46,858 nucleotides of DNA, from the NCBI GenBank assembly GCA_021842405.1, contig JAKBZR010000016.1:1-46858 (forward strand). Reading direction: 5' to 3'. Positions 1 to 46,858 of the stretch are shown here, piece after piece. Source of the stretch: a bacterium (GTDB taxonomy: Bacteria; Armatimonadota; Chthonomonadetes; Chthonomonadales; JAMCWF01). Position 1 is the first letter of the stretch, and each line of letters opens with the position of its first letter. Below the pieces are notes generated by a model that ran no database searches, was not told where the DNA came from, and was given only the letters and a program-made list of their open reading frames with translations. The position numbers and the translations under genes were made by a program.

Positions 1-375
1 TCCGATCTCCTGGAGCAGGAAGGGCGTGGGATCGGCTTATTGAATAAATTCCGGGCTTACGCGCTGCAGGATAAAGGGGCCGACACGGTGGAGGCGAACC
101 AGATGCTGGGCTTCAAGCCCGATCTGCGCGACTATGGAATCGGCGCTCAAATCATGACGGATATCGGCCTGAAGCGTATCCGGTTTATGACCAATAATCC
201 GGCCAAGGTGGCGGGATTGGAAGGGTACGATTTGGAAATCGTGGAGTGGATTCCGTTGAAGGTGCCGCCCAATCCGCACAATGCCCGCTACTTGCGCACG
301 AAACGAGAGAAGCTGGGCCATATTTTCGATCCGGAAGATATAATACTGATGGAGTGTGTGGGAGAAGATGGGTGA
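1..375 (+). CDS. ribBA: GTP cyclohydrolase II / bifunctional RibBA, C-terminal part (5' truncated by window)
   Basis: Frame 1 is open from base 1: [56 protein letters not shown]..., typical of the RibA C-terminus. Confidence 0.93.
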
Positions 376-841
376 ATACTCCGGTCGGCTAAACGCGAGC
401 GGACGCCGGTATGCGATTGTGGTGAGCCGCTTTAATAGCGTGGTGTCCGATCGTTTGCTGGCGGGCGCAAGAGATACGCTGGTTCGTCACGGCGCCGGTG
501 AGGGCGATATCGTCGTCTATCGAGTGCCGGGCGCCTGGGAATTGCCGGTGGTAGTACAACAGTTAGCCGGTAGCGGAAAAGTGGATGGTATCATCGCGTT
601 GGGATGTTTAATTCGGGGCGAGACGCCCCATTTCGATTACATTGCAGCGGAGGTGACCCGCGCGCTCGGCGAGATCGCCCGCACGACCGGCCGCCCGGTT
701 GCTTATGGGTTGCTGACCACCGACAGCATGGATCAGGCGGTTGCTCGCGCCGGCGGAAAGGCGGGCAATAAAGGCGCGGAAGCAGCAGTCGCGGTTATCG
801 AAATGGTTGACCTGCTCGCCGACCTGGCCAAGGGACTCTGA
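368..841 (+). CDS. ribH: 6,7-dimethyl-8-ribityllumazine synthase
   Basis: [27 protein letters not shown] motifs; overlaps the ribBA 3' end. Start taken as ATG 368 rather than the upstream codon. Confidence 0.95.
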
Positions 842-867
842 GTCAAGAGATTCTGGAGAATAGCTGC

Positions 868-2025
868 ATGCGAAAAATACTACCATCGCTTCTTTTTATA
901 ATCATCGGAATCCTTATCGGTATCGGAGTGCTGCGTTGGTTGCAGAATTCGTACGGAATATTATCGGTCGGCCAAGCAAAAACGGCCTTGATTCGGATGT
1001 TGGATCATCCACCCAAGGAGCCGAATATCGGCCATAATCCGATCGTGGCGGCGGTGGCTCATATCGAGCCGGCGGTAGTCAACATTGATACGGTCGGTGA
1101 AGCTCAGGCGACCACGATGTTCTTTGGCCAGGCGGTTCCAGGACCGCTGGAGATAATGGAGGGCAAGGGATCGGGGGTGATCATCAGTCCGGACGGCTAT
1201 GTGGTTACCAATAACCATGTTATCGCCAACACCGATATCATCCGGGTCACCACACCATCAGGGCAGAAATATGACGGCAGAGTGGTAGGGACCGATCCGC
1301 AAGCCGACATTGCGCTGGTTAAAATCAACGGGAAGAATCTGCCCTATGCACAGCTTGGCGATTCCTCAAAATTGAAGGTTGGAGAGTGGGCGATCGCAAT
1401 TGGAGATCCGTTGGGAGTCGGCACCACCGTTACGGTGGGAGTGATTTCAGCCACGAACCGCCATAACTTGCGGATTGATCAAAGCCACATCCTGCGCGAT
1501 GCCATTCAGACCGATGCGGCGATCAACCGCGGCAATTCGGGTGGCGCGCTGGCCAATATCAACGGGCAATTGATCGGGATCAATACCGCCATTGTTTCGG
1601 AAGGTGGCGGCGGCAATATCGGGATCGGCTTCGCGATTCCGATCAACACGGTTCGTTCGGTGCTTCGAACCCTAATCCAAAAGAGCCGCCGACTTCCACC
1701 GTTGCCCCAGAAGCCCTTTCTAGGAATTCAGTTTTCACCGTTGGACCCAGTCATCTCACAGCAGCTCCAGATTCCACCAGGGGTAGGGGCATGGGTGCGA
1801 ATTGTACTGCCCAGCACTCCGGCCGCCGCCGCCGGCTTGGTGAACAATGATATCATATTAAAAATAGATGGAAAGACAGTGCATTCGATTAACCTCATCC
1901 GACAAGTGCTGAATAGCAAGAAGGTGGGTGATAATGTGGTATTAACGGTGTTAACCCCCGAAGGCATCCGTAAAAACATCACAGTACAGCTCGGGGCACA
2001 ACCGGCCGCGATGCAATCGCATTAA
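868..2025 (+). CDS. HtrA/DegP-type trypsin-like serine protease with PDZ domain and N-terminal membrane anchor
   Basis: GSGVIISPDGYVVTNNHVI, DIALVKI, TDAAINRGNSGGAL, then a PDZ-like C-terminus. Confidence 0.93.
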   Translation: MRKILPSLLFIIIGILIGIGVLRWLQNSYGILSVGQAKTALIRMLDHPPKEPNIGHNPIVAAVAHIEPAVVNIDTVGEAQATTMFFGQAVPGPLEIMEGKGSGVIISPDGYVVTNNHVIANTDIIRVTTPSGQKYDGRVVGTDPQADIALVKINGKNLPYAQLGDSSKLKVGEWAIAIGDPLGVGTTVTVGVISATNRHNLRIDQSHILRDAIQTDAAINRGNSGGALANINGQLIGINTAIVSEGGGGNIGIGFAIPINTVRSVLRTLIQKSRRLPPLPQKPFLGIQFSPLDPVISQQLQIPPGVGAWVRIVLPSTPAAAAGLVNNDIILKIDGKTVHSINLIRQVLNSKKVGDNVVLTVLTPEGIRKNITVQLGAQPAAMQSH

Positions 2026-2037
2026 GAGGGCCAGCCA

Positions 2038-2934
2038 TTATCCATCAAGCACCAACGGCCGGGTGGATCGCCGGCGATTTTCATACAGGGTAACCTGCCG
2101 CAAACCGTATTTCAACGCCAGATCATAGGCTCGACTGATGTCCTTAGCCAGGTCGTCCGGATGGTGCGCATCGGAGCCGAAAGTGACCTCCTCTCCCCCG
2201 CAATCCGCATAGATCGCCACGGTACGCTCACAGGGGTAGGTCACCTTCACACCCTGGCGAATACCGGCGCTGTTTATTTCGAGCGCCACATTTCGCCGGA
2301 TCATCTCGGTAAAAAGCTGCCTTAGATCATTTTCATAGGGCGATGGATCGAACCGGCCGAATTGAGGCACGCCGCGGCGATTGGCGTACTCGAGATGGCC
2401 CACGATATCAATTAAGCCGCTCTGAACGGAATAGAGCACCTCACGATAGTAGTCATGGTAGGCCGTTTCTTGAGTACGCGATTTCAGATAGCGCGGGGTC
2501 ATCAGCATCTGCCGGCAGACGTAGTGCACCGAACCGATGACGAAATCAAAAGGATGATCATTCAGGTACTCCGCGATCTTATCCTCAAACCAGACCTGAT
2601 AATCCACCTCCACGCCCGCCCGAATGATAAGCTTGCCTTTAAACTCCTTTCGAGCGAGCTGAATTTCATCTATGTACCGCTCGTAATTAAAATGCTCCAC
2701 GACGGGATCGAAAGGATCAAAATCTTTGTGCTCCGAAAAGCCGATCTCCTTCAGTCCAATTTCAACCGCCCGACGGCATTGATCCGATATTGTCGCCTTA
2801 CCGTCATGTGATTGGAAGGAGTGGATCTGGTAGTCGGTGGCATAGTAGGATGAGAGATCGCGGGAAGAATCGGCTATTTTGGATTCAGGAACGGTTGGCG
2901 GATTAGTTGTATGGACTATGCTAAATACACTCAT
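2038..2934 (-). CDS. PHP-domain phosphatase (histidinol-phosphatase HisK/HisJ-like)
   Basis: DYQIHSFQSHDGKATI, FVIGSVHYV, GHLEYANR, TFGSDAHHPDDL. Confidence 0.85.
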   Translation of the reverse strand: MSVFSIVHTTNPPTVPESKIADSSRDLSSYYATDYQIHSFQSHDGKATISDQCRRAVEIGLKEIGFSEHKDFDPFDPVVEHFNYERYIDEIQLARKEFKGKLIIRAGVEVDYQVWFEDKIAEYLNDHPFDFVIGSVHYVCRQMLMTPRYLKSRTQETAYHDYYREVLYSVQSGLIDIVGHLEYANRRGVPQFGRFDPSPYENDLRQLFTEMIRRNVALEINSAGIRQGVKVTYPCERTVAIYADCGGEEVTFGSDAHHPDDLAKDISRAYDLALKYGLRQVTLYENRRRSTRPLVLDG

Positions 2935-3064
2935 GGTGCGGTGAACCGTGTGTCGTTATTTTGTTGAAATTTAGAAGGCTGGAAATAAAATGAACTACAG
3001 AATGATACCACGAGCCCATCGGGTTTGCGAGCGGTGAGGGGTAAAGAGGCGGTTTCAAGCTTCA

Positions 3065-3568
3065 TTATGGGCCTTCAAAATCAACCGGCACATTGGTCTG
3101 GACGTTGGTAATGCGCCATTGAGTGGTGTGGAAAAGCCCAAAATAGGTTGGAATTTTGACCGGTTTAAGGGTGATGGTGATGGGGTAGTTGAAATACTCG
3201 GCCTCCATGCCGGGGGTATCTTCGCCGACCATCAGCGTAAACGTGGCGGTAGCGGAGGTCCGGCCGCCATAGAACTGCAGATTCTTCCAAGTTGCGATGA
3301 GGGGGCCGGTCTCTTGAAAATCACGGGCCAGGGTGGCTCGCAAGCGGCCCTGAGAAGCGCCTAAAATCTTGATGTGGGGCGCTAGCAGAGTAAAAATGCC
3401 ATCCAAATCTTTCCGATGGAGAGCTTCATCTCCTTGATTCAGCAATGCAGCGACCTGTATCTCGGTCAGCGGTCTGAGGGGCTGCTTTCTGGGTGCAACC
3501 ATTATGTAAACGAGATAGAGCGCAAGAATTATCGCCACTGCGATTGCAATCCATGAAGATCGGCGCAT
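3065..3568 (-). CDS. hypothetical protein with N-terminal TM anchor and a possible SnoaL/NTF2-like fold
   Basis: ORF with N-terminal hydrophobic segment and compact soluble region; no firm family. Confidence 0.6.
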   Translation of the reverse strand: MRRSSWIAIAVAIILALYLVYIMVAPRKQPLRPLTEIQVAALLNQGDEALHRKDLDGIFTLLAPHIKILGASQGRLRATLARDFQETGPLIATWKNLQFYGGRTSATATFTLMVGEDTPGMEAEYFNYPITITLKPVKIPTYFGLFHTTQWRITNVQTNVPVDFEGP

Positions 3569-3781
3569 TGCAAGTTTCCCCCATCACTATTTTAGCAAGC
3601 GATTTTACGCTTGTCAACCAGGCGGAATGAGTTTATTAACTTTTTATGGTATTATATTATTACAGTTTTGCCAAACCTTCACCTCCTCATTGACGAACGA
3701 ACTGACTCAACCGGGAAATCGGGCAGGAATCGGGGGGGCTTTTATCGAAATGAGAGGTGTTTATACCAGAGGAGGTATTCA

Positions 3782-4027
3782 ATGGCTTACGTCATCTGCG
3801 AACCATGTATCGGCGTAAAGGACAAAGCATGCGTGGCGGTCTGTCCGGTGGATTGCATTCATGAAGGCGCCGAACCTTATGACATGCTCTATATCAATCC
3901 GGATGAGTGCATTGACTGTGGTCTCTGCGAGCCAGAGTGCCCGGTCACCGCGATCTTTGCCGATAGCGATGTGCCCAATCAGTGGGAGCATTTCATTCAG
4001 GCAAACGCCGATTTCTTCCGCAAGTAG
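3782..4027 (+). CDS. ferredoxin with 4Fe-4S/3Fe-4S motifs
   Basis: MAYVICEPCIGVKDKACVAVCPVDCIHEG...CIDCGLCEPECPV; AGAGGAGG Shine-Dalgarno just upstream. The 3611 start of the ORF track is over-extended. Confidence 0.93.
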   Translation: MAYVICEPCIGVKDKACVAVCPVDCIHEGAEPYDMLYINPDECIDCGLCEPECPVTAIFADSDVPNQWEHFIQANADFFRK

Positions 4028-4033
4028 ACTTGA

Positions 4034-4059
4034 AGTGGGTTGGATATTCCCAACCCACT
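4034..4059. terminator. inverted repeat between ferredoxin and adenosyltransferase genes
   Basis: AGTGGGTTGG-ATATTC-CCAACCCACT hairpin; no clear U-tract, so it may be an mRNA stabiliser or attenuator. Confidence 0.4.
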
Positions 4060-4092
4060 CGCAGACCGCCAGCCAGAATGGAGTAAACGGCG

Positions 4093-4641
4093 GTGAAGAT
4101 CTATACACGAACTGGAGACCGTGGTGAAACGGGGTTATTCGGCGGCGCCCGAATCTCCAAAGCCGATCTCCGAGTTGAAGCCTATGGCTCGGTGGACGAA
4201 CTCAATGCCGAAATTGGTCTTGCAATCGTCGAATGCGGTGGTGATGATCCGTTTCGGCATTTCCTTCTCGAAATCCAGCGCGATCTGCTGGTTCTAGGGG
4301 CTGATCTGGCCTGCGCGGAACCCGACACCTCGAAGGTGGCGCAGCGCAGCGTCCGTATGGAGAATGAGGCCGTCAACCGCCTCGAAGCCGAGATTGATCG
4401 GTTGGAGGGAAAGCTTCCCCCACTGCGTAAATTCATCTTACCGGGAGGCGCGCCGCTTGGCGCAAGGTTGCATGTCGCTCGAACGACCTGCCGTCGGGCG
4501 GAGCGGCGTTGCGTGCAGCTTTCCCATCACCAACCGATTAACCCCATCGCAATAACCTATCTTAACCGGCTTTCCGACTTTCTCTTTGTGATGGCTCGCG
4601 CTGCCAACCAGAGCGCGGGGGTGCCCGATGTGGAGTGGTAA
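4093..4641 (+). CDS. cob(I)alamin adenosyltransferase, PduO type
   Basis: KIYTRTGDRGETGLFGGARISKADLRVEAYGSVDELNAEIG; LPGGAPLGARLHVARTTCRRAER. Confidence 0.93.
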   Translation: MKIYTRTGDRGETGLFGGARISKADLRVEAYGSVDELNAEIGLAIVECGGDDPFRHFLLEIQRDLLVLGADLACAEPDTSKVAQRSVRMENEAVNRLEAEIDRLEGKLPPLRKFILPGGAPLGARLHVARTTCRRAERRCVQLSHHQPINPIAITYLNRLSDFLFVMARAANQSAGVPDVEW

Positions 4642-5569
4642 TCCGGCCCGCCACCGCCCTTCACCTACCGTGGCTCTCATCCCGATACTTTTTGGTTTGT
4701 CAGCGGGGATGCTCTGCAATCCCTCCGTCTCGTTCGCTAAGCCTAAACCCAAACCGAAGCCGATGCGCACGGTTGACCCGGCCGCCCTTCGACTCATCCA
4801 CGAGATGGTCGGCTCGTATGAGCACCTGAAGCAGATTGATCAAACCACCACCTACAAGAAAAACACCGGAACCGGTCCGAACCCGGTGGAATCGGTGCAT
4901 TTATTATTTAATCGCCCCAACCGTTTTATGGTGGAGGCGGCACGGGGAGCGCCCGGCTCAAAAAAACCGCTGATCTATCAGTGGCTGAGTAACGGTAAGC
5001 AACTTTACTATTACGATGGGGCGCAGAACTGGTATCGGGTTTCCAAGGCACCGCGTAATCCCAAAAAGCTCGCCTTTGATAATATGACGATTGAGTTTGC
5101 CGCTATTTTAGGTCAAAAGCCCTTTAGAAACATCCGGCGTGAGGTTCAGGAACTGCAATACCTGGGACGGAGACAGATCGGGGACAATTGGTGCGATGTG
5201 GTGGTAGCGAAATTTACTTATGAAGGAATCGAGGGCGTGGCTCACTTTTTCCTGGGTGAGAAGCACCATCTGATTCGCCGGTTTGATTTTACGGCCGGCA
5301 ATACCGGCCCGGCTGAAACACCGCCCTCCGGTCAACCAGCCTTCCAAGCGGCGCCAATCATTCAGATCGCTTATGAAAATACCTATAATCTCTCACCGAA
5401 GTTTTCAAAAGGGGCGTTTGACTTCGAGCCGCCGGCGGGAGCCATGCTGGATGAGCCGATTACCCCTCTCCAGACGAAAAATCCACGCAAATGGCCCGTC
5501 TTTCATTACAAACCTCCCAAAGTGGCCAAACCCATCTCCCCCAAAAAACCGAAAGTTATCTATCCCTAA
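4628..5569 (+). CDS. exported DUF2092 / outer-membrane-lipoprotein-sorting-like protein
   Basis: Signal-like N-terminus; lolA-like beta pattern (NRPNRFMVEAARG..., YYDGAQNWYRVSKAP..., VVVAKFTYEGIEGVAHFFLGEKHHLIRRFDF). Confidence 0.7.
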   Translation: MWSGNPARHRPSPTVALIPILFGLSAGMLCNPSVSFAKPKPKPKPMRTVDPAALRLIHEMVGSYEHLKQIDQTTTYKKNTGTGPNPVESVHLLFNRPNRFMVEAARGAPGSKKPLIYQWLSNGKQLYYYDGAQNWYRVSKAPRNPKKLAFDNMTIEFAAILGQKPFRNIRREVQELQYLGRRQIGDNWCDVVVAKFTYEGIEGVAHFFLGEKHHLIRRFDFTAGNTGPAETPPSGQPAFQAAPIIQIAYENTYNLSPKFSKGAFDFEPPAGAMLDEPITPLQTKNPRKWPVFHYKPPKVAKPISPKKPKVIYP

Positions 5570-5571
5570 GA

Positions 5572-5615
5572 GGTTGTTGAAAAAGTCGCTGGGTATTACA
5601 GCATTTTTCAACATC
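5572..5615. repeat. minimal family-B palindrome
   Basis: GGTTGTTGAAAAAGTCGCTGGGTATTACAGCATTTTTCAACATCC: both ends are family-B-like and inverted. Confidence 0.6.
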
Positions 5616-5669
5616 CTTCTAAACGGATTAACGGAGCGATGCGATCCTTCATTGCTGGCTTGCGGTTAA

Positions 5670-6113
5670 CTACAGATGGCCTTCCAGTACGGCTTGGCAG
5701 ATATCAATGCGGCTGATGACACCGGTCAGCTTGCCGATATGAGTGACCGGCAATCTTTTAATTTTCTTTTCACAAAGCAGCCGAACCGCCTCGAGCGCGT
5801 CCTCCTCCTCATCAATCGAGATCGCCGGTGATGTCATCGCCTCCTTTACCGATGTTTCTTGTATATTCTTGATGCGGGATGTTATCTGATCCTGCGAGAA
5901 CTTGGCAATGCCGGCATCGGTACCGCTGCCGCAGATAGGAAGTAATCTCACGATCACGTCATGCTCGGTAACCACCCCGACGAGACGCCGGTCTTCATCC
6001 ACCACGGGCAAGCCGCTCACCTGGTAGAGGTCCATCTTATCCACCGCATCCCGCAGGGTATCTTCCAAGGTCACATAGATTACGTGAGTTTTCATCAACT
6101 CGCTGACTTTCAT
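5670..6113 (-). CDS. CBS-domain pair protein
   Basis: MKVSELMKTHVIYVTLEDTLRDAVDKM...GLPVVDEDRRLVGVVTEHDV..., second CBS SVKEAMTSPAISIDEEEDALEAVRLL; start moved to ATG 6113 (GGAGGA upstream). Confidence 0.9.
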   Translation of the reverse strand: MKVSELMKTHVIYVTLEDTLRDAVDKMDLYQVSGLPVVDEDRRLVGVVTEHDVIVRLLPICGSGTDAGIAKFSQDQITSRIKNIQETSVKEAMTSPAISIDEEEDALEAVRLLCEKKIKRLPVTHIGKLTGVISRIDICQAVLEGHL

Positions 6114-6138
6114 GCATTCCTCCGCCGTACTGATTCTA

Positions 6139-8259
6139 TTACGATCGTATTTTACCACGTGAAACGCCCACTAGGAAGCTTAAGACCATCAATCCTACCG
6201 CTGATAGGTAAATACCCAGCCGGTAGGAAATCGGTGAATATCGAAACTCTATGGTATGGTCTCCTGATCTGAGCGCTAAGCCGCAAAAAGCGTGGTCGGC
6301 ACGCTCAATTTGTGTGGCTTTGCCATCCACTCGAACGGTCCAACCGGGATAGTCGGCGTTCAGCCAGACCAAGTACCCAGGATGGCGGCCGCAGTTCACT
6401 CGGTAGGTCTCTTCGGTTGCGCTTCGCGAAACCAAGGTGGCGCTGGTCGGCTTGGACCTCTTAGGGTTGAATACGGTCCACGGCAGTGATCCGGCCAAGC
6501 CGGCCGCCCCTGAAACGATGGCAACACGACCCGGGTTGAAGCGAACGCTCATCATTGCCGAGAGGGAGCGTAGCGAACCGTCCACTCGGCGCGTCCTTCG
6601 TACGATAAACGCCTTGGGAAGCGGCTTGGTAATTCGAAATACGGTCACGCCGTCGTTCCCAGCCGGAATGAGATCGGGGTGGGCGAATCGCCGTTCGTCG
6701 GGCAGTAACAAGTAGGCGGCGTTGACCAATCGGAGCAAGAGCGGTAACCCAACCGATTGCCGTTCCAAGCTTTGGCGGATTTGACCATCAATATCGGTGC
6801 TTGCCCAGATGGGAACCGGTTCGTAGCCGGATGCGTTTTCCAGCCCGTATTTCATGGTGAGGTTGGGCACGAGCGTATCTTCCAGCGCATGGACATAGGC
6901 GGGAGTTTGTGGGCCGTAATCGCTGTAATTGATGAACCGATCCCATATCGTCTTGTGCTCACAACTGTAGACACGATATCCTTTCAGGTCGGTCAGTCGG
7001 TTCAGCGCAGCAGGGCGAAATCTCAGCGCCTGTACGTCAACTGCAGGCTGCAGATTGCTGGAAAATAGTATCAGCTCCAGCGCGGCACCGGCAACCAGCG
7101 CCCGCTCCAACCACCGATTGGAGAACCGTTTCCTGAAATGGTGTAAGCCGATCGCGCTGAGTACGGCCAGCGAAAAGGTAGTCACCAGCGTGAAACGCAC
7201 CGGGTCATGAAAGCTGGCCATTCCGGGGACGAGCCAGTACAGTAGGGCGTACAGCTCACCCCACCACCCCATTGCTAACCAGGTGGCGATGAAAGCGGCG
7301 GCGGCCCAGAACCGTCCTTCCGGCGCCGATCGCCAGTGAAATGCCTGCCATAAGGCTAGACCTAAACCGATCCAGCCGATATAGACGCAAGGCTCCCAGA
7401 AGTTTCCGGCTCCCCAGTAGCTGCCGTTGACTGGATTCCCAAAGAAGAAGGGGAAGATAAAGTTGATCAACTGCGATGGCAGCAGGGTAAAGCGATTCGC
7501 TTGTGACCAGGTGATATGCTCCCGCGTGCTGGCTGCAAACAACTGGAGCAGCGGCATTAAGTAGGCACCGGCCGCCAACATCCCCAGCGCCAACGCGAGG
7601 CCAATAGTTCGGATGACCGGCCACACGGGGTGCCGGAGTCGTTTTTTTCGTAAGATTTCGAAGACCGAGTAGACGAAGGCCAGCAAGAACGAAATGGCGG
7701 TGACCTGCGGGTGAGCGGCCATGACGCTCAATGCCACCGCGCCGGCCAAGAAGACGGTCTCCGTGATGATGGGGCGCTGCACAATGCGGCGAACTCCGAT
7801 AAGCAGGGCGGGCAGAAAGGCGGCCGCTTGCACCATAGGCGGAAACTGAAAGCGGGCGGCCAGGTAACCGCTTCCGGAATAGATCATGGCGCCCAATAGA
7901 GCCTCTAAACGAGAAAGGCGGCAACCGCGCAGGAACGCAAACGTGAAGGCGCCAGCTAGAAAGAGGTGCAGAGCAATATTCCAAACAATGAATCGCGAGG
8001 GGCTGAGCCAGGCTAAAAGTAAAGTGGTTGGATAAACGACGCTCTCTTGCGGATTACCGACGAACGGCTGGCCGTATAAGATATAGGGGTTCCAAAGTAA
8101 GATCCGGCCAGCCAACAGCGAGCGGTGCAGAATCTCTTCAGTCGGTAGAAAGTAGAGCGAAATGTCACCCCAGTATAGGCAGTTGCCCAGTAAGGTGAAG
8201 CGATAGGTGATGCCCAGCACAAAAAGCGCCAGCAGTAGGTACATGGGAGTTTCACGCAA
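6139..8259 (-). CDS. large polytopic membrane protein, YfhO-like / GT-C glycosyltransferase-like
   Basis: Many TM segments, YFLPTEEIL..GRILLWNPYILYGQPFVGNPQ, and a C-terminal extracytoplasmic domain (NADYPGWTVRVDGK..). Confidence 0.75.
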   Translation of the reverse strand: MRETPMYLLLALFVLGITYRFTLLGNCLYWGDISLYFLPTEEILHRSLLAGRILLWNPYILYGQPFVGNPQESVVYPTTLLLAWLSPSRFIVWNIALHLFLAGAFTFAFLRGCRLSRLEALLGAMIYSGSGYLAARFQFPPMVQAAAFLPALLIGVRRIVQRPIITETVFLAGAVALSVMAAHPQVTAISFLLAFVYSVFEILRKKRLRHPVWPVIRTIGLALALGMLAAGAYLMPLLQLFAASTREHITWSQANRFTLLPSQLINFIFPFFFGNPVNGSYWGAGNFWEPCVYIGWIGLGLALWQAFHWRSAPEGRFWAAAAFIATWLAMGWWGELYALLYWLVPGMASFHDPVRFTLVTTFSLAVLSAIGLHHFRKRFSNRWLERALVAGAALELILFSSNLQPAVDVQALRFRPAALNRLTDLKGYRVYSCEHKTIWDRFINYSDYGPQTPAYVHALEDTLVPNLTMKYGLENASGYEPVPIWASTDIDGQIRQSLERQSVGLPLLLRLVNAAYLLLPDERRFAHPDLIPAGNDGVTVFRITKPLPKAFIVRRTRRVDGSLRSLSAMMSVRFNPGRVAIVSGAAGLAGSLPWTVFNPKRSKPTSATLVSRSATEETYRVNCGRHPGYLVWLNADYPGWTVRVDGKATQIERADHAFCGLALRSGDHTIEFRYSPISYRLGIYLSAVGLMVLSFLVGVSRGKIRS

Positions 8260-8647
8260 TAGGTAGCTCGCTGCCCGCTTCTGCTTGCGGCCGGTTGTGA
8301 TTTGAGTAGTAATAATTTCGATTTTACGCTCCGCTGAATCCGGAAGCCATCAATAATTTTGAAAAATAGCGGCCAATTACGGTTGGCATATTGAGTTTTA
8401 ATGGTGACTGCGTCACAATGATTCAGATAAACAACTTTGATAAAGGATTTTGCAATGGTGGATGGATTTCCACCGTATATGACAGGACTTAAGCATCGCT
8501 TCTTGAGAATGCTGAAGCCGTTATAGCACGCCGCTGAATGGGGTGTCAACTGTTTTACGAAACAGCGAGAGCCGGGCAGAAACCGTCAATCGTATGGGCT
8601 TATCGGTATTGAGAAATCCAGCCCGCTCGCGAGAAAGGAGCAAAGCG

Positions 8648-9433
8648 GTGAACCTCGTCGCGATAATTGGTGGTACCGGGCTTGACAACTACTCACCGAA
8701 TCCAACCCCGGAGTACCGCATTGTTCAAACGCGCTATGGTGAGGCGCAGTACGTGGAATTGGAATCGCACTCCGGTGAGAAAGTCCTATTCCTCCCGAGG
8801 CACGGTCCGGACCATCGGCACGTGCCACATAGAATTAACTATCGAGCTAATATGATGGCGCTGGCTGAGATGGGGGTCACCGCGGTCTATGCGACTAACG
8901 CGGTCGGCTCACTGCGCCCGGAGCTTCAGCCGGGTGACATGGTGGTGCTCGACGATTTCATTGATATGACCCGGCGGTGGCCGTCCACGATTTTTGAAGA
9001 CGAGGAGGTCGCGCCTGAACATGTACACTCTGATTTCTCGGTACCGTACTGCCCCGTTTTACGGGACTGCCTGATACACGCCGCGCGGGCGCGCGGTTGC
9101 CCGACCCGCCCTCAGGGCACCTACCTATGCACCGATGGGCCGCGTTATGAAACCCCGGCCGAGGTGAAAATGTTCGGTAAGCTGGGAGCGGACGTGGTGG
9201 GGATGACCGGTGTGCCGGAGGTTGTCTTTGCGCGCGAATTGGGATTGTGTTACGCGGGGCTGGCCATCGTTACCAACCTCGGCGCCGGCTTGAAACCCAC
9301 GCCGGTTGCCCACAGCAATGTGAAAAAGGTGATGGTAGCGCGGATGCCGCTGATTATGGCGGTTTTAATGGATGCGGCCGACTCCACTCCAACTGACCGA
9401 TCTTGCCAGTGTGGAGTGGGCAAAACAAAATAG
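8648..9433 (+). CDS. mtnP: S-methyl-5'-thioadenosine phosphorylase (MTAP family)
   Basis: VAIIGGTGLDNY, LPRHGPDHRHVPHRINYRANMMAL, GPRYETPAEVKMFGKLGADVVGMTGVPEVVFARELGLCYAGLAIVTN; GTG start after GAAAGGAG. Confidence 0.92.
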   Translation: MNLVAIIGGTGLDNYSPNPTPEYRIVQTRYGEAQYVELESHSGEKVLFLPRHGPDHRHVPHRINYRANMMALAEMGVTAVYATNAVGSLRPELQPGDMVVLDDFIDMTRRWPSTIFEDEEVAPEHVHSDFSVPYCPVLRDCLIHAARARGCPTRPQGTYLCTDGPRYETPAEVKMFGKLGADVVGMTGVPEVVFARELGLCYAGLAIVTNLGAGLKPTPVAHSNVKKVMVARMPLIMAVLMDAADSTPTDRSCQCGVGKTK

Positions 9434-9480
9434 GAGGTTTCTGAAAAAGTCGCCGGAGCCCGCCGTTTCGTCATTCCCGC
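9434..9480. repeat. family-B repeat end followed by a CCTGTCTGC/GCAGGCAGG palindrome (9481-9510)
   Basis: GGTTTCTGAAAAAGTCGCCGGAGCCCGCCGTTTCGTCATTCCCGC, near-identical to the reverse complement of 45682-45727. Confidence 0.65.
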
Positions 9481-9512
9481 CTGCCCCTGTCTGCTGCAGG
9501 CAGGGGCAGGGG

Positions 9513-10646
9513 CTACGAAGCATGGGTATCCATTCGCTTGCGAAGCACATCAATCGGCCGGAGGGTTTCGTCCTTCTCCATAAAATACCAATGATCCCAG
9601 CCGTTGCAGGGGCTTCCATTGGAAAAGTGTCGGCCGGCCTGATGGATTGAGCCGACAAACGAACCGATTTCCAGCCTTGCATCGGTCGTAACGACGGCGC
9701 AGCGGGATAGATCGGCGCTAAAGTACAGTGGGTCGCCCGGCTTGAGCAAGCCGGCGGCCACGACATCTTTAAAGCTGGGACCGCGCTTTGCCCTCGACCG
9801 ATCGCGGGGATCCTCCTCAATTTTATCGAAGATCGCGGGCGCCACTTCTTGGATACGCCGGCGTGCGATCTCCACGTAATGCGGCTCCTTCTCGATCCCG
9901 ATCCAGTGGCGGTGCAGTTGCTTGGCGACGGCCGCTGTCGTACCGGAACCGACAAAAGGATCAAGAACCACGTCGCCCGGCTTGCTGGACGCCACGATGA
10001 TCCGCTCGAGCAGCGCCGCCGGCTTTTGGGTGGAATGGGCTTTCTCGCCGTTGATGCGGATCCGCTCCGACCCAGCGCAAATCGGCAGCCGCCAATCGCT
10101 CCTCATCTGCTTGCCGTCATTGAAGGCTTTGACCCCGTGGTGATTAAAGGTGTATTTGCTGCCTTCGGATTTGGAAGCCCAGATCAGCGTTTCATGGGCG
10201 TTGGTGAAGCGCACCCCGCGAAAATTGGGCATCGGGTTGGTCTTTATCCAGATGATATCGTTTAATATCCAAAAGCCGAGATCTTGCATGATCGCCCCCA
10301 CCCGGTAGATGTTGTGGTAGGTGCCGATCACCCATAAGGTGCCGGTGTTCGATAACACCCGGCGGCAGGCGCTGAGCCAGCATCGGGTGAAGTCATCGTA
10401 GTGCCGGAAGCTAGCAAACTTATCCCAGCCATCATCCACCGCATCCACCCGGGTCATATTGGGGCGATAGAGCTCTTGCCGCAACTGGAGGTTGTAGGGC
10501 GGGTCGGCAAAGATGAGGTCAATCGAGCTTTCCGGGAGCGTCTCCAGCACCCCGATGCAATCGCCCTGGATGATGGTATCGAGCGGCAGAGCTGTTTTGC
10601 CTCCATTCTCAAATCTAGCTGGTGATGCCTGTATAGCGGATCGCAT
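9513..10646 (-). CDS. CcrM-like DNA (adenine-N6) methyltransferase with C-terminal RAMA-like domain
   Basis: IFADPPYNLQL..LYRPN, WVIGTYHNIYRVGAIMQDLGFWILNDIIWIKTNPMPNFRGVRFTNAHETLIWASK, DPFVGSGTTAAVAKQLHRHWIGIE, and CcrM-type C-terminus GSIHQAGRHFSNGSPCNGWDHWYF. Confidence 0.9.
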   Translation of the reverse strand: MRSAIQASPARFENGGKTALPLDTIIQGDCIGVLETLPESSIDLIFADPPYNLQLRQELYRPNMTRVDAVDDGWDKFASFRHYDDFTRCWLSACRRVLSNTGTLWVIGTYHNIYRVGAIMQDLGFWILNDIIWIKTNPMPNFRGVRFTNAHETLIWASKSEGSKYTFNHHGVKAFNDGKQMRSDWRLPICAGSERIRINGEKAHSTQKPAALLERIIVASSKPGDVVLDPFVGSGTTAAVAKQLHRHWIGIEKEPHYVEIARRRIQEVAPAIFDKIEEDPRDRSRAKRGPSFKDVVAAGLLKPGDPLYFSADLSRCAVVTTDARLEIGSFVGSIHQAGRHFSNGSPCNGWDHWYFMEKDETLRPIDVLRKRMDTHAS

Positions 10647-10669
10647 CGCTCAACTTTCCGGCCGGCTCA

Positions 10670-13204
10670 CTACCCGCCGGCCGGTCCCACCGTCAGCCGA
10701 AAGATGTTCCAGGAGAGGGCTGGCATCTCGAAATTCGATATGGTGATGGTGCCGTCTTTAGAGACATTGAAGGGAATCCGCTCTCCGTTCCGGATGCTGT
10801 GAATCTCCAGCGTGCTGGGGTCCATATTGATGAAATAGTTTGCCGGATTGAACGAGATGGTGGCGCGATTCGATGATTGTCCCGGGTTCCAGAGGCAGAT
10901 GAAGCCGTATTTGCCGTGAAGCGCGTTTCGCAGGTGCATCACGCCGTCAATATGCGGCGTCGCATGCGGATCGAGCGGGTTCCAGGGCTCCTGCAGAATC
11001 GGCTGGGTGCAGGCGAGCCAGGGACGGTTACGCCAGTTCCAGGCCGACCACTTCTTGCAAATGGATTTTTCAAGCGGCATCATCCGATCTATTTTCCCAT
11101 GCCACTCCACGTTGCAGATATAAGCGCCGATGCTGGTGAAATGATACTCCAGTGCGTTGATGTCGGGCGGGTTGGTCGGGATATGGCACGGGGTCTCCCA
11201 GCCGATGCAGTAAGACGGGCGCACCCAGGTGAGGTTGTGGAGCGTTTCGCGGTAGATGTCGGCGTTTTTATACCACCAAAGCCTTTCGCTCATTCGCTTG
11301 GGGTTGTACCCGATGTACCAGTCCCCAAACCAGCTCTCATCCTCCATATTGCAGGCTTCAGGACCGGCCACGTAACCAGCTCGGTCAATGATAAAGTCAG
11401 GGTCTATCTTCCGCATATCGCGGCAAAACTTGTGCCAATAGCGGACCTGATCGGCAACGCTGTGTCCAACCGGATGGCCGTGATCGGGCTGGACGCAGCC
11501 GCCCATGTAGAGCGCCGAATCGCACTTATAGAATGAGATATCATCGTTGCTTGCCATATCGCCGAAATGCTGAGTGAACCAGTGCGCCCACCATCGAGTA
11601 AAGCAGAACCCCGGTTTACCGGGCCAAGTGTCGGGATAGGTGCCGTTCGCCGTTTTCACCAGCCAATCGGGGTGCTCGGTGGCGTTACGCGAATCGGGAT
11701 CGGTCATCACCGGCGCATTCCAGATGCCGAAACGCATTCCATTGCGTCGGCAAAGCTCCGAAATGGGCTTTAAGCCATCCGGAAACTTATCCGGCGCTCG
11801 ATCCACCACCCAATCCCCGTAGACGCCTTTACCGGCCGCATTGGTCTGCCAACCGTCGTCAATCACGAAAAGTTTGGCTCCGATTTGGGCGGCCAGCGGG
11901 ATGATTTTTTCGCATGTCGCCGCATTGATATTGCGGTAATAGCCGTACCATGTGTTGTAGATGATGGGTACGTAGGTCGGGTTGGAGTGGACGAAATACT
12001 CGCCCACATAGAGCTGATACAGGAAAGCGCCAGTGGCGGTGGTGCCGGTGTAGAGCCCGGTAACCGATCGCGGCATTGTCATCATCTTGTTGGGTACCAG
12101 AGCTTCGTTGGGCTCATAGAAACAAGTCAATAACCGTGCTTTCTGATTGTACTCCGTATTGCCCAGATTGGAAAGCACGCTCAGCACCAGACCTTTATGG
12201 CCTGCCTCATCCACCAGAGCGCTGCTTGCCCCCACAAAGTGGCGGTATCGAGCGGCGGATGCAGGTATGGATGGCATCAATTGCCAACGCTCTTCAGTCA
12301 CTTTTGAAATAAGCAGTTGGCGGTGATGATGACTCATCACCGAGAGCCATTTTGCCACATAGGGGCGATCACCGGGATAGACCTCGTAGTTGACCTCCAT
12401 TTCGTATCCACCGTAAGGCCCGGTCCCTTGAAGATGAATCGTGAGGAGTCGCCCGCCTTGACCGAGCCCGATGGCATCCCACATATAGTGCCAGTCCCGA
12501 TCAAGACGGAGAACCGGTGCTTTCTCCTGGTCCACCAGTCTGACATCTCCATAAATACCGTTGGGCGCCGCATAGCCGACCAGCTTTATCGCAACCACCA
12601 GCGCGTGAGGCGGTAAAGTAACATCAATTTCTTTTGACCAGGCCTGGTCGGCGTCGGTAACTTTGCGAAGGAGGTGGCCGTCCACATAGATGTCCGCCTC
12701 ATCATCAATGGCGTGATCAAAGACAATATTCCACTCCGCATTTTTGGTAGTAGTTTGAGGCGGGAGCTGACGGCGGAGCCACCAGGTCTTATATTGCTCG
12801 TTGGTCTTGAACGGTAAATTGATCGCTGACCAGCTTGAATCGTTGTAGGAGATGCCGGTCCAGTTACCGGCAGGCGCCTTATCGGTCATCCGCCAGCCGC
12901 TGTTAAGCGAGAGGTCGGACAAGGTAGCGCCACTTAGGTGAACCGTTCCTTCATCGCCATAGGGCACGAAGATTTCATGGCCCTTCGTCGGCACCATCTC
13001 CAGCGTCTGCAAGCTGCCCTGAGCCGGATCGAATCGGATCACTCGTTCAATCACTTTATTTCCGATTCGCCAGGTGAAGGTTTTTCGATCAAACTTCACG
13101 TAGGCCGTTTTGCCGTGGAAAAACTCGGCGTTGTAGCTCGCTGAAGCGGGATGGGCTAGGCAGATGGCCGCGACCATGATCAATATGAGATATTTACCGT
13201 TCAT
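10670..13204 (-). CDS. GH36-like alpha-galactosidase (melibiase), exported
   Basis: Signal peptide; YNTWYGY, AKLFVIDDGWQ, GDWVVDRAPDKFPDGLKPISELCRRNGMRFGIW; start ATG 13204 after GGAGGAG. Confidence 0.8.
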   Translation of the reverse strand: MNGKYLILIMVAAICLAHPASASYNAEFFHGKTAYVKFDRKTFTWRIGNKVIERVIRFDPAQGSLQTLEMVPTKGHEIFVPYGDEGTVHLSGATLSDLSLNSGWRMTDKAPAGNWTGISYNDSSWSAINLPFKTNEQYKTWWLRRQLPPQTTTKNAEWNIVFDHAIDDEADIYVDGHLLRKVTDADQAWSKEIDVTLPPHALVVAIKLVGYAAPNGIYGDVRLVDQEKAPVLRLDRDWHYMWDAIGLGQGGRLLTIHLQGTGPYGGYEMEVNYEVYPGDRPYVAKWLSVMSHHHRQLLISKVTEERWQLMPSIPASAARYRHFVGASSALVDEAGHKGLVLSVLSNLGNTEYNQKARLLTCFYEPNEALVPNKMMTMPRSVTGLYTGTTATGAFLYQLYVGEYFVHSNPTYVPIIYNTWYGYYRNINAATCEKIIPLAAQIGAKLFVIDDGWQTNAAGKGVYGDWVVDRAPDKFPDGLKPISELCRRNGMRFGIWNAPVMTDPDSRNATEHPDWLVKTANGTYPDTWPGKPGFCFTRWWAHWFTQHFGDMASNDDISFYKCDSALYMGGCVQPDHGHPVGHSVADQVRYWHKFCRDMRKIDPDFIIDRAGYVAGPEACNMEDESWFGDWYIGYNPKRMSERLWWYKNADIYRETLHNLTWVRPSYCIGWETPCHIPTNPPDINALEYHFTSIGAYICNVEWHGKIDRMMPLEKSICKKWSAWNWRNRPWLACTQPILQEPWNPLDPHATPHIDGVMHLRNALHGKYGFICLWNPGQSSNRATISFNPANYFINMDPSTLEIHSIRNGERIPFNVSKDGTITISNFEMPALSWNIFRLTVGPAGG

Positions 13205-13412
13205 AGCTCCTCCCAAGCGTACCGCATCCTATTTTCGCCGTGAGCGGCAACGAATCCCTGCCAGCCTTCACACGTTGTGCCCCCTTGGCTGCTTTGATGC
13301 CCAAATTACACTCGGGGAGCCGTGATTTCTGCAAAGGGACAATTCCACCCGCGACCCTTAATGCGACTTTTTAACCCCATAAATGATATTATGGGCGACC
13401 TGACTTCCTGTT

Positions 13413-16331
13413 TTAGGGTGGCGCTGCTCGGCCGGCACCTTTGAGCGCTGGCCTCGATTTTTTTACCGGTGGTGTCGGCGCTGTCGGACTCGGCTGTGGC
13501 TGCAGGCTTGATTTAAGCTGTTGCAAGTTTTGTTCCAATTGCTTGAGCGCGCTCACCGTTGCCTGCTGCGCCTTCTCGACCTGAAGAATGGACTGATAAG
13601 CCTTGTTTACAATTTGAGCGGCGGGTGCGGCTGCCGGCGCGTTCGCGGTCGCGGTCGTTCCCGATGGCGGTACGGATGTTGAGCTCGGTCCGGCCGCGAT
13701 TGATGAGCCGGATACTCCATATATGGCACCGAGCGCCGCATCCAGCGTGGGCTTCATCGCGATTTGGGGTGGATCACCGGTTGCAACCAGCACGCGCTGA
13801 AGCTGAGGGATCTTGGTGGCCGATTGAACCGACTGCAGGTAGAGCGGGGCCACATAAAGCAGGGAGGTCTTAATGGGTATGACCAGCAGATTGCCGAAGT
13901 TGGCGTTCGATCCTCCTCCACGCCATAGGCTGAGTTGTTTGGATATATCGCTTTGCTGGTTAAAATAGGCGACCGCTTGAGCAGGCCCCATCACGACCCG
14001 GCTCTTTGGAAATCGGTAAAGCACGAGCTGGCCGTAATCCTCCGGGTCGCATTTTGCACACATCCATCCGATAATGTTCTGGTTTTCCTTATCAACCGGG
14101 GTGAACAGCGTCAACAGCAAGAACTCCTCATGTTTTTCACCCGGCAAGCGCATGATAATGTAGTAGGGCGACATGGTACTGGGTCCTTGATCGCTCGCAT
14201 TGCTGCCGGTCGGATCAGAGGGTATTGCCCAGATATCCTCCTTTGAATAGTAGACCTGCGGATCGGTAATGTGATAGGTGGCGTAAATTCTCCGTTGAAA
14301 CCGAAAGATATCTTCCGGGTAGCGCAAATGCGGGATCAATCCGGCCGGCATATCGGAGAGCGGGCGGAAAAGGTGCGGAAAGATGCGCTCGTAAGTTTGA
14401 ATAATTGGGTCTTTCGGGTCAGCGACATAGAAGCGGGTGGTCCCGTTATAGGCATCCACCGTAATTTTAACCGAATTACGAATGTAGTTGAAATTCAGCG
14501 TCTGCATCGGTCCGATCGGCAGTGAGGTTGGCTTGGAGTAGGGAAAACGATTGCTCATGGTGTAAGCGTCAATGATCCAGGTGAGGCGGCCGCCTTCAAC
14601 GACGATATAAGGATGGCTGTCCAAGGATAGAAATGGCGCGATAGCATGAACCCTTTGAATGATGTTACGGCGAAACATAATGCGGGTTTGCGGCGTGAAA
14701 TCGCTGGTTAACAACATATTGGCGTCGCCGAGTCGAAGGGAGAAGGCCATTCTCTTCAACCATGAGCCGATCGGAACCCCGCCGGTGCCGTGGTAGCGGT
14801 TATATTTGTTGGTAGTACCGGCCGGATAGTCAAATTCTAGTTGTGTGGAGTCTACAAACACATAGTGGTTGGTAAGCTGTCCATAATAGACTTGCCAGTG
14901 GGTCTTGGGTAACGGGAAGGTAGCGGTCGGAGGGATATCGTCAATGTAATAGTCGGGGTTACCGCCCGGCAATACCACGTTGACCGGAGTCATCACCACG
15001 CCGTAGCCGTGCGTGTATTCCAGATGACGGTTCTGCCATGTTTGCGCGCCGGAGGGCAGAGCGGATAAGGAAAGCTCGCGAGGTGCAATCATAACCTGGC
15101 GATATTTTCCGTTGATGTGATAACGGTCCACATCAATGTTGCTTTCCATCGAGCCGTCCGGCAAAGTGTAGTCGAATTTATAGTACTGTTTTATTGCTTC
15201 GTTTTGAGTGTAGATGGAGGTAAGTTCCTGCCAGTCCCATAGTCGGATATTATGCACGGTCGGGGTGTTTTTCTGCAAATCGGCATAGGTGAGGTTATTG
15301 TCGGCCGGAAAGTTCATTTGGACGACGTGATTTAAACCATAACCCTGGCGTGTATAATCGAGGTCGCGACTGATATAGAGCCGTTCTTTATTGAACTGAT
15401 TGGGGACTACGGTGAAGTTTTGCATGAAGGTGGGATAGATGCCGCCCAACACCACCGCGCAAAAAGCCCACACCCCCGCCCCCAGCAGTGGTAATCGGAA
15501 AGGTTTTCCAATCCTTAGGTTTACGAAACAGAGCAAACCGACCAGAATGGCGGTAACCATCTGGGCGTGGTAGGCGAGGAGTCGGGCGTGAATATCGGTA
15601 TAACCGGCGCCGTAGTAAATTTGATTGTTGGAATAGAGAAGCTCATAGCAGGCGAGCTGATAGCCAATGCCAAAGATGATAGCGAGAACACCGAGCAGTA
15701 CCAAAAGATGGCGGCTCACGTAGGGTGCAATGGTCGGAATGCTTTGATCAATGAATTCGATCGCGCGGTTTAGATAATAGATCGCAGCGGTGGCGATCGT
15801 GGTGAAAATCAGGGTGAAGAAAAACCAGTTGTAAAGATAGTTGAAGAGCGGCAGGCGGAAGACGTAAAAGCCGATATCTTTGTGGAATAGCGGATCGGTT
15901 TCATGAAAGGGTGCGCCGTGGATGAACTGCAGAAACTCCATGTAGTGCGTCGAGGCTTCCGAACCCACCATAAAGCTGACGAAAACGCAGCCGGCCAGCA
16001 CCATCCAACCGGTAATCTTACGAGCGGCTGCCCCGAATCGCTGGCGCAAAGGATCGTCAACCGTTAGGCGAAGGTTGCCCTGGGAGGCCTGGCGAAGAGC
16101 GAACCAGAGGTTACTGTAGGTAATGATAAAGAAGAGCGCCCCGAAGACGGCGAAAAGCGTCCACCGCGTGAGCAGAATAGTACCGAAGACGCCTGGATAA
16201 CCAACTTCAATAAACCAGAGCCAGTCTGTGTAGATGGGGACCAGGTAACTACCGAGGAGAAAAGCGATCACGATTGCAGCGATGATCGCAAGGCGGAAGG
16301 GGCGGAAATTTGAAGTTTTTTGAAGTGGCAA
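13413..16331 (-). CDS. UPF0182 family large membrane protein
   Basis: Multi-TM N-terminus, FNKERLYISRDLDYTRQGYGLNHV, NIRLWDWQEL, HLEYTHGYGVVMTPVN, QLEFDYP.TTNKYNRYHGTGGVPIGSWLKRMAFSLRLGD; Pro-rich C-terminus. Confidence 0.93.
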   Translation of the reverse strand: MPLQKTSNFRPFRLAIIAAIVIAFLLGSYLVPIYTDWLWFIEVGYPGVFGTILLTRWTLFAVFGALFFIITYSNLWFALRQASQGNLRLTVDDPLRQRFGAAARKITGWMVLAGCVFVSFMVGSEASTHYMEFLQFIHGAPFHETDPLFHKDIGFYVFRLPLFNYLYNWFFFTLIFTTIATAAIYYLNRAIEFIDQSIPTIAPYVSRHLLVLLGVLAIIFGIGYQLACYELLYSNNQIYYGAGYTDIHARLLAYHAQMVTAILVGLLCFVNLRIGKPFRLPLLGAGVWAFCAVVLGGIYPTFMQNFTVVPNQFNKERLYISRDLDYTRQGYGLNHVVQMNFPADNNLTYADLQKNTPTVHNIRLWDWQELTSIYTQNEAIKQYYKFDYTLPDGSMESNIDVDRYHINGKYRQVMIAPRELSLSALPSGAQTWQNRHLEYTHGYGVVMTPVNVVLPGGNPDYYIDDIPPTATFPLPKTHWQVYYGQLTNHYVFVDSTQLEFDYPAGTTNKYNRYHGTGGVPIGSWLKRMAFSLRLGDANMLLTSDFTPQTRIMFRRNIIQRVHAIAPFLSLDSHPYIVVEGGRLTWIIDAYTMSNRFPYSKPTSLPIGPMQTLNFNYIRNSVKITVDAYNGTTRFYVADPKDPIIQTYERIFPHLFRPLSDMPAGLIPHLRYPEDIFRFQRRIYATYHITDPQVYYSKEDIWAIPSDPTGSNASDQGPSTMSPYYIIMRLPGEKHEEFLLLTLFTPVDKENQNIIGWMCAKCDPEDYGQLVLYRFPKSRVVMGPAQAVAYFNQQSDISKQLSLWRGGGSNANFGNLLVIPIKTSLLYVAPLYLQSVQSATKIPQLQRVLVATGDPPQIAMKPTLDAALGAIYGVSGSSIAAGPSSTSVPPSGTTATANAPAAAPAAQIVNKAYQSILQVEKAQQATVSALKQLEQNLQQLKSSLQPQPSPTAPTPPVKKSRPALKGAGRAAPP

Positions 16332-16401
16332 GTTAGCCGATCACCTCACATATGGCGCTATGCTTAGAGTATATCACACGCTGCCCCCGAATACAATGAA
16401 A

Positions 16402-16546
16402 TGTAAGAGTTCAGTTCTGTGGGAATCATTTACGACCATATTGGATGCACCCCCATCCTAGCCTTCCCCCTCTCAGGGGGAAGGGATTCGGACTGGGTCT
16501 TGGCGATTACTGCGTCGCACCACATCCTCGCCTTCCACCTTAATTT
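16402..16546. mobile_element. degenerate family-A MITE-like repeat (right end unclear)
   Basis: TGTAAGAGTTCAGTTCTGTGGG left end; internal CCTTCCACCTTAATT shared with the element at 40021-40155; C/G-rich hairpins. Confidence 0.5.
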
Positions 16547-16653
16547 TGTCCTACTCTCTTCCCCCTCGCAACCGTTCCGTGCTCCTTCCCCCTAGGAGGG
16601 GGAGGGAGTTTAGCGGCGGTGCCTTAACCGATCGCTTCAGCCGCCTAACTTCT

Positions 16654-17640
16654 CTATTCTTTAGCCCAAAACATGGCGCCGGCCGATTCGGATACCACCG
16701 CCTGCTTCAGTACTTCGAGCGCTTTAAAGAGCCCTTCGCGGGTGGAAAGCAGCCCATCCTCATGCTCGATCGAGAGCACGTAATCGTAACCCACCATTCG
16801 CAGGTTACTGACGAAGTCCTTCCACCACTCGATGCCGTGGCCATAACCGACCGAGCGAAAGACCCAGGAACGATCCAGAATGTTAGCGTATGACTTGGTG
16901 TCCAGATTGCCGTTGACGCTGGAGTTGATCGGATCAATCCGGGTGTCCTTGGCATGAACGTGAAAGATCGCCCCCTCTTTACCCAGCAGTCTCACCGCCG
17001 CAATCGGCTCGATTCCCTGCCACCAAAAATGGGATGGGTCGAAATTGACACCGATCTGCTCACCGCAGGAATTTCGCAGTTGGAGCGCCGTTTCGGGGTT
17101 GTAGACCACGAAACCGGGGTGAGCCTCGATCGCGAATTTTACGTTATGCTTTTTCAGGAAGTCGTTTTGGTCCTTCCAATAAGGAATGGCGACCTGCTCC
17201 CATTGATAAGTGAGAATGTCCCGATACTCGTCCGGCCATGCGCAGGTTACCCAGTTGGGATTGGTCGCCTTCGGGCTGTCGCCCGGGCAGCCGGAAAAGC
17301 CGTTCACCACCGGCACGCCCAGCATTTCGGCGAGCAGCACGCCGTTACGAAACGCCTCATGGTGATCTTTTGCAACCGTTGGGTTCGGGTGGAGCGGGTT
17401 GCCGTGAACGGAGAGGGCGCTCAAGATCAATTTGCGGCTGGATATGGCGGAGAGCAACTGCTTGCGGGCCGATTCGCTTTCCAGTAGCCGGGCGACGCCG
17501 CCAAGGTCATCCAGGTGCCGAGTGCCCGGATAGGCGCCCGCCCCCAGCTCCACCGCCTCGATGCCGGCTTCGGTGATGGTGTCGAGCGCCTCGTTGATTT
17601 CACGATCGTGAAACAGAGCGGTAAAGATGCCAATCTTCAT
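16654..17640 (-). CDS. sugar phosphate isomerase/epimerase (xylose isomerase-like TIM barrel)
   Basis: MKIGIFTALFHDREINEALDTITEAGIEAVELGAG..., GVNFDPSHFWWQGIEP, FHVHAKDTRID; start moved to ATG 17640. Confidence 0.88.
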   Translation of the reverse strand: MKIGIFTALFHDREINEALDTITEAGIEAVELGAGAYPGTRHLDDLGGVARLLESESARKQLLSAISSRKLILSALSVHGNPLHPNPTVAKDHHEAFRNGVLLAEMLGVPVVNGFSGCPGDSPKATNPNWVTCAWPDEYRDILTYQWEQVAIPYWKDQNDFLKKHNVKFAIEAHPGFVVYNPETALQLRNSCGEQIGVNFDPSHFWWQGIEPIAAVRLLGKEGAIFHVHAKDTRIDPINSSVNGNLDTKSYANILDRSWVFRSVGYGHGIEWWKDFVSNLRMVGYDYVLSIEHEDGLLSTREGLFKALEVLKQAVVSESAGAMFWAKE

Positions 17641-17701
17641 GGGTCCGTAACTCCTTCTTGTCGTTTTTCCGGCCAAGCCGCCGCCTAGCCTGCGATAGTT
17701 G

Positions 17702-18754
17702 TTATTTGATGGACACCGAGCTGCCGGTTTGGGCTGATTCGTAAATTGCATCCAGTATTTTCATCACGTCCAGCGCCTGCTCGACGGTAGCGATCGGTTT
17801 GCGATCATGCAAGATGCAGTCCACAAAATGAGCGATCTCAGCCTCGTGGCCGCTTATATTATGATACTGCGGCGTGATGTCAATCGGTTGATCGTAACGG
17901 TCGGTAAAGATGCGAAACGGCTCCAGGGTAGCGCCTCCCTGAGTTCCATTAAGCTCATTGTACAACCGCTCTCGCTCGCAATACTGCGCCCAGGAGGCTT
18001 CCAGCACCAGCGTCGAGCCGTCTTGGAAACGAACCATACCGGCGGCCAGATCCTCCACGTCATACTTACCACCGCTGACCGGCACTCCCCAGTTGCCGGA
18101 CCCGCGTCCCTCCGGCCCAAATTTCGCGTAGGTGGCGCCATAGGCGGAGGCTGGCTTGGGGTTTCCCATCAGCCAGAGCGTTAAATCCAGTGCATGCACG
18201 CCGATATCAATCAGCGGACCACCGCCGGCTTGCTCCTTGCGGGTGAACCAACTGCCCATACCCGGAATACCTCGCCGGCGAACCCAGCCGCATTTCGCAT
18301 AGTAGATGGTGCCAAGCGCGCCATCCTCGATGTATCGCTTTAGAAGCTGGCTGTCGCCCCGGAACCGGTTATTCATCCCGATCATGAATTTGCCTTTTGA
18401 GGCACGGGCGGCCTCTGCGATCTTTCGCCCCTCCACCGCATTGACCGAAAGCGGTTTTTCGCAAATGACGTGCTTATCGGCCTTCAAAGCGGCGATTGCA
18501 ACCAGCGCATGAAGCGCATTCGGCACACACACCGACACCACATCCAACGGCTCTTCGGCCAGCATTGCCTCGAAATCGCTGTAAATTTTTTTCACTTTAT
18601 ATTGGGCGGCCACCTGCTCCGCACGCTTGGTATCCAAATCGCAGAGCGCGGCGATCTCTACCGACGGCAGCTTGGCGTATCCACCGGCATGAGCGGAGCC
18701 GATACCCACCCCAACGATGCCCGCGCGCAGCTTCTCTACTTTTTTCTTTGGCAA
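17702..18754 (-). CDS. Gfo/Idh/MocA family oxidoreductase
   Basis: LRAGIVGVGIGSAHAGGYAKLPSVEIAALCDLD, VCVPNALHA, CEKPLSVN, GGGPLIDIGVHALDLTLWLMGNP; TTG start after AAGGAGGA. The upstream ORF extension is an artefact. Confidence 0.9.
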   Translation of the reverse strand: MPKKKVEKLRAGIVGVGIGSAHAGGYAKLPSVEIAALCDLDTKRAEQVAAQYKVKKIYSDFEAMLAEEPLDVVSVCVPNALHALVAIAALKADKHVICEKPLSVNAVEGRKIAEAARASKGKFMIGMNNRFRGDSQLLKRYIEDGALGTIYYAKCGWVRRRGIPGMGSWFTRKEQAGGGPLIDIGVHALDLTLWLMGNPKPASAYGATYAKFGPEGRGSGNWGVPVSGGKYDVEDLAAGMVRFQDGSTLVLEASWAQYCERERLYNELNGTQGGATLEPFRIFTDRYDQPIDITPQYHNISGHEAEIAHFVDCILHDRKPIATVEQALDVMKILDAIYESAQTGSSVSIK

Positions 18755-18807
18755 AACAGTCCTCCTTATTTGTTGACCAGACTTGCCTGCCTGCAGCAGA
18801 CAGGTAC

Positions 18808-18895
18808 CTAGCCCATCCTTCCAGCTACCAGGGAGTAGTCCCCGGTTTCTATTGCTTCCTTTATCACTTTCGCTCTGAACTCTTCGCTGCTTCAC
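18808..18895 (-). pseudogene. remnant of an IS transposase N-terminal HTH (OrfA-like)
   Basis: Minus-strand reading EEFRAKVIKEAIETGDYSLVAGRMG*, preceded in another frame by VKQRR; resembles HTH_Tnp_1-type starts (..Y..EFRAKVVKEALETG..SLVARRHGVS). Confidence 0.55.
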
Positions 18896-19012
18896 TCTCC
18901 TGCCTGTGCGCACGGAACGCACGCAGACTTGCCCTCCAACCCCCGATCTCTGTCGAGGGCAGGCGTTGATCTCCCCCATTAACTATACCAAATTGAGGAA
19001 TAGTTGTCCAAA

Positions 19013-19287
19013 CGAAAGAGTTCAGTTCCCTGGGCAATTTAAGCAGGAGTCCCTCACTACCTGCCTGCGCCAGGCAGGTAACTCTTTTCCCAATCCTGGG
19101 AGAGGACTGGTGAATGAGATTGCTTCGCTTCGCTCGCAATGACCCCATCCCCCGTCAACGGGGGATGGGGTGCCGTTTCTTCCTGCTTTATGGCGTCAAG
19201 ATCATCCCGCCTCTCTCAGGCCGGTCGAGGTCTTCAGTAAAATTAACCGGCCTTCGCCACCATTCTCAGCAAACCTGAACTCTTACG
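19013..19287. mobile_element. family-A MITE-like element with 6-bp target duplication
   Basis: Left TIR CGAAAGAGTTCAG (19013), right TIR CTGAACTCTTACG (ends 19287), flanked by TCCAAA (19007-19012 and 19288-19293). Confidence 0.75.
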
Positions 19288-19392
19288 TCCAAACTTTTTG
19301 GGGGCTGAAGAGAACGCAGTTCCGTGGTTGGAAGACGCGAAGATAGCTCTTGTGTTCAAAGAAGTTGAGGTGACGCCACTGCCGAGCCTTGA

Positions 19393-19611
19393 CACATAGG
19401 GGCAGCGAGGGCGATTCTAACCTGCACCGATTATGGCATTGTGAGTAGATCGCAGGATACCGTTATCTTGAAACGCGGCGCTGATTTTGAAGCAGGATTG
19501 CTGCGCTATCTCGGCGTCCGTTTGCATTCGGGAGAAAGCGAGCCGCAGCTTGACAGAGCGGTAGCCATCGCCTGGGATAAACTCCTCAGTAAATATAAAC
19601 CACCATGGTAA
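19393..19611 (+). pseudogene. C-terminal remnant of a DUF2079-family membrane protein
   Basis: Open reading TDYGIVSRSQDTVILKRGADFEAGLLRYLG...KPPW* resembles C-termini of the intact paralogues in this window (NYGVIAIRGDTILLRRGADHKGGLALL; FYGIIYAKNGLIVLRRGANHQQGLELL); no N-terminal part upstream. Confidence 0.7.
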
Positions 19612-19619
19612 TTTGCGTC

Positions 19620-21800
19620 TTATTGGGAGCGATACCGCCCTTTGACCAATTTGCTTTTTCCCTCCGGAACAACCTGCAGCAGCCTCGTTTGAAACGGCTT
19701 GAATTGCAGATCGCAAGTGCGGGTAGCGGCGGCCAGCTTGCGCCCGGTCAAGAGGTCGTAGATATCGCTTCGGTGAAGGAGACGGAGGCGGCGCACACCG
19801 GAGGCATCTGCGTGAATCATAAAGGTCTGGCCGTCCGTCTCAAAGGCATCGTCGGTGTTCAAGTAAATATGAACGCCCAGCCGCGGCAGCAGGGCGCGCC
19901 AAAACGCGGGTGACAGGCGGGTTTCACCGATAAACAAGGATTGATAGTGCTTGAACCGCTTTAAGGCAATAGCAACCCCACCGCCTTCATCGTATCGCGC
20001 GATGGGAGCGGCGGCGGGATCATTCACCGAGAACGAGGTCAGGTTGGGTGTGTGAAGCCCGTCTTCCGCCGCATTGGGCAGCTTGAGGATATTATGGGAC
20101 AGAATCCGGCAGCTCAAGCTCTCGCCGGCCGGTCGCTGCTGAACCCTCATTCCGATAAGCCGACCGGCCATTTTGGTATCCATCTCCCCGTTTCGATTGA
20201 TAAATCCGGCCCCGTAAATCCAGATCAAGGTGCGGCCGTCACGTCCCAGCTTTTTTATAATCATGCGGCGCATCGAAGCCTTCAGTCGCCAGGCATCCAG
20301 AAAAACCATCACCTTGGCCGGTGGAAAGTTCGCCCGGCGAATATCGTTCATCAAATAAAATCCAACGCTAGCGCCGCACCGATAAAATTGGGTCGGCTCA
20401 GCCAGCAATGATACCAAAAGCGGCTCATTTCGTTCGGCCCGCACATAAGAGGGCGAGCGCTCATCGTAAACGACCGCCATCTGCGGGGTGAAGGGACGCT
20501 TTATATTGGCTCGTTGATAGGCGAAGCGCAAATCCGCGATGTTTTGCCAAATTGCGGCGTTGTTGAGCCAGCCAACGCCGAACAGATCCATCCACCAAGT
20601 TCCCAACCGATGAACCATCATCTGGCCGAAGTTTCGTTCGTGCACCCCGTTCGTTTGAGCCAGATTTTTACAGCGGGATGCGGAGGCGGGGTCGTTTTTT
20701 TCTAGTGGCGTGCTGATGCCGGCGAAGGTGCGGGTATCGTCTTCCAGAAACCAGAGCTTGCCGTGAAGAATAGCCGAATCCACCGGTCCCATAAAGGGGC
20801 TGCAACCTCCCGGCTTACGATCGCCATAAGAGACCGGCGAAGCGAAGGCATCAATCTCGCGGCAGTTGAGCAGTTGGTTGAGCGCTCGATGGGAATTGTC
20901 GTTATAGGGACATTCGAAGTCATAGCCGTAAAAGAAGATGACGAGCGAGCGGCCACGGGTCTCTTTCTTTACCAGCGAGGCCAGGCCGATGATTCTTTCC
21001 GCCGTGATGTCGCTCTGATAGTTCAAGTAGTCCACGTAACGCCGCTCACCGGGCGAGTAAAAAGTGCTTAAGTCTTTGGTTGGCGGAGGGACAACGACGC
21101 TGGAGAAGGTGACGGTTGGATTTTGCCAGGCTCGGCGCAGGTTTTTAACATTGTGGTAGCGGTGATGCAGATATTCGATGAAGCCGAGCCGATTCGGCTG
21201 CGAGTAGTCAAAGCCGGGCCGATCCCAATAGTCGGGCGTGAACCATTCGCCGGTGTTTCCGTAGCAGAGGTGATAGCCGATCACGCGGTCGGCGAATTGG
21301 GAGTGCTGGACATGCTGGATGAGCGCGATCAGCCCCGATCGAGCCGCCTGATACCATCGGCTTGAGGCCACCGATGCCATCGGGCGATCGCCGTTAGCGT
21401 AATGAACCATATCGTTCGGATATTCCCGATCGAAGACCGCGCCGCCGCACCAGACCCGCGGCAGCAGATAGGCTTGCGGATCGTTGTGCAGCACAAAAGC
21501 AAACCACCGATCCACTGCCTGAAAATCATGGGTTGGATCCGCCAAGCCGATCGGAATTTGAAATGAGACCAGGTGGATGCCGCTTCGGGCGGCCAGCCTT
21601 ATTTCGGCGCCGGTCTGGGCCGCGTTTTGGGGATCGGATAGATCAATATTTACGAAAAGGATGAGGGGAGGAGTCGGCTTGCTGTTGATAAAAAGATGGG
21701 GGATGCCATCCTTCTTCTCAGTTCGAGCGACCACCGATCCCTCAGCGGCGGCCAACTGGCAGAAAAGGAGAAAAAGCAAAATCAGCGCATACCTGTTCAT
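19620..21800 (-). CDS. exported GH42/GH35-like putative glycoside hydrolase
   Basis: Signal peptide; YHLCYGNTGEWF, RLGFIEYLHHRY.NVKNLRRAW, then a C-terminal Rossmann-like and beta region. Confidence 0.6.
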   Translation of the reverse strand: MNRYALILLFLLFCQLAAAEGSVVARTEKKDGIPHLFINSKPTPPLILFVNIDLSDPQNAAQTGAEIRLAARSGIHLVSFQIPIGLADPTHDFQAVDRWFAFVLHNDPQAYLLPRVWCGGAVFDREYPNDMVHYANGDRPMASVASSRWYQAARSGLIALIQHVQHSQFADRVIGYHLCYGNTGEWFTPDYWDRPGFDYSQPNRLGFIEYLHHRYHNVKNLRRAWQNPTVTFSSVVVPPPTKDLSTFYSPGERRYVDYLNYQSDITAERIIGLASLVKKETRGRSLVIFFYGYDFECPYNDNSHRALNQLLNCREIDAFASPVSYGDRKPGGCSPFMGPVDSAILHGKLWFLEDDTRTFAGISTPLEKNDPASASRCKNLAQTNGVHERNFGQMMVHRLGTWWMDLFGVGWLNNAAIWQNIADLRFAYQRANIKRPFTPQMAVVYDERSPSYVRAERNEPLLVSLLAEPTQFYRCGASVGFYLMNDIRRANFPPAKVMVFLDAWRLKASMRRMIIKKLGRDGRTLIWIYGAGFINRNGEMDTKMAGRLIGMRVQQRPAGESLSCRILSHNILKLPNAAEDGLHTPNLTSFSVNDPAAAPIARYDEGGGVAIALKRFKHYQSLFIGETRLSPAFWRALLPRLGVHIYLNTDDAFETDGQTFMIHADASGVRRLRLLHRSDIYDLLTGRKLAAATRTCDLQFKPFQTRLLQVVPEGKSKLVKGRYRSQ

Positions 21801-21882
21801 TCTTGTCCTCCGTTCTCATCATTAGCCCCTCTCCCATCTCCCCTCCCTATGGGAGGGGCTGGAGGAGGGTTAGTTCCCACTA

Positions 21883-24210
21883 TTAGACCTTCTCCAGCTT
21901 TGCCATCCCCAACAGCAGCTTCTTAACGCCGAGGTTGGGGAAGGCGACCGAAACTTCGGCGTCTTCACCGGCCCCACTTAATTTCAGCACCACTCCCACG
22001 CCGAAGGTGGAATGGCGCACCTTGTGCCCCGGTCGAAAGGCCGGTTCAATCCCATCGGCAGCCGGTTCCGCTTTGTTCTGAGCGTGGTGGCCGAGCGGTA
22101 GCCTACCGCCGGCCTGCCCGGCGGACAGACAGGCGGCGGAATTCCAGGTTATCGGATCCGGCTTGCGCCGAACCGCGACCGATCCCTCGCTCCAGCATTC
22201 GTCCGGTATTTCACGTAGGAATCGGGAGGGCGGATTCGATTGGAAGGCGCCGAAGACGGTGCGCCGGAACGCATGAACGAGGTGAAGCTCCTGCTGAGCG
22301 CGCGTGATCCCGACGTAGCAGAGCCGGCGCTCCTCCTCCAGCTCTTCATCGGAGGTGAGGGTGCGGGAGTGTGGGAACAGCCCCTCCTCCATCCCGATGA
22401 TAAAGACGACCGGAAACTCCAACCCCTTGGCGGAATGGAGCGTCATCAGCTTGACCGTATCGGACTGCTCATTCAAATTATCCAAGTCGGAGACCAGTGA
22501 AACCTGCTCCAGGAAGGCAGTAAGAGGATTGTACGCCTCATTGGACTCATCTGCCCTATCCCCTCCTCCCCGCTGATCAAACTCGGCTGTCACGCTGAGC
22601 AGCTCGCCGATATTTTCCAACCGGGACTCCGATTCAATGGTAGGGTCATTCTGCAGGTTCTGCAGGTAGCCGGTGCGTTCGACGATCGCTTTAACCAGCG
22701 CGGTGACCGATTCGCGGGCGCTCAAGTGCCTGAAGTCTCGGATCAACTGGATGAAGGCGGTCGCCATGCGGGTGCTGCGCGGTGGCAAGGGTGAGATGGA
22801 GGGGTTGTCCGCTATCCGCTCCAGCGCTTGGTAGAGAGGGATCCGGTTTTCTTCGGCGAACTGATCGAGCGTGGCGAGGGTTTGAGCGCCGATTGAGCGG
22901 TGGGGGACGTTGATAATCCGGCGCAAGCTGATGGTATCGCCGGGATTGTAAATGACTCGGAGATAGGCGATGATATCTTTAATTTCTTTGCGTTCGTAAA
23001 AACGCAGGCCGCCCACCACCTGATAGGGAATGGCGTACTTCATAAATATCTCTTCCAGCACGCGGGACTGAGAGTTAGCTCGGTAAAGTACGGCCGCGTC
23101 ACTAAATTTGGAATTTTGGATTTGAGTCCCATCCCTCCGCCTTGTTTGCCCTATTTTCCCCTCTTTCCAGCTTAAAATCTCGCGCGCCACGTAATCGGCC
23201 TCGTCGTGTTCGTTGTCGGCTTCGTACAGGTGGAGCGGATCCCCGGTATGGTTTTCGGTCCACAGTTTTTTCGGGGATCTGGAGCGGTTATTGCTGATCA
23301 CTCCGTAAGCGGCTTCCAATATCAGCTTGGTGCTCCGGTAGTTTTGCTCCAGCTTAATAATGCGGGCATCCGGATAGTCGCGCTCAAATTGAAGGATGAG
23401 GCGGACGTCGGCGCCCCGAAACTTGTAGATGCTCTGGTCATCATCCCCGACGCAGCAGATGTTGCGCCGCTTACCGGCCAGGTGATGCAGCAGCCGATAC
23501 TGGACGAGATTGACATCCTGGTACTCGTCCACCAGGATGTGGGCAAAACGATTCTGGAGCTTATCCAGCACATCGGGATTCCGCTCAAGCAACTGGACGG
23601 CAAACAGTATAATATCGTCGAAATCCAAGGCCCTGTTTTGTGCCAGCTTTTCTGTGTAGAGGTCGTAAACTCGGGCGCAAATCTCTTCCACATAACCTTT
23701 GTAGTGAATTCGAAAATCCCCCGCCGTGATCAATTGCTCTTTCGCCCGGCTGATCAGCGTGAGTATTACGCGCGGCTGGAACTGCTTATCGTCTATGTCG
23801 AGCTGATGCAGGCAATCTTTAATGAGAGCGATCTGGTCACCGTCGTCGTAAATCACAAACTCTCGGGGCAAGCCGATCTTTTCGCCGAACTCTCGCAACA
23901 GCCGAACGCAAATCGAATGAAAAGTGCCGATCCAGATGCGATTGCTCTGCGGACCCACCAGCTTAACGATCCGCTCCTTCATTTCCTTAGATGCTTTGTT
24001 GGTGAAGGTGACCGCCAAAATTTGATGCGGCTTGACCTGGTGCTCTGCGATGAGGAAGGCAACCCGGTGGGTCAGCACCCTTGTCTTGCCGGAACCAGCG
24101 CCGGCGAAGATCAGCAGCGGTCCCTCGCCAAAGGTCACCGCTTCTTGCTGGACCGGATTCAGCCCGGCCAACAGGGAGGTATTGGAAAATGAGGTCGTTG
24201 GGTTAGGCAT
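21883..24210 (-). CDS. pcrA: ATP-dependent DNA helicase PcrA/UvrD
   Basis: LNPVQQEAVTFGEGPLLIFAGAGSGKTRVLTHRVAFLI, AVTFTNKASKEMKERI, DEYQDVNLVQYRLL, GDDDQSIYKFRGAD, LEQNYRST, TLHSAKGLEFPVVFIIGMEEGLFPHSRT, RRLCYVGITRAQ. Confidence 0.97.
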   Translation of the reverse strand: MPNPTTSFSNTSLLAGLNPVQQEAVTFGEGPLLIFAGAGSGKTRVLTHRVAFLIAEHQVKPHQILAVTFTNKASKEMKERIVKLVGPQSNRIWIGTFHSICVRLLREFGEKIGLPREFVIYDDGDQIALIKDCLHQLDIDDKQFQPRVILTLISRAKEQLITAGDFRIHYKGYVEEICARVYDLYTEKLAQNRALDFDDIILFAVQLLERNPDVLDKLQNRFAHILVDEYQDVNLVQYRLLHHLAGKRRNICCVGDDDQSIYKFRGADVRLILQFERDYPDARIIKLEQNYRSTKLILEAAYGVISNNRSRSPKKLWTENHTGDPLHLYEADNEHDEADYVAREILSWKEGKIGQTRRRDGTQIQNSKFSDAAVLYRANSQSRVLEEIFMKYAIPYQVVGGLRFYERKEIKDIIAYLRVIYNPGDTISLRRIINVPHRSIGAQTLATLDQFAEENRIPLYQALERIADNPSISPLPPRSTRMATAFIQLIRDFRHLSARESVTALVKAIVERTGYLQNLQNDPTIESESRLENIGELLSVTAEFDQRGGGDRADESNEAYNPLTAFLEQVSLVSDLDNLNEQSDTVKLMTLHSAKGLEFPVVFIIGMEEGLFPHSRTLTSDEELEEERRLCYVGITRAQQELHLVHAFRRTVFGAFQSNPPSRFLREIPDECWSEGSVAVRRKPDPITWNSAACLSAGQAGGRLPLGHHAQNKAEPAADGIEPAFRPGHKVRHSTFGVGVVLKLSGAGEDAEVSVAFPNLGVKKLLLGMAKLEKV
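22107..22139. repeat. CCTGCC/GACAGACAGG palindromic unit embedded in frame in pcrA
   Basis: CCGCCGGCCTGCCCGGCGGACAGACAGGCGGCGG encodes AACLSAGQAGG in the linker before the PcrA C-terminal domain; similar palindromes occur intergenically. Confidence 0.55.
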
Positions 24211-24254
24211 AGTACATTATAGCAGCCATTCAATCGCAAACAGGGGATAGCAGC

Positions 24255-25364
24255 TCAAGCGATCCAATAACGGTTGATTGTCTCATCGGCAGGTGTGGAT
24301 AAAATTTCGGAGCGCCACTTTTTATTCTCAAAAAGTTTACCAAGTTTGGCCTGCGAGACGCTGATGGCGGCCGAGCCGTTGTCAATGCCGATCCAACGGC
24401 GCTCCAGCGATTGAGCGGCGACGAGGGTAGTGCCACTGCCGCAAAATGGATCGAGCACCGTATCACCGGGCTGGGTGCTGGCCGTAATAATCCGCTTCAG
24501 TAACAAGAGCGGCTTTTCGGTTGGGTAGCCGCTTCTTCGCATGTGCATCCCATCCGGGATGTCACTCCAGACATCACCCAGTGGAATCCGCTCCACAATG
24601 AAGCCATCCGATTCCTCAAGTGGATATTTCACCCGAACGCTACCGGTTAATGTGACATGAATGCGCCCTTGCGTCGTCAACTTCCTCACCGACTCGTCGG
24701 AATAGTCACCGCGCGGCGCCGTCTTAAACCACTGCCCTTCACCGTCTTGTCGCATCCCGCGCGATCGTGCTTGATCCGGCGTCAGCTTTCTGATTTCGTC
24801 AGGGCGTGCAAATTGATGATGGCCTTTGCTGCGCGAGTAGTAGAGAATGACATCGTGATTGCGAGGGTACTGCCGGGCGACCGCTTTGGCGCCGCGCCCA
24901 CCGTAGTTCCAGATCAGCTCATTGCGAAAATTCTCGAGACCAAATACGCAGTCGAGCACCAATTTCAGGTAATGACTGGAACCGGGATCGCAGTGGAGGT
25001 AGAGGCTGCCGGTCGGTTTCAAAACGCGATGAAACTCGGTAATGCGAGCTGCCATCATCACTGCATAGGCCATCAGGTCACTGGCTCCGAAACACTGTAT
25101 GAATCCCTGAATAAGATTTTGCAGCGTCCGGTTGGTGCACTCGGTCATAAAGCGGCGGTACTGGTCATCACTCCATTTCCAGTTGTCACCGAATGCGTAG
25201 CGCTCCATTTCGGAGGAGTCGGCTGATTTATCTCGCCTGAGGGCGTAGTGACGCTTGGAGTTGAACGGTGGGTCGAGGTAGATGAGGTCTACCGTCTCCG
25301 ATTCAAAAAAGGATCGAAGGATGGTCCGGTTATCACCGAGGTAGAGTGCATTCTGTTCAGTCAT
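24255..25364 (-). CDS. beta-class site-specific DNA methyltransferase (N4-cytosine or N6-adenine)
   Basis: NALYLGDNRTILRSFFESETVDLIYLDPPFNSKRHY..., GSLYLHCDPGSSHYLKLVLDCVFG, DTVLDPFCGSGTTLVAAQSLERRWIGID. Confidence 0.9.
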   Translation of the reverse strand: MTEQNALYLGDNRTILRSFFESETVDLIYLDPPFNSKRHYALRRDKSADSSEMERYAFGDNWKWSDDQYRRFMTECTNRTLQNLIQGFIQCFGASDLMAYAVMMAARITEFHRVLKPTGSLYLHCDPGSSHYLKLVLDCVFGLENFRNELIWNYGGRGAKAVARQYPRNHDVILYYSRSKGHHQFARPDEIRKLTPDQARSRGMRQDGEGQWFKTAPRGDYSDESVRKLTTQGRIHVTLTGSVRVKYPLEESDGFIVERIPLGDVWSDIPDGMHMRRSGYPTEKPLLLLKRIITASTQPGDTVLDPFCGSGTTLVAAQSLERRWIGIDNGSAAISVSQAKLGKLFENKKWRSEILSTPADETINRYWIA

Positions 25365-25398
25365 TTTGGCATGGGGCAGCTCGATTTTAATATCCCCG

Positions 25399-26493
25399 TT
25401 ACGTCGTTTTCGCGTCGGAGGGGAGCGATGCCAGCCGCCGAAAAGCGCCGATTTTATCACTGTTGCCAAGGTGCGCCTTTCTCAACGCCTCCTCTAAAAA
25501 AGCGATGCTCTGATCGTACTGTTTGCGGTTAACCGGATAGGGGTAACCGTCCTTTCCACCGTGCGCGAAGGAGTAGCGGGCGGGGTCGCGCGAGCTAGCC
25601 GGCGTGCCGTAAGCCAGCTCAGCCATCAAAGCGAGCGCGCGAATGGCGGCCGGTCCGATCCCCGGTACCCCGAGAAGCTCCTGAAAATGCTGGGGTTGGC
25701 GTTCGTATGTTTTGATCAAAACCGATTCCAGCCGCTTCGGGTCAATGTCTTGGATGGTGATGGGGTGTCGGGTGGGCATTTTTAGCTCTTGGAGCCGCTT
25801 GAGGTCGGTTACGGTCGGCTCCGGCTTTCCACGAGCCAGCTCGCAGACGGACAGTTGGGCGGGCTCGCTCTCTTCGGCAACCATGTTAAGAACAACGCCG
25901 GCCTTGTCACAGCAGACGGCCGCGTGCGGATCTTTCACGTAGGAGATAAGCGTCTCTCCCAGCCAGTGGTAGCGGCGCGCCATACCGTTGGAATCGTTCA
26001 TCCCCTGCTGGACCACGCACCATTCGCCCCGCCGGTCAAATAGGATCACGTGGTGGTAGATGCTATAACCGTCTTGCAGGGCGGCGCTGTCCACCTTGGC
26101 GGTCAAGCGGCTGGTCGCAATGAGCGGCTCGGGATCGAAGCCGGCCGTTTCAGCGTAGGCGGTCACTTCATGCGGAGTGCGGCGGGCAACCAGCCCCTTA
26201 CCACCGGCCACGAATAGTCCGTACTCGGCGCCGCGGCCGTAGAGCGATTCTTTAATTGCGCCGCAGACGGTGGTGGTCAGCCCGCTCGAATGCCAGTCAA
26301 ATCCCAGCACGCAGCCGAAAGCCTGAAACCAGTACGGATCGCTGAGTCGGCGGAACATGCCGGTGGTGCTCTCGTTTTCAACGATGACGGCAACCATCGC
26401 CCCCGCCAGTCGCACCATTCTTTCGAATAGCCAGCGAGGGGCTCTCCCGCCATGGAGGGGCAGGTCCGCAGTTCCGGTTCGCGCAGTGGTCAT
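25399..26493 (-). CDS. DUF763 family protein with helix-hairpin-helix motif
   Basis: RTGTADLPLHGGRAPRWLFERMVRLAGAMV, FGCVLGFDWHSSGLTTTVCGAIKE, LLGVPGIGPAAIRALALMAELAYG, SFAHGGKDGYPYPVNRKQYD; start ATG 26493 after GAGG. Confidence 0.88.
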   Translation of the reverse strand: MTTARTGTADLPLHGGRAPRWLFERMVRLAGAMVAVIVENESTTGMFRRLSDPYWFQAFGCVLGFDWHSSGLTTTVCGAIKESLYGRGAEYGLFVAGGKGLVARRTPHEVTAYAETAGFDPEPLIATSRLTAKVDSAALQDGYSIYHHVILFDRRGEWCVVQQGMNDSNGMARRYHWLGETLISYVKDPHAAVCCDKAGVVLNMVAEESEPAQLSVCELARGKPEPTVTDLKRLQELKMPTRHPITIQDIDPKRLESVLIKTYERQPQHFQELLGVPGIGPAAIRALALMAELAYGTPASSRDPARYSFAHGGKDGYPYPVNRKQYDQSIAFLEEALRKAHLGNSDKIGAFRRLASLPSDAKTT

Positions 26494-26565
26494 TGGCAAT
26501 TCCTCGATTAACGCTTCTGGAGCGTCGAATTCAGCTCGATTTAATGATTTCAATTTCAGGTATTA

Positions 26566-26584
26566 CAACTATATTATATAGTTG
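26566..26584. promoter_or_regulatory. 19-bp palindrome containing a -10-like TATAAT upstream of the DUF763 operon
   Basis: CAACTATAT-T-ATATAGTTG; minus strand reads CAACTATATAATATAGTTG with TATAAT at the centre. Confidence 0.55.
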
Positions 26585-26735
26585 AACCGGCGGCACTCTT
26601 TGTCTGGGGAAATAGATGTTTTGCCGCTTTTTTTGGCATTGTCTCAACTTTAGTGGAAAGTTGGCTGGCGGCAACCTGTCTGCATGTTCGCACAGGCAGA
26701 TTGATATAGTACGCCGCATTGGAATTTTTGTCAAC

Positions 26736-26882
26736 AGAAAGAGTTCCATTTTCGGGGAATGTTTTCTAGTAGCATGAGTCGCCACCCACCCCAATCCCTC
26801 CCCGGAAGCGGGGAGGGAGTTGATAATTGCTATAGGGGTAAGAGCCTGCTGCCTAAATCGCCCAGAGAACTGAACTCATTCG
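26736..26882. mobile_element. family-A MITE-like element
   Basis: Left AGAAAGAGTTCCATTTTCGGGG, right CCCAGAGAACTGAACTCATTCG; internal CCTCCCCGGAAGCGGGGAGG hairpin; imperfect flanking TCAAC/TCAAAC. Confidence 0.65.
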
Positions 26883-26917
26883 TCAAACCGATGTTATCAA
26901 TCATATCTTACATGCAT

Positions 26918-28621
26918 CTAGAAGAACGCTTTTAAGTAGGTCTTGACCGACTTTTCGACGTCAATATCTTGGCGGATCGGAGTTCCACTCGCCCTGGCAA
27001 GCAGCGCAAGGCCGCCTTTATGGTCGGCCCCCCGCCGCAACAAAATCGTATCTCCCCTGATCGCAATAACGCCGTAATTCGGACTGCGAAGCATTACAAC
27101 CAGCAGAGGCCAAAGGTTCTTCTGCAGCATTGGGAAGATACATCCTCTGGGCTGTAGCACAACGTATTCTATTGTTGAATTGTCAATCGCATTTGCAACC
27201 TGCCGGGGGTGATAAGGGGGATAATCCAGTCCTACTTGCTGTTTTAGGGCCGAAACGCTGTCTCCGCAAGCTACCTGGTAGAACGGGTTCGGAAAAAGAT
27301 AGATCAGCCGGCGGTGATCAATGTGCGGTATTAGGCCGGATTGCGCCGACACCGATACTCCCGGCGGTATCAACCGCAGAATGCTTTCGGCTTGGTCGGC
27401 CTGAAAAGAGGATACCGGTTGCGTCAGCGGCCAGGAAGTGATTAGAAATGGGCTCTCATTCAATCCCCATATCGTGCTCGCAATCAGATAGAACACCAGT
27501 AAACCGGTGGTGAACAAGCCGCCCCACCGGCGCAGTCGGTCAAATGCGATGATTGAGGCGATAAAGACAAATGGTGTGATGTATACCGTGTATTGGTAGT
27601 AGATCATTCGCATAAAGCTGCGGCCGCTTAAGAGGTTTGCTAAGAGGGATGGGCTGGCAAGCGCCAGCGCCTCCGGCGCCAGTAGCGGCAGGAAAAAGAG
27701 GGGCTGAAAAAGCTCGAATAGATAGCGCCGCGTCTCTTCCGTATTGAGGCCTGCAGCTACTCCAATGGGATGATGTAACAGTGTCCCGACTATCTGTATG
27801 GGTGTCTTGCCGTAGCGGGAATAGAGCCAGAAATAAGGTGATGGATGCCCTTTATGATATATCTGCAAAACTCCAAGCGCAATAACCAGCGCCGCCGCGC
27901 CCATACCCACCGTCAACCATCCCAGACGACGGTTCACTGCCAGCGCATAAAGCCCCAGCAGAATAATGGTGAGACCGGCCGTCTCTTTGGTGAGCGCGGT
28001 CAGCACCAGCAATAGAAAATAAAGCCGCCGGCGACCGCATATCAAATAGTAAAAGGCGCCGAGTAAGAACGGAGTGGCGAAAATCTCCGGGTGGAAATCA
28101 AAGGTATTGCTCCACTCCATTGGCGGGTAGCAAAGATAACACACCGCAAACAGCAGCCCGATCGGAGCCAGTCCGGTAGTGCGCCGGGCTAGTGCGTAGA
28201 CCGGCAATGCCCCAAGTGCCAGCGCCAAAGTTTGAGCGATCAGAAGTATTTTCGGGCTGTCCCAAACCCAAAAGAGCGGCGCCAGAAAATAAAGGATAGG
28301 ATCGAAGTGATCAGCAAGAAGCGGTAAGCCGCGCACGGTATCAAATGTATTGTGAAACCGGCTGATAAGCCATACCGCCTGATCGTAGATGCCAAGATCA
28401 TAGGCAGTCAATGCATAACGATGATACAAAAAGAAGGATTGCCGGATGAAGACAAACGAATAAACGCCAATTGCCAGCCATAGTAGGGTTAAGCAGATTC
28501 GGTCTAGTCGTACCCTTATTCGGCCGGCAAAAGAATGAACGAATTTGAGAGTAAATCTCTCTTTTATATCTCGATAAAACCGAATCATTGGATCAATGGG
28601 GGCGGTTTGATGCCGAGCCAT
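26918..28621 (-). CDS. DUF2079 membrane protein (GT-C-like)
   Basis: Polytopic; YALTAYDLGIYDQAVWLISRFHNTFDTVRGLPLLADHFDPILYFLAPLFW; start ATG 28621 with GGGAGG upstream. Confidence 0.88.
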   Translation of the reverse strand: MARHQTAPIDPMIRFYRDIKERFTLKFVHSFAGRIRVRLDRICLTLLWLAIGVYSFVFIRQSFFLYHRYALTAYDLGIYDQAVWLISRFHNTFDTVRGLPLLADHFDPILYFLAPLFWVWDSPKILLIAQTLALALGALPVYALARRTTGLAPIGLLFAVCYLCYPPMEWSNTFDFHPEIFATPFLLGAFYYLICGRRRLYFLLLVLTALTKETAGLTIILLGLYALAVNRRLGWLTVGMGAAALVIALGVLQIYHKGHPSPYFWLYSRYGKTPIQIVGTLLHHPIGVAAGLNTEETRRYLFELFQPLFFLPLLAPEALALASPSLLANLLSGRSFMRMIYYQYTVYITPFVFIASIIAFDRLRRWGGLFTTGLLVFYLIASTIWGLNESPFLITSWPLTQPVSSFQADQAESILRLIPPGVSVSAQSGLIPHIDHRRLIYLFPNPFYQVACGDSVSALKQQVGLDYPPYHPRQVANAIDNSTIEYVVLQPRGCIFPMLQKNLWPLLVVMLRSPNYGVIAIRGDTILLRRGADHKGGLALLARASGTPIRQDIDVEKSVKTYLKAFF

Positions 28622-29328
28622 TTCCGCGCCTCCCATATCCGTAGCCGCCAAGGTGTCCGGATCGCTTCCCAGATGACCTTACTGTCTAGTTTCGAGCACC
28701 CTAACTTTCGATCGGCAAAGACGATGGGTATTTCCACCAGCTCAAATCCCGACTGAAAGAGGCGATAAGCCGTTTCAACCTGAAACGCATACCCATTGGA
28801 AAACAGATTGTCAAGCCCGATCGCAATCAGTGCTTCACGGGGGTAGGAGCGATATCCGCCGGTGGCGTCATGAATGGGCATCCGGAGAATCAAGCCTACA
28901 TAACGGTTCGCCGCTTTGCTCAAAAACACCCTTCTCCAATTCCAATCACTGACGCCGCCGCCTTTCACATAACGGGAACCGACGGCGACCTTTCCTGCTG
29001 AAGCGGTCTCAATCAGCAAGGGCAGGTAGACTGGGTTATGAGAGAGATCGGCATCCATTTGGACGATCAAATCGTACCGGTTATCAAGCGCCCAACGAAA
29101 CCCGGCCACATAGGCCCGACCCAATCCCTGTTTATCCGCCCGGTGGATTACAAGAATCGAATCGCACTCCCTCGCCATCCGATCGGCCGCTTCTCCGGTA
29201 CCGTCCGGCGAGTTATCGTCAACGATCAAGATATCCACATCGCCCTCGGTAATCCGATGCACCTCACCGCATAGAGGCCCGATGTTCTCTCGTTCGTTGT
29301 AGGTTGGAACTACTATTACGGTACGCAT
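28585..29328 (-). CDS. GT2 polyprenol-monophosphomannose synthase-like (DPM1-type) glycosyltransferase
   Basis: MRTVIVVPTYNERENIGPLCGEV, ILIVDDNSPDGTGEAAD, RADKQGLGRAYVAGFRWAL, DLIVQMDADLSHNP, GSRYVKGGGVSDW. Confidence 0.93.
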   Translation of the reverse strand: MRTVIVVPTYNERENIGPLCGEVHRITEGDVDILIVDDNSPDGTGEAADRMARECDSILVIHRADKQGLGRAYVAGFRWALDNRYDLIVQMDADLSHNPVYLPLLIETASAGKVAVGSRYVKGGGVSDWNWRRVFLSKAANRYVGLILRMPIHDATGGYRSYPREALIAIGLDNLFSNGYAFQVETAYRLFQSGFELVEIPIVFADRKLGCSKLDSKVIWEAIRTPWRLRIWEARKWLGIKPPPLIQ

Positions 29329-29341
29329 TGGCTTGGAAGGC

Positions 29342-31006
29342 CTAAAAACCCAGCCGATCATTTCGCCGCATCCGGCGTAACAGCTCAAGCCCTTGCTGAT
29401 GGTTAGCTCCTCGACGGAGGACAATCAGACCGTTTTTAGCGTAAATGATTCCATAAAACCGACTGCGGAATAGCTGGCGCAGAACATACCGATACTGGGA
29501 CGAATCAACGAGCGGCCAAAGAAAGGATCCCGGATCTAGCACAATATAGTCCACCTTCGAGCGGGCAAAACGCAATGCCAGTTGATCGGAAGTTAAATGA
29601 GCATGAGCACCCTCTTGGTGAAGAAAGACATTGATACTGCTTCCCCAGGCTTTATGCAGGAAAGGGTTAGGGAATGCATATATGTATCGTCGTTGACTCA
29701 ATATGGGCACCAGCGCCGTTTGTGCTGATACGCATGCTGAGGCCGGAATTCGCCTAAGTTCCAGTGTCACGCTCCGACTCATCGCCACCCCATGTGTTTT
29801 CTTCCCAGAGAACCAAGGACCAATAGTCCAGCAACCATAAATGCTGCAAAGAAGCAAAATAGCGCCGAGCATCCACTCCAAGTATCTAATTTTGATCGGT
29901 GCAGAATGACACCACTCTAGGCATTGGCCAAACCCATGTATCGCCCCCACCATCATAAACGGCACTATTGAGGCGGTGTACTGATATTGAATAAAATGAG
30001 TGAGAGGGCTCCTGCTTAACAGATTAATACCCAAAGCAGGAATCGTGATAAGGATCAATTCCGGGGCAGCAAACGGTAGGAAGGCAATGGGATACAGAAG
30101 CTCACCTAAGTATAAAACGTTTTGTTTATTCAAAAGCAGATGGATGGTCGTTATCGGGTGAGTTAAAATAAAACCTAAAATAGAAGGTAGGTTTCGGCCG
30201 TATTGGCCATATAAAGCGACAATATAAGGAGAAGGAGCGCCACCATCGAAATACTGGATCAGATTGAGGGTGAAGTAGGTCCAAGCTAAACCCAGCAGCA
30301 CGACTCCTGATCCTCGCCGCCAACCGGCAACCGCACCAACATATAGTCCAAATGCAGCCACCACCAGTCCTACTGTCTCCTTAGAAGCCAATGCGCAAAC
30401 TAAGGTGATCCAGAACCACACCCAGCGTTGTCTATAAAGCGCTAAAATAGCAAACAATAGAAAAGGTGTGGCAAATACGTCCGGATGAAAATCCCAGCTA
30501 TTCATCCATTGTACAGGTGCATAGAGTAGGTAAGCGATCGTCAGCACTAAAGCCAACCCCTGATTTCGTAGCCGCCAAAATGCGATCCCGTAGGTCGCAA
30601 GCCCTCCGCTGCCAAGAGCAACCGATTGAATAAAGAGCAAAAACTCAGGTCGAGGATAAAGGCGGTACAGCGGAGCGACTAATATCAGAATTAAGGTGGC
30701 ATGGTCACCAAACAGCGGCAGCCCGCGTACAGTATCAAAAAACGGGTAATAGCCATGGCTTATTAACCAGACGCCCTGAAGGTAAATTCCCAGATCAAAC
30801 GCGGTGGCCTCATACTGGGCATAACGCATTATACTATAATAGCTTGCCCATGTCACGTAGACCGCAACGCAGGCGGCGGCCGCCATTATCCCCCAGTACC
30901 CCCTGGATAAGTTGGAAAGACGCCTAAGGGCTTGTACTCTACTTTCGGAAAGAGTAATTTGCAAAAGATGGAGAGGACTGTATTTACCGCTGATTATCTC
31001 AATCAT
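29342..31006 (-). CDS. DUF2079 membrane protein (GT-C-like), paralogue of 26918-28621
   Basis: YEATAFDLGIYLQGVWLISHGYYPFFDTVRGLPLFGDHATLILILVAPLYRLYPRPE; matching C-terminus. Confidence 0.88.
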   Translation of the reverse strand: MIEIISGKYSPLHLLQITLSESRVQALRRLSNLSRGYWGIMAAAACVAVYVTWASYYSIMRYAQYEATAFDLGIYLQGVWLISHGYYPFFDTVRGLPLFGDHATLILILVAPLYRLYPRPEFLLFIQSVALGSGGLATYGIAFWRLRNQGLALVLTIAYLLYAPVQWMNSWDFHPDVFATPFLLFAILALYRQRWVWFWITLVCALASKETVGLVVAAFGLYVGAVAGWRRGSGVVLLGLAWTYFTLNLIQYFDGGAPSPYIVALYGQYGRNLPSILGFILTHPITTIHLLLNKQNVLYLGELLYPIAFLPFAAPELILITIPALGINLLSRSPLTHFIQYQYTASIVPFMMVGAIHGFGQCLEWCHSAPIKIRYLEWMLGAILLLCSIYGCWTIGPWFSGKKTHGVAMSRSVTLELRRIPASACVSAQTALVPILSQRRYIYAFPNPFLHKAWGSSINVFLHQEGAHAHLTSDQLALRFARSKVDYIVLDPGSFLWPLVDSSQYRYVLRQLFRSRFYGIIYAKNGLIVLRRGANHQQGLELLRRMRRNDRLGF

Positions 31007-31008
31007 TT

Positions 31009-32025
31009 TTACAGTTTAGATTGGTCAAGATATAGCCCGTAAACCGGAATAACCAAACGTCGTTCTCCCGGATTTACAAGCACATCTATGTTCGCATGCA
31101 ACGACCCTTCTTTTAGGCCCTCTGCCGGGAGCACCGTGATTACCGACTTGATGGTATTTGGGTAGTTGCTTAAAGAGAACCTGAGTATTCCAGGAGGTGA
31201 CGATACTATCCGGATAACGGTAAAAGGCTTAGCATATGGTGAGGAAATTGTAAATACACAGTGCGCCGTCCTTGGATCACGGAACACCCCCAGCGAGATG
31301 GGATATGGAGATACTACCAAGCGAGGCAATACGTATCCTTTTACTACAATCGTTGCTTTTGGAAGTCTAATATCGTTAGTGAGAAGTGTTAAGTATTCTT
31401 TGAATCTACCAGGTGGTAAATGAGGGGCCGTTTGAAGCGTTATATGAGCCATATTAGAATTTTCCGTAGCATCCACACTGATGAGCTGCTTTCCATGAGT
31501 AGTCCGCACATTCTTTATTTCTAAGTGTTTTTGTGTCAAAGATGTGATATTGAATGACGCTCGCTTTATTTGTCCTATCAACAGTTCCCCCATGTCCACG
31601 GTAGGTGGAACCGGATCAACCACTAATCCCGTCGCCCTGAGTAAAACTGGCTGTTGATGACCGGCAATAAAGACAGACGTTGACACCGAAAACGGTCCCT
31701 TTTTGCCAGTAGTATTAATTTCCATGTTGCCTTGCAACGCACTATGTGGCGGAATTGTTTGTCTTTCCAAGTGAAATACGGTACAACCACAACTAGGAAC
31801 TACTTGTGTGATGTAGAAACTATGGTCGCTTGAGTTGTATAACCGAAAAGTATGGATAGGTATCTCGCCGCCGTAAACAGTCCCAACCCGCCATATCCTA
31901 GGAGTTACATCAATCGGCGTAGAGGAATGTGGCAAAAGCGAGTGGATAATAAGGTAGCTTGCTAAACCGACTGGAAATGTAACCAGTAAAATAATTGAGA
32001 ATATGAAGTATTGGCGACGATGCAT
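31009..32025 (-). CDS. DUF1573-type membrane-anchored protein
   Basis: N-terminal TM; TFRLYNSSDHSFYITQVVPSCGCTVFHLERQTIPPHS.L.GNMEINTTGKKGPFSVSTSVF, typical DUF1573 SCGC motif. Confidence 0.82.
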   Translation of the reverse strand: MHRRQYFIFSIILLVTFPVGLASYLIIHSLLPHSSTPIDVTPRIWRVGTVYGGEIPIHTFRLYNSSDHSFYITQVVPSCGCTVFHLERQTIPPHSALQGNMEINTTGKKGPFSVSTSVFIAGHQQPVLLRATGLVVDPVPPTVDMGELLIGQIKRASFNITSLTQKHLEIKNVRTTHGKQLISVDATENSNMAHITLQTAPHLPPGRFKEYLTLLTNDIRLPKATIVVKGYVLPRLVVSPYPISLGVFRDPRTAHCVFTISSPYAKPFTVIRIVSSPPGILRFSLSNYPNTIKSVITVLPAEGLKEGSLHANIDVLVNPGERRLVIPVYGLYLDQSKL

Positions 32026-32047
32026 CTTAGATACTCTCCCATTTACC

Positions 32048-32884
32048 TCAAAACTCCATGTAGCCATGATGCGATTTATCCCCAGTATATGCCATTCCTA
32101 CATGATCAAGTATCCACTCTTTTAACGTAGGGTTCCAATAAAGCCACAGGAAATCAGGCCAAGCTGGGTCCGGTGCCTGATGCTTTATTATGAAATAAAC
32201 CAAGGCATAGGTGTAAGGTGGGGAATCGATTGGAAAAGTGAAGTCACTTCTTGACCACCCCCAACCCATCTGTAAAGGAGCCATCTTTTTCATCTGCTCA
32301 ACTTGCTCTTGACCCGTTATGGGGGCCACTTGTTGAAATACTTCTATTCGAGCATCGGAAAGATCAATCCCATCCCAGTAGCCTCCGTGAAAATAATCAG
32401 ACGTCCACAATGCCCGAACCATTTCCCAGCCGGTGGAAGGCGGCCACTGGCGCCAGCTTGTGAAAATTTGTCTGTAGCGAAGATGTAATTCGCTTAGAGG
32501 CACGTTAAAGATCCGTAAACTTTTAAGTACTTGCTCACCATCGGCAGAAATAAGGCCATGCCTCTTTTGTACAAAACTTTGAAACTTATTCCAATCCGAC
32601 GTTTTATATATAGTCAAGCACTCAGCAAGCGTCTGGACAAGCTTCTTGTATTGATCATCGGTTAATACTGTGGTAAAATTCACTTTGATCTGCTGGGTCA
32701 ATGCAAGATTTACGACATCACTATTGCCGATTGGAGTAAATTGCCGATCTCCCCATATTTTTAAAGGTCTTTTCCACGGTTCCAGGGGAGGTGTTGGTTT
32801 GTATATGGTGTAAAGAACCACTGCCAGCACCGTCAGCCCAACCGCGATTCCCGCTCGGATAAGTATGAGCCGCCTAGGTCGCAT
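32048..32884 (-). CDS. hypothetical membrane-anchored extracytoplasmic protein
   Basis: N-terminal TM (RRLILIRAGIAVGLTVLAVVLYTIY); soluble remainder without recognised family; coupled to DUF1573 gene. Confidence 0.7.
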   Translation of the reverse strand: MRPRRLILIRAGIAVGLTVLAVVLYTIYKPTPPLEPWKRPLKIWGDRQFTPIGNSDVVNLALTQQIKVNFTTVLTDDQYKKLVQTLAECLTIYKTSDWNKFQSFVQKRHGLISADGEQVLKSLRIFNVPLSELHLRYRQIFTSWRQWPPSTGWEMVRALWTSDYFHGGYWDGIDLSDARIEVFQQVAPITGQEQVEQMKKMAPLQMGWGWSRSDFTFPIDSPPYTYALVYFIIKHQAPDPAWPDFLWLYWNPTLKEWILDHVGMAYTGDKSHHGYMEF

Positions 32885-32906
32885 TTCCCACTCCTCCAAA
32901 AATGTA

Positions 32907-32930
32907 GGGGGAGGAAAGCTATTCCTCCCC
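32907..32930 (-). terminator. hairpin downstream of Cys-rich peptide gene (terminator/attenuator)
   Basis: Minus strand GGGGAGGAA-TAGCT-TTCCTCCCC followed by CTACATTTTT, before the next gene start (32884). Confidence 0.6.
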
Positions 32931-32938
32931 TCTTAACG

Positions 32939-33157
32939 TTATACACATTTGCATGCGAAGCCACCGCTAGAAGTGCAGTAACACTGCGCACAGGCTGTCG
33001 GTGTGCAGTTGATACTGCAGCTCCCGTTCTTACACGAAACACTGCAACTTGTGGGAAGCCAACAATAAGCACCGGCCATTGCTCCTCCGGCAACCCATAA
33101 GACCACTGCACAAACAACCGCATTTCCCCACCTTCGGGTCTTTTGCATAGCTACCAT
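32939..33157 (-). CDS. secreted cysteine-rich mini-protein (10 Cys after signal peptide)
   Basis: MVAMQKTRRWGNAVVCAVVLWVAGGAMAGAYCWLPTSCSVSCKNGSCSINCTPTACAQCYCTSSGGFACKCV; upstream AAGGAGGTGATGATAA-ATG is a near-perfect Shine-Dalgarno. Confidence 0.8.
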   Translation of the reverse strand: MVAMQKTRRWGNAVVCAVVLWVAGGAMAGAYCWLPTSCSVSCKNGSCSINCTPTACAQCYCTSSGGFACKCV

Positions 33158-33264
33158 TTATCATCACCTCCTTCCTCATTAACTTAATAATAGAGACAAC
33201 TCCCATCGTCCTCTTCTAGGATTATAAACAAGTTCGTTCCGCTATTAGCAGTAACTCCAAAAAC

Positions 33265-33438
33265 TTATTTCAACCATCTGCTGAAAGGTGTGCTGTCACT
33301 ACTACACCCACATGGCTTCGGTTGGATCGTCCGCCGGTTAGCCAGCGCTCGCTGAATTAATAGTGTACTCAAACCCGCCAATAAAACGAGACAGATAATG
33401 TATATCATAACTTTGACCTGTTTGATGTAGGAGGACAT
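33265..33438 (-). CDS. 57-aa single-TM peptide with C-terminal PCGCSSD motif (absent from supplied ORF track)
   Basis: My translation: MSSYIKQVKVMIYIICLVLLAGLSTLLIQRALANRRTIQPKPCGCSSDSTPFSRWLK*; AAAGGG about 10 nt upstream. Confidence 0.55.
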   Translation of the reverse strand: MSSYIKQVKVMIYIICLVLLAGLSTLLIQRALANRRTIQPKPCGCSSDSTPFSRWLK

Positions 33439-33620
33439 TGATCTTGCCCTTTCCGTCTCTCCCCGAGTTCACCTTTCCGGTCTTTTCGCCGGCAACCGGT
33501 ATGGCTTGGTACTCCGGCAACTCATCTCATCCTACTGCGTATCAGAGAGATATACGGTTATTAAATCGTATCTCCTCTTTACTGCTCCTACTCTATATAA
33601 CACCGCAACTCGCCAAAAAC

Positions 33621-34028
33621 CTACGGGTAAACTGAAAATTGTTTGAGATCTTTGCAATCATTCGGAGTTTTTATCCGGTTGTGAATGGGATGATTGAAAT
33701 GTGCGGGGGGGGGGGCGATGAGGCTGCGTAAGTCGGCTTCGGTGAACCCGCGCTCTTTCAAGCGGGCGCGTAAACGCCGCTTGGCCCGTCGTAGAGCTTG
33801 ATCCACCGCCCCTTCGCTGGTATCGAGGGCAGCCGCCATATCTTTAATTGACCGGCCGTCTAAGTAATGCCGGAGGAAAACCGTTCGCTCAAGCGAGGTT
33901 AAATCATTAAGAGCCAAACCGAGCATATCCCAAAACTCTCCCCGTAGAAGTTCCTCCTCCGGGGAGAAGCCATCGTCAGTGGAGTCCCAAGCGGGGCTTT
34001 CTCCGTTCGGCCCGACGGCTTCGGCCAC
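33621..34028 (-). CDS. ECF-type sigma factor, region 4 part (GTG start or frameshift product)
   Basis: LTSLERTVFLRHYLDGRSIKDMAAALDTSEGAVDQALRRAKRRLRARLKERG, a sigma-70 region 4 HTH. Confidence 0.7.
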   Translation of the reverse strand: MAEAVGPNGESPAWDSTDDGFSPEEELLRGEFWDMLGLALNDLTSLERTVFLRHYLDGRSIKDMAAALDTSEGAVDQALRRAKRRLRARLKERGFTEADLRSLIAPPPAHFNHPIHNRIKTPNDCKDLKQFSVYP

Positions 34029-34291
34029 ACGACCTCATGTCTCCGCCGGCAGTTGAGCGATCGAAGGTAATTCAGGGTGTGGTTTTCGAGGCACTTGAAT
34101 AGGCAGGCGGCGCAGTCGCTTCCCACCCAGCATTGCCGGAGGACACGCCCTCCTCGCAATATCACCGACGTTACAAAGCCGATGGCGCAATCTTCCGCGT
34201 CATCGCGATTAAGCCCGCTCTTTATCGCATGAATCCGCGCCCGCTCGAATAAACGGTCAATCGGCGGGCAGTGAGCATTGCGGCTATCCAT
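33899..34291 (-). CDS. ECF-type sigma factor, region 2-like part (different frame)
   Basis: RLFERARIHAIKSGLNRDDAEDCAIGFVTSVI....CLFKCLENHTLNYLRSLNCRRRHE, sigma region 2-like; overlaps the region 4 ORF in another frame. Confidence 0.6.
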   Translation of the reverse strand: MDSRNAHCPPIDRLFERARIHAIKSGLNRDDAEDCAIGFVTSVILRGGRVLRQCWVGSDCAACLFKCLENHTLNYLRSLNCRRRHEVVWPKPSGRTEKAPLGTPLTMASPRRRNFYGESFGICSVWLLMI

Positions 34292-34468
34292 TGCTGCCCA
34301 AACCTTCCGAAGTTGAGGCTACAAGACACAACCAGCATCAATAATAACCATATCACATTGACTAGATTCTGTCAAGAGATTTTTTGCCATTGGCTCAGAG
34401 TGGGTCATGCTGAATGCGACTCGAGATGCGAATCAATCGGGCAGCAATGATAGGGTTAATGTTACATC

Positions 34469-34840
34469 CTATTTGCCGGGCGCGGTCGAAGGCTTCGACA
34501 GCCACCGCCTTATGGCCGCCGGCGCGCCGGTGTCGCGAACCGCAAACATCTGCCCCTTGGGTTCCCACCACCCGTAGAGGCAGAGCGCCTTAGCGCCGTG
34601 AGAGGCGAGCCAGTTAAACTGCTTGAGGCAAGTCTGCTCCGTGTCCGCGCCGGGCATAATTTCCATCTCCACCGCGCCCCATTTCCGCCGTCCCGCCTTG
34701 TGGATATCGGAAACGACTTTATCCGGGTTCATCCATCCATGCGTCATGGTGTATCCAGGACGGGAGTAAGGATTTACCGCGGCGCTCACCGGCAGGAGGC
34801 GCCCATCAGCCGCAACATAAAATTCCTCCCCCAAACTCAC
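34469..34840 (-). pseudogene. short 3' fragment of a larger carbohydrate-active-like protein, or small hypothetical
   Basis: HGWMNPDKVVSDIHKAGRRKWGAVEMEIMPGADTEQTCLKQFNWLASHGAKALCLYGWW looks like the end of a TIM-barrel domain, with no N-terminal portion. Confidence 0.4.
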
Positions 34841-35004
34841 TTTCCGCTTAGCTTGCTAATGGATAGCAAAATCAGCCTCCATTTCTTCGAGCCCACCGGT
34901 GACACGCAATCGCACATTTCCAGCTTATGGAGGCCATAAGCACTCGATTGCCGGAATCATTTCTAAATGGTGACGACGAAATCCTTCGTGAAAGCGCAAT
35001 TAAG

Positions 35005-35060
35005 TAGATGTTGAAAAATATGGTAACACCCTCCGGGTCGTCATTCCGCCTGCCTGAGCA
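35005..35060. repeat. family-B repeat end plus CCTGCCTGAGCAGACAGG palindrome
   Basis: AGATGTTGAAAAATATGGTAACACCCTCCGGGTCGTCATTCCGCC resembles 45405-45450. Confidence 0.5.
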
Positions 35061-35158
35061 GACAGGTGTTGCAGACAGGTCTCATAGAGGCGGCGATGAT
35101 GTTGACACCATAAGGCAGCCAAGAAACGGCATCTCTTCCCCCTCGAAGGGTCAGGGGG

Positions 35159-35205
35159 GCGACAAATGCTGCTAGAAAACATTCCCCGAAAATTGAACTC
35201 TTTCG
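35159..35205. repeat. family-A repeat end, inverted copy of 26736-26783
   Basis: GCGACAAATGCTGCTAGAAAACATTCCCCGAAAATTGAACTCTTTCG vs AGAAAGAGTTCCATTTTCGGGGAATGTTTTCTAGTAGCATGAGTCGCC on the other strand. Confidence 0.65.
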
Positions 35206-35311
35206 AAAGGGGGCATATAGCAGGAGATTCGGCCATTTTTTGCTAATATGCATGCCGGTTCGTTTTGAGTGTAAACCGTTGGAGCGAAATCGTTCCATTT
35301 AGGAGATACGA

Positions 35312-36538
35312 TTGGAATTTAAAATCGAACGCATTTCAAAATATCTCGGCCCAACCATCGCCCTTTTTTGTATGATGGTCGGCGGCCGCTTTTTACTACG
35401 GGCGGCGGCTCAGGAGCCGCCCAAACCGCCGCCTAATCAAAACCGGGGCTGGCAAACCTACTCCATCGGCGCCGGCCGCGGGAACCTGAGCGTATCCATC
35501 GGCGCGGTGGCCTGGGCCAACAAATTTCACATCCGCAACCTGATCTTCGGCGGCACGGTGGACCTTTGGCCTGGCGCGCGCTACCATCTCTTAGCACGGC
35601 GGCGCGAGGGGAACTGGTCGCGAATGCCCTTTCACCCCGATATTGACGAATCCTACCTGGAGCAGTCCGGTTACTACAGCTCCCCCGGATGGAACATTGC
35701 ACTAGACCTCAAGATCGGGCGGGTTCGTTACCTGCAATTTCCCTATCCGGATGCGATTTCTGATTTTGACCAGGTGCCGGGCATCAGCGACCTGACTGGC
35801 GGCCCCTCCACCGATTACCGCGGAGCCCTTTTCACCTTTGAAGCGGCAAACCGGAGCGGCCTCGGCTTCCACTTCGGCGGGATTGATTGGGGCTTCGACC
35901 ATCCTTCCGGCATTAACGCGGTGGAGTGGTACCTCTTTTTCCGGCATGACTATGGGATATTTCACCTGGAGGGACGACTGGGCGCGCTGGCCAACCGGAT
36001 GGCGCCGCTGGGTCAGCCGGCCCGCGAGGGCGGCAGCATCTATGCTGGCGTGCGGTTGGGAGACTTCACGATTGGGGCGCTCTATGAGAAAAAACGACTG
36101 GAGCCGACCTACACCGGCGTGATGGTGCAATTCCGCTCCACCGCCATCACGCGCGCGCTGGGTGCTGTGTCGTTCGACTATTTCCGGCAACCAGCCGGCT
36201 TTGGGGTTCAGGTGCCGGTCTACAAAACGAATTTCGGCTCCGATCGCAAGCCGCCGGCCGGCTCCACGCTGGTCGGCGAAATTGCGGCCGTCCGCATGCA
36301 CACCTATTGGCAGCAGGGATTTGTGCGGAACAGTTACGAGCACCGGCTATGGTCTTGGGGACGCACCTCCGGGCCGGGCCTGCATCTTGTGGTGAAGGAG
36401 CTGCCCGCCTACCTGCAACTGGAGGCGCTGGTCAGCCCGCACACCAGCCTCAACCGAGCCTGGTTCCGGGATCGCCAGGGACCGGCCCAGATCGCGCAGG
36501 AGGTATTCTATCAGTTCTACGCCGTAAAAGGAAAGTAG
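35312..36538 (+). CDS. hypothetical exported/surface protein
   Basis: TTG start after AGGAG; signal-anchor-like N-terminus then glycine/aromatic-rich beta-like sequence; long codon-consistent ORF. Confidence 0.65.
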   Translation: MEFKIERISKYLGPTIALFCMMVGGRFLLRAAAQEPPKPPPNQNRGWQTYSIGAGRGNLSVSIGAVAWANKFHIRNLIFGGTVDLWPGARYHLLARRREGNWSRMPFHPDIDESYLEQSGYYSSPGWNIALDLKIGRVRYLQFPYPDAISDFDQVPGISDLTGGPSTDYRGALFTFEAANRSGLGFHFGGIDWGFDHPSGINAVEWYLFFRHDYGIFHLEGRLGALANRMAPLGQPAREGGSIYAGVRLGDFTIGALYEKKRLEPTYTGVMVQFRSTAITRALGAVSFDYFRQPAGFGVQVPVYKTNFGSDRKPPAGSTLVGEIAAVRMHTYWQQGFVRNSYEHRLWSWGRTSGPGLHLVVKELPAYLQLEALVSPHTSLNRAWFRDRQGPAQIAQEVFYQFYAVKGK

Positions 36539-36668
36539 AATGCATTCAGTTTTGCGGAAAATAAAAAGTGAACCGGTAAATCACCTCACCCCCCTACACC
36601 CTCCCCCCTCGGGGGAGAGCTGGGGTGGGGGCGAACGAAAATCACTCCCATAAAACTGAACTCTTACG
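36537..36668. mobile_element. family-A MITE-like element with target duplication, inserted at the stop codon of 35312-36538
   Basis: Left AGAATGCATTCAG, right CTGAACTCTTACG; flanks GAAAGT (36531-36536 and 36669-36674), extending to GGAAAGTAG on both sides; internal CCCCTCGGGGG hairpin. Confidence 0.72.
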
Positions 36669-36784
36669 GAAAGTAGCAATTCCAGATACTCAGATGGCGG
36701 TTGTACCCCTCTCCACGCCGCTTTATATCAAAGCTACCGCAAAACGAACAACATTCAACATGTTTTAACACGCCGCATGAACGT

Positions 36785-36979
36785 CTAATGTCGTGGGAAT
36801 ATTCGGATTTGCGGTACTGGAAAAACAGGCTGTGTTATATTCTGACGCATTTGGTAGATTTTAACATTGACCAAAACGGCATTATACACATCCACCACTC
36901 CAACTACCGCCCAAACCAACAGAAAGAAGATAGCGCTCTTGATTAAGGCGTTGATCAGTCGTTCACGAACATCCGTCAT
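36785..36979 (-). CDS. small single-TM protein
   Basis: MTDVRERLINALIKSAIFFLLVWAVVGVVDVYNAVLVNVKIYQ...; GGGAGAG Shine-Dalgarno upstream of ATG. Confidence 0.5.
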   Translation of the reverse strand: MTDVRERLINALIKSAIFFLLVWAVVGVVDVYNAVLVNVKIYQMRQNITQPVFPVPQIRIFPRH

Positions 36980-37096
36980 CTTCGCTCTCCCTTTTTCGAC
37001 GTTATGTACTCAATCGGGTGCTGTTTAATTATCAGGGACGCTAAATATTAGACACAATGCCCAATTGCACTTAAATTAACTTTCAGCACCCCCCAT

Positions 37097-39955
37097 TCAA
37101 AAAGGTGAAGAGCCATAAAATAGATAGAGCGGCACACCCTGTTTATCGGGCGGAACCACTATCTCCGCTATCCGGCCTCTTCTGCGCATTGCGATACGTT
37201 CTGGCTTACCGCGGCCGTTGCCCTTTGGATCGGTCACCCACCACTCCACCTCCGATATTTCGTACGGTAATCGAATCGTTACGCCAGCGTTAGGTATCGT
37301 TCCCAAAACATAAAGGAACCAGGCGCGTTCCACCTTTTGCGCCAAACTCTTTTCCGGCAGCGGTGCGAAGGTCAACGTGATCGGCTCATTTGAAAATTTA
37401 AACGAACGCCCATTGACCCGTATTCCCTGGGTTAGCTCTCCACTAAAGCCGATCAGTTGGCTGTCTCGATAGAGAAATGATAGGAACCGTTCACCTTCGT
37501 AAGAAATCCGGTAAGGCCCCAATTTGTCGTTTTGCAAGGATAAATGGGTGGGCGGCAGAACCGAAGCATCGAACTCCTCATCTTTCGGTCGGAAAAAGCC
37601 GCCCGGCCAGTTTTCTACCACCTGATAGGTGTGATGCGCCAGCGATACGGCGCCATTAGGCGATTCAGCAACGAACAGCGGGCTGGTGTTGGATACGGTT
37701 TCCGCCCAGCCCTCCCCTGCATCCGTATAGGCTCCCAATGCTGAGAGGAGGTAAAAGAGCGTGCGCGGGGCATCCGATGTGGAGCCGGATTGATCGTCGC
37801 GGGGTCGTGCGCCAAAGTAAAGGAGGGTTCCGCCCGCTCTGGTCTGCCGTAAGGTTCCAATCACCGGTGCACCCCGACCTTTTCCCAAAGTCGCAACGGC
37901 CTCGGTATCACCGGTAACCTCCGCCGGATAGACCAGATCCGGCAAAAGATGGGTGGGAACCCGAAAATCAGGCACCTTGCGCAGGCTGTTGCGGAAAATG
38001 ATTGACTGGTTTTCCGCATCGAAACCGCCAACTGCGGATTGGAGGCCGCCAAGCCCAAAAAGCCGCATAAAATCGTAGACGGCGGGATCACCCCCTTCAT
38101 GGTAAACGTCGGGTGGCGGACCGGTCCAAACCAAACGGCCTCCCCTTTCAACCAATTGCCGGAGCTTACGCAGCGTAGTTTTAAGTATCATCGGCTCGAA
38201 TAAAACGACAACGGTGCTGTACTCTCGATCCTTGATTTTAACCCGGCCATTCGGCGATATTCGCGCCCACTCGGCGAATTTCTCCTCCGTCAGATAGTCA
38301 CAGTAGCCGTACTGCACCATCCAACTGCCAAACCGCTCTTGAACCGAGTTTAAATCGAGTGGATAGAGGGCCAGCACCGGTGTTTTACGATGCTGCCAGC
38401 CCTGCACGAAACCGCAATGCCGCCGCTGGCCAGCTAATCCCATCGCGGCTGCCAGGTCCTCCATCCTTTCCGATACCGGAGCTGGGCTGCCCCAGTGACC
38501 CCAGTAGCCATAGGGCACCCGATTGAAATTGCCAAAGCTGCACGCCAATGCGGCGCCGTAGTAGTTGCGGTCAATGTATCCGCCTTCCGGGTGATCGGTG
38601 CCCATGCCGGTAAGATAGTCACCCCACCGAAAATAGTCGTAGCAAGCGGAAACGTTCTCCCGAATTGAGGAGGACCAATCATAGGCAGGCGTGTAATCGT
38701 AGCGGCTGATTGGAGCATCGGCAGGTGCCCAGGCGGCGTTCACATGGTCGCAAGTGGGTGATTCTTGCCAGGTTGCGTGCGCCCTCGTCCAAATCGGACG
38801 ATGGCCGAAGAGATTCTCTCCGTACTCCTTCGCTTTTATGAACAGATCCACCACCTGGTCTTCCAACAGACGGTAATAATCACGGCGGAATTTCCAGGTT
38901 GCGGCAATTTCGTGCGTAGAAGGCCCGAACACGTGCTGGGACATCTCCGGCTCACCGTTATGAGGGTGAAACCGGTGTTGCGCAAAGGCAAAATAGATTA
39001 AATATTTCTCGAAATTTCGATACCTTTCACCATGCGCCCGGCAATATGCGGCGATCAAGCCCGGTGTGATGTATCGGGTGGCAATTTCAGTGAGACCGAA
39101 ATGGTGCTGAAGATCCCAATCGAACTGGATGTGCATTTCGTCGGAGTAAAACCCGCGGTAGTCAATGCCGGCCGCTTTATGGCTATCCAACATCTGAGTT
39201 AAAAAATTAAGCGCATCGGGATGGAAATAATCCATCTCCTCCACATCGTAGCGAATCACCGCCATCACCCGGTTATGATGACGATGAGTGTGCGCCTTTC
39301 CACGGACGACACCGTGAACCGTTGCATAACCGGCGCCCGTCTTGTGATAGGAGCTTTCGTCTACAACCAGCTCGGCCCCGTCCGAAACATCCTCGATCTG
39401 ATCGGGATCAACCGTATAGTATCCCCCAAAGCCAACCGGCTCCTCGGTGAAGGCGTAAACGTGGACGGAGCGAACCGCCAACTTAGCCGGACCTTTATTG
39501 TGAAACCACTGCTTCTGCACTCTCATCGGCACTTCAAAAATTCCGTCCGGTTGCCGCTCCGCTTCCTGAAATTGATGAGTGATCCCACCGCGCCCCTTTT
39601 CTCGGAAATAGGCCGGGCCCAGATCCAGCGGCGATAATACGCTGGCCCCGAAACCGACCCCAGCACGCTGCGCCAACCCGCATAGTTGACTGAAAGCCTG
39701 GATGCATTGAGGGCTGGTCGGAAAATATTCGCGGCGATCCCCTCCGAAAAAGAAGTCGTAGGCTACCTGCGCCAGTGCCGCATCATAACCGCTCAATTTC
39801 TCAACAATATCGGCAATGCAGCCGTCAAAAGCGCGGACTCGGGCGGTCGGGTTCTGCGCCAGCATTTCCATCTCCTGATCGCTTGTAACGATCAGTGCGC
39901 CGCCGGCCTGCAGCATTTGCTGAACCAATGACGGCTTGTATATCCGCCGCTCCAT
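37097..39955 (-). CDS. large putative glycoside hydrolase-like protein of unassigned family with amidotransferase-like region
   Basis: AAGGAGGT upstream; TIM-barrel-like half with GFYSDEMHIQFDWD; Rossmann-like segment with VVLFEPMILKTTLRKLRQLVERGGRLVWTGPPPDVY; beta-rich C-terminus. Confidence 0.6.
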   Translation of the reverse strand: MERRIYKPSLVQQMLQAGGALIVTSDQEMEMLAQNPTARVRAFDGCIADIVEKLSGYDAALAQVAYDFFFGGDRREYFPTSPQCIQAFSQLCGLAQRAGVGFGASVLSPLDLGPAYFREKGRGGITHQFQEAERQPDGIFEVPMRVQKQWFHNKGPAKLAVRSVHVYAFTEEPVGFGGYYTVDPDQIEDVSDGAELVVDESSYHKTGAGYATVHGVVRGKAHTHRHHNRVMAVIRYDVEEMDYFHPDALNFLTQMLDSHKAAGIDYRGFYSDEMHIQFDWDLQHHFGLTEIATRYITPGLIAAYCRAHGERYRNFEKYLIYFAFAQHRFHPHNGEPEMSQHVFGPSTHEIAATWKFRRDYYRLLEDQVVDLFIKAKEYGENLFGHRPIWTRAHATWQESPTCDHVNAAWAPADAPISRYDYTPAYDWSSSIRENVSACYDYFRWGDYLTGMGTDHPEGGYIDRNYYGAALACSFGNFNRVPYGYWGHWGSPAPVSERMEDLAAAMGLAGQRRHCGFVQGWQHRKTPVLALYPLDLNSVQERFGSWMVQYGYCDYLTEEKFAEWARISPNGRVKIKDREYSTVVVLFEPMILKTTLRKLRQLVERGGRLVWTGPPPDVYHEGGDPAVYDFMRLFGLGGLQSAVGGFDAENQSIIFRNSLRKVPDFRVPTHLLPDLVYPAEVTGDTEAVATLGKGRGAPVIGTLRQTRAGGTLLYFGARPRDDQSGSTSDAPRTLFYLLSALGAYTDAGEGWAETVSNTSPLFVAESPNGAVSLAHHTYQVVENWPGGFFRPKDEEFDASVLPPTHLSLQNDKLGPYRISYEGERFLSFLYRDSQLIGFSGELTQGIRVNGRSFKFSNEPITLTFAPLPEKSLAQKVERAWFLYVLGTIPNAGVTIRLPYEISEVEWWVTDPKGNGRGKPERIAMRRRGRIAEIVVPPDKQGVPLYLFYGSSPF

Positions 39956-40020
39956 TCGCGTGACCTCCTTTTGACATTTAGAAACGTGTATTTATTACTT
40001 GGGACATATATTAATAGACA

Positions 40021-40155
40021 AATGAGAGTTCACTTCTTCTGGGATGATTTTGACAGCTTCTGCCCCCCCCACCCTCCCCCCCCCCATATAAACTTGGAGT
40101 GTGGACTCAGGTGAGAGCCTTCCACCTTAATTATCCAGAGAACAGAATCCATTCA
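40021..40155. mobile_element. degenerate family-A MITE-like element
   Basis: Left AATGAGAGTTCACTTCTTCTGGG, right CCAGAGAACAGAATCCATTCA; internal CCTTCCACCTTAATT and poly-C runs. Confidence 0.55.
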
Positions 40156-40244
40156 TAATGTCAAATATATTACGTCCGAAGTAATAATCGCTTATCCCCA
40201 ACGAACAAATGATCGAATTGCGATGCGATCATCTTGATGTTGAC

Positions 40245-43200
40245 TTATAGCTCAACCCATAAAGCCGGCAGAATCCTCACCGGGCCGATCAACCCGGATT
40301 GAGCCAGCGGGTCATTTTTATGCCAGAGACGCCAGGTCGTAAAAGTAAACCGGCCGGTTGGACTGGGCTTGCCATCCAGCAGCCACTGCGGCCATTTTTT
40401 CAGCGTTCCATCCGGGTTGCGATCGCTGTCCTCCGGCAACTGCTCGTCGCCGATCATCCGATTGATCCATAGATTGGTCAAGGCTATCTCCAAACTGTTT
40501 TCACCCGGCTTTAAGATTGAGGTGACGTCCAGACGGAAGGGCGGCTTCCAGAGGATGCCCAGCTCTTTTCCATTCAACCTCACCTCCGCCATCACCTCCA
40601 CCCTCCCCAAGTCCAGATAGGAGCGGTAATTCGGCTTAAAGTATTCAGCCGGGGCGGTGAAGGATTTGCGGTAGGTGGCGGTCCCGGAAAAGTAGCGCAC
40701 GCCCGGATCGGGATGTTCCGACCAGGAGATTAAATGATCCAGCGTGACATGATCCGGCGCGCCCCAGTCGGGTGGAAAAGCTAGATGCCATGATCCGGTA
40801 AGCTCGTACGGCTCCGGTATCTCGGCCACGTTGTAGCGATGCTCCGCCCCCGATTCCCATCGGACGAGATACTGCCCCTTTGTGTAGATCTCCAAAGCCG
40901 ACTGTGGAAACGCGGTTGTCTTGAGAGGGACGGCCTCCATGATCGCTTCCGGAGCATGAAATTGAAAAATCTCCCCGTCGTACGCCTGCCCGGTAACCGG
41001 TTTCCCCTCCCAGAGGTACTGGACTTTCAGCGTTTTCACGATATTGGGCGCTGGATCGCCGGTTATCGCCATTTCAACAACCGGAAAGCTTTGCTGCCCA
41101 TTATGCGCCATCGAAGAGACGATTGCGGTCATATTACGGGTGCGCTTGGGATCGCCCAACACGCCGTACAGGGCGCTCTGGACGACAACCGGCAACGGGG
41201 CGTGGAATTGGAACATCTCCCCGTCCTGGTATTCGGCAGCAACCGGCTTCCCGTTCCAAAGGTAGCTAACCTGAAGCGTTTTAACGACCCCATACGCCGG
41301 ATCGCCGGTCTTTGCCATCTCTACAACTGGAAATTCGAGCCGACCCTCTCTCACCCACTTCGCTACGACGGTGGTTACATCGCGGGTGCGCTTGGGATCG
41401 CCTGGAATTCCATAAGTGGCATGCTCTATGGTAATCGCAGCCCGCTTTCTGTTTTTTTCTAAATCCCAGAGTATCTTGTTATTACGACTTGCTAGAACAA
41501 TGCCACCGGTGGAGCGCGATTTTCGCCGAAACACGATGAACCGAGAACCCTTCCACTCCAGGTCGAGATGCAGCCGCGTCCCCTCTTTGACCTCTTTCCA
41601 GGCAATGGCCGGCTGAATTTTCCCGGTTATTGGATCCCAAATCTCCGGCTGTCGGTTTTTCACTCGAAAGGTGCAGATTGATTGCACCGCCCATTCGTTC
41701 GGATTGACAACGAAGTAGATGTCCGCATCCTTGGTTTTACGGTGAGTGAAGTTTAAACTTTTGTCGGAAGTAAAATCGGGCGGCACGCCTTTCTCGGCGA
41801 GATACTGCACCGGTGTTTTGTCGGATGCAATCTTCCCGCTGCCCCAGAGCTCATCGGCCAGCCTCTGAACCTCAGCATCGCATTGAGGATAGCTCACCAG
41901 GCTAGGTGATCTCAGCGGCCTTTCCCCGACAATCGTCGCCCCGGCCTCAACCAGCTCTTTGATCTTTCCGAGAAGCTCCGGCGTCATTGTTTGAGAAGAT
42001 GAGATTGCCAGCAATCGGTAGCTCATCCCATCCGGCATAGTGAGCCGGCCGTTTTTAACGGTCATCCGGGTGATCACCGCATCGGCCGGGCAGCCGTCAA
42101 AATTGTAGCCTGGACGTGAGAGGGGCGGCATTGAATTACTGGGTGGATTGAAGTTCCTTGGCGCTCCTTCGGGCTGCAGGTAGCAGATGTCGGCCACGAA
42201 CCACCCCTGTCTCAATAGATGCTGGCAGCGTGCGAGGTAGTCATGCCACGGCCTCGATTGCTCCCACCACGTCTCAGTTCGCTCATAATGCAGCCCCCAT
42301 GGGCCCATTGACATACCGGGAGCGTAATGAGGATTCACCCACGGCTGCATGGCGTAGCGATGGACAACGAATCGGTTGATTCCCTGGCAAAACGCCCAGT
42401 CGCCGATGTCCTTAACCACCGCCGGGTGCCCTTGCCACTTCTCATTGGCGTCAGCCGTAAAAGTTTCCATCCCGATAATCGGGTGTCCATAAACGTGTCC
42501 AGCCGATGTCATCTCAATAACCGTCTCGCCGGCGCCGAACCGAGACCATGACCAGAGCTCGCCCATCGGCTCAACCGCCTGGCCGCCATAGATCAGCTCA
42601 TTGACCGGCACGCCGGAGTAACCCTCGATGGAGAGCCGCATGCCGTGTTTCTCAGCCAGATCCCGCATATAGCCCGCATAGTTTTCCACCAACAGCTCCG
42701 AAATGGTCTTTCGAAAATCCCATAAGAAGCGCTGGGACTTTTCCAAGGTATCCACGACCAATCCGCTGATTACCGGCAGATACGGAAGGAGATCATAACC
42801 GCGAAGTCGCTTGAAATCGGACCGGAATTCGGCGGTCCAGTTTTGCGAGCCGGTTTCCCAGCTATCAATGTGAGTTGAAATAAACGCATTGCCGGCCAGA
42901 TCGCCGACATCCTGGATCAGCTTGCCGATGAAGGCGTCGAAGTGAAATTCGGTGGCGCGGCGGCTGAGCTTGTCGGTCTCCAGCCCCAAACCGCTGGGCG
43001 GCGCCGGATGATTGTCCACGCCGGTATTGGTATAGCCGAAACGGACGATGGTCCATTTACCGGCTGGCGCCTCCCAATTCAGGCGGCCGTCAGCAGCCAT
43101 ATTGCTGGAAATATCTATAACCCGCTGTCCGCTCACGCACTGGTTAGCTGAGATAGGCGGCCACTCAGCCGGCGCCGGTAAATTATCCTGCACCGTAAAT

Positions 43201-43847
43201 TCAGCGAATCCTTCGATATTGGGAATTCGATAGGGATGGCCCGCAAGATCATCAGCCGGAGTCGGAAAGGCCAGCACCGCGATATCCCGATAAAAACGAT
43301 CAGTCGCCGTCGGTTGTGGCAGCGACTGGCTTATGGAGGAGCCGCCATTCACTTGAATTTGAGTCCACACAACCTTTTGCATAGCCAGCTCCGGCGTAAC
43401 CCAGGGACCGCCGCTGCCGCACCAGCCGGCGTCATTGTTCATATTGACCTGTAACCCCAGCCGGCTCGCCTCCGAGCACACGTGTTTAAACAATTTTTGC
43501 CACTCCGCGCCGGCAAAGCTCACCGGGCCGGGCGGGGTGCCCTGATCCACCTCCATGATTAAAACACCGCCGATTCCAGCGCGCTGCATCGCCTCCAGGT
43601 CGGCGGTAATCCCCTCCCGCGTAATGTTGCCGTAGAGCCAAAACCAGTAGACCCAAGGTCGGGCTTCGGTCGGCGGGTTTAGAAAGGTTTTGGCCAACTC
43701 GCTCGCCGGTATTTGGAACGATTGATTGAATGTTTCAGATGATGGCAAAACTTGGATACCCCAAGCATTCTCCGGTCGGTAAGCCAAAAAACCGGCAGTC
43801 GTCCAGCCAAGCAGCTTTAAGAATTCCCGTCGTTTCATATCGGACAT
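40245..43847 (-). CDS. GH106-like alpha-L-rhamnosidase, Tat-like signal
   Basis: MKRREFLKLLGWTTAGFLAY; PPTEARPWVYWFWLYGNITREGITADLEAMQRAGIGGVLIMEVDQG, LGLQVNMNNDAGWCGSGGPWVTPELAMQKVVWT; C-terminal jelly-roll (YRSYLDLGRVEVMAEVRLNGKELGILWKPPFRLDVTSILKPGENSLEIALTNLWINRMIGD). Confidence 0.88.
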   Translation of the reverse strand: MSDMKRREFLKLLGWTTAGFLAYRPENAWGIQVLPSSETFNQSFQIPASELAKTFLNPPTEARPWVYWFWLYGNITREGITADLEAMQRAGIGGVLIMEVDQGTPPGPVSFAGAEWQKLFKHVCSEASRLGLQVNMNNDAGWCGSGGPWVTPELAMQKVVWTQIQVNGGSSISQSLPQPTATDRFYRDIAVLAFPTPADDLAGHPYRIPNIEGFAEFTVQDNLPAPAEWPPISANQCVSGQRVIDISSNMAADGRLNWEAPAGKWTIVRFGYTNTGVDNHPAPPSGLGLETDKLSRRATEFHFDAFIGKLIQDVGDLAGNAFISTHIDSWETGSQNWTAEFRSDFKRLRGYDLLPYLPVISGLVVDTLEKSQRFLWDFRKTISELLVENYAGYMRDLAEKHGMRLSIEGYSGVPVNELIYGGQAVEPMGELWSWSRFGAGETVIEMTSAGHVYGHPIIGMETFTADANEKWQGHPAVVKDIGDWAFCQGINRFVVHRYAMQPWVNPHYAPGMSMGPWGLHYERTETWWEQSRPWHDYLARCQHLLRQGWFVADICYLQPEGAPRNFNPPSNSMPPLSRPGYNFDGCPADAVITRMTVKNGRLTMPDGMSYRLLAISSSQTMTPELLGKIKELVEAGATIVGERPLRSPSLVSYPQCDAEVQRLADELWGSGKIASDKTPVQYLAEKGVPPDFTSDKSLNFTHRKTKDADIYFVVNPNEWAVQSICTFRVKNRQPEIWDPITGKIQPAIAWKEVKEGTRLHLDLEWKGSRFIVFRRKSRSTGGIVLASRNNKILWDLEKNRKRAAITIEHATYGIPGDPKRTRDVTTVVAKWVREGRLEFPVVEMAKTGDPAYGVVKTLQVSYLWNGKPVAAEYQDGEMFQFHAPLPVVVQSALYGVLGDPKRTRNMTAIVSSMAHNGQQSFPVVEMAITGDPAPNIVKTLKVQYLWEGKPVTGQAYDGEIFQFHAPEAIMEAVPLKTTAFPQSALEIYTKGQYLVRWESGAEHRYNVAEIPEPYELTGSWHLAFPPDWGAPDHVTLDHLISWSEHPDPGVRYFSGTATYRKSFTAPAEYFKPNYRSYLDLGRVEVMAEVRLNGKELGILWKPPFRLDVTSILKPGENSLEIALTNLWINRMIGDEQLPEDSDRNPDGTLKKWPQWLLDGKPSPTGRFTFTTWRLWHKNDPLAQSGLIGPVRILPALWVEL

Positions 43848-43864
43848 AACTCGCTCCTTCTAAA

Positions 43865-45367
43865 TTAAAGTGAAACCGCCTCAAACGGCCATTTAAGTAG
43901 TTTTGCAACCTTCTCAAACATGCCTGCATTGTGGCCCACCGACATCGCGAAGTGATGGGTTGGACCCAATGCAAACCACTCGTTCATGAACTGTGAGGGT
44001 AGTTTTGCAAATTTAACCGGCGTCATCGTGTTGCCGATTCGCAAGATTTCACCGTTGGTCGCCTCCCCCTGATTCACGATCATTTTCAGCCGGCCGTCTC
44101 CGGTCTGAGTGATACCTAACGTGGTAATCGGTCCGGTTTTCACCTTTGCCTCCACCGATACGCCGCTGCCCCACTTGCCGTGATAAAGCCCCATGCCGCG
44201 AAGGATGGGCTTGCCGTCCGATATACCGATATGGAAGGGGCCGTCGTGACCCATCAAGATCGTCTGATCCACAAAATCGGTGGCTACAATTTCACTATAG
44301 CTGCCGCCCACGCCCAGCGTATCGCAAATCTTCATCGCGATGCCGGTCTTCATATCGCCCTCACCGGAGCAGGGAACGCCGCCTGCGGTCAGCAGCGAAT
44401 GGCCCAGGATAAACGCCTCCTGCAGCACCTGGTACTCGTTTCCCTCATAGCCGCGATAATAGTAGGTTAAAGCATCCAGGTCATGCTCCTTCACCATCTT
44501 TTCTTCCGCCACCGCAACCCGGCAAGCCCGCTCGAGCTGATCCGGGGTGGGGCGACGCGCCAGCGGATCGGACGGCGAATCCTCGCTGATGATGAACATC
44601 TGTTCGACTTCCTCCTGCTTGCGCTGAACCTCTTCGCTCGTCACTCTCGGCATGTAGCTCATCAGATCGCACATCTCTAAAATCTCGACATGCATTCCGG
44701 TCTGCGCCTGGATCATCGTGAAATCGCTGTACATATCGAGCATGCCGGGATAGGTGTGGCCCAGAAATCCCATCCGACCATATTGCAATGTCCGAACGGC
44801 CGAAGCGGCACGTGCCCACTCTTCGATCTCCCTCCAAGCCTGCATAGCGTCCGGGTGGTCCGCCGTCGCCTCATTTGCCGGTGAAATGGCCGGCGTTTTC
44901 GCCAGTCCCAGCAGCCCGCTCACCAAATGAAATGGAATACCGAAGCGCGTAAAGGCGTTCGCGATCTCCGGCACGCAGCACGCGCAGCAATGAGCCAGCC
45001 ATTCGCCAGTGGTGGTTTTGGCATAGTTCATCCGCTCGGCCGGCTGTAAATTGAGAACGACCACCGGCCGTCGGCAAATCTGCGGGATCGCGATATGGGT
45101 AGCGCTCATGGCGTAGGTGGCAACGTGGCAAAAGATGATATCCACGTTAGCGGCATTAAATTGCCTGGCAACCTCCTGCGCCCTCGCTTCATCATCCACC
45201 ATACCGCCATTGACAACATCGCCCCATCGCGACAGTCGGCCCTCGATGAATCGGTTGTACTCGTTGAGGCGTTCGAGTAGGCCGCTGAATTGGTCCCAGT
45301 AATGGGCATGACCGATTGAGTAGAGGCCGATGCACGGCTTCTGGATCAGCTTGATTTTATTCATCAT
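43865..45367 (-). CDS. L-arabinose/L-fucose isomerase-like protein
   Basis: IGLYSIGHAHYWDQFSGLLERL, VDIIFCHVATYAMSATHIAIPQICRRPVVVLNLQPAERMNY, SGEGDMKTGIAMKICDTLGVGGSYSEIVATDF, GHDGPFHIGISDGKPILRGMGLYHGKWGSGVSVEAKVKTGPITTLG. Confidence 0.85.
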   Translation of the reverse strand: MMNKIKLIQKPCIGLYSIGHAHYWDQFSGLLERLNEYNRFIEGRLSRWGDVVNGGMVDDEARAQEVARQFNAANVDIIFCHVATYAMSATHIAIPQICRRPVVVLNLQPAERMNYAKTTTGEWLAHCCACCVPEIANAFTRFGIPFHLVSGLLGLAKTPAISPANEATADHPDAMQAWREIEEWARAASAVRTLQYGRMGFLGHTYPGMLDMYSDFTMIQAQTGMHVEILEMCDLMSYMPRVTSEEVQRKQEEVEQMFIISEDSPSDPLARRPTPDQLERACRVAVAEEKMVKEHDLDALTYYYRGYEGNEYQVLQEAFILGHSLLTAGGVPCSGEGDMKTGIAMKICDTLGVGGSYSEIVATDFVDQTILMGHDGPFHIGISDGKPILRGMGLYHGKWGSGVSVEAKVKTGPITTLGITQTGDGRLKMIVNQGEATNGEILRIGNTMTPVKFAKLPSQFMNEWFALGPTHHFAMSVGHNAGMFEKVAKLLKWPFEAVSL

Positions 45368-45404
45368 CACACTTTCCACCTTGTACACCTCCGGCCGACC
45401 TTAC

Positions 45405-45728
45405 GAATATGCTGAAAAATACGGTGCCCCCCACCAGTCGTCATTCCGGGGACGCGAAGCGGAACCCGGAATCCAGTGGAGCATCTATCTCAAAATCCGA
45501 ACATTTCGCAGTTTTGTCATTGCGAGCGACCACCGGGAGCGAAGCAATCCCCTTCGTCAATGAGGAGATTGCTTCGTCGCCGCTTCGCGGCTTCTCGCAA
45601 TGACAGGATGACGTCAGTATTTCTGCCCCCGGTAGGATAAGGACTGGATTCCCGCCATCCACTCCACTGGAGTGGAACCATGCGGGAATGACGAAGCAAC
45701 GGGCTCCAGCGACTTTTTAACAACCTTT
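45405..45728. mobile_element. composite family-B repeat element with GTCATTGCGAGCGA..GCGAAGCAATC-type internal palindrome
   Basis: Outer ends AATATGCTGAAAAATACGG...GTCGTCATTCCGGGG and GCGGGAATGACGAAGCAACGGGCTCCAGCGACTTTTTAACAACC; internal inverted TTGCGAGCGACCACCGGGAGCGAAGCAATCCCC / GAGATTGCTTCGTCGCCGCTTCGCGGCTTCTCGCAATGAC. Confidence 0.65.
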
Positions 45729-45749
45729 AATTCGATTTCATTAATTTGA

Positions 45750-46796
45750 TCATGCCGCCAAAAAGTTGCCGAAGCCGATCACGATGGTCGAAAATATGAG
45801 CACTCCGATGCCCGCCCATACCAGCCGCTTCGTTACCGGTTTTACCCCCTTCCACTCATGAAAGAACAGACCCCACAGGTTGCTGAAAACGATGATGAAC
45901 GCCATGTGGATGGACCAGCTTGAAAAGTTGTAACGCCCCAGCTTGGTAGTTCCCATGCCGTAAAAGAAAAACTGGCCGTACCAGATCACCCCGGCCAAAC
46001 CGGCAAAGAAATAGTTCGATGCAAGCTGCCCGCCGCTGCCGGTGATATAATCACCGGCCGATCTGTTTTTTATGTTTAAGATCGCGCACCAGATCAGGTT
46101 AGTTAAAAATCCACCAGCCATGATCGGCACGAATACCGAGTTATTCTGGTAGACACCGTCAGCGCCCGTCTTCAATGCCATATGAGCGATCGGCGCGCCG
46201 ACGGCTAACCCGAAGGCCATGCATGCGCTCATCACACCAGCAAAAGTCGCCACCAGGAACCCTTTCGTTAAATCAAACTCCTGGATGATGCTCCGCTTTT
46301 CCGCGTCGCTCAGCTCGCGCTCCTTATGAATGCCAGCCAAACCACAGACCGCAATCCCAACCAAGCACACAATGACTCCCAGCATCACGGTTCGGCCGGA
46401 ATTGGTGGCTATCATCTGCATAAAACGACCTTCAAAAATGGGCGGAATGATGGTGCCGAACACGGCGCAAAACCCGAGAGCCATCGCGTAGCCCAGCGAC
46501 ATCCCGAGATACCGCATGCTCAGTCCAAACGTGAGACCGCCGATCCCCCACAATGCTCCGAACAGAAAGGCTAACCATACGCTGCTAGGCGGGCTGCTCG
46601 ATAAGACAGTGAGAAGATGCGGAGTGGTTAACCAGGCGATCGCCCACGGCATGATCATCCAGGCCAATACCCCCTGAATCAGCCAGTAGCTCTCCCAAGC
46701 CCATTGGCGAACTTTACGGAAAGGAATATAAAAACTGCCGGCCGCGAATCCACCCACCGAATGAAGAAAGACACCCAGGAATGGGCTTGGGTTCAT
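45750..46796 (-). CDS. rhaT: L-rhamnose/proton symporter RhaT family
   Basis: LGVFLHSVGGFAAGSFYIPFRKVRQWAWESYWLIQGVLAWMIMPWAIAWLTTP, LGYAMALGFCAVFGTIIPPIFEG, AGVIWYGQFFFYGMGTTKLG..NFSSWSIHMAFIIVFSNLWGL. Confidence 0.93.
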   Translation of the reverse strand: MNPSPFLGVFLHSVGGFAAGSFYIPFRKVRQWAWESYWLIQGVLAWMIMPWAIAWLTTPHLLTVLSSSPPSSVWLAFLFGALWGIGGLTFGLSMRYLGMSLGYAMALGFCAVFGTIIPPIFEGRFMQMIATNSGRTVMLGVIVCLVGIAVCGLAGIHKERELSDAEKRSIIQEFDLTKGFLVATFAGVMSACMAFGLAVGAPIAHMALKTGADGVYQNNSVFVPIMAGGFLTNLIWCAILNIKNRSAGDYITGSGGQLASNYFFAGLAGVIWYGQFFFYGMGTTKLGRYNFSSWSIHMAFIIVFSNLWGLFFHEWKGVKPVTKRLVWAGIGVLIFSTIVIGFGNFLAA

Positions 46797-46858
46797 ACCC
46801 TCCGGACCTCCGATCCATACGAGATAAGTTCATTTGAAGCGATATTAAGCTCGCCTCG

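Follow-up and report, generated by a model that had tools for sequence, protein, structure and literature searches.

An ECF-sigma-linked cassette around a secreted cysteine-rich mini-protein in an uncultured Armatimonadota bacterium, with candidate thiol and glycosylation genes

A set of minus-strand genes in the MAG of an uncultured Armatimonadota bacterium (labelled G000; G001 is a genome of the same genus) appears, on balance, to be an ECF-sigma-driven cassette for a secreted disulfide-rich peptide that is matured outside the cytoplasm by thiol oxidation and, probably, extracytoplasmic glycosylation. Within the window, that is, the whole stretch of 46,858 nucleotides that was analysed, the genes run in the order sigma factor, 10-Cys mini-protein, a protein termed 'unk', DUF1573, DUF2079, GT2 and a second DUF2079. 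The ORF positions given in the original prediction were all confirmed by an ORF check and its family calls are right according to Pfam (E-values listed below). The tight spacing is likewise borne out, with gaps of at most about 55 nt between the mini-protein gene and the second DUF2079 gene and with the junctions 31009/31006, 32048/32025 and 28585/28621 re-checked. The features computed from the sequence are as follows.

34347..34375, minus strand: sigma70-type promoter before the sigma gene (TTGACA-17-TATGGT, extended TG; 10/12 in a consensus scan)
33621..34291, minus strand: ECF sigma factor, a single gene whose linker is frameshifted (N-terminal part at 33899-34291 and C-terminal part at 33621-34028; Pfam Sigma70_r4_2 6e-14, and alignments)
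33583..33618, minus strand: candidate ECF-sigma target promoter, TTTTGGCGAGTTG-N14-GTAGGAGCA, directly 3' of the sigma gene (footprint shared with G001)
33265..33438, minus strand: 57-aa TM-CGC peptide ORF, doubtful as a gene (ORF present)
32939..33157, minus strand: 72-aa mini-protein with predicted Sec export, putative product precursor, mature form about 43 aa with 10 Cys (ORF, SD, positional and Cys-pattern counterparts)
32908..32930, minus strand: GC-rich hairpin directly 3' of the precursor gene, candidate attenuator (perfect 9-bp stem)
32048..32884, minus strand: 'unk', novel membrane-anchored protein of 278 aa, counted from a likely start at the ATG of 32884 (TM helix at the N terminus and mixed alpha/beta domain)
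31009..32025, minus strand: DUF1573 protein with SCGCT motif, anchored by an N-terminal TM segment (ORF extending to 32067, start probably the ATG at 32025; Pfam 3.1e-17)
29342..31006, minus strand: DUF2079 membrane protein 1, candidate GT-C-type glycosyltransferase (Pfam 8e-60)
28585..29328, minus strand: GT2 resembling dolichol/polyprenyl-phosphate hexose synthases (ORF extending to 29424; Pfam Glycos_transf_2 2e-28)
26918..28621, minus strand: DUF2079 membrane protein 2, sharing 83% identity with its G001 counterpart (ORF extending to 28651; Pfam 2e-60; AF2 model)

Sigma gene, peptide precursor and unk

The two ORFs earlier read as a split sigma together make up a single ECF sigma gene, frameshifted between regions 2 and 4, as their frames match consecutive parts of intact sigmas: 29% identity over 77 aa and then 44% over 102 aa with the intact G001 sigma, and 59% (37 aa) and 71% (112 aa) with a paralogue in the same genome (G000:C91). 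Region 4 is assigned by Pfam and the short region 2 solely by alignment to the G001 sigma; the frameshift may be an assembly error in the MAG. The sigma70-type promoter is suggestive by its position alone, the count of such sites in the region being at chance level. The candidate ECF promoter footprint recurs in G001 with 13 and 9 identical bases at the same spacing between barely alignable flanks, and a third copy with 3 mismatches follows the paralogous sigma at G000:C91; it is absent in G005. Searching with this footprint also revealed a second locus in the same genome, made up of sigma, redoxin, Cys-peptide and glycosyltransferase genes. A pattern match at G000:C132:48669 was rejected, as it lies inside an ORF and its frequency equals the control rate, and no GGAAC-type ECF promoter pattern was found upstream of the peptides. 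Rfam and tRNA searches gave no match, and a 123-aa orphan ORF is present upstream.

The 10-Cys mini-protein is well supported as a gene, being preceded by a consensus SD (AAGGAGGTGA), with ORFs of its type absent from 690 kb of other DNA of the same set. By position and Cys pattern it is the counterpart of 12-Cys peptides in G001, G005, G090 and G097, a distant likeness for which profile comparison is not significant; as the sole query it retrieves chance-level matches and none in the PDB. N-X-S/T sequons are enriched in 14 peptides (17 vs 8.5 expected, p 0.002; genome background ratio 1.0) in an exploratory test devised after the window peptide had been seen. The CGC membrane peptide, originally proposed as a second product, finds no such support, with a credible homologue in 0 of 101 genomes and a weak Shine-Dalgarno. 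At the position of the hairpin, a perfect stem of 8-12 bp is present in four of the five homologous loci vs 2 of 49 control gaps.

The unk protein has no Pfam or NCBIfam family, and a single-sequence search of 101 relatives returned itself only. A profile built from DUF1573-anchored loci places the family in 5 of the 291 phylum genomes, and unk aligns with its relatives at an hhalign E of 3.7e-4. No significant PDB fold match was obtained with an AF2 model of the G001 homologue (pLDDT 71). Precursor and unk genes both have good SD sites and are adjacent in all five loci. Between the window and G001 the peptides are unalike and unk is 18% identical, compared with 83% for DUF2079.

Glycosyltransferase and thiol genes

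A sequence search of DUF2079 against the PDB gave no match, and a literature search found no paper on the family. Its AF2 model (pLDDT 65) matches the PDB structures of STT3 (1e-4), ArnT (1e-3) and DPY19 (1.5e-3) at a TM of about 0.45. All 12 PDB matches found by Foldseek at E<=0.001 are of the oligosaccharyltransferase STT3 type, followed by ArnT, DPY19, AftA and PglB. DUF2079 is thus predicted to adopt a GT-C fold, on a model of moderate confidence. The residues D85, H115 and K222-E223 are invariant among 7 aligned DUF2079 sequences. The GT2 protein matches the dolichol-P-mannose synthase of Pyrococcus (PDB identifier 5mlz) at 6.6e-35 and carries the motifs DDNSPDGT and DADLSHNP, with the metal-binding DAD motif of the DPM-synthase domain aligned to that of 5mlz.

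The DUF1573 gene of the cassette is the only one in the genome. DUF1573 receives only passing mentions in the literature searched; in some bacteria one of its Cys is selenocysteine (UGC motif) (PMC9312934), which agrees with a redox role. The window cassette contains no MauE, DsbA or C39 gene, and the loci of relatives carry extra C39, MauE, DsbA-like, redoxin-like and PIG-V genes (MauE matches at 2e-6 and 6.5e-7). In one relative, a GT2-MauE fusion (1.2e-16) adjoins a Cys peptide with a GG leader.

Recurrence in the phylum

The cassette, as Cys mini-protein, unk, DUF1573 and DUF2079, GT2 and sigma being variable members, is found in four further genomes of the phylum, namely G090, G097, G005 and G001, the last with a truncated DUF1573. 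Because distant families of the phylum share this arrangement, the locus is more than a chance assembly. The original prediction had been staked on conservation of order and of the peptide; the order is kept in all five genomes and the peptide keeps its position and Cys-rich character, so that neither point refutes it. It had also been staked on the DUF2079 block not occurring without the peptide, which holds in part: DUF2079 does occur without the peptide family of the window, but mostly in the company of graspetide genes or of exported Cys-rich peptides of other kinds.

DUF2079 is rare in the phylum (20 of 291 genomes). In its tree, an exported Cys-rich peptide accompanies 13 of the 22 loci of one clade, here called peptide-type, and graspetide genes accompany 2, whereas none of the 10 loci of the other clade has either; the Fisher p of 0.0016 is optimistic because the loci are phylogenetically related. 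About six loci of the peptide-type clade lack a peptide. A strict Cys-peptide detector found 13 ORFs in 388 kb around DUF2079/DUF1573 and none in the other 295 kb of these loci or in 395 kb of control DNA. At G000:C132 and G001:C20, a DUF2079 gene follows a graspetide-like precursor and an ATP-grasp ligase of the MvdD type (TIGR04187 1e-66 and 2e-70, both below the curated cut-off).

Proposed maturation and alternative readings

We propose that the sigma factor activates the operon via the conserved promoter just 3' of its own gene, and that the hairpin would hold precursor mRNA above enzyme mRNA. The mini-protein would be exported by Sec and cleaved after its signal peptide, and its 10 Cys (12 in relatives) might then be joined in disulfides by thiol chemistry in the envelope that involves DUF1573, supplemented in relatives by MauE, DsbA-like or redoxin-like partners and by C39 peptidases. 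The DPM-synthase-like GT2 may charge polyprenyl phosphate with a hexose on the inner side of the membrane, and on the outer side the DUF2079 proteins could pass this sugar on, the peptide being the most likely acceptor, with unk perhaps helping as a chaperone, in docking or in self-protection. The mature peptide might serve in antagonism, as a signal or in a surface structure. The original prediction is supported in part: it holds as to a dedicated secreted-peptide locus with neighbouring genes that suggest thiol chemistry and glycosylation, the peptide being the presumed sugar acceptor; no evidence was found for lipidation.

Several known systems share parts of this scheme. Glycocins such as sublancin and glycocin F are also small, secreted, disulfide-bonded peptides whose loci encode a dedicated glycosyltransferase. 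Their sugar is attached in the cytosol by a soluble GT2 that uses a nucleotide sugar, and an ABC/C39 transporter carries them out of the cell, whereas the window cassette has no ABC/C39 exporter and combines apparently Sec-dependent export with polytopic GT-C-type transferases and a DPM-like polyprenyl-phosphate sugar synthase. Protein O-/C-mannosylation (DPM1 with PMT or DPY19) and ArnT similarly pair a DPM-synthase-like GT2 with an outward-facing GT-C transferase, but DUF2079 matches no solved structure by sequence, and the client proposed here is a single dedicated small peptide served by a sigma factor of its own. The MvdD-type graspetide loci share DUF2079, but the window locus has no ATP-grasp enzyme and its peptide is Cys-rich and Sec-exported. 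In methylamine dehydrogenase maturation (MauE/MauD/MauA), MauE adjoins a small secreted many-Cys protein; here dehydrogenase genes are absent and MauE is seen in relatives only, once fused to the sugar synthase. The originally suggested analogy with NVEALA loci of Bacteroidetes, which have short exported Cys peptides near DUF1573, agrees with such an adjacency at the window locus; DUF2079 and DPM-type genes fall outside the NVEALA picture, and the analogy gains no support from Pfam or NCBIfam, which, whether or not they include an NVEALA model, match none of the peptides of these loci.

An unlikely alternative is that GT2 and DUF2079 decorate a surface lipid or glycan under an envelope-stress sigma, the Cys-rich peptide being a co-regulated envelope protein rather than an acceptor. 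GT-C and GT2 enzymes are commonly directed to lipids or glycans, the second DUF2079 clade of the phylum lacks a peptide and lies partly beside other glycosyltransferases, and one protein of a relative has a sub-threshold match to MucB/RseB, a fold used in envelope-stress sensing. Yet DUF2079 is paired with graspetide biosynthesis in two genomes too, the transferase stays constant while the peptide families change between loci, as expected if peptides are its clients, and the GT2-MauE fusion links sugar loading with thiol oxidation.

The joint divergence of precursor and unk, neighbours in every locus, and the hairpin after the precursor would also suit a bacteriocin-like Cys-rich toxin, matured by the glycosyl and thiol genes, with the fast-diverging unk as its immunity protein. 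This end use, compatible with the maturation proposed above, seems improbable at a locus that has no dedicated exporter and whose unk matches no known fold. A MauA-like role for the peptide, as a redox or metal-binding subunit rich in disulfides, matured by DUF1573/MauE and only incidentally near glycosylation genes, is very improbable: MauE does occur in several loci, but a dehydrogenase or electron-transfer partner gene was not seen in the loci read and the peptides vary too much to be a catalytic subunit. Least plausible of all is a decaying cassette, inactive in this strain, as the sigma frameshift, the orphan ORF and the truncated G001 DUF1573 could indicate, given that the remaining genes are all open with good SD sites at precursor and unk, that a frameshift in a MAG may be artefactual and that the genome also holds a closely related sigma gene with a promoter of the same type.

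If extracytoplasmic maturation holds, GT-C glycosylation outside the cytoplasm would join the toolbox of ribosomal peptide maturation, and an almost uncultured phylum would harbour a family of unexamined secreted peptides, minable by the rule of ECF sigma, Cys-rich exported ORF and DUF2079. The locus yields a first role hypothesis for DUF2079, an uncharacterised membrane family, and gives it and DUF1573 a testable role as enzymes and thiol partners of secreted mini-proteins. More tentatively, DUF2079, at least in its peptide-type clade, might comprise glycosyltransferases dedicated to peptides outside the cytoplasm, and the loci in Armatimonadota might represent a new class of ribosomal natural product that is Sec-exported, disulfide-rich and glycosylated outside the membrane from polyprenyl-phosphate sugars, possibly at N-X-S/T, many with their own ECF sigma. 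An earlier description of such a cassette was not found in the literature searched, and nothing relevant was found on GT-C RiPPs, Armatimonadetes RiPPs, MauE or graspetide glycosyltransferases. A 51-bp repeat lies inverted at both ends; the reading of a mobile cassette was dropped, the repeat being present at least 40 times in the genome.

Composition and conservation of the cassette

The ORFs of the original prediction are all present on the minus strand where it had placed them (about 26918-34291), and a domain search bears out its assignments of ECF sigma region 4, DUF1573, two copies of DUF2079 and a family-2 glycosyltransferase (GT2). These genes very probably form a dedicated, regulated cassette for a secreted Cys-peptide, a reading that is well supported; from the mini-protein through the last DUF2079 neighbouring genes nearly abut. 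The 72-aa mini-protein, which has a consensus Shine-Dalgarno sequence (AAGGAGGTGATGATAAATG), begins with a signal peptide, leaving a mature part of about 43 residues with 10 Cys. Neither it nor the following membrane-anchored 283-aa protein (unk) has a significant match in Pfam or NCBIfam, and the structure search did not recognize the fold of unk. The 57-aa CGC peptide, also proposed as a component, gave no credible relative in a homologue search and is not counted as an established part.

The gene order is kept in relatives: a DUF1573 search retrieved three loci ordered Cys mini-protein, unk, DUF1573 and DUF2079, that of G097 having a second DUF2079 and a GT2 in addition, and an unk profile search revealed a fifth cassette member in G001, a genome of the same genus. 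A GTDB species scan recovered the identical four relatives. The relatives with homologous loci are placed in the genus, order or phylum of the window, G001 being the one relative in its genus among the genomes searched and the listed genomes of the same order belonging to other families; in named records the loci are from Armatimonadetes MAGs, one of them labelled Chthonomonadales. Among the relatives, unk proteins have 35-65% identity to that of G090, and the window protein has 16-19% identity yet is collinear (hhalign E 3.7e-4, probability 36). The peptides of the relatives have a 12-Cys pattern in common (CCICCG...CCPPG), which the 10-Cys window peptide resembles in place and spacing only. 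The last DUF2079 of the window has 83% identity to its G001 counterpart, but the peptide and unk of the two are unalike, indicating that the client end evolves much faster than the transferase; such divergence is compatible with antagonism or self-recognition. The DUF1573 gene is split in G005 (L022:6141-7215) and reduced to its N-terminus in G001 (L031:9089-9337), and may therefore be dispensable or replaced.

Sigma gene, regulatory sequences and flanks

The proposed split sigma factor is a single gene, as both frames align to consecutive stretches of the intact G001 sigma and likewise of a paralogue within the window's own genome, G000 (71% identity over 112 aa). The break in the linker is a frameshift, originating from either a real mutation or an assembly error. 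Directly 3' of the sigma gene, the window and G001 have in common TTTTGGCGAGTTG-N14-GTAGGAGCA with identical spacing, in flanking DNA that is barely alignable between them. Allowing up to three mismatches, G000 contains two further copies. One is on contig C91, again immediately after a sigma gene; the other is within an ORF and matches the control rate (one hit). The motif common to the window and C91 may stem in part from a duplicated sigma gene, leaving the G001 comparison as the cleaner footprint. ECF sigma genes adjoin the loci of the window, G001, G005 (three), G015 and G053. A perfect 8-12 bp hairpin lies 3' of the precursor gene at four of five loci, versus 2 of 49 control gaps, as expected if precursor and enzymes are to be balanced.

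The flanks of the cassette have the following features:
34469-34840: 123-aa orphan ORF upstream of sigma, without Pfam match, perhaps the remnant of a larger protein
35154-35204 and 26737-26787: inverted pair of a repeat of about 51 bp
35074-35142 and 19160-19226: copies of a repeat of about 70-85 bp
Both repeats are dispersed and REP-like, with at least 40 scored copies (179 candidates) in G000, and occur at both cassette ends.

Putative maturation of the peptide

Disulfide maturation of the peptide is likely. Genes for thiol chemistry and leader processing recur as additions in relatives (C39 peptidase domains, MauE, DsbA-like, redoxin-like), and selenocysteine forms of DUF1573 with a UGC motif occur in other bacteria (PMC9312934; PMC13188914), consistent with redox activity of the SCGC motif. 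In G068, a GT2 of the window kind is fused to MauE in a single ORF (L115:4443-5732; PF00535 5e-23, PF07291 1.2e-16), which precedes a GG-leader Cys peptide, a C39 protein and DUF2079.

The window GT2 is nearest to Pyrococcus dolichol-phosphate mannose synthase (6.6e-35), with motifs aligned, and the best PDB matches of a DUF2079 model (pLDDT 65) are all GT-C enzymes (STT3, ArnT, DPY19, AftA, PglB); G001 has an extra gene for a PIG-V-type mannosyltransferase. Putative glycosylation of the peptide by GT2 and DUF2079 is the best single reading, with roughly even chances of being correct. In an exploratory count, 14 exported Cys-rich peptides contain 17 N-X-S/T sequons versus 8.5 when shuffled (p 0.002; ratio for other proteins 1.0), at no conserved position; as the idea arose from the window peptide, this enrichment is a lead only.

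DUF2079 and related peptide loci across the phylum

Across the phylum DUF2079 is a rare family, its 43 matches falling in 20 of 291 genomes; their neighbourhoods were fetched and mapped. A strict detector, set to ORFs of 45-180 aa that have a signal-like N-terminus and at least 6 Cys and lie outside any larger ORF, found 13 peptides in 388 kb near DUF2079 or DUF1573. It found none in the more distant parts of those loci (295 kb) or in control DNA of those genomes (395 kb). The DUF2079 tree has two groups. In the first, 13 of the 22 loci have exported Cys-rich peptides and 2 have graspetide genes; in the second, such peptides occur at 0 of 10. These locus counts were read from the maps by eye, partly more loosely than by the detector. 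The Fisher p of 0.0016 is optimistic since the loci are phylogenetically related. The peptide association of DUF2079 is general, extending beyond the window cassette.

C91 carries a second sigma/Cys-peptide locus of the window's genome (L177:6104-11010), in which the sigma paralogue and its copy of the candidate promoter motif are followed by genes for a redoxin-like protein, a pseudopilin of the DUF1559 type, an exported protein rich in Cys, a small membrane protein and GT4-type glycosyltransferases. In G053 (L129) the genes stand in this order too, but a DUF2079 gene closes the series; its proteins can be aligned with those of C91 at 50% (pseudopilin), 27% (redoxin) and 30% (small membrane protein).

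The suggested kinship of the window locus with NVEALA loci is not supported, and neither is glycocin or graspetide membership. Other genomes of the phylum have GG-leader Cys peptides and C39-DUF1573 fusions with DUF2079 absent nearby. Such Armatimonadota loci (L017, L021, L133, L134, L139) encode a GG-leader Cys-rich exported precursor with LolA-like and C39/DUF1573 proteins, the fusion being confirmed for L017, and form a sister type of locus for secreted Cys-peptides that lacks DUF2079; L140 is similar but lacks the GG. Graspetide-like loci in G000 (C132, L025:7244-11433) and G001 (C20, L112:5186-9321) both encode an HTH protein, a short precursor with the common core TPFVMLWAK.VPA..FYG, a 190-201 aa protein, an MvdD-type ATP-grasp ligase and DUF2079, which suggests that DUF2079 serves another peptide class too.
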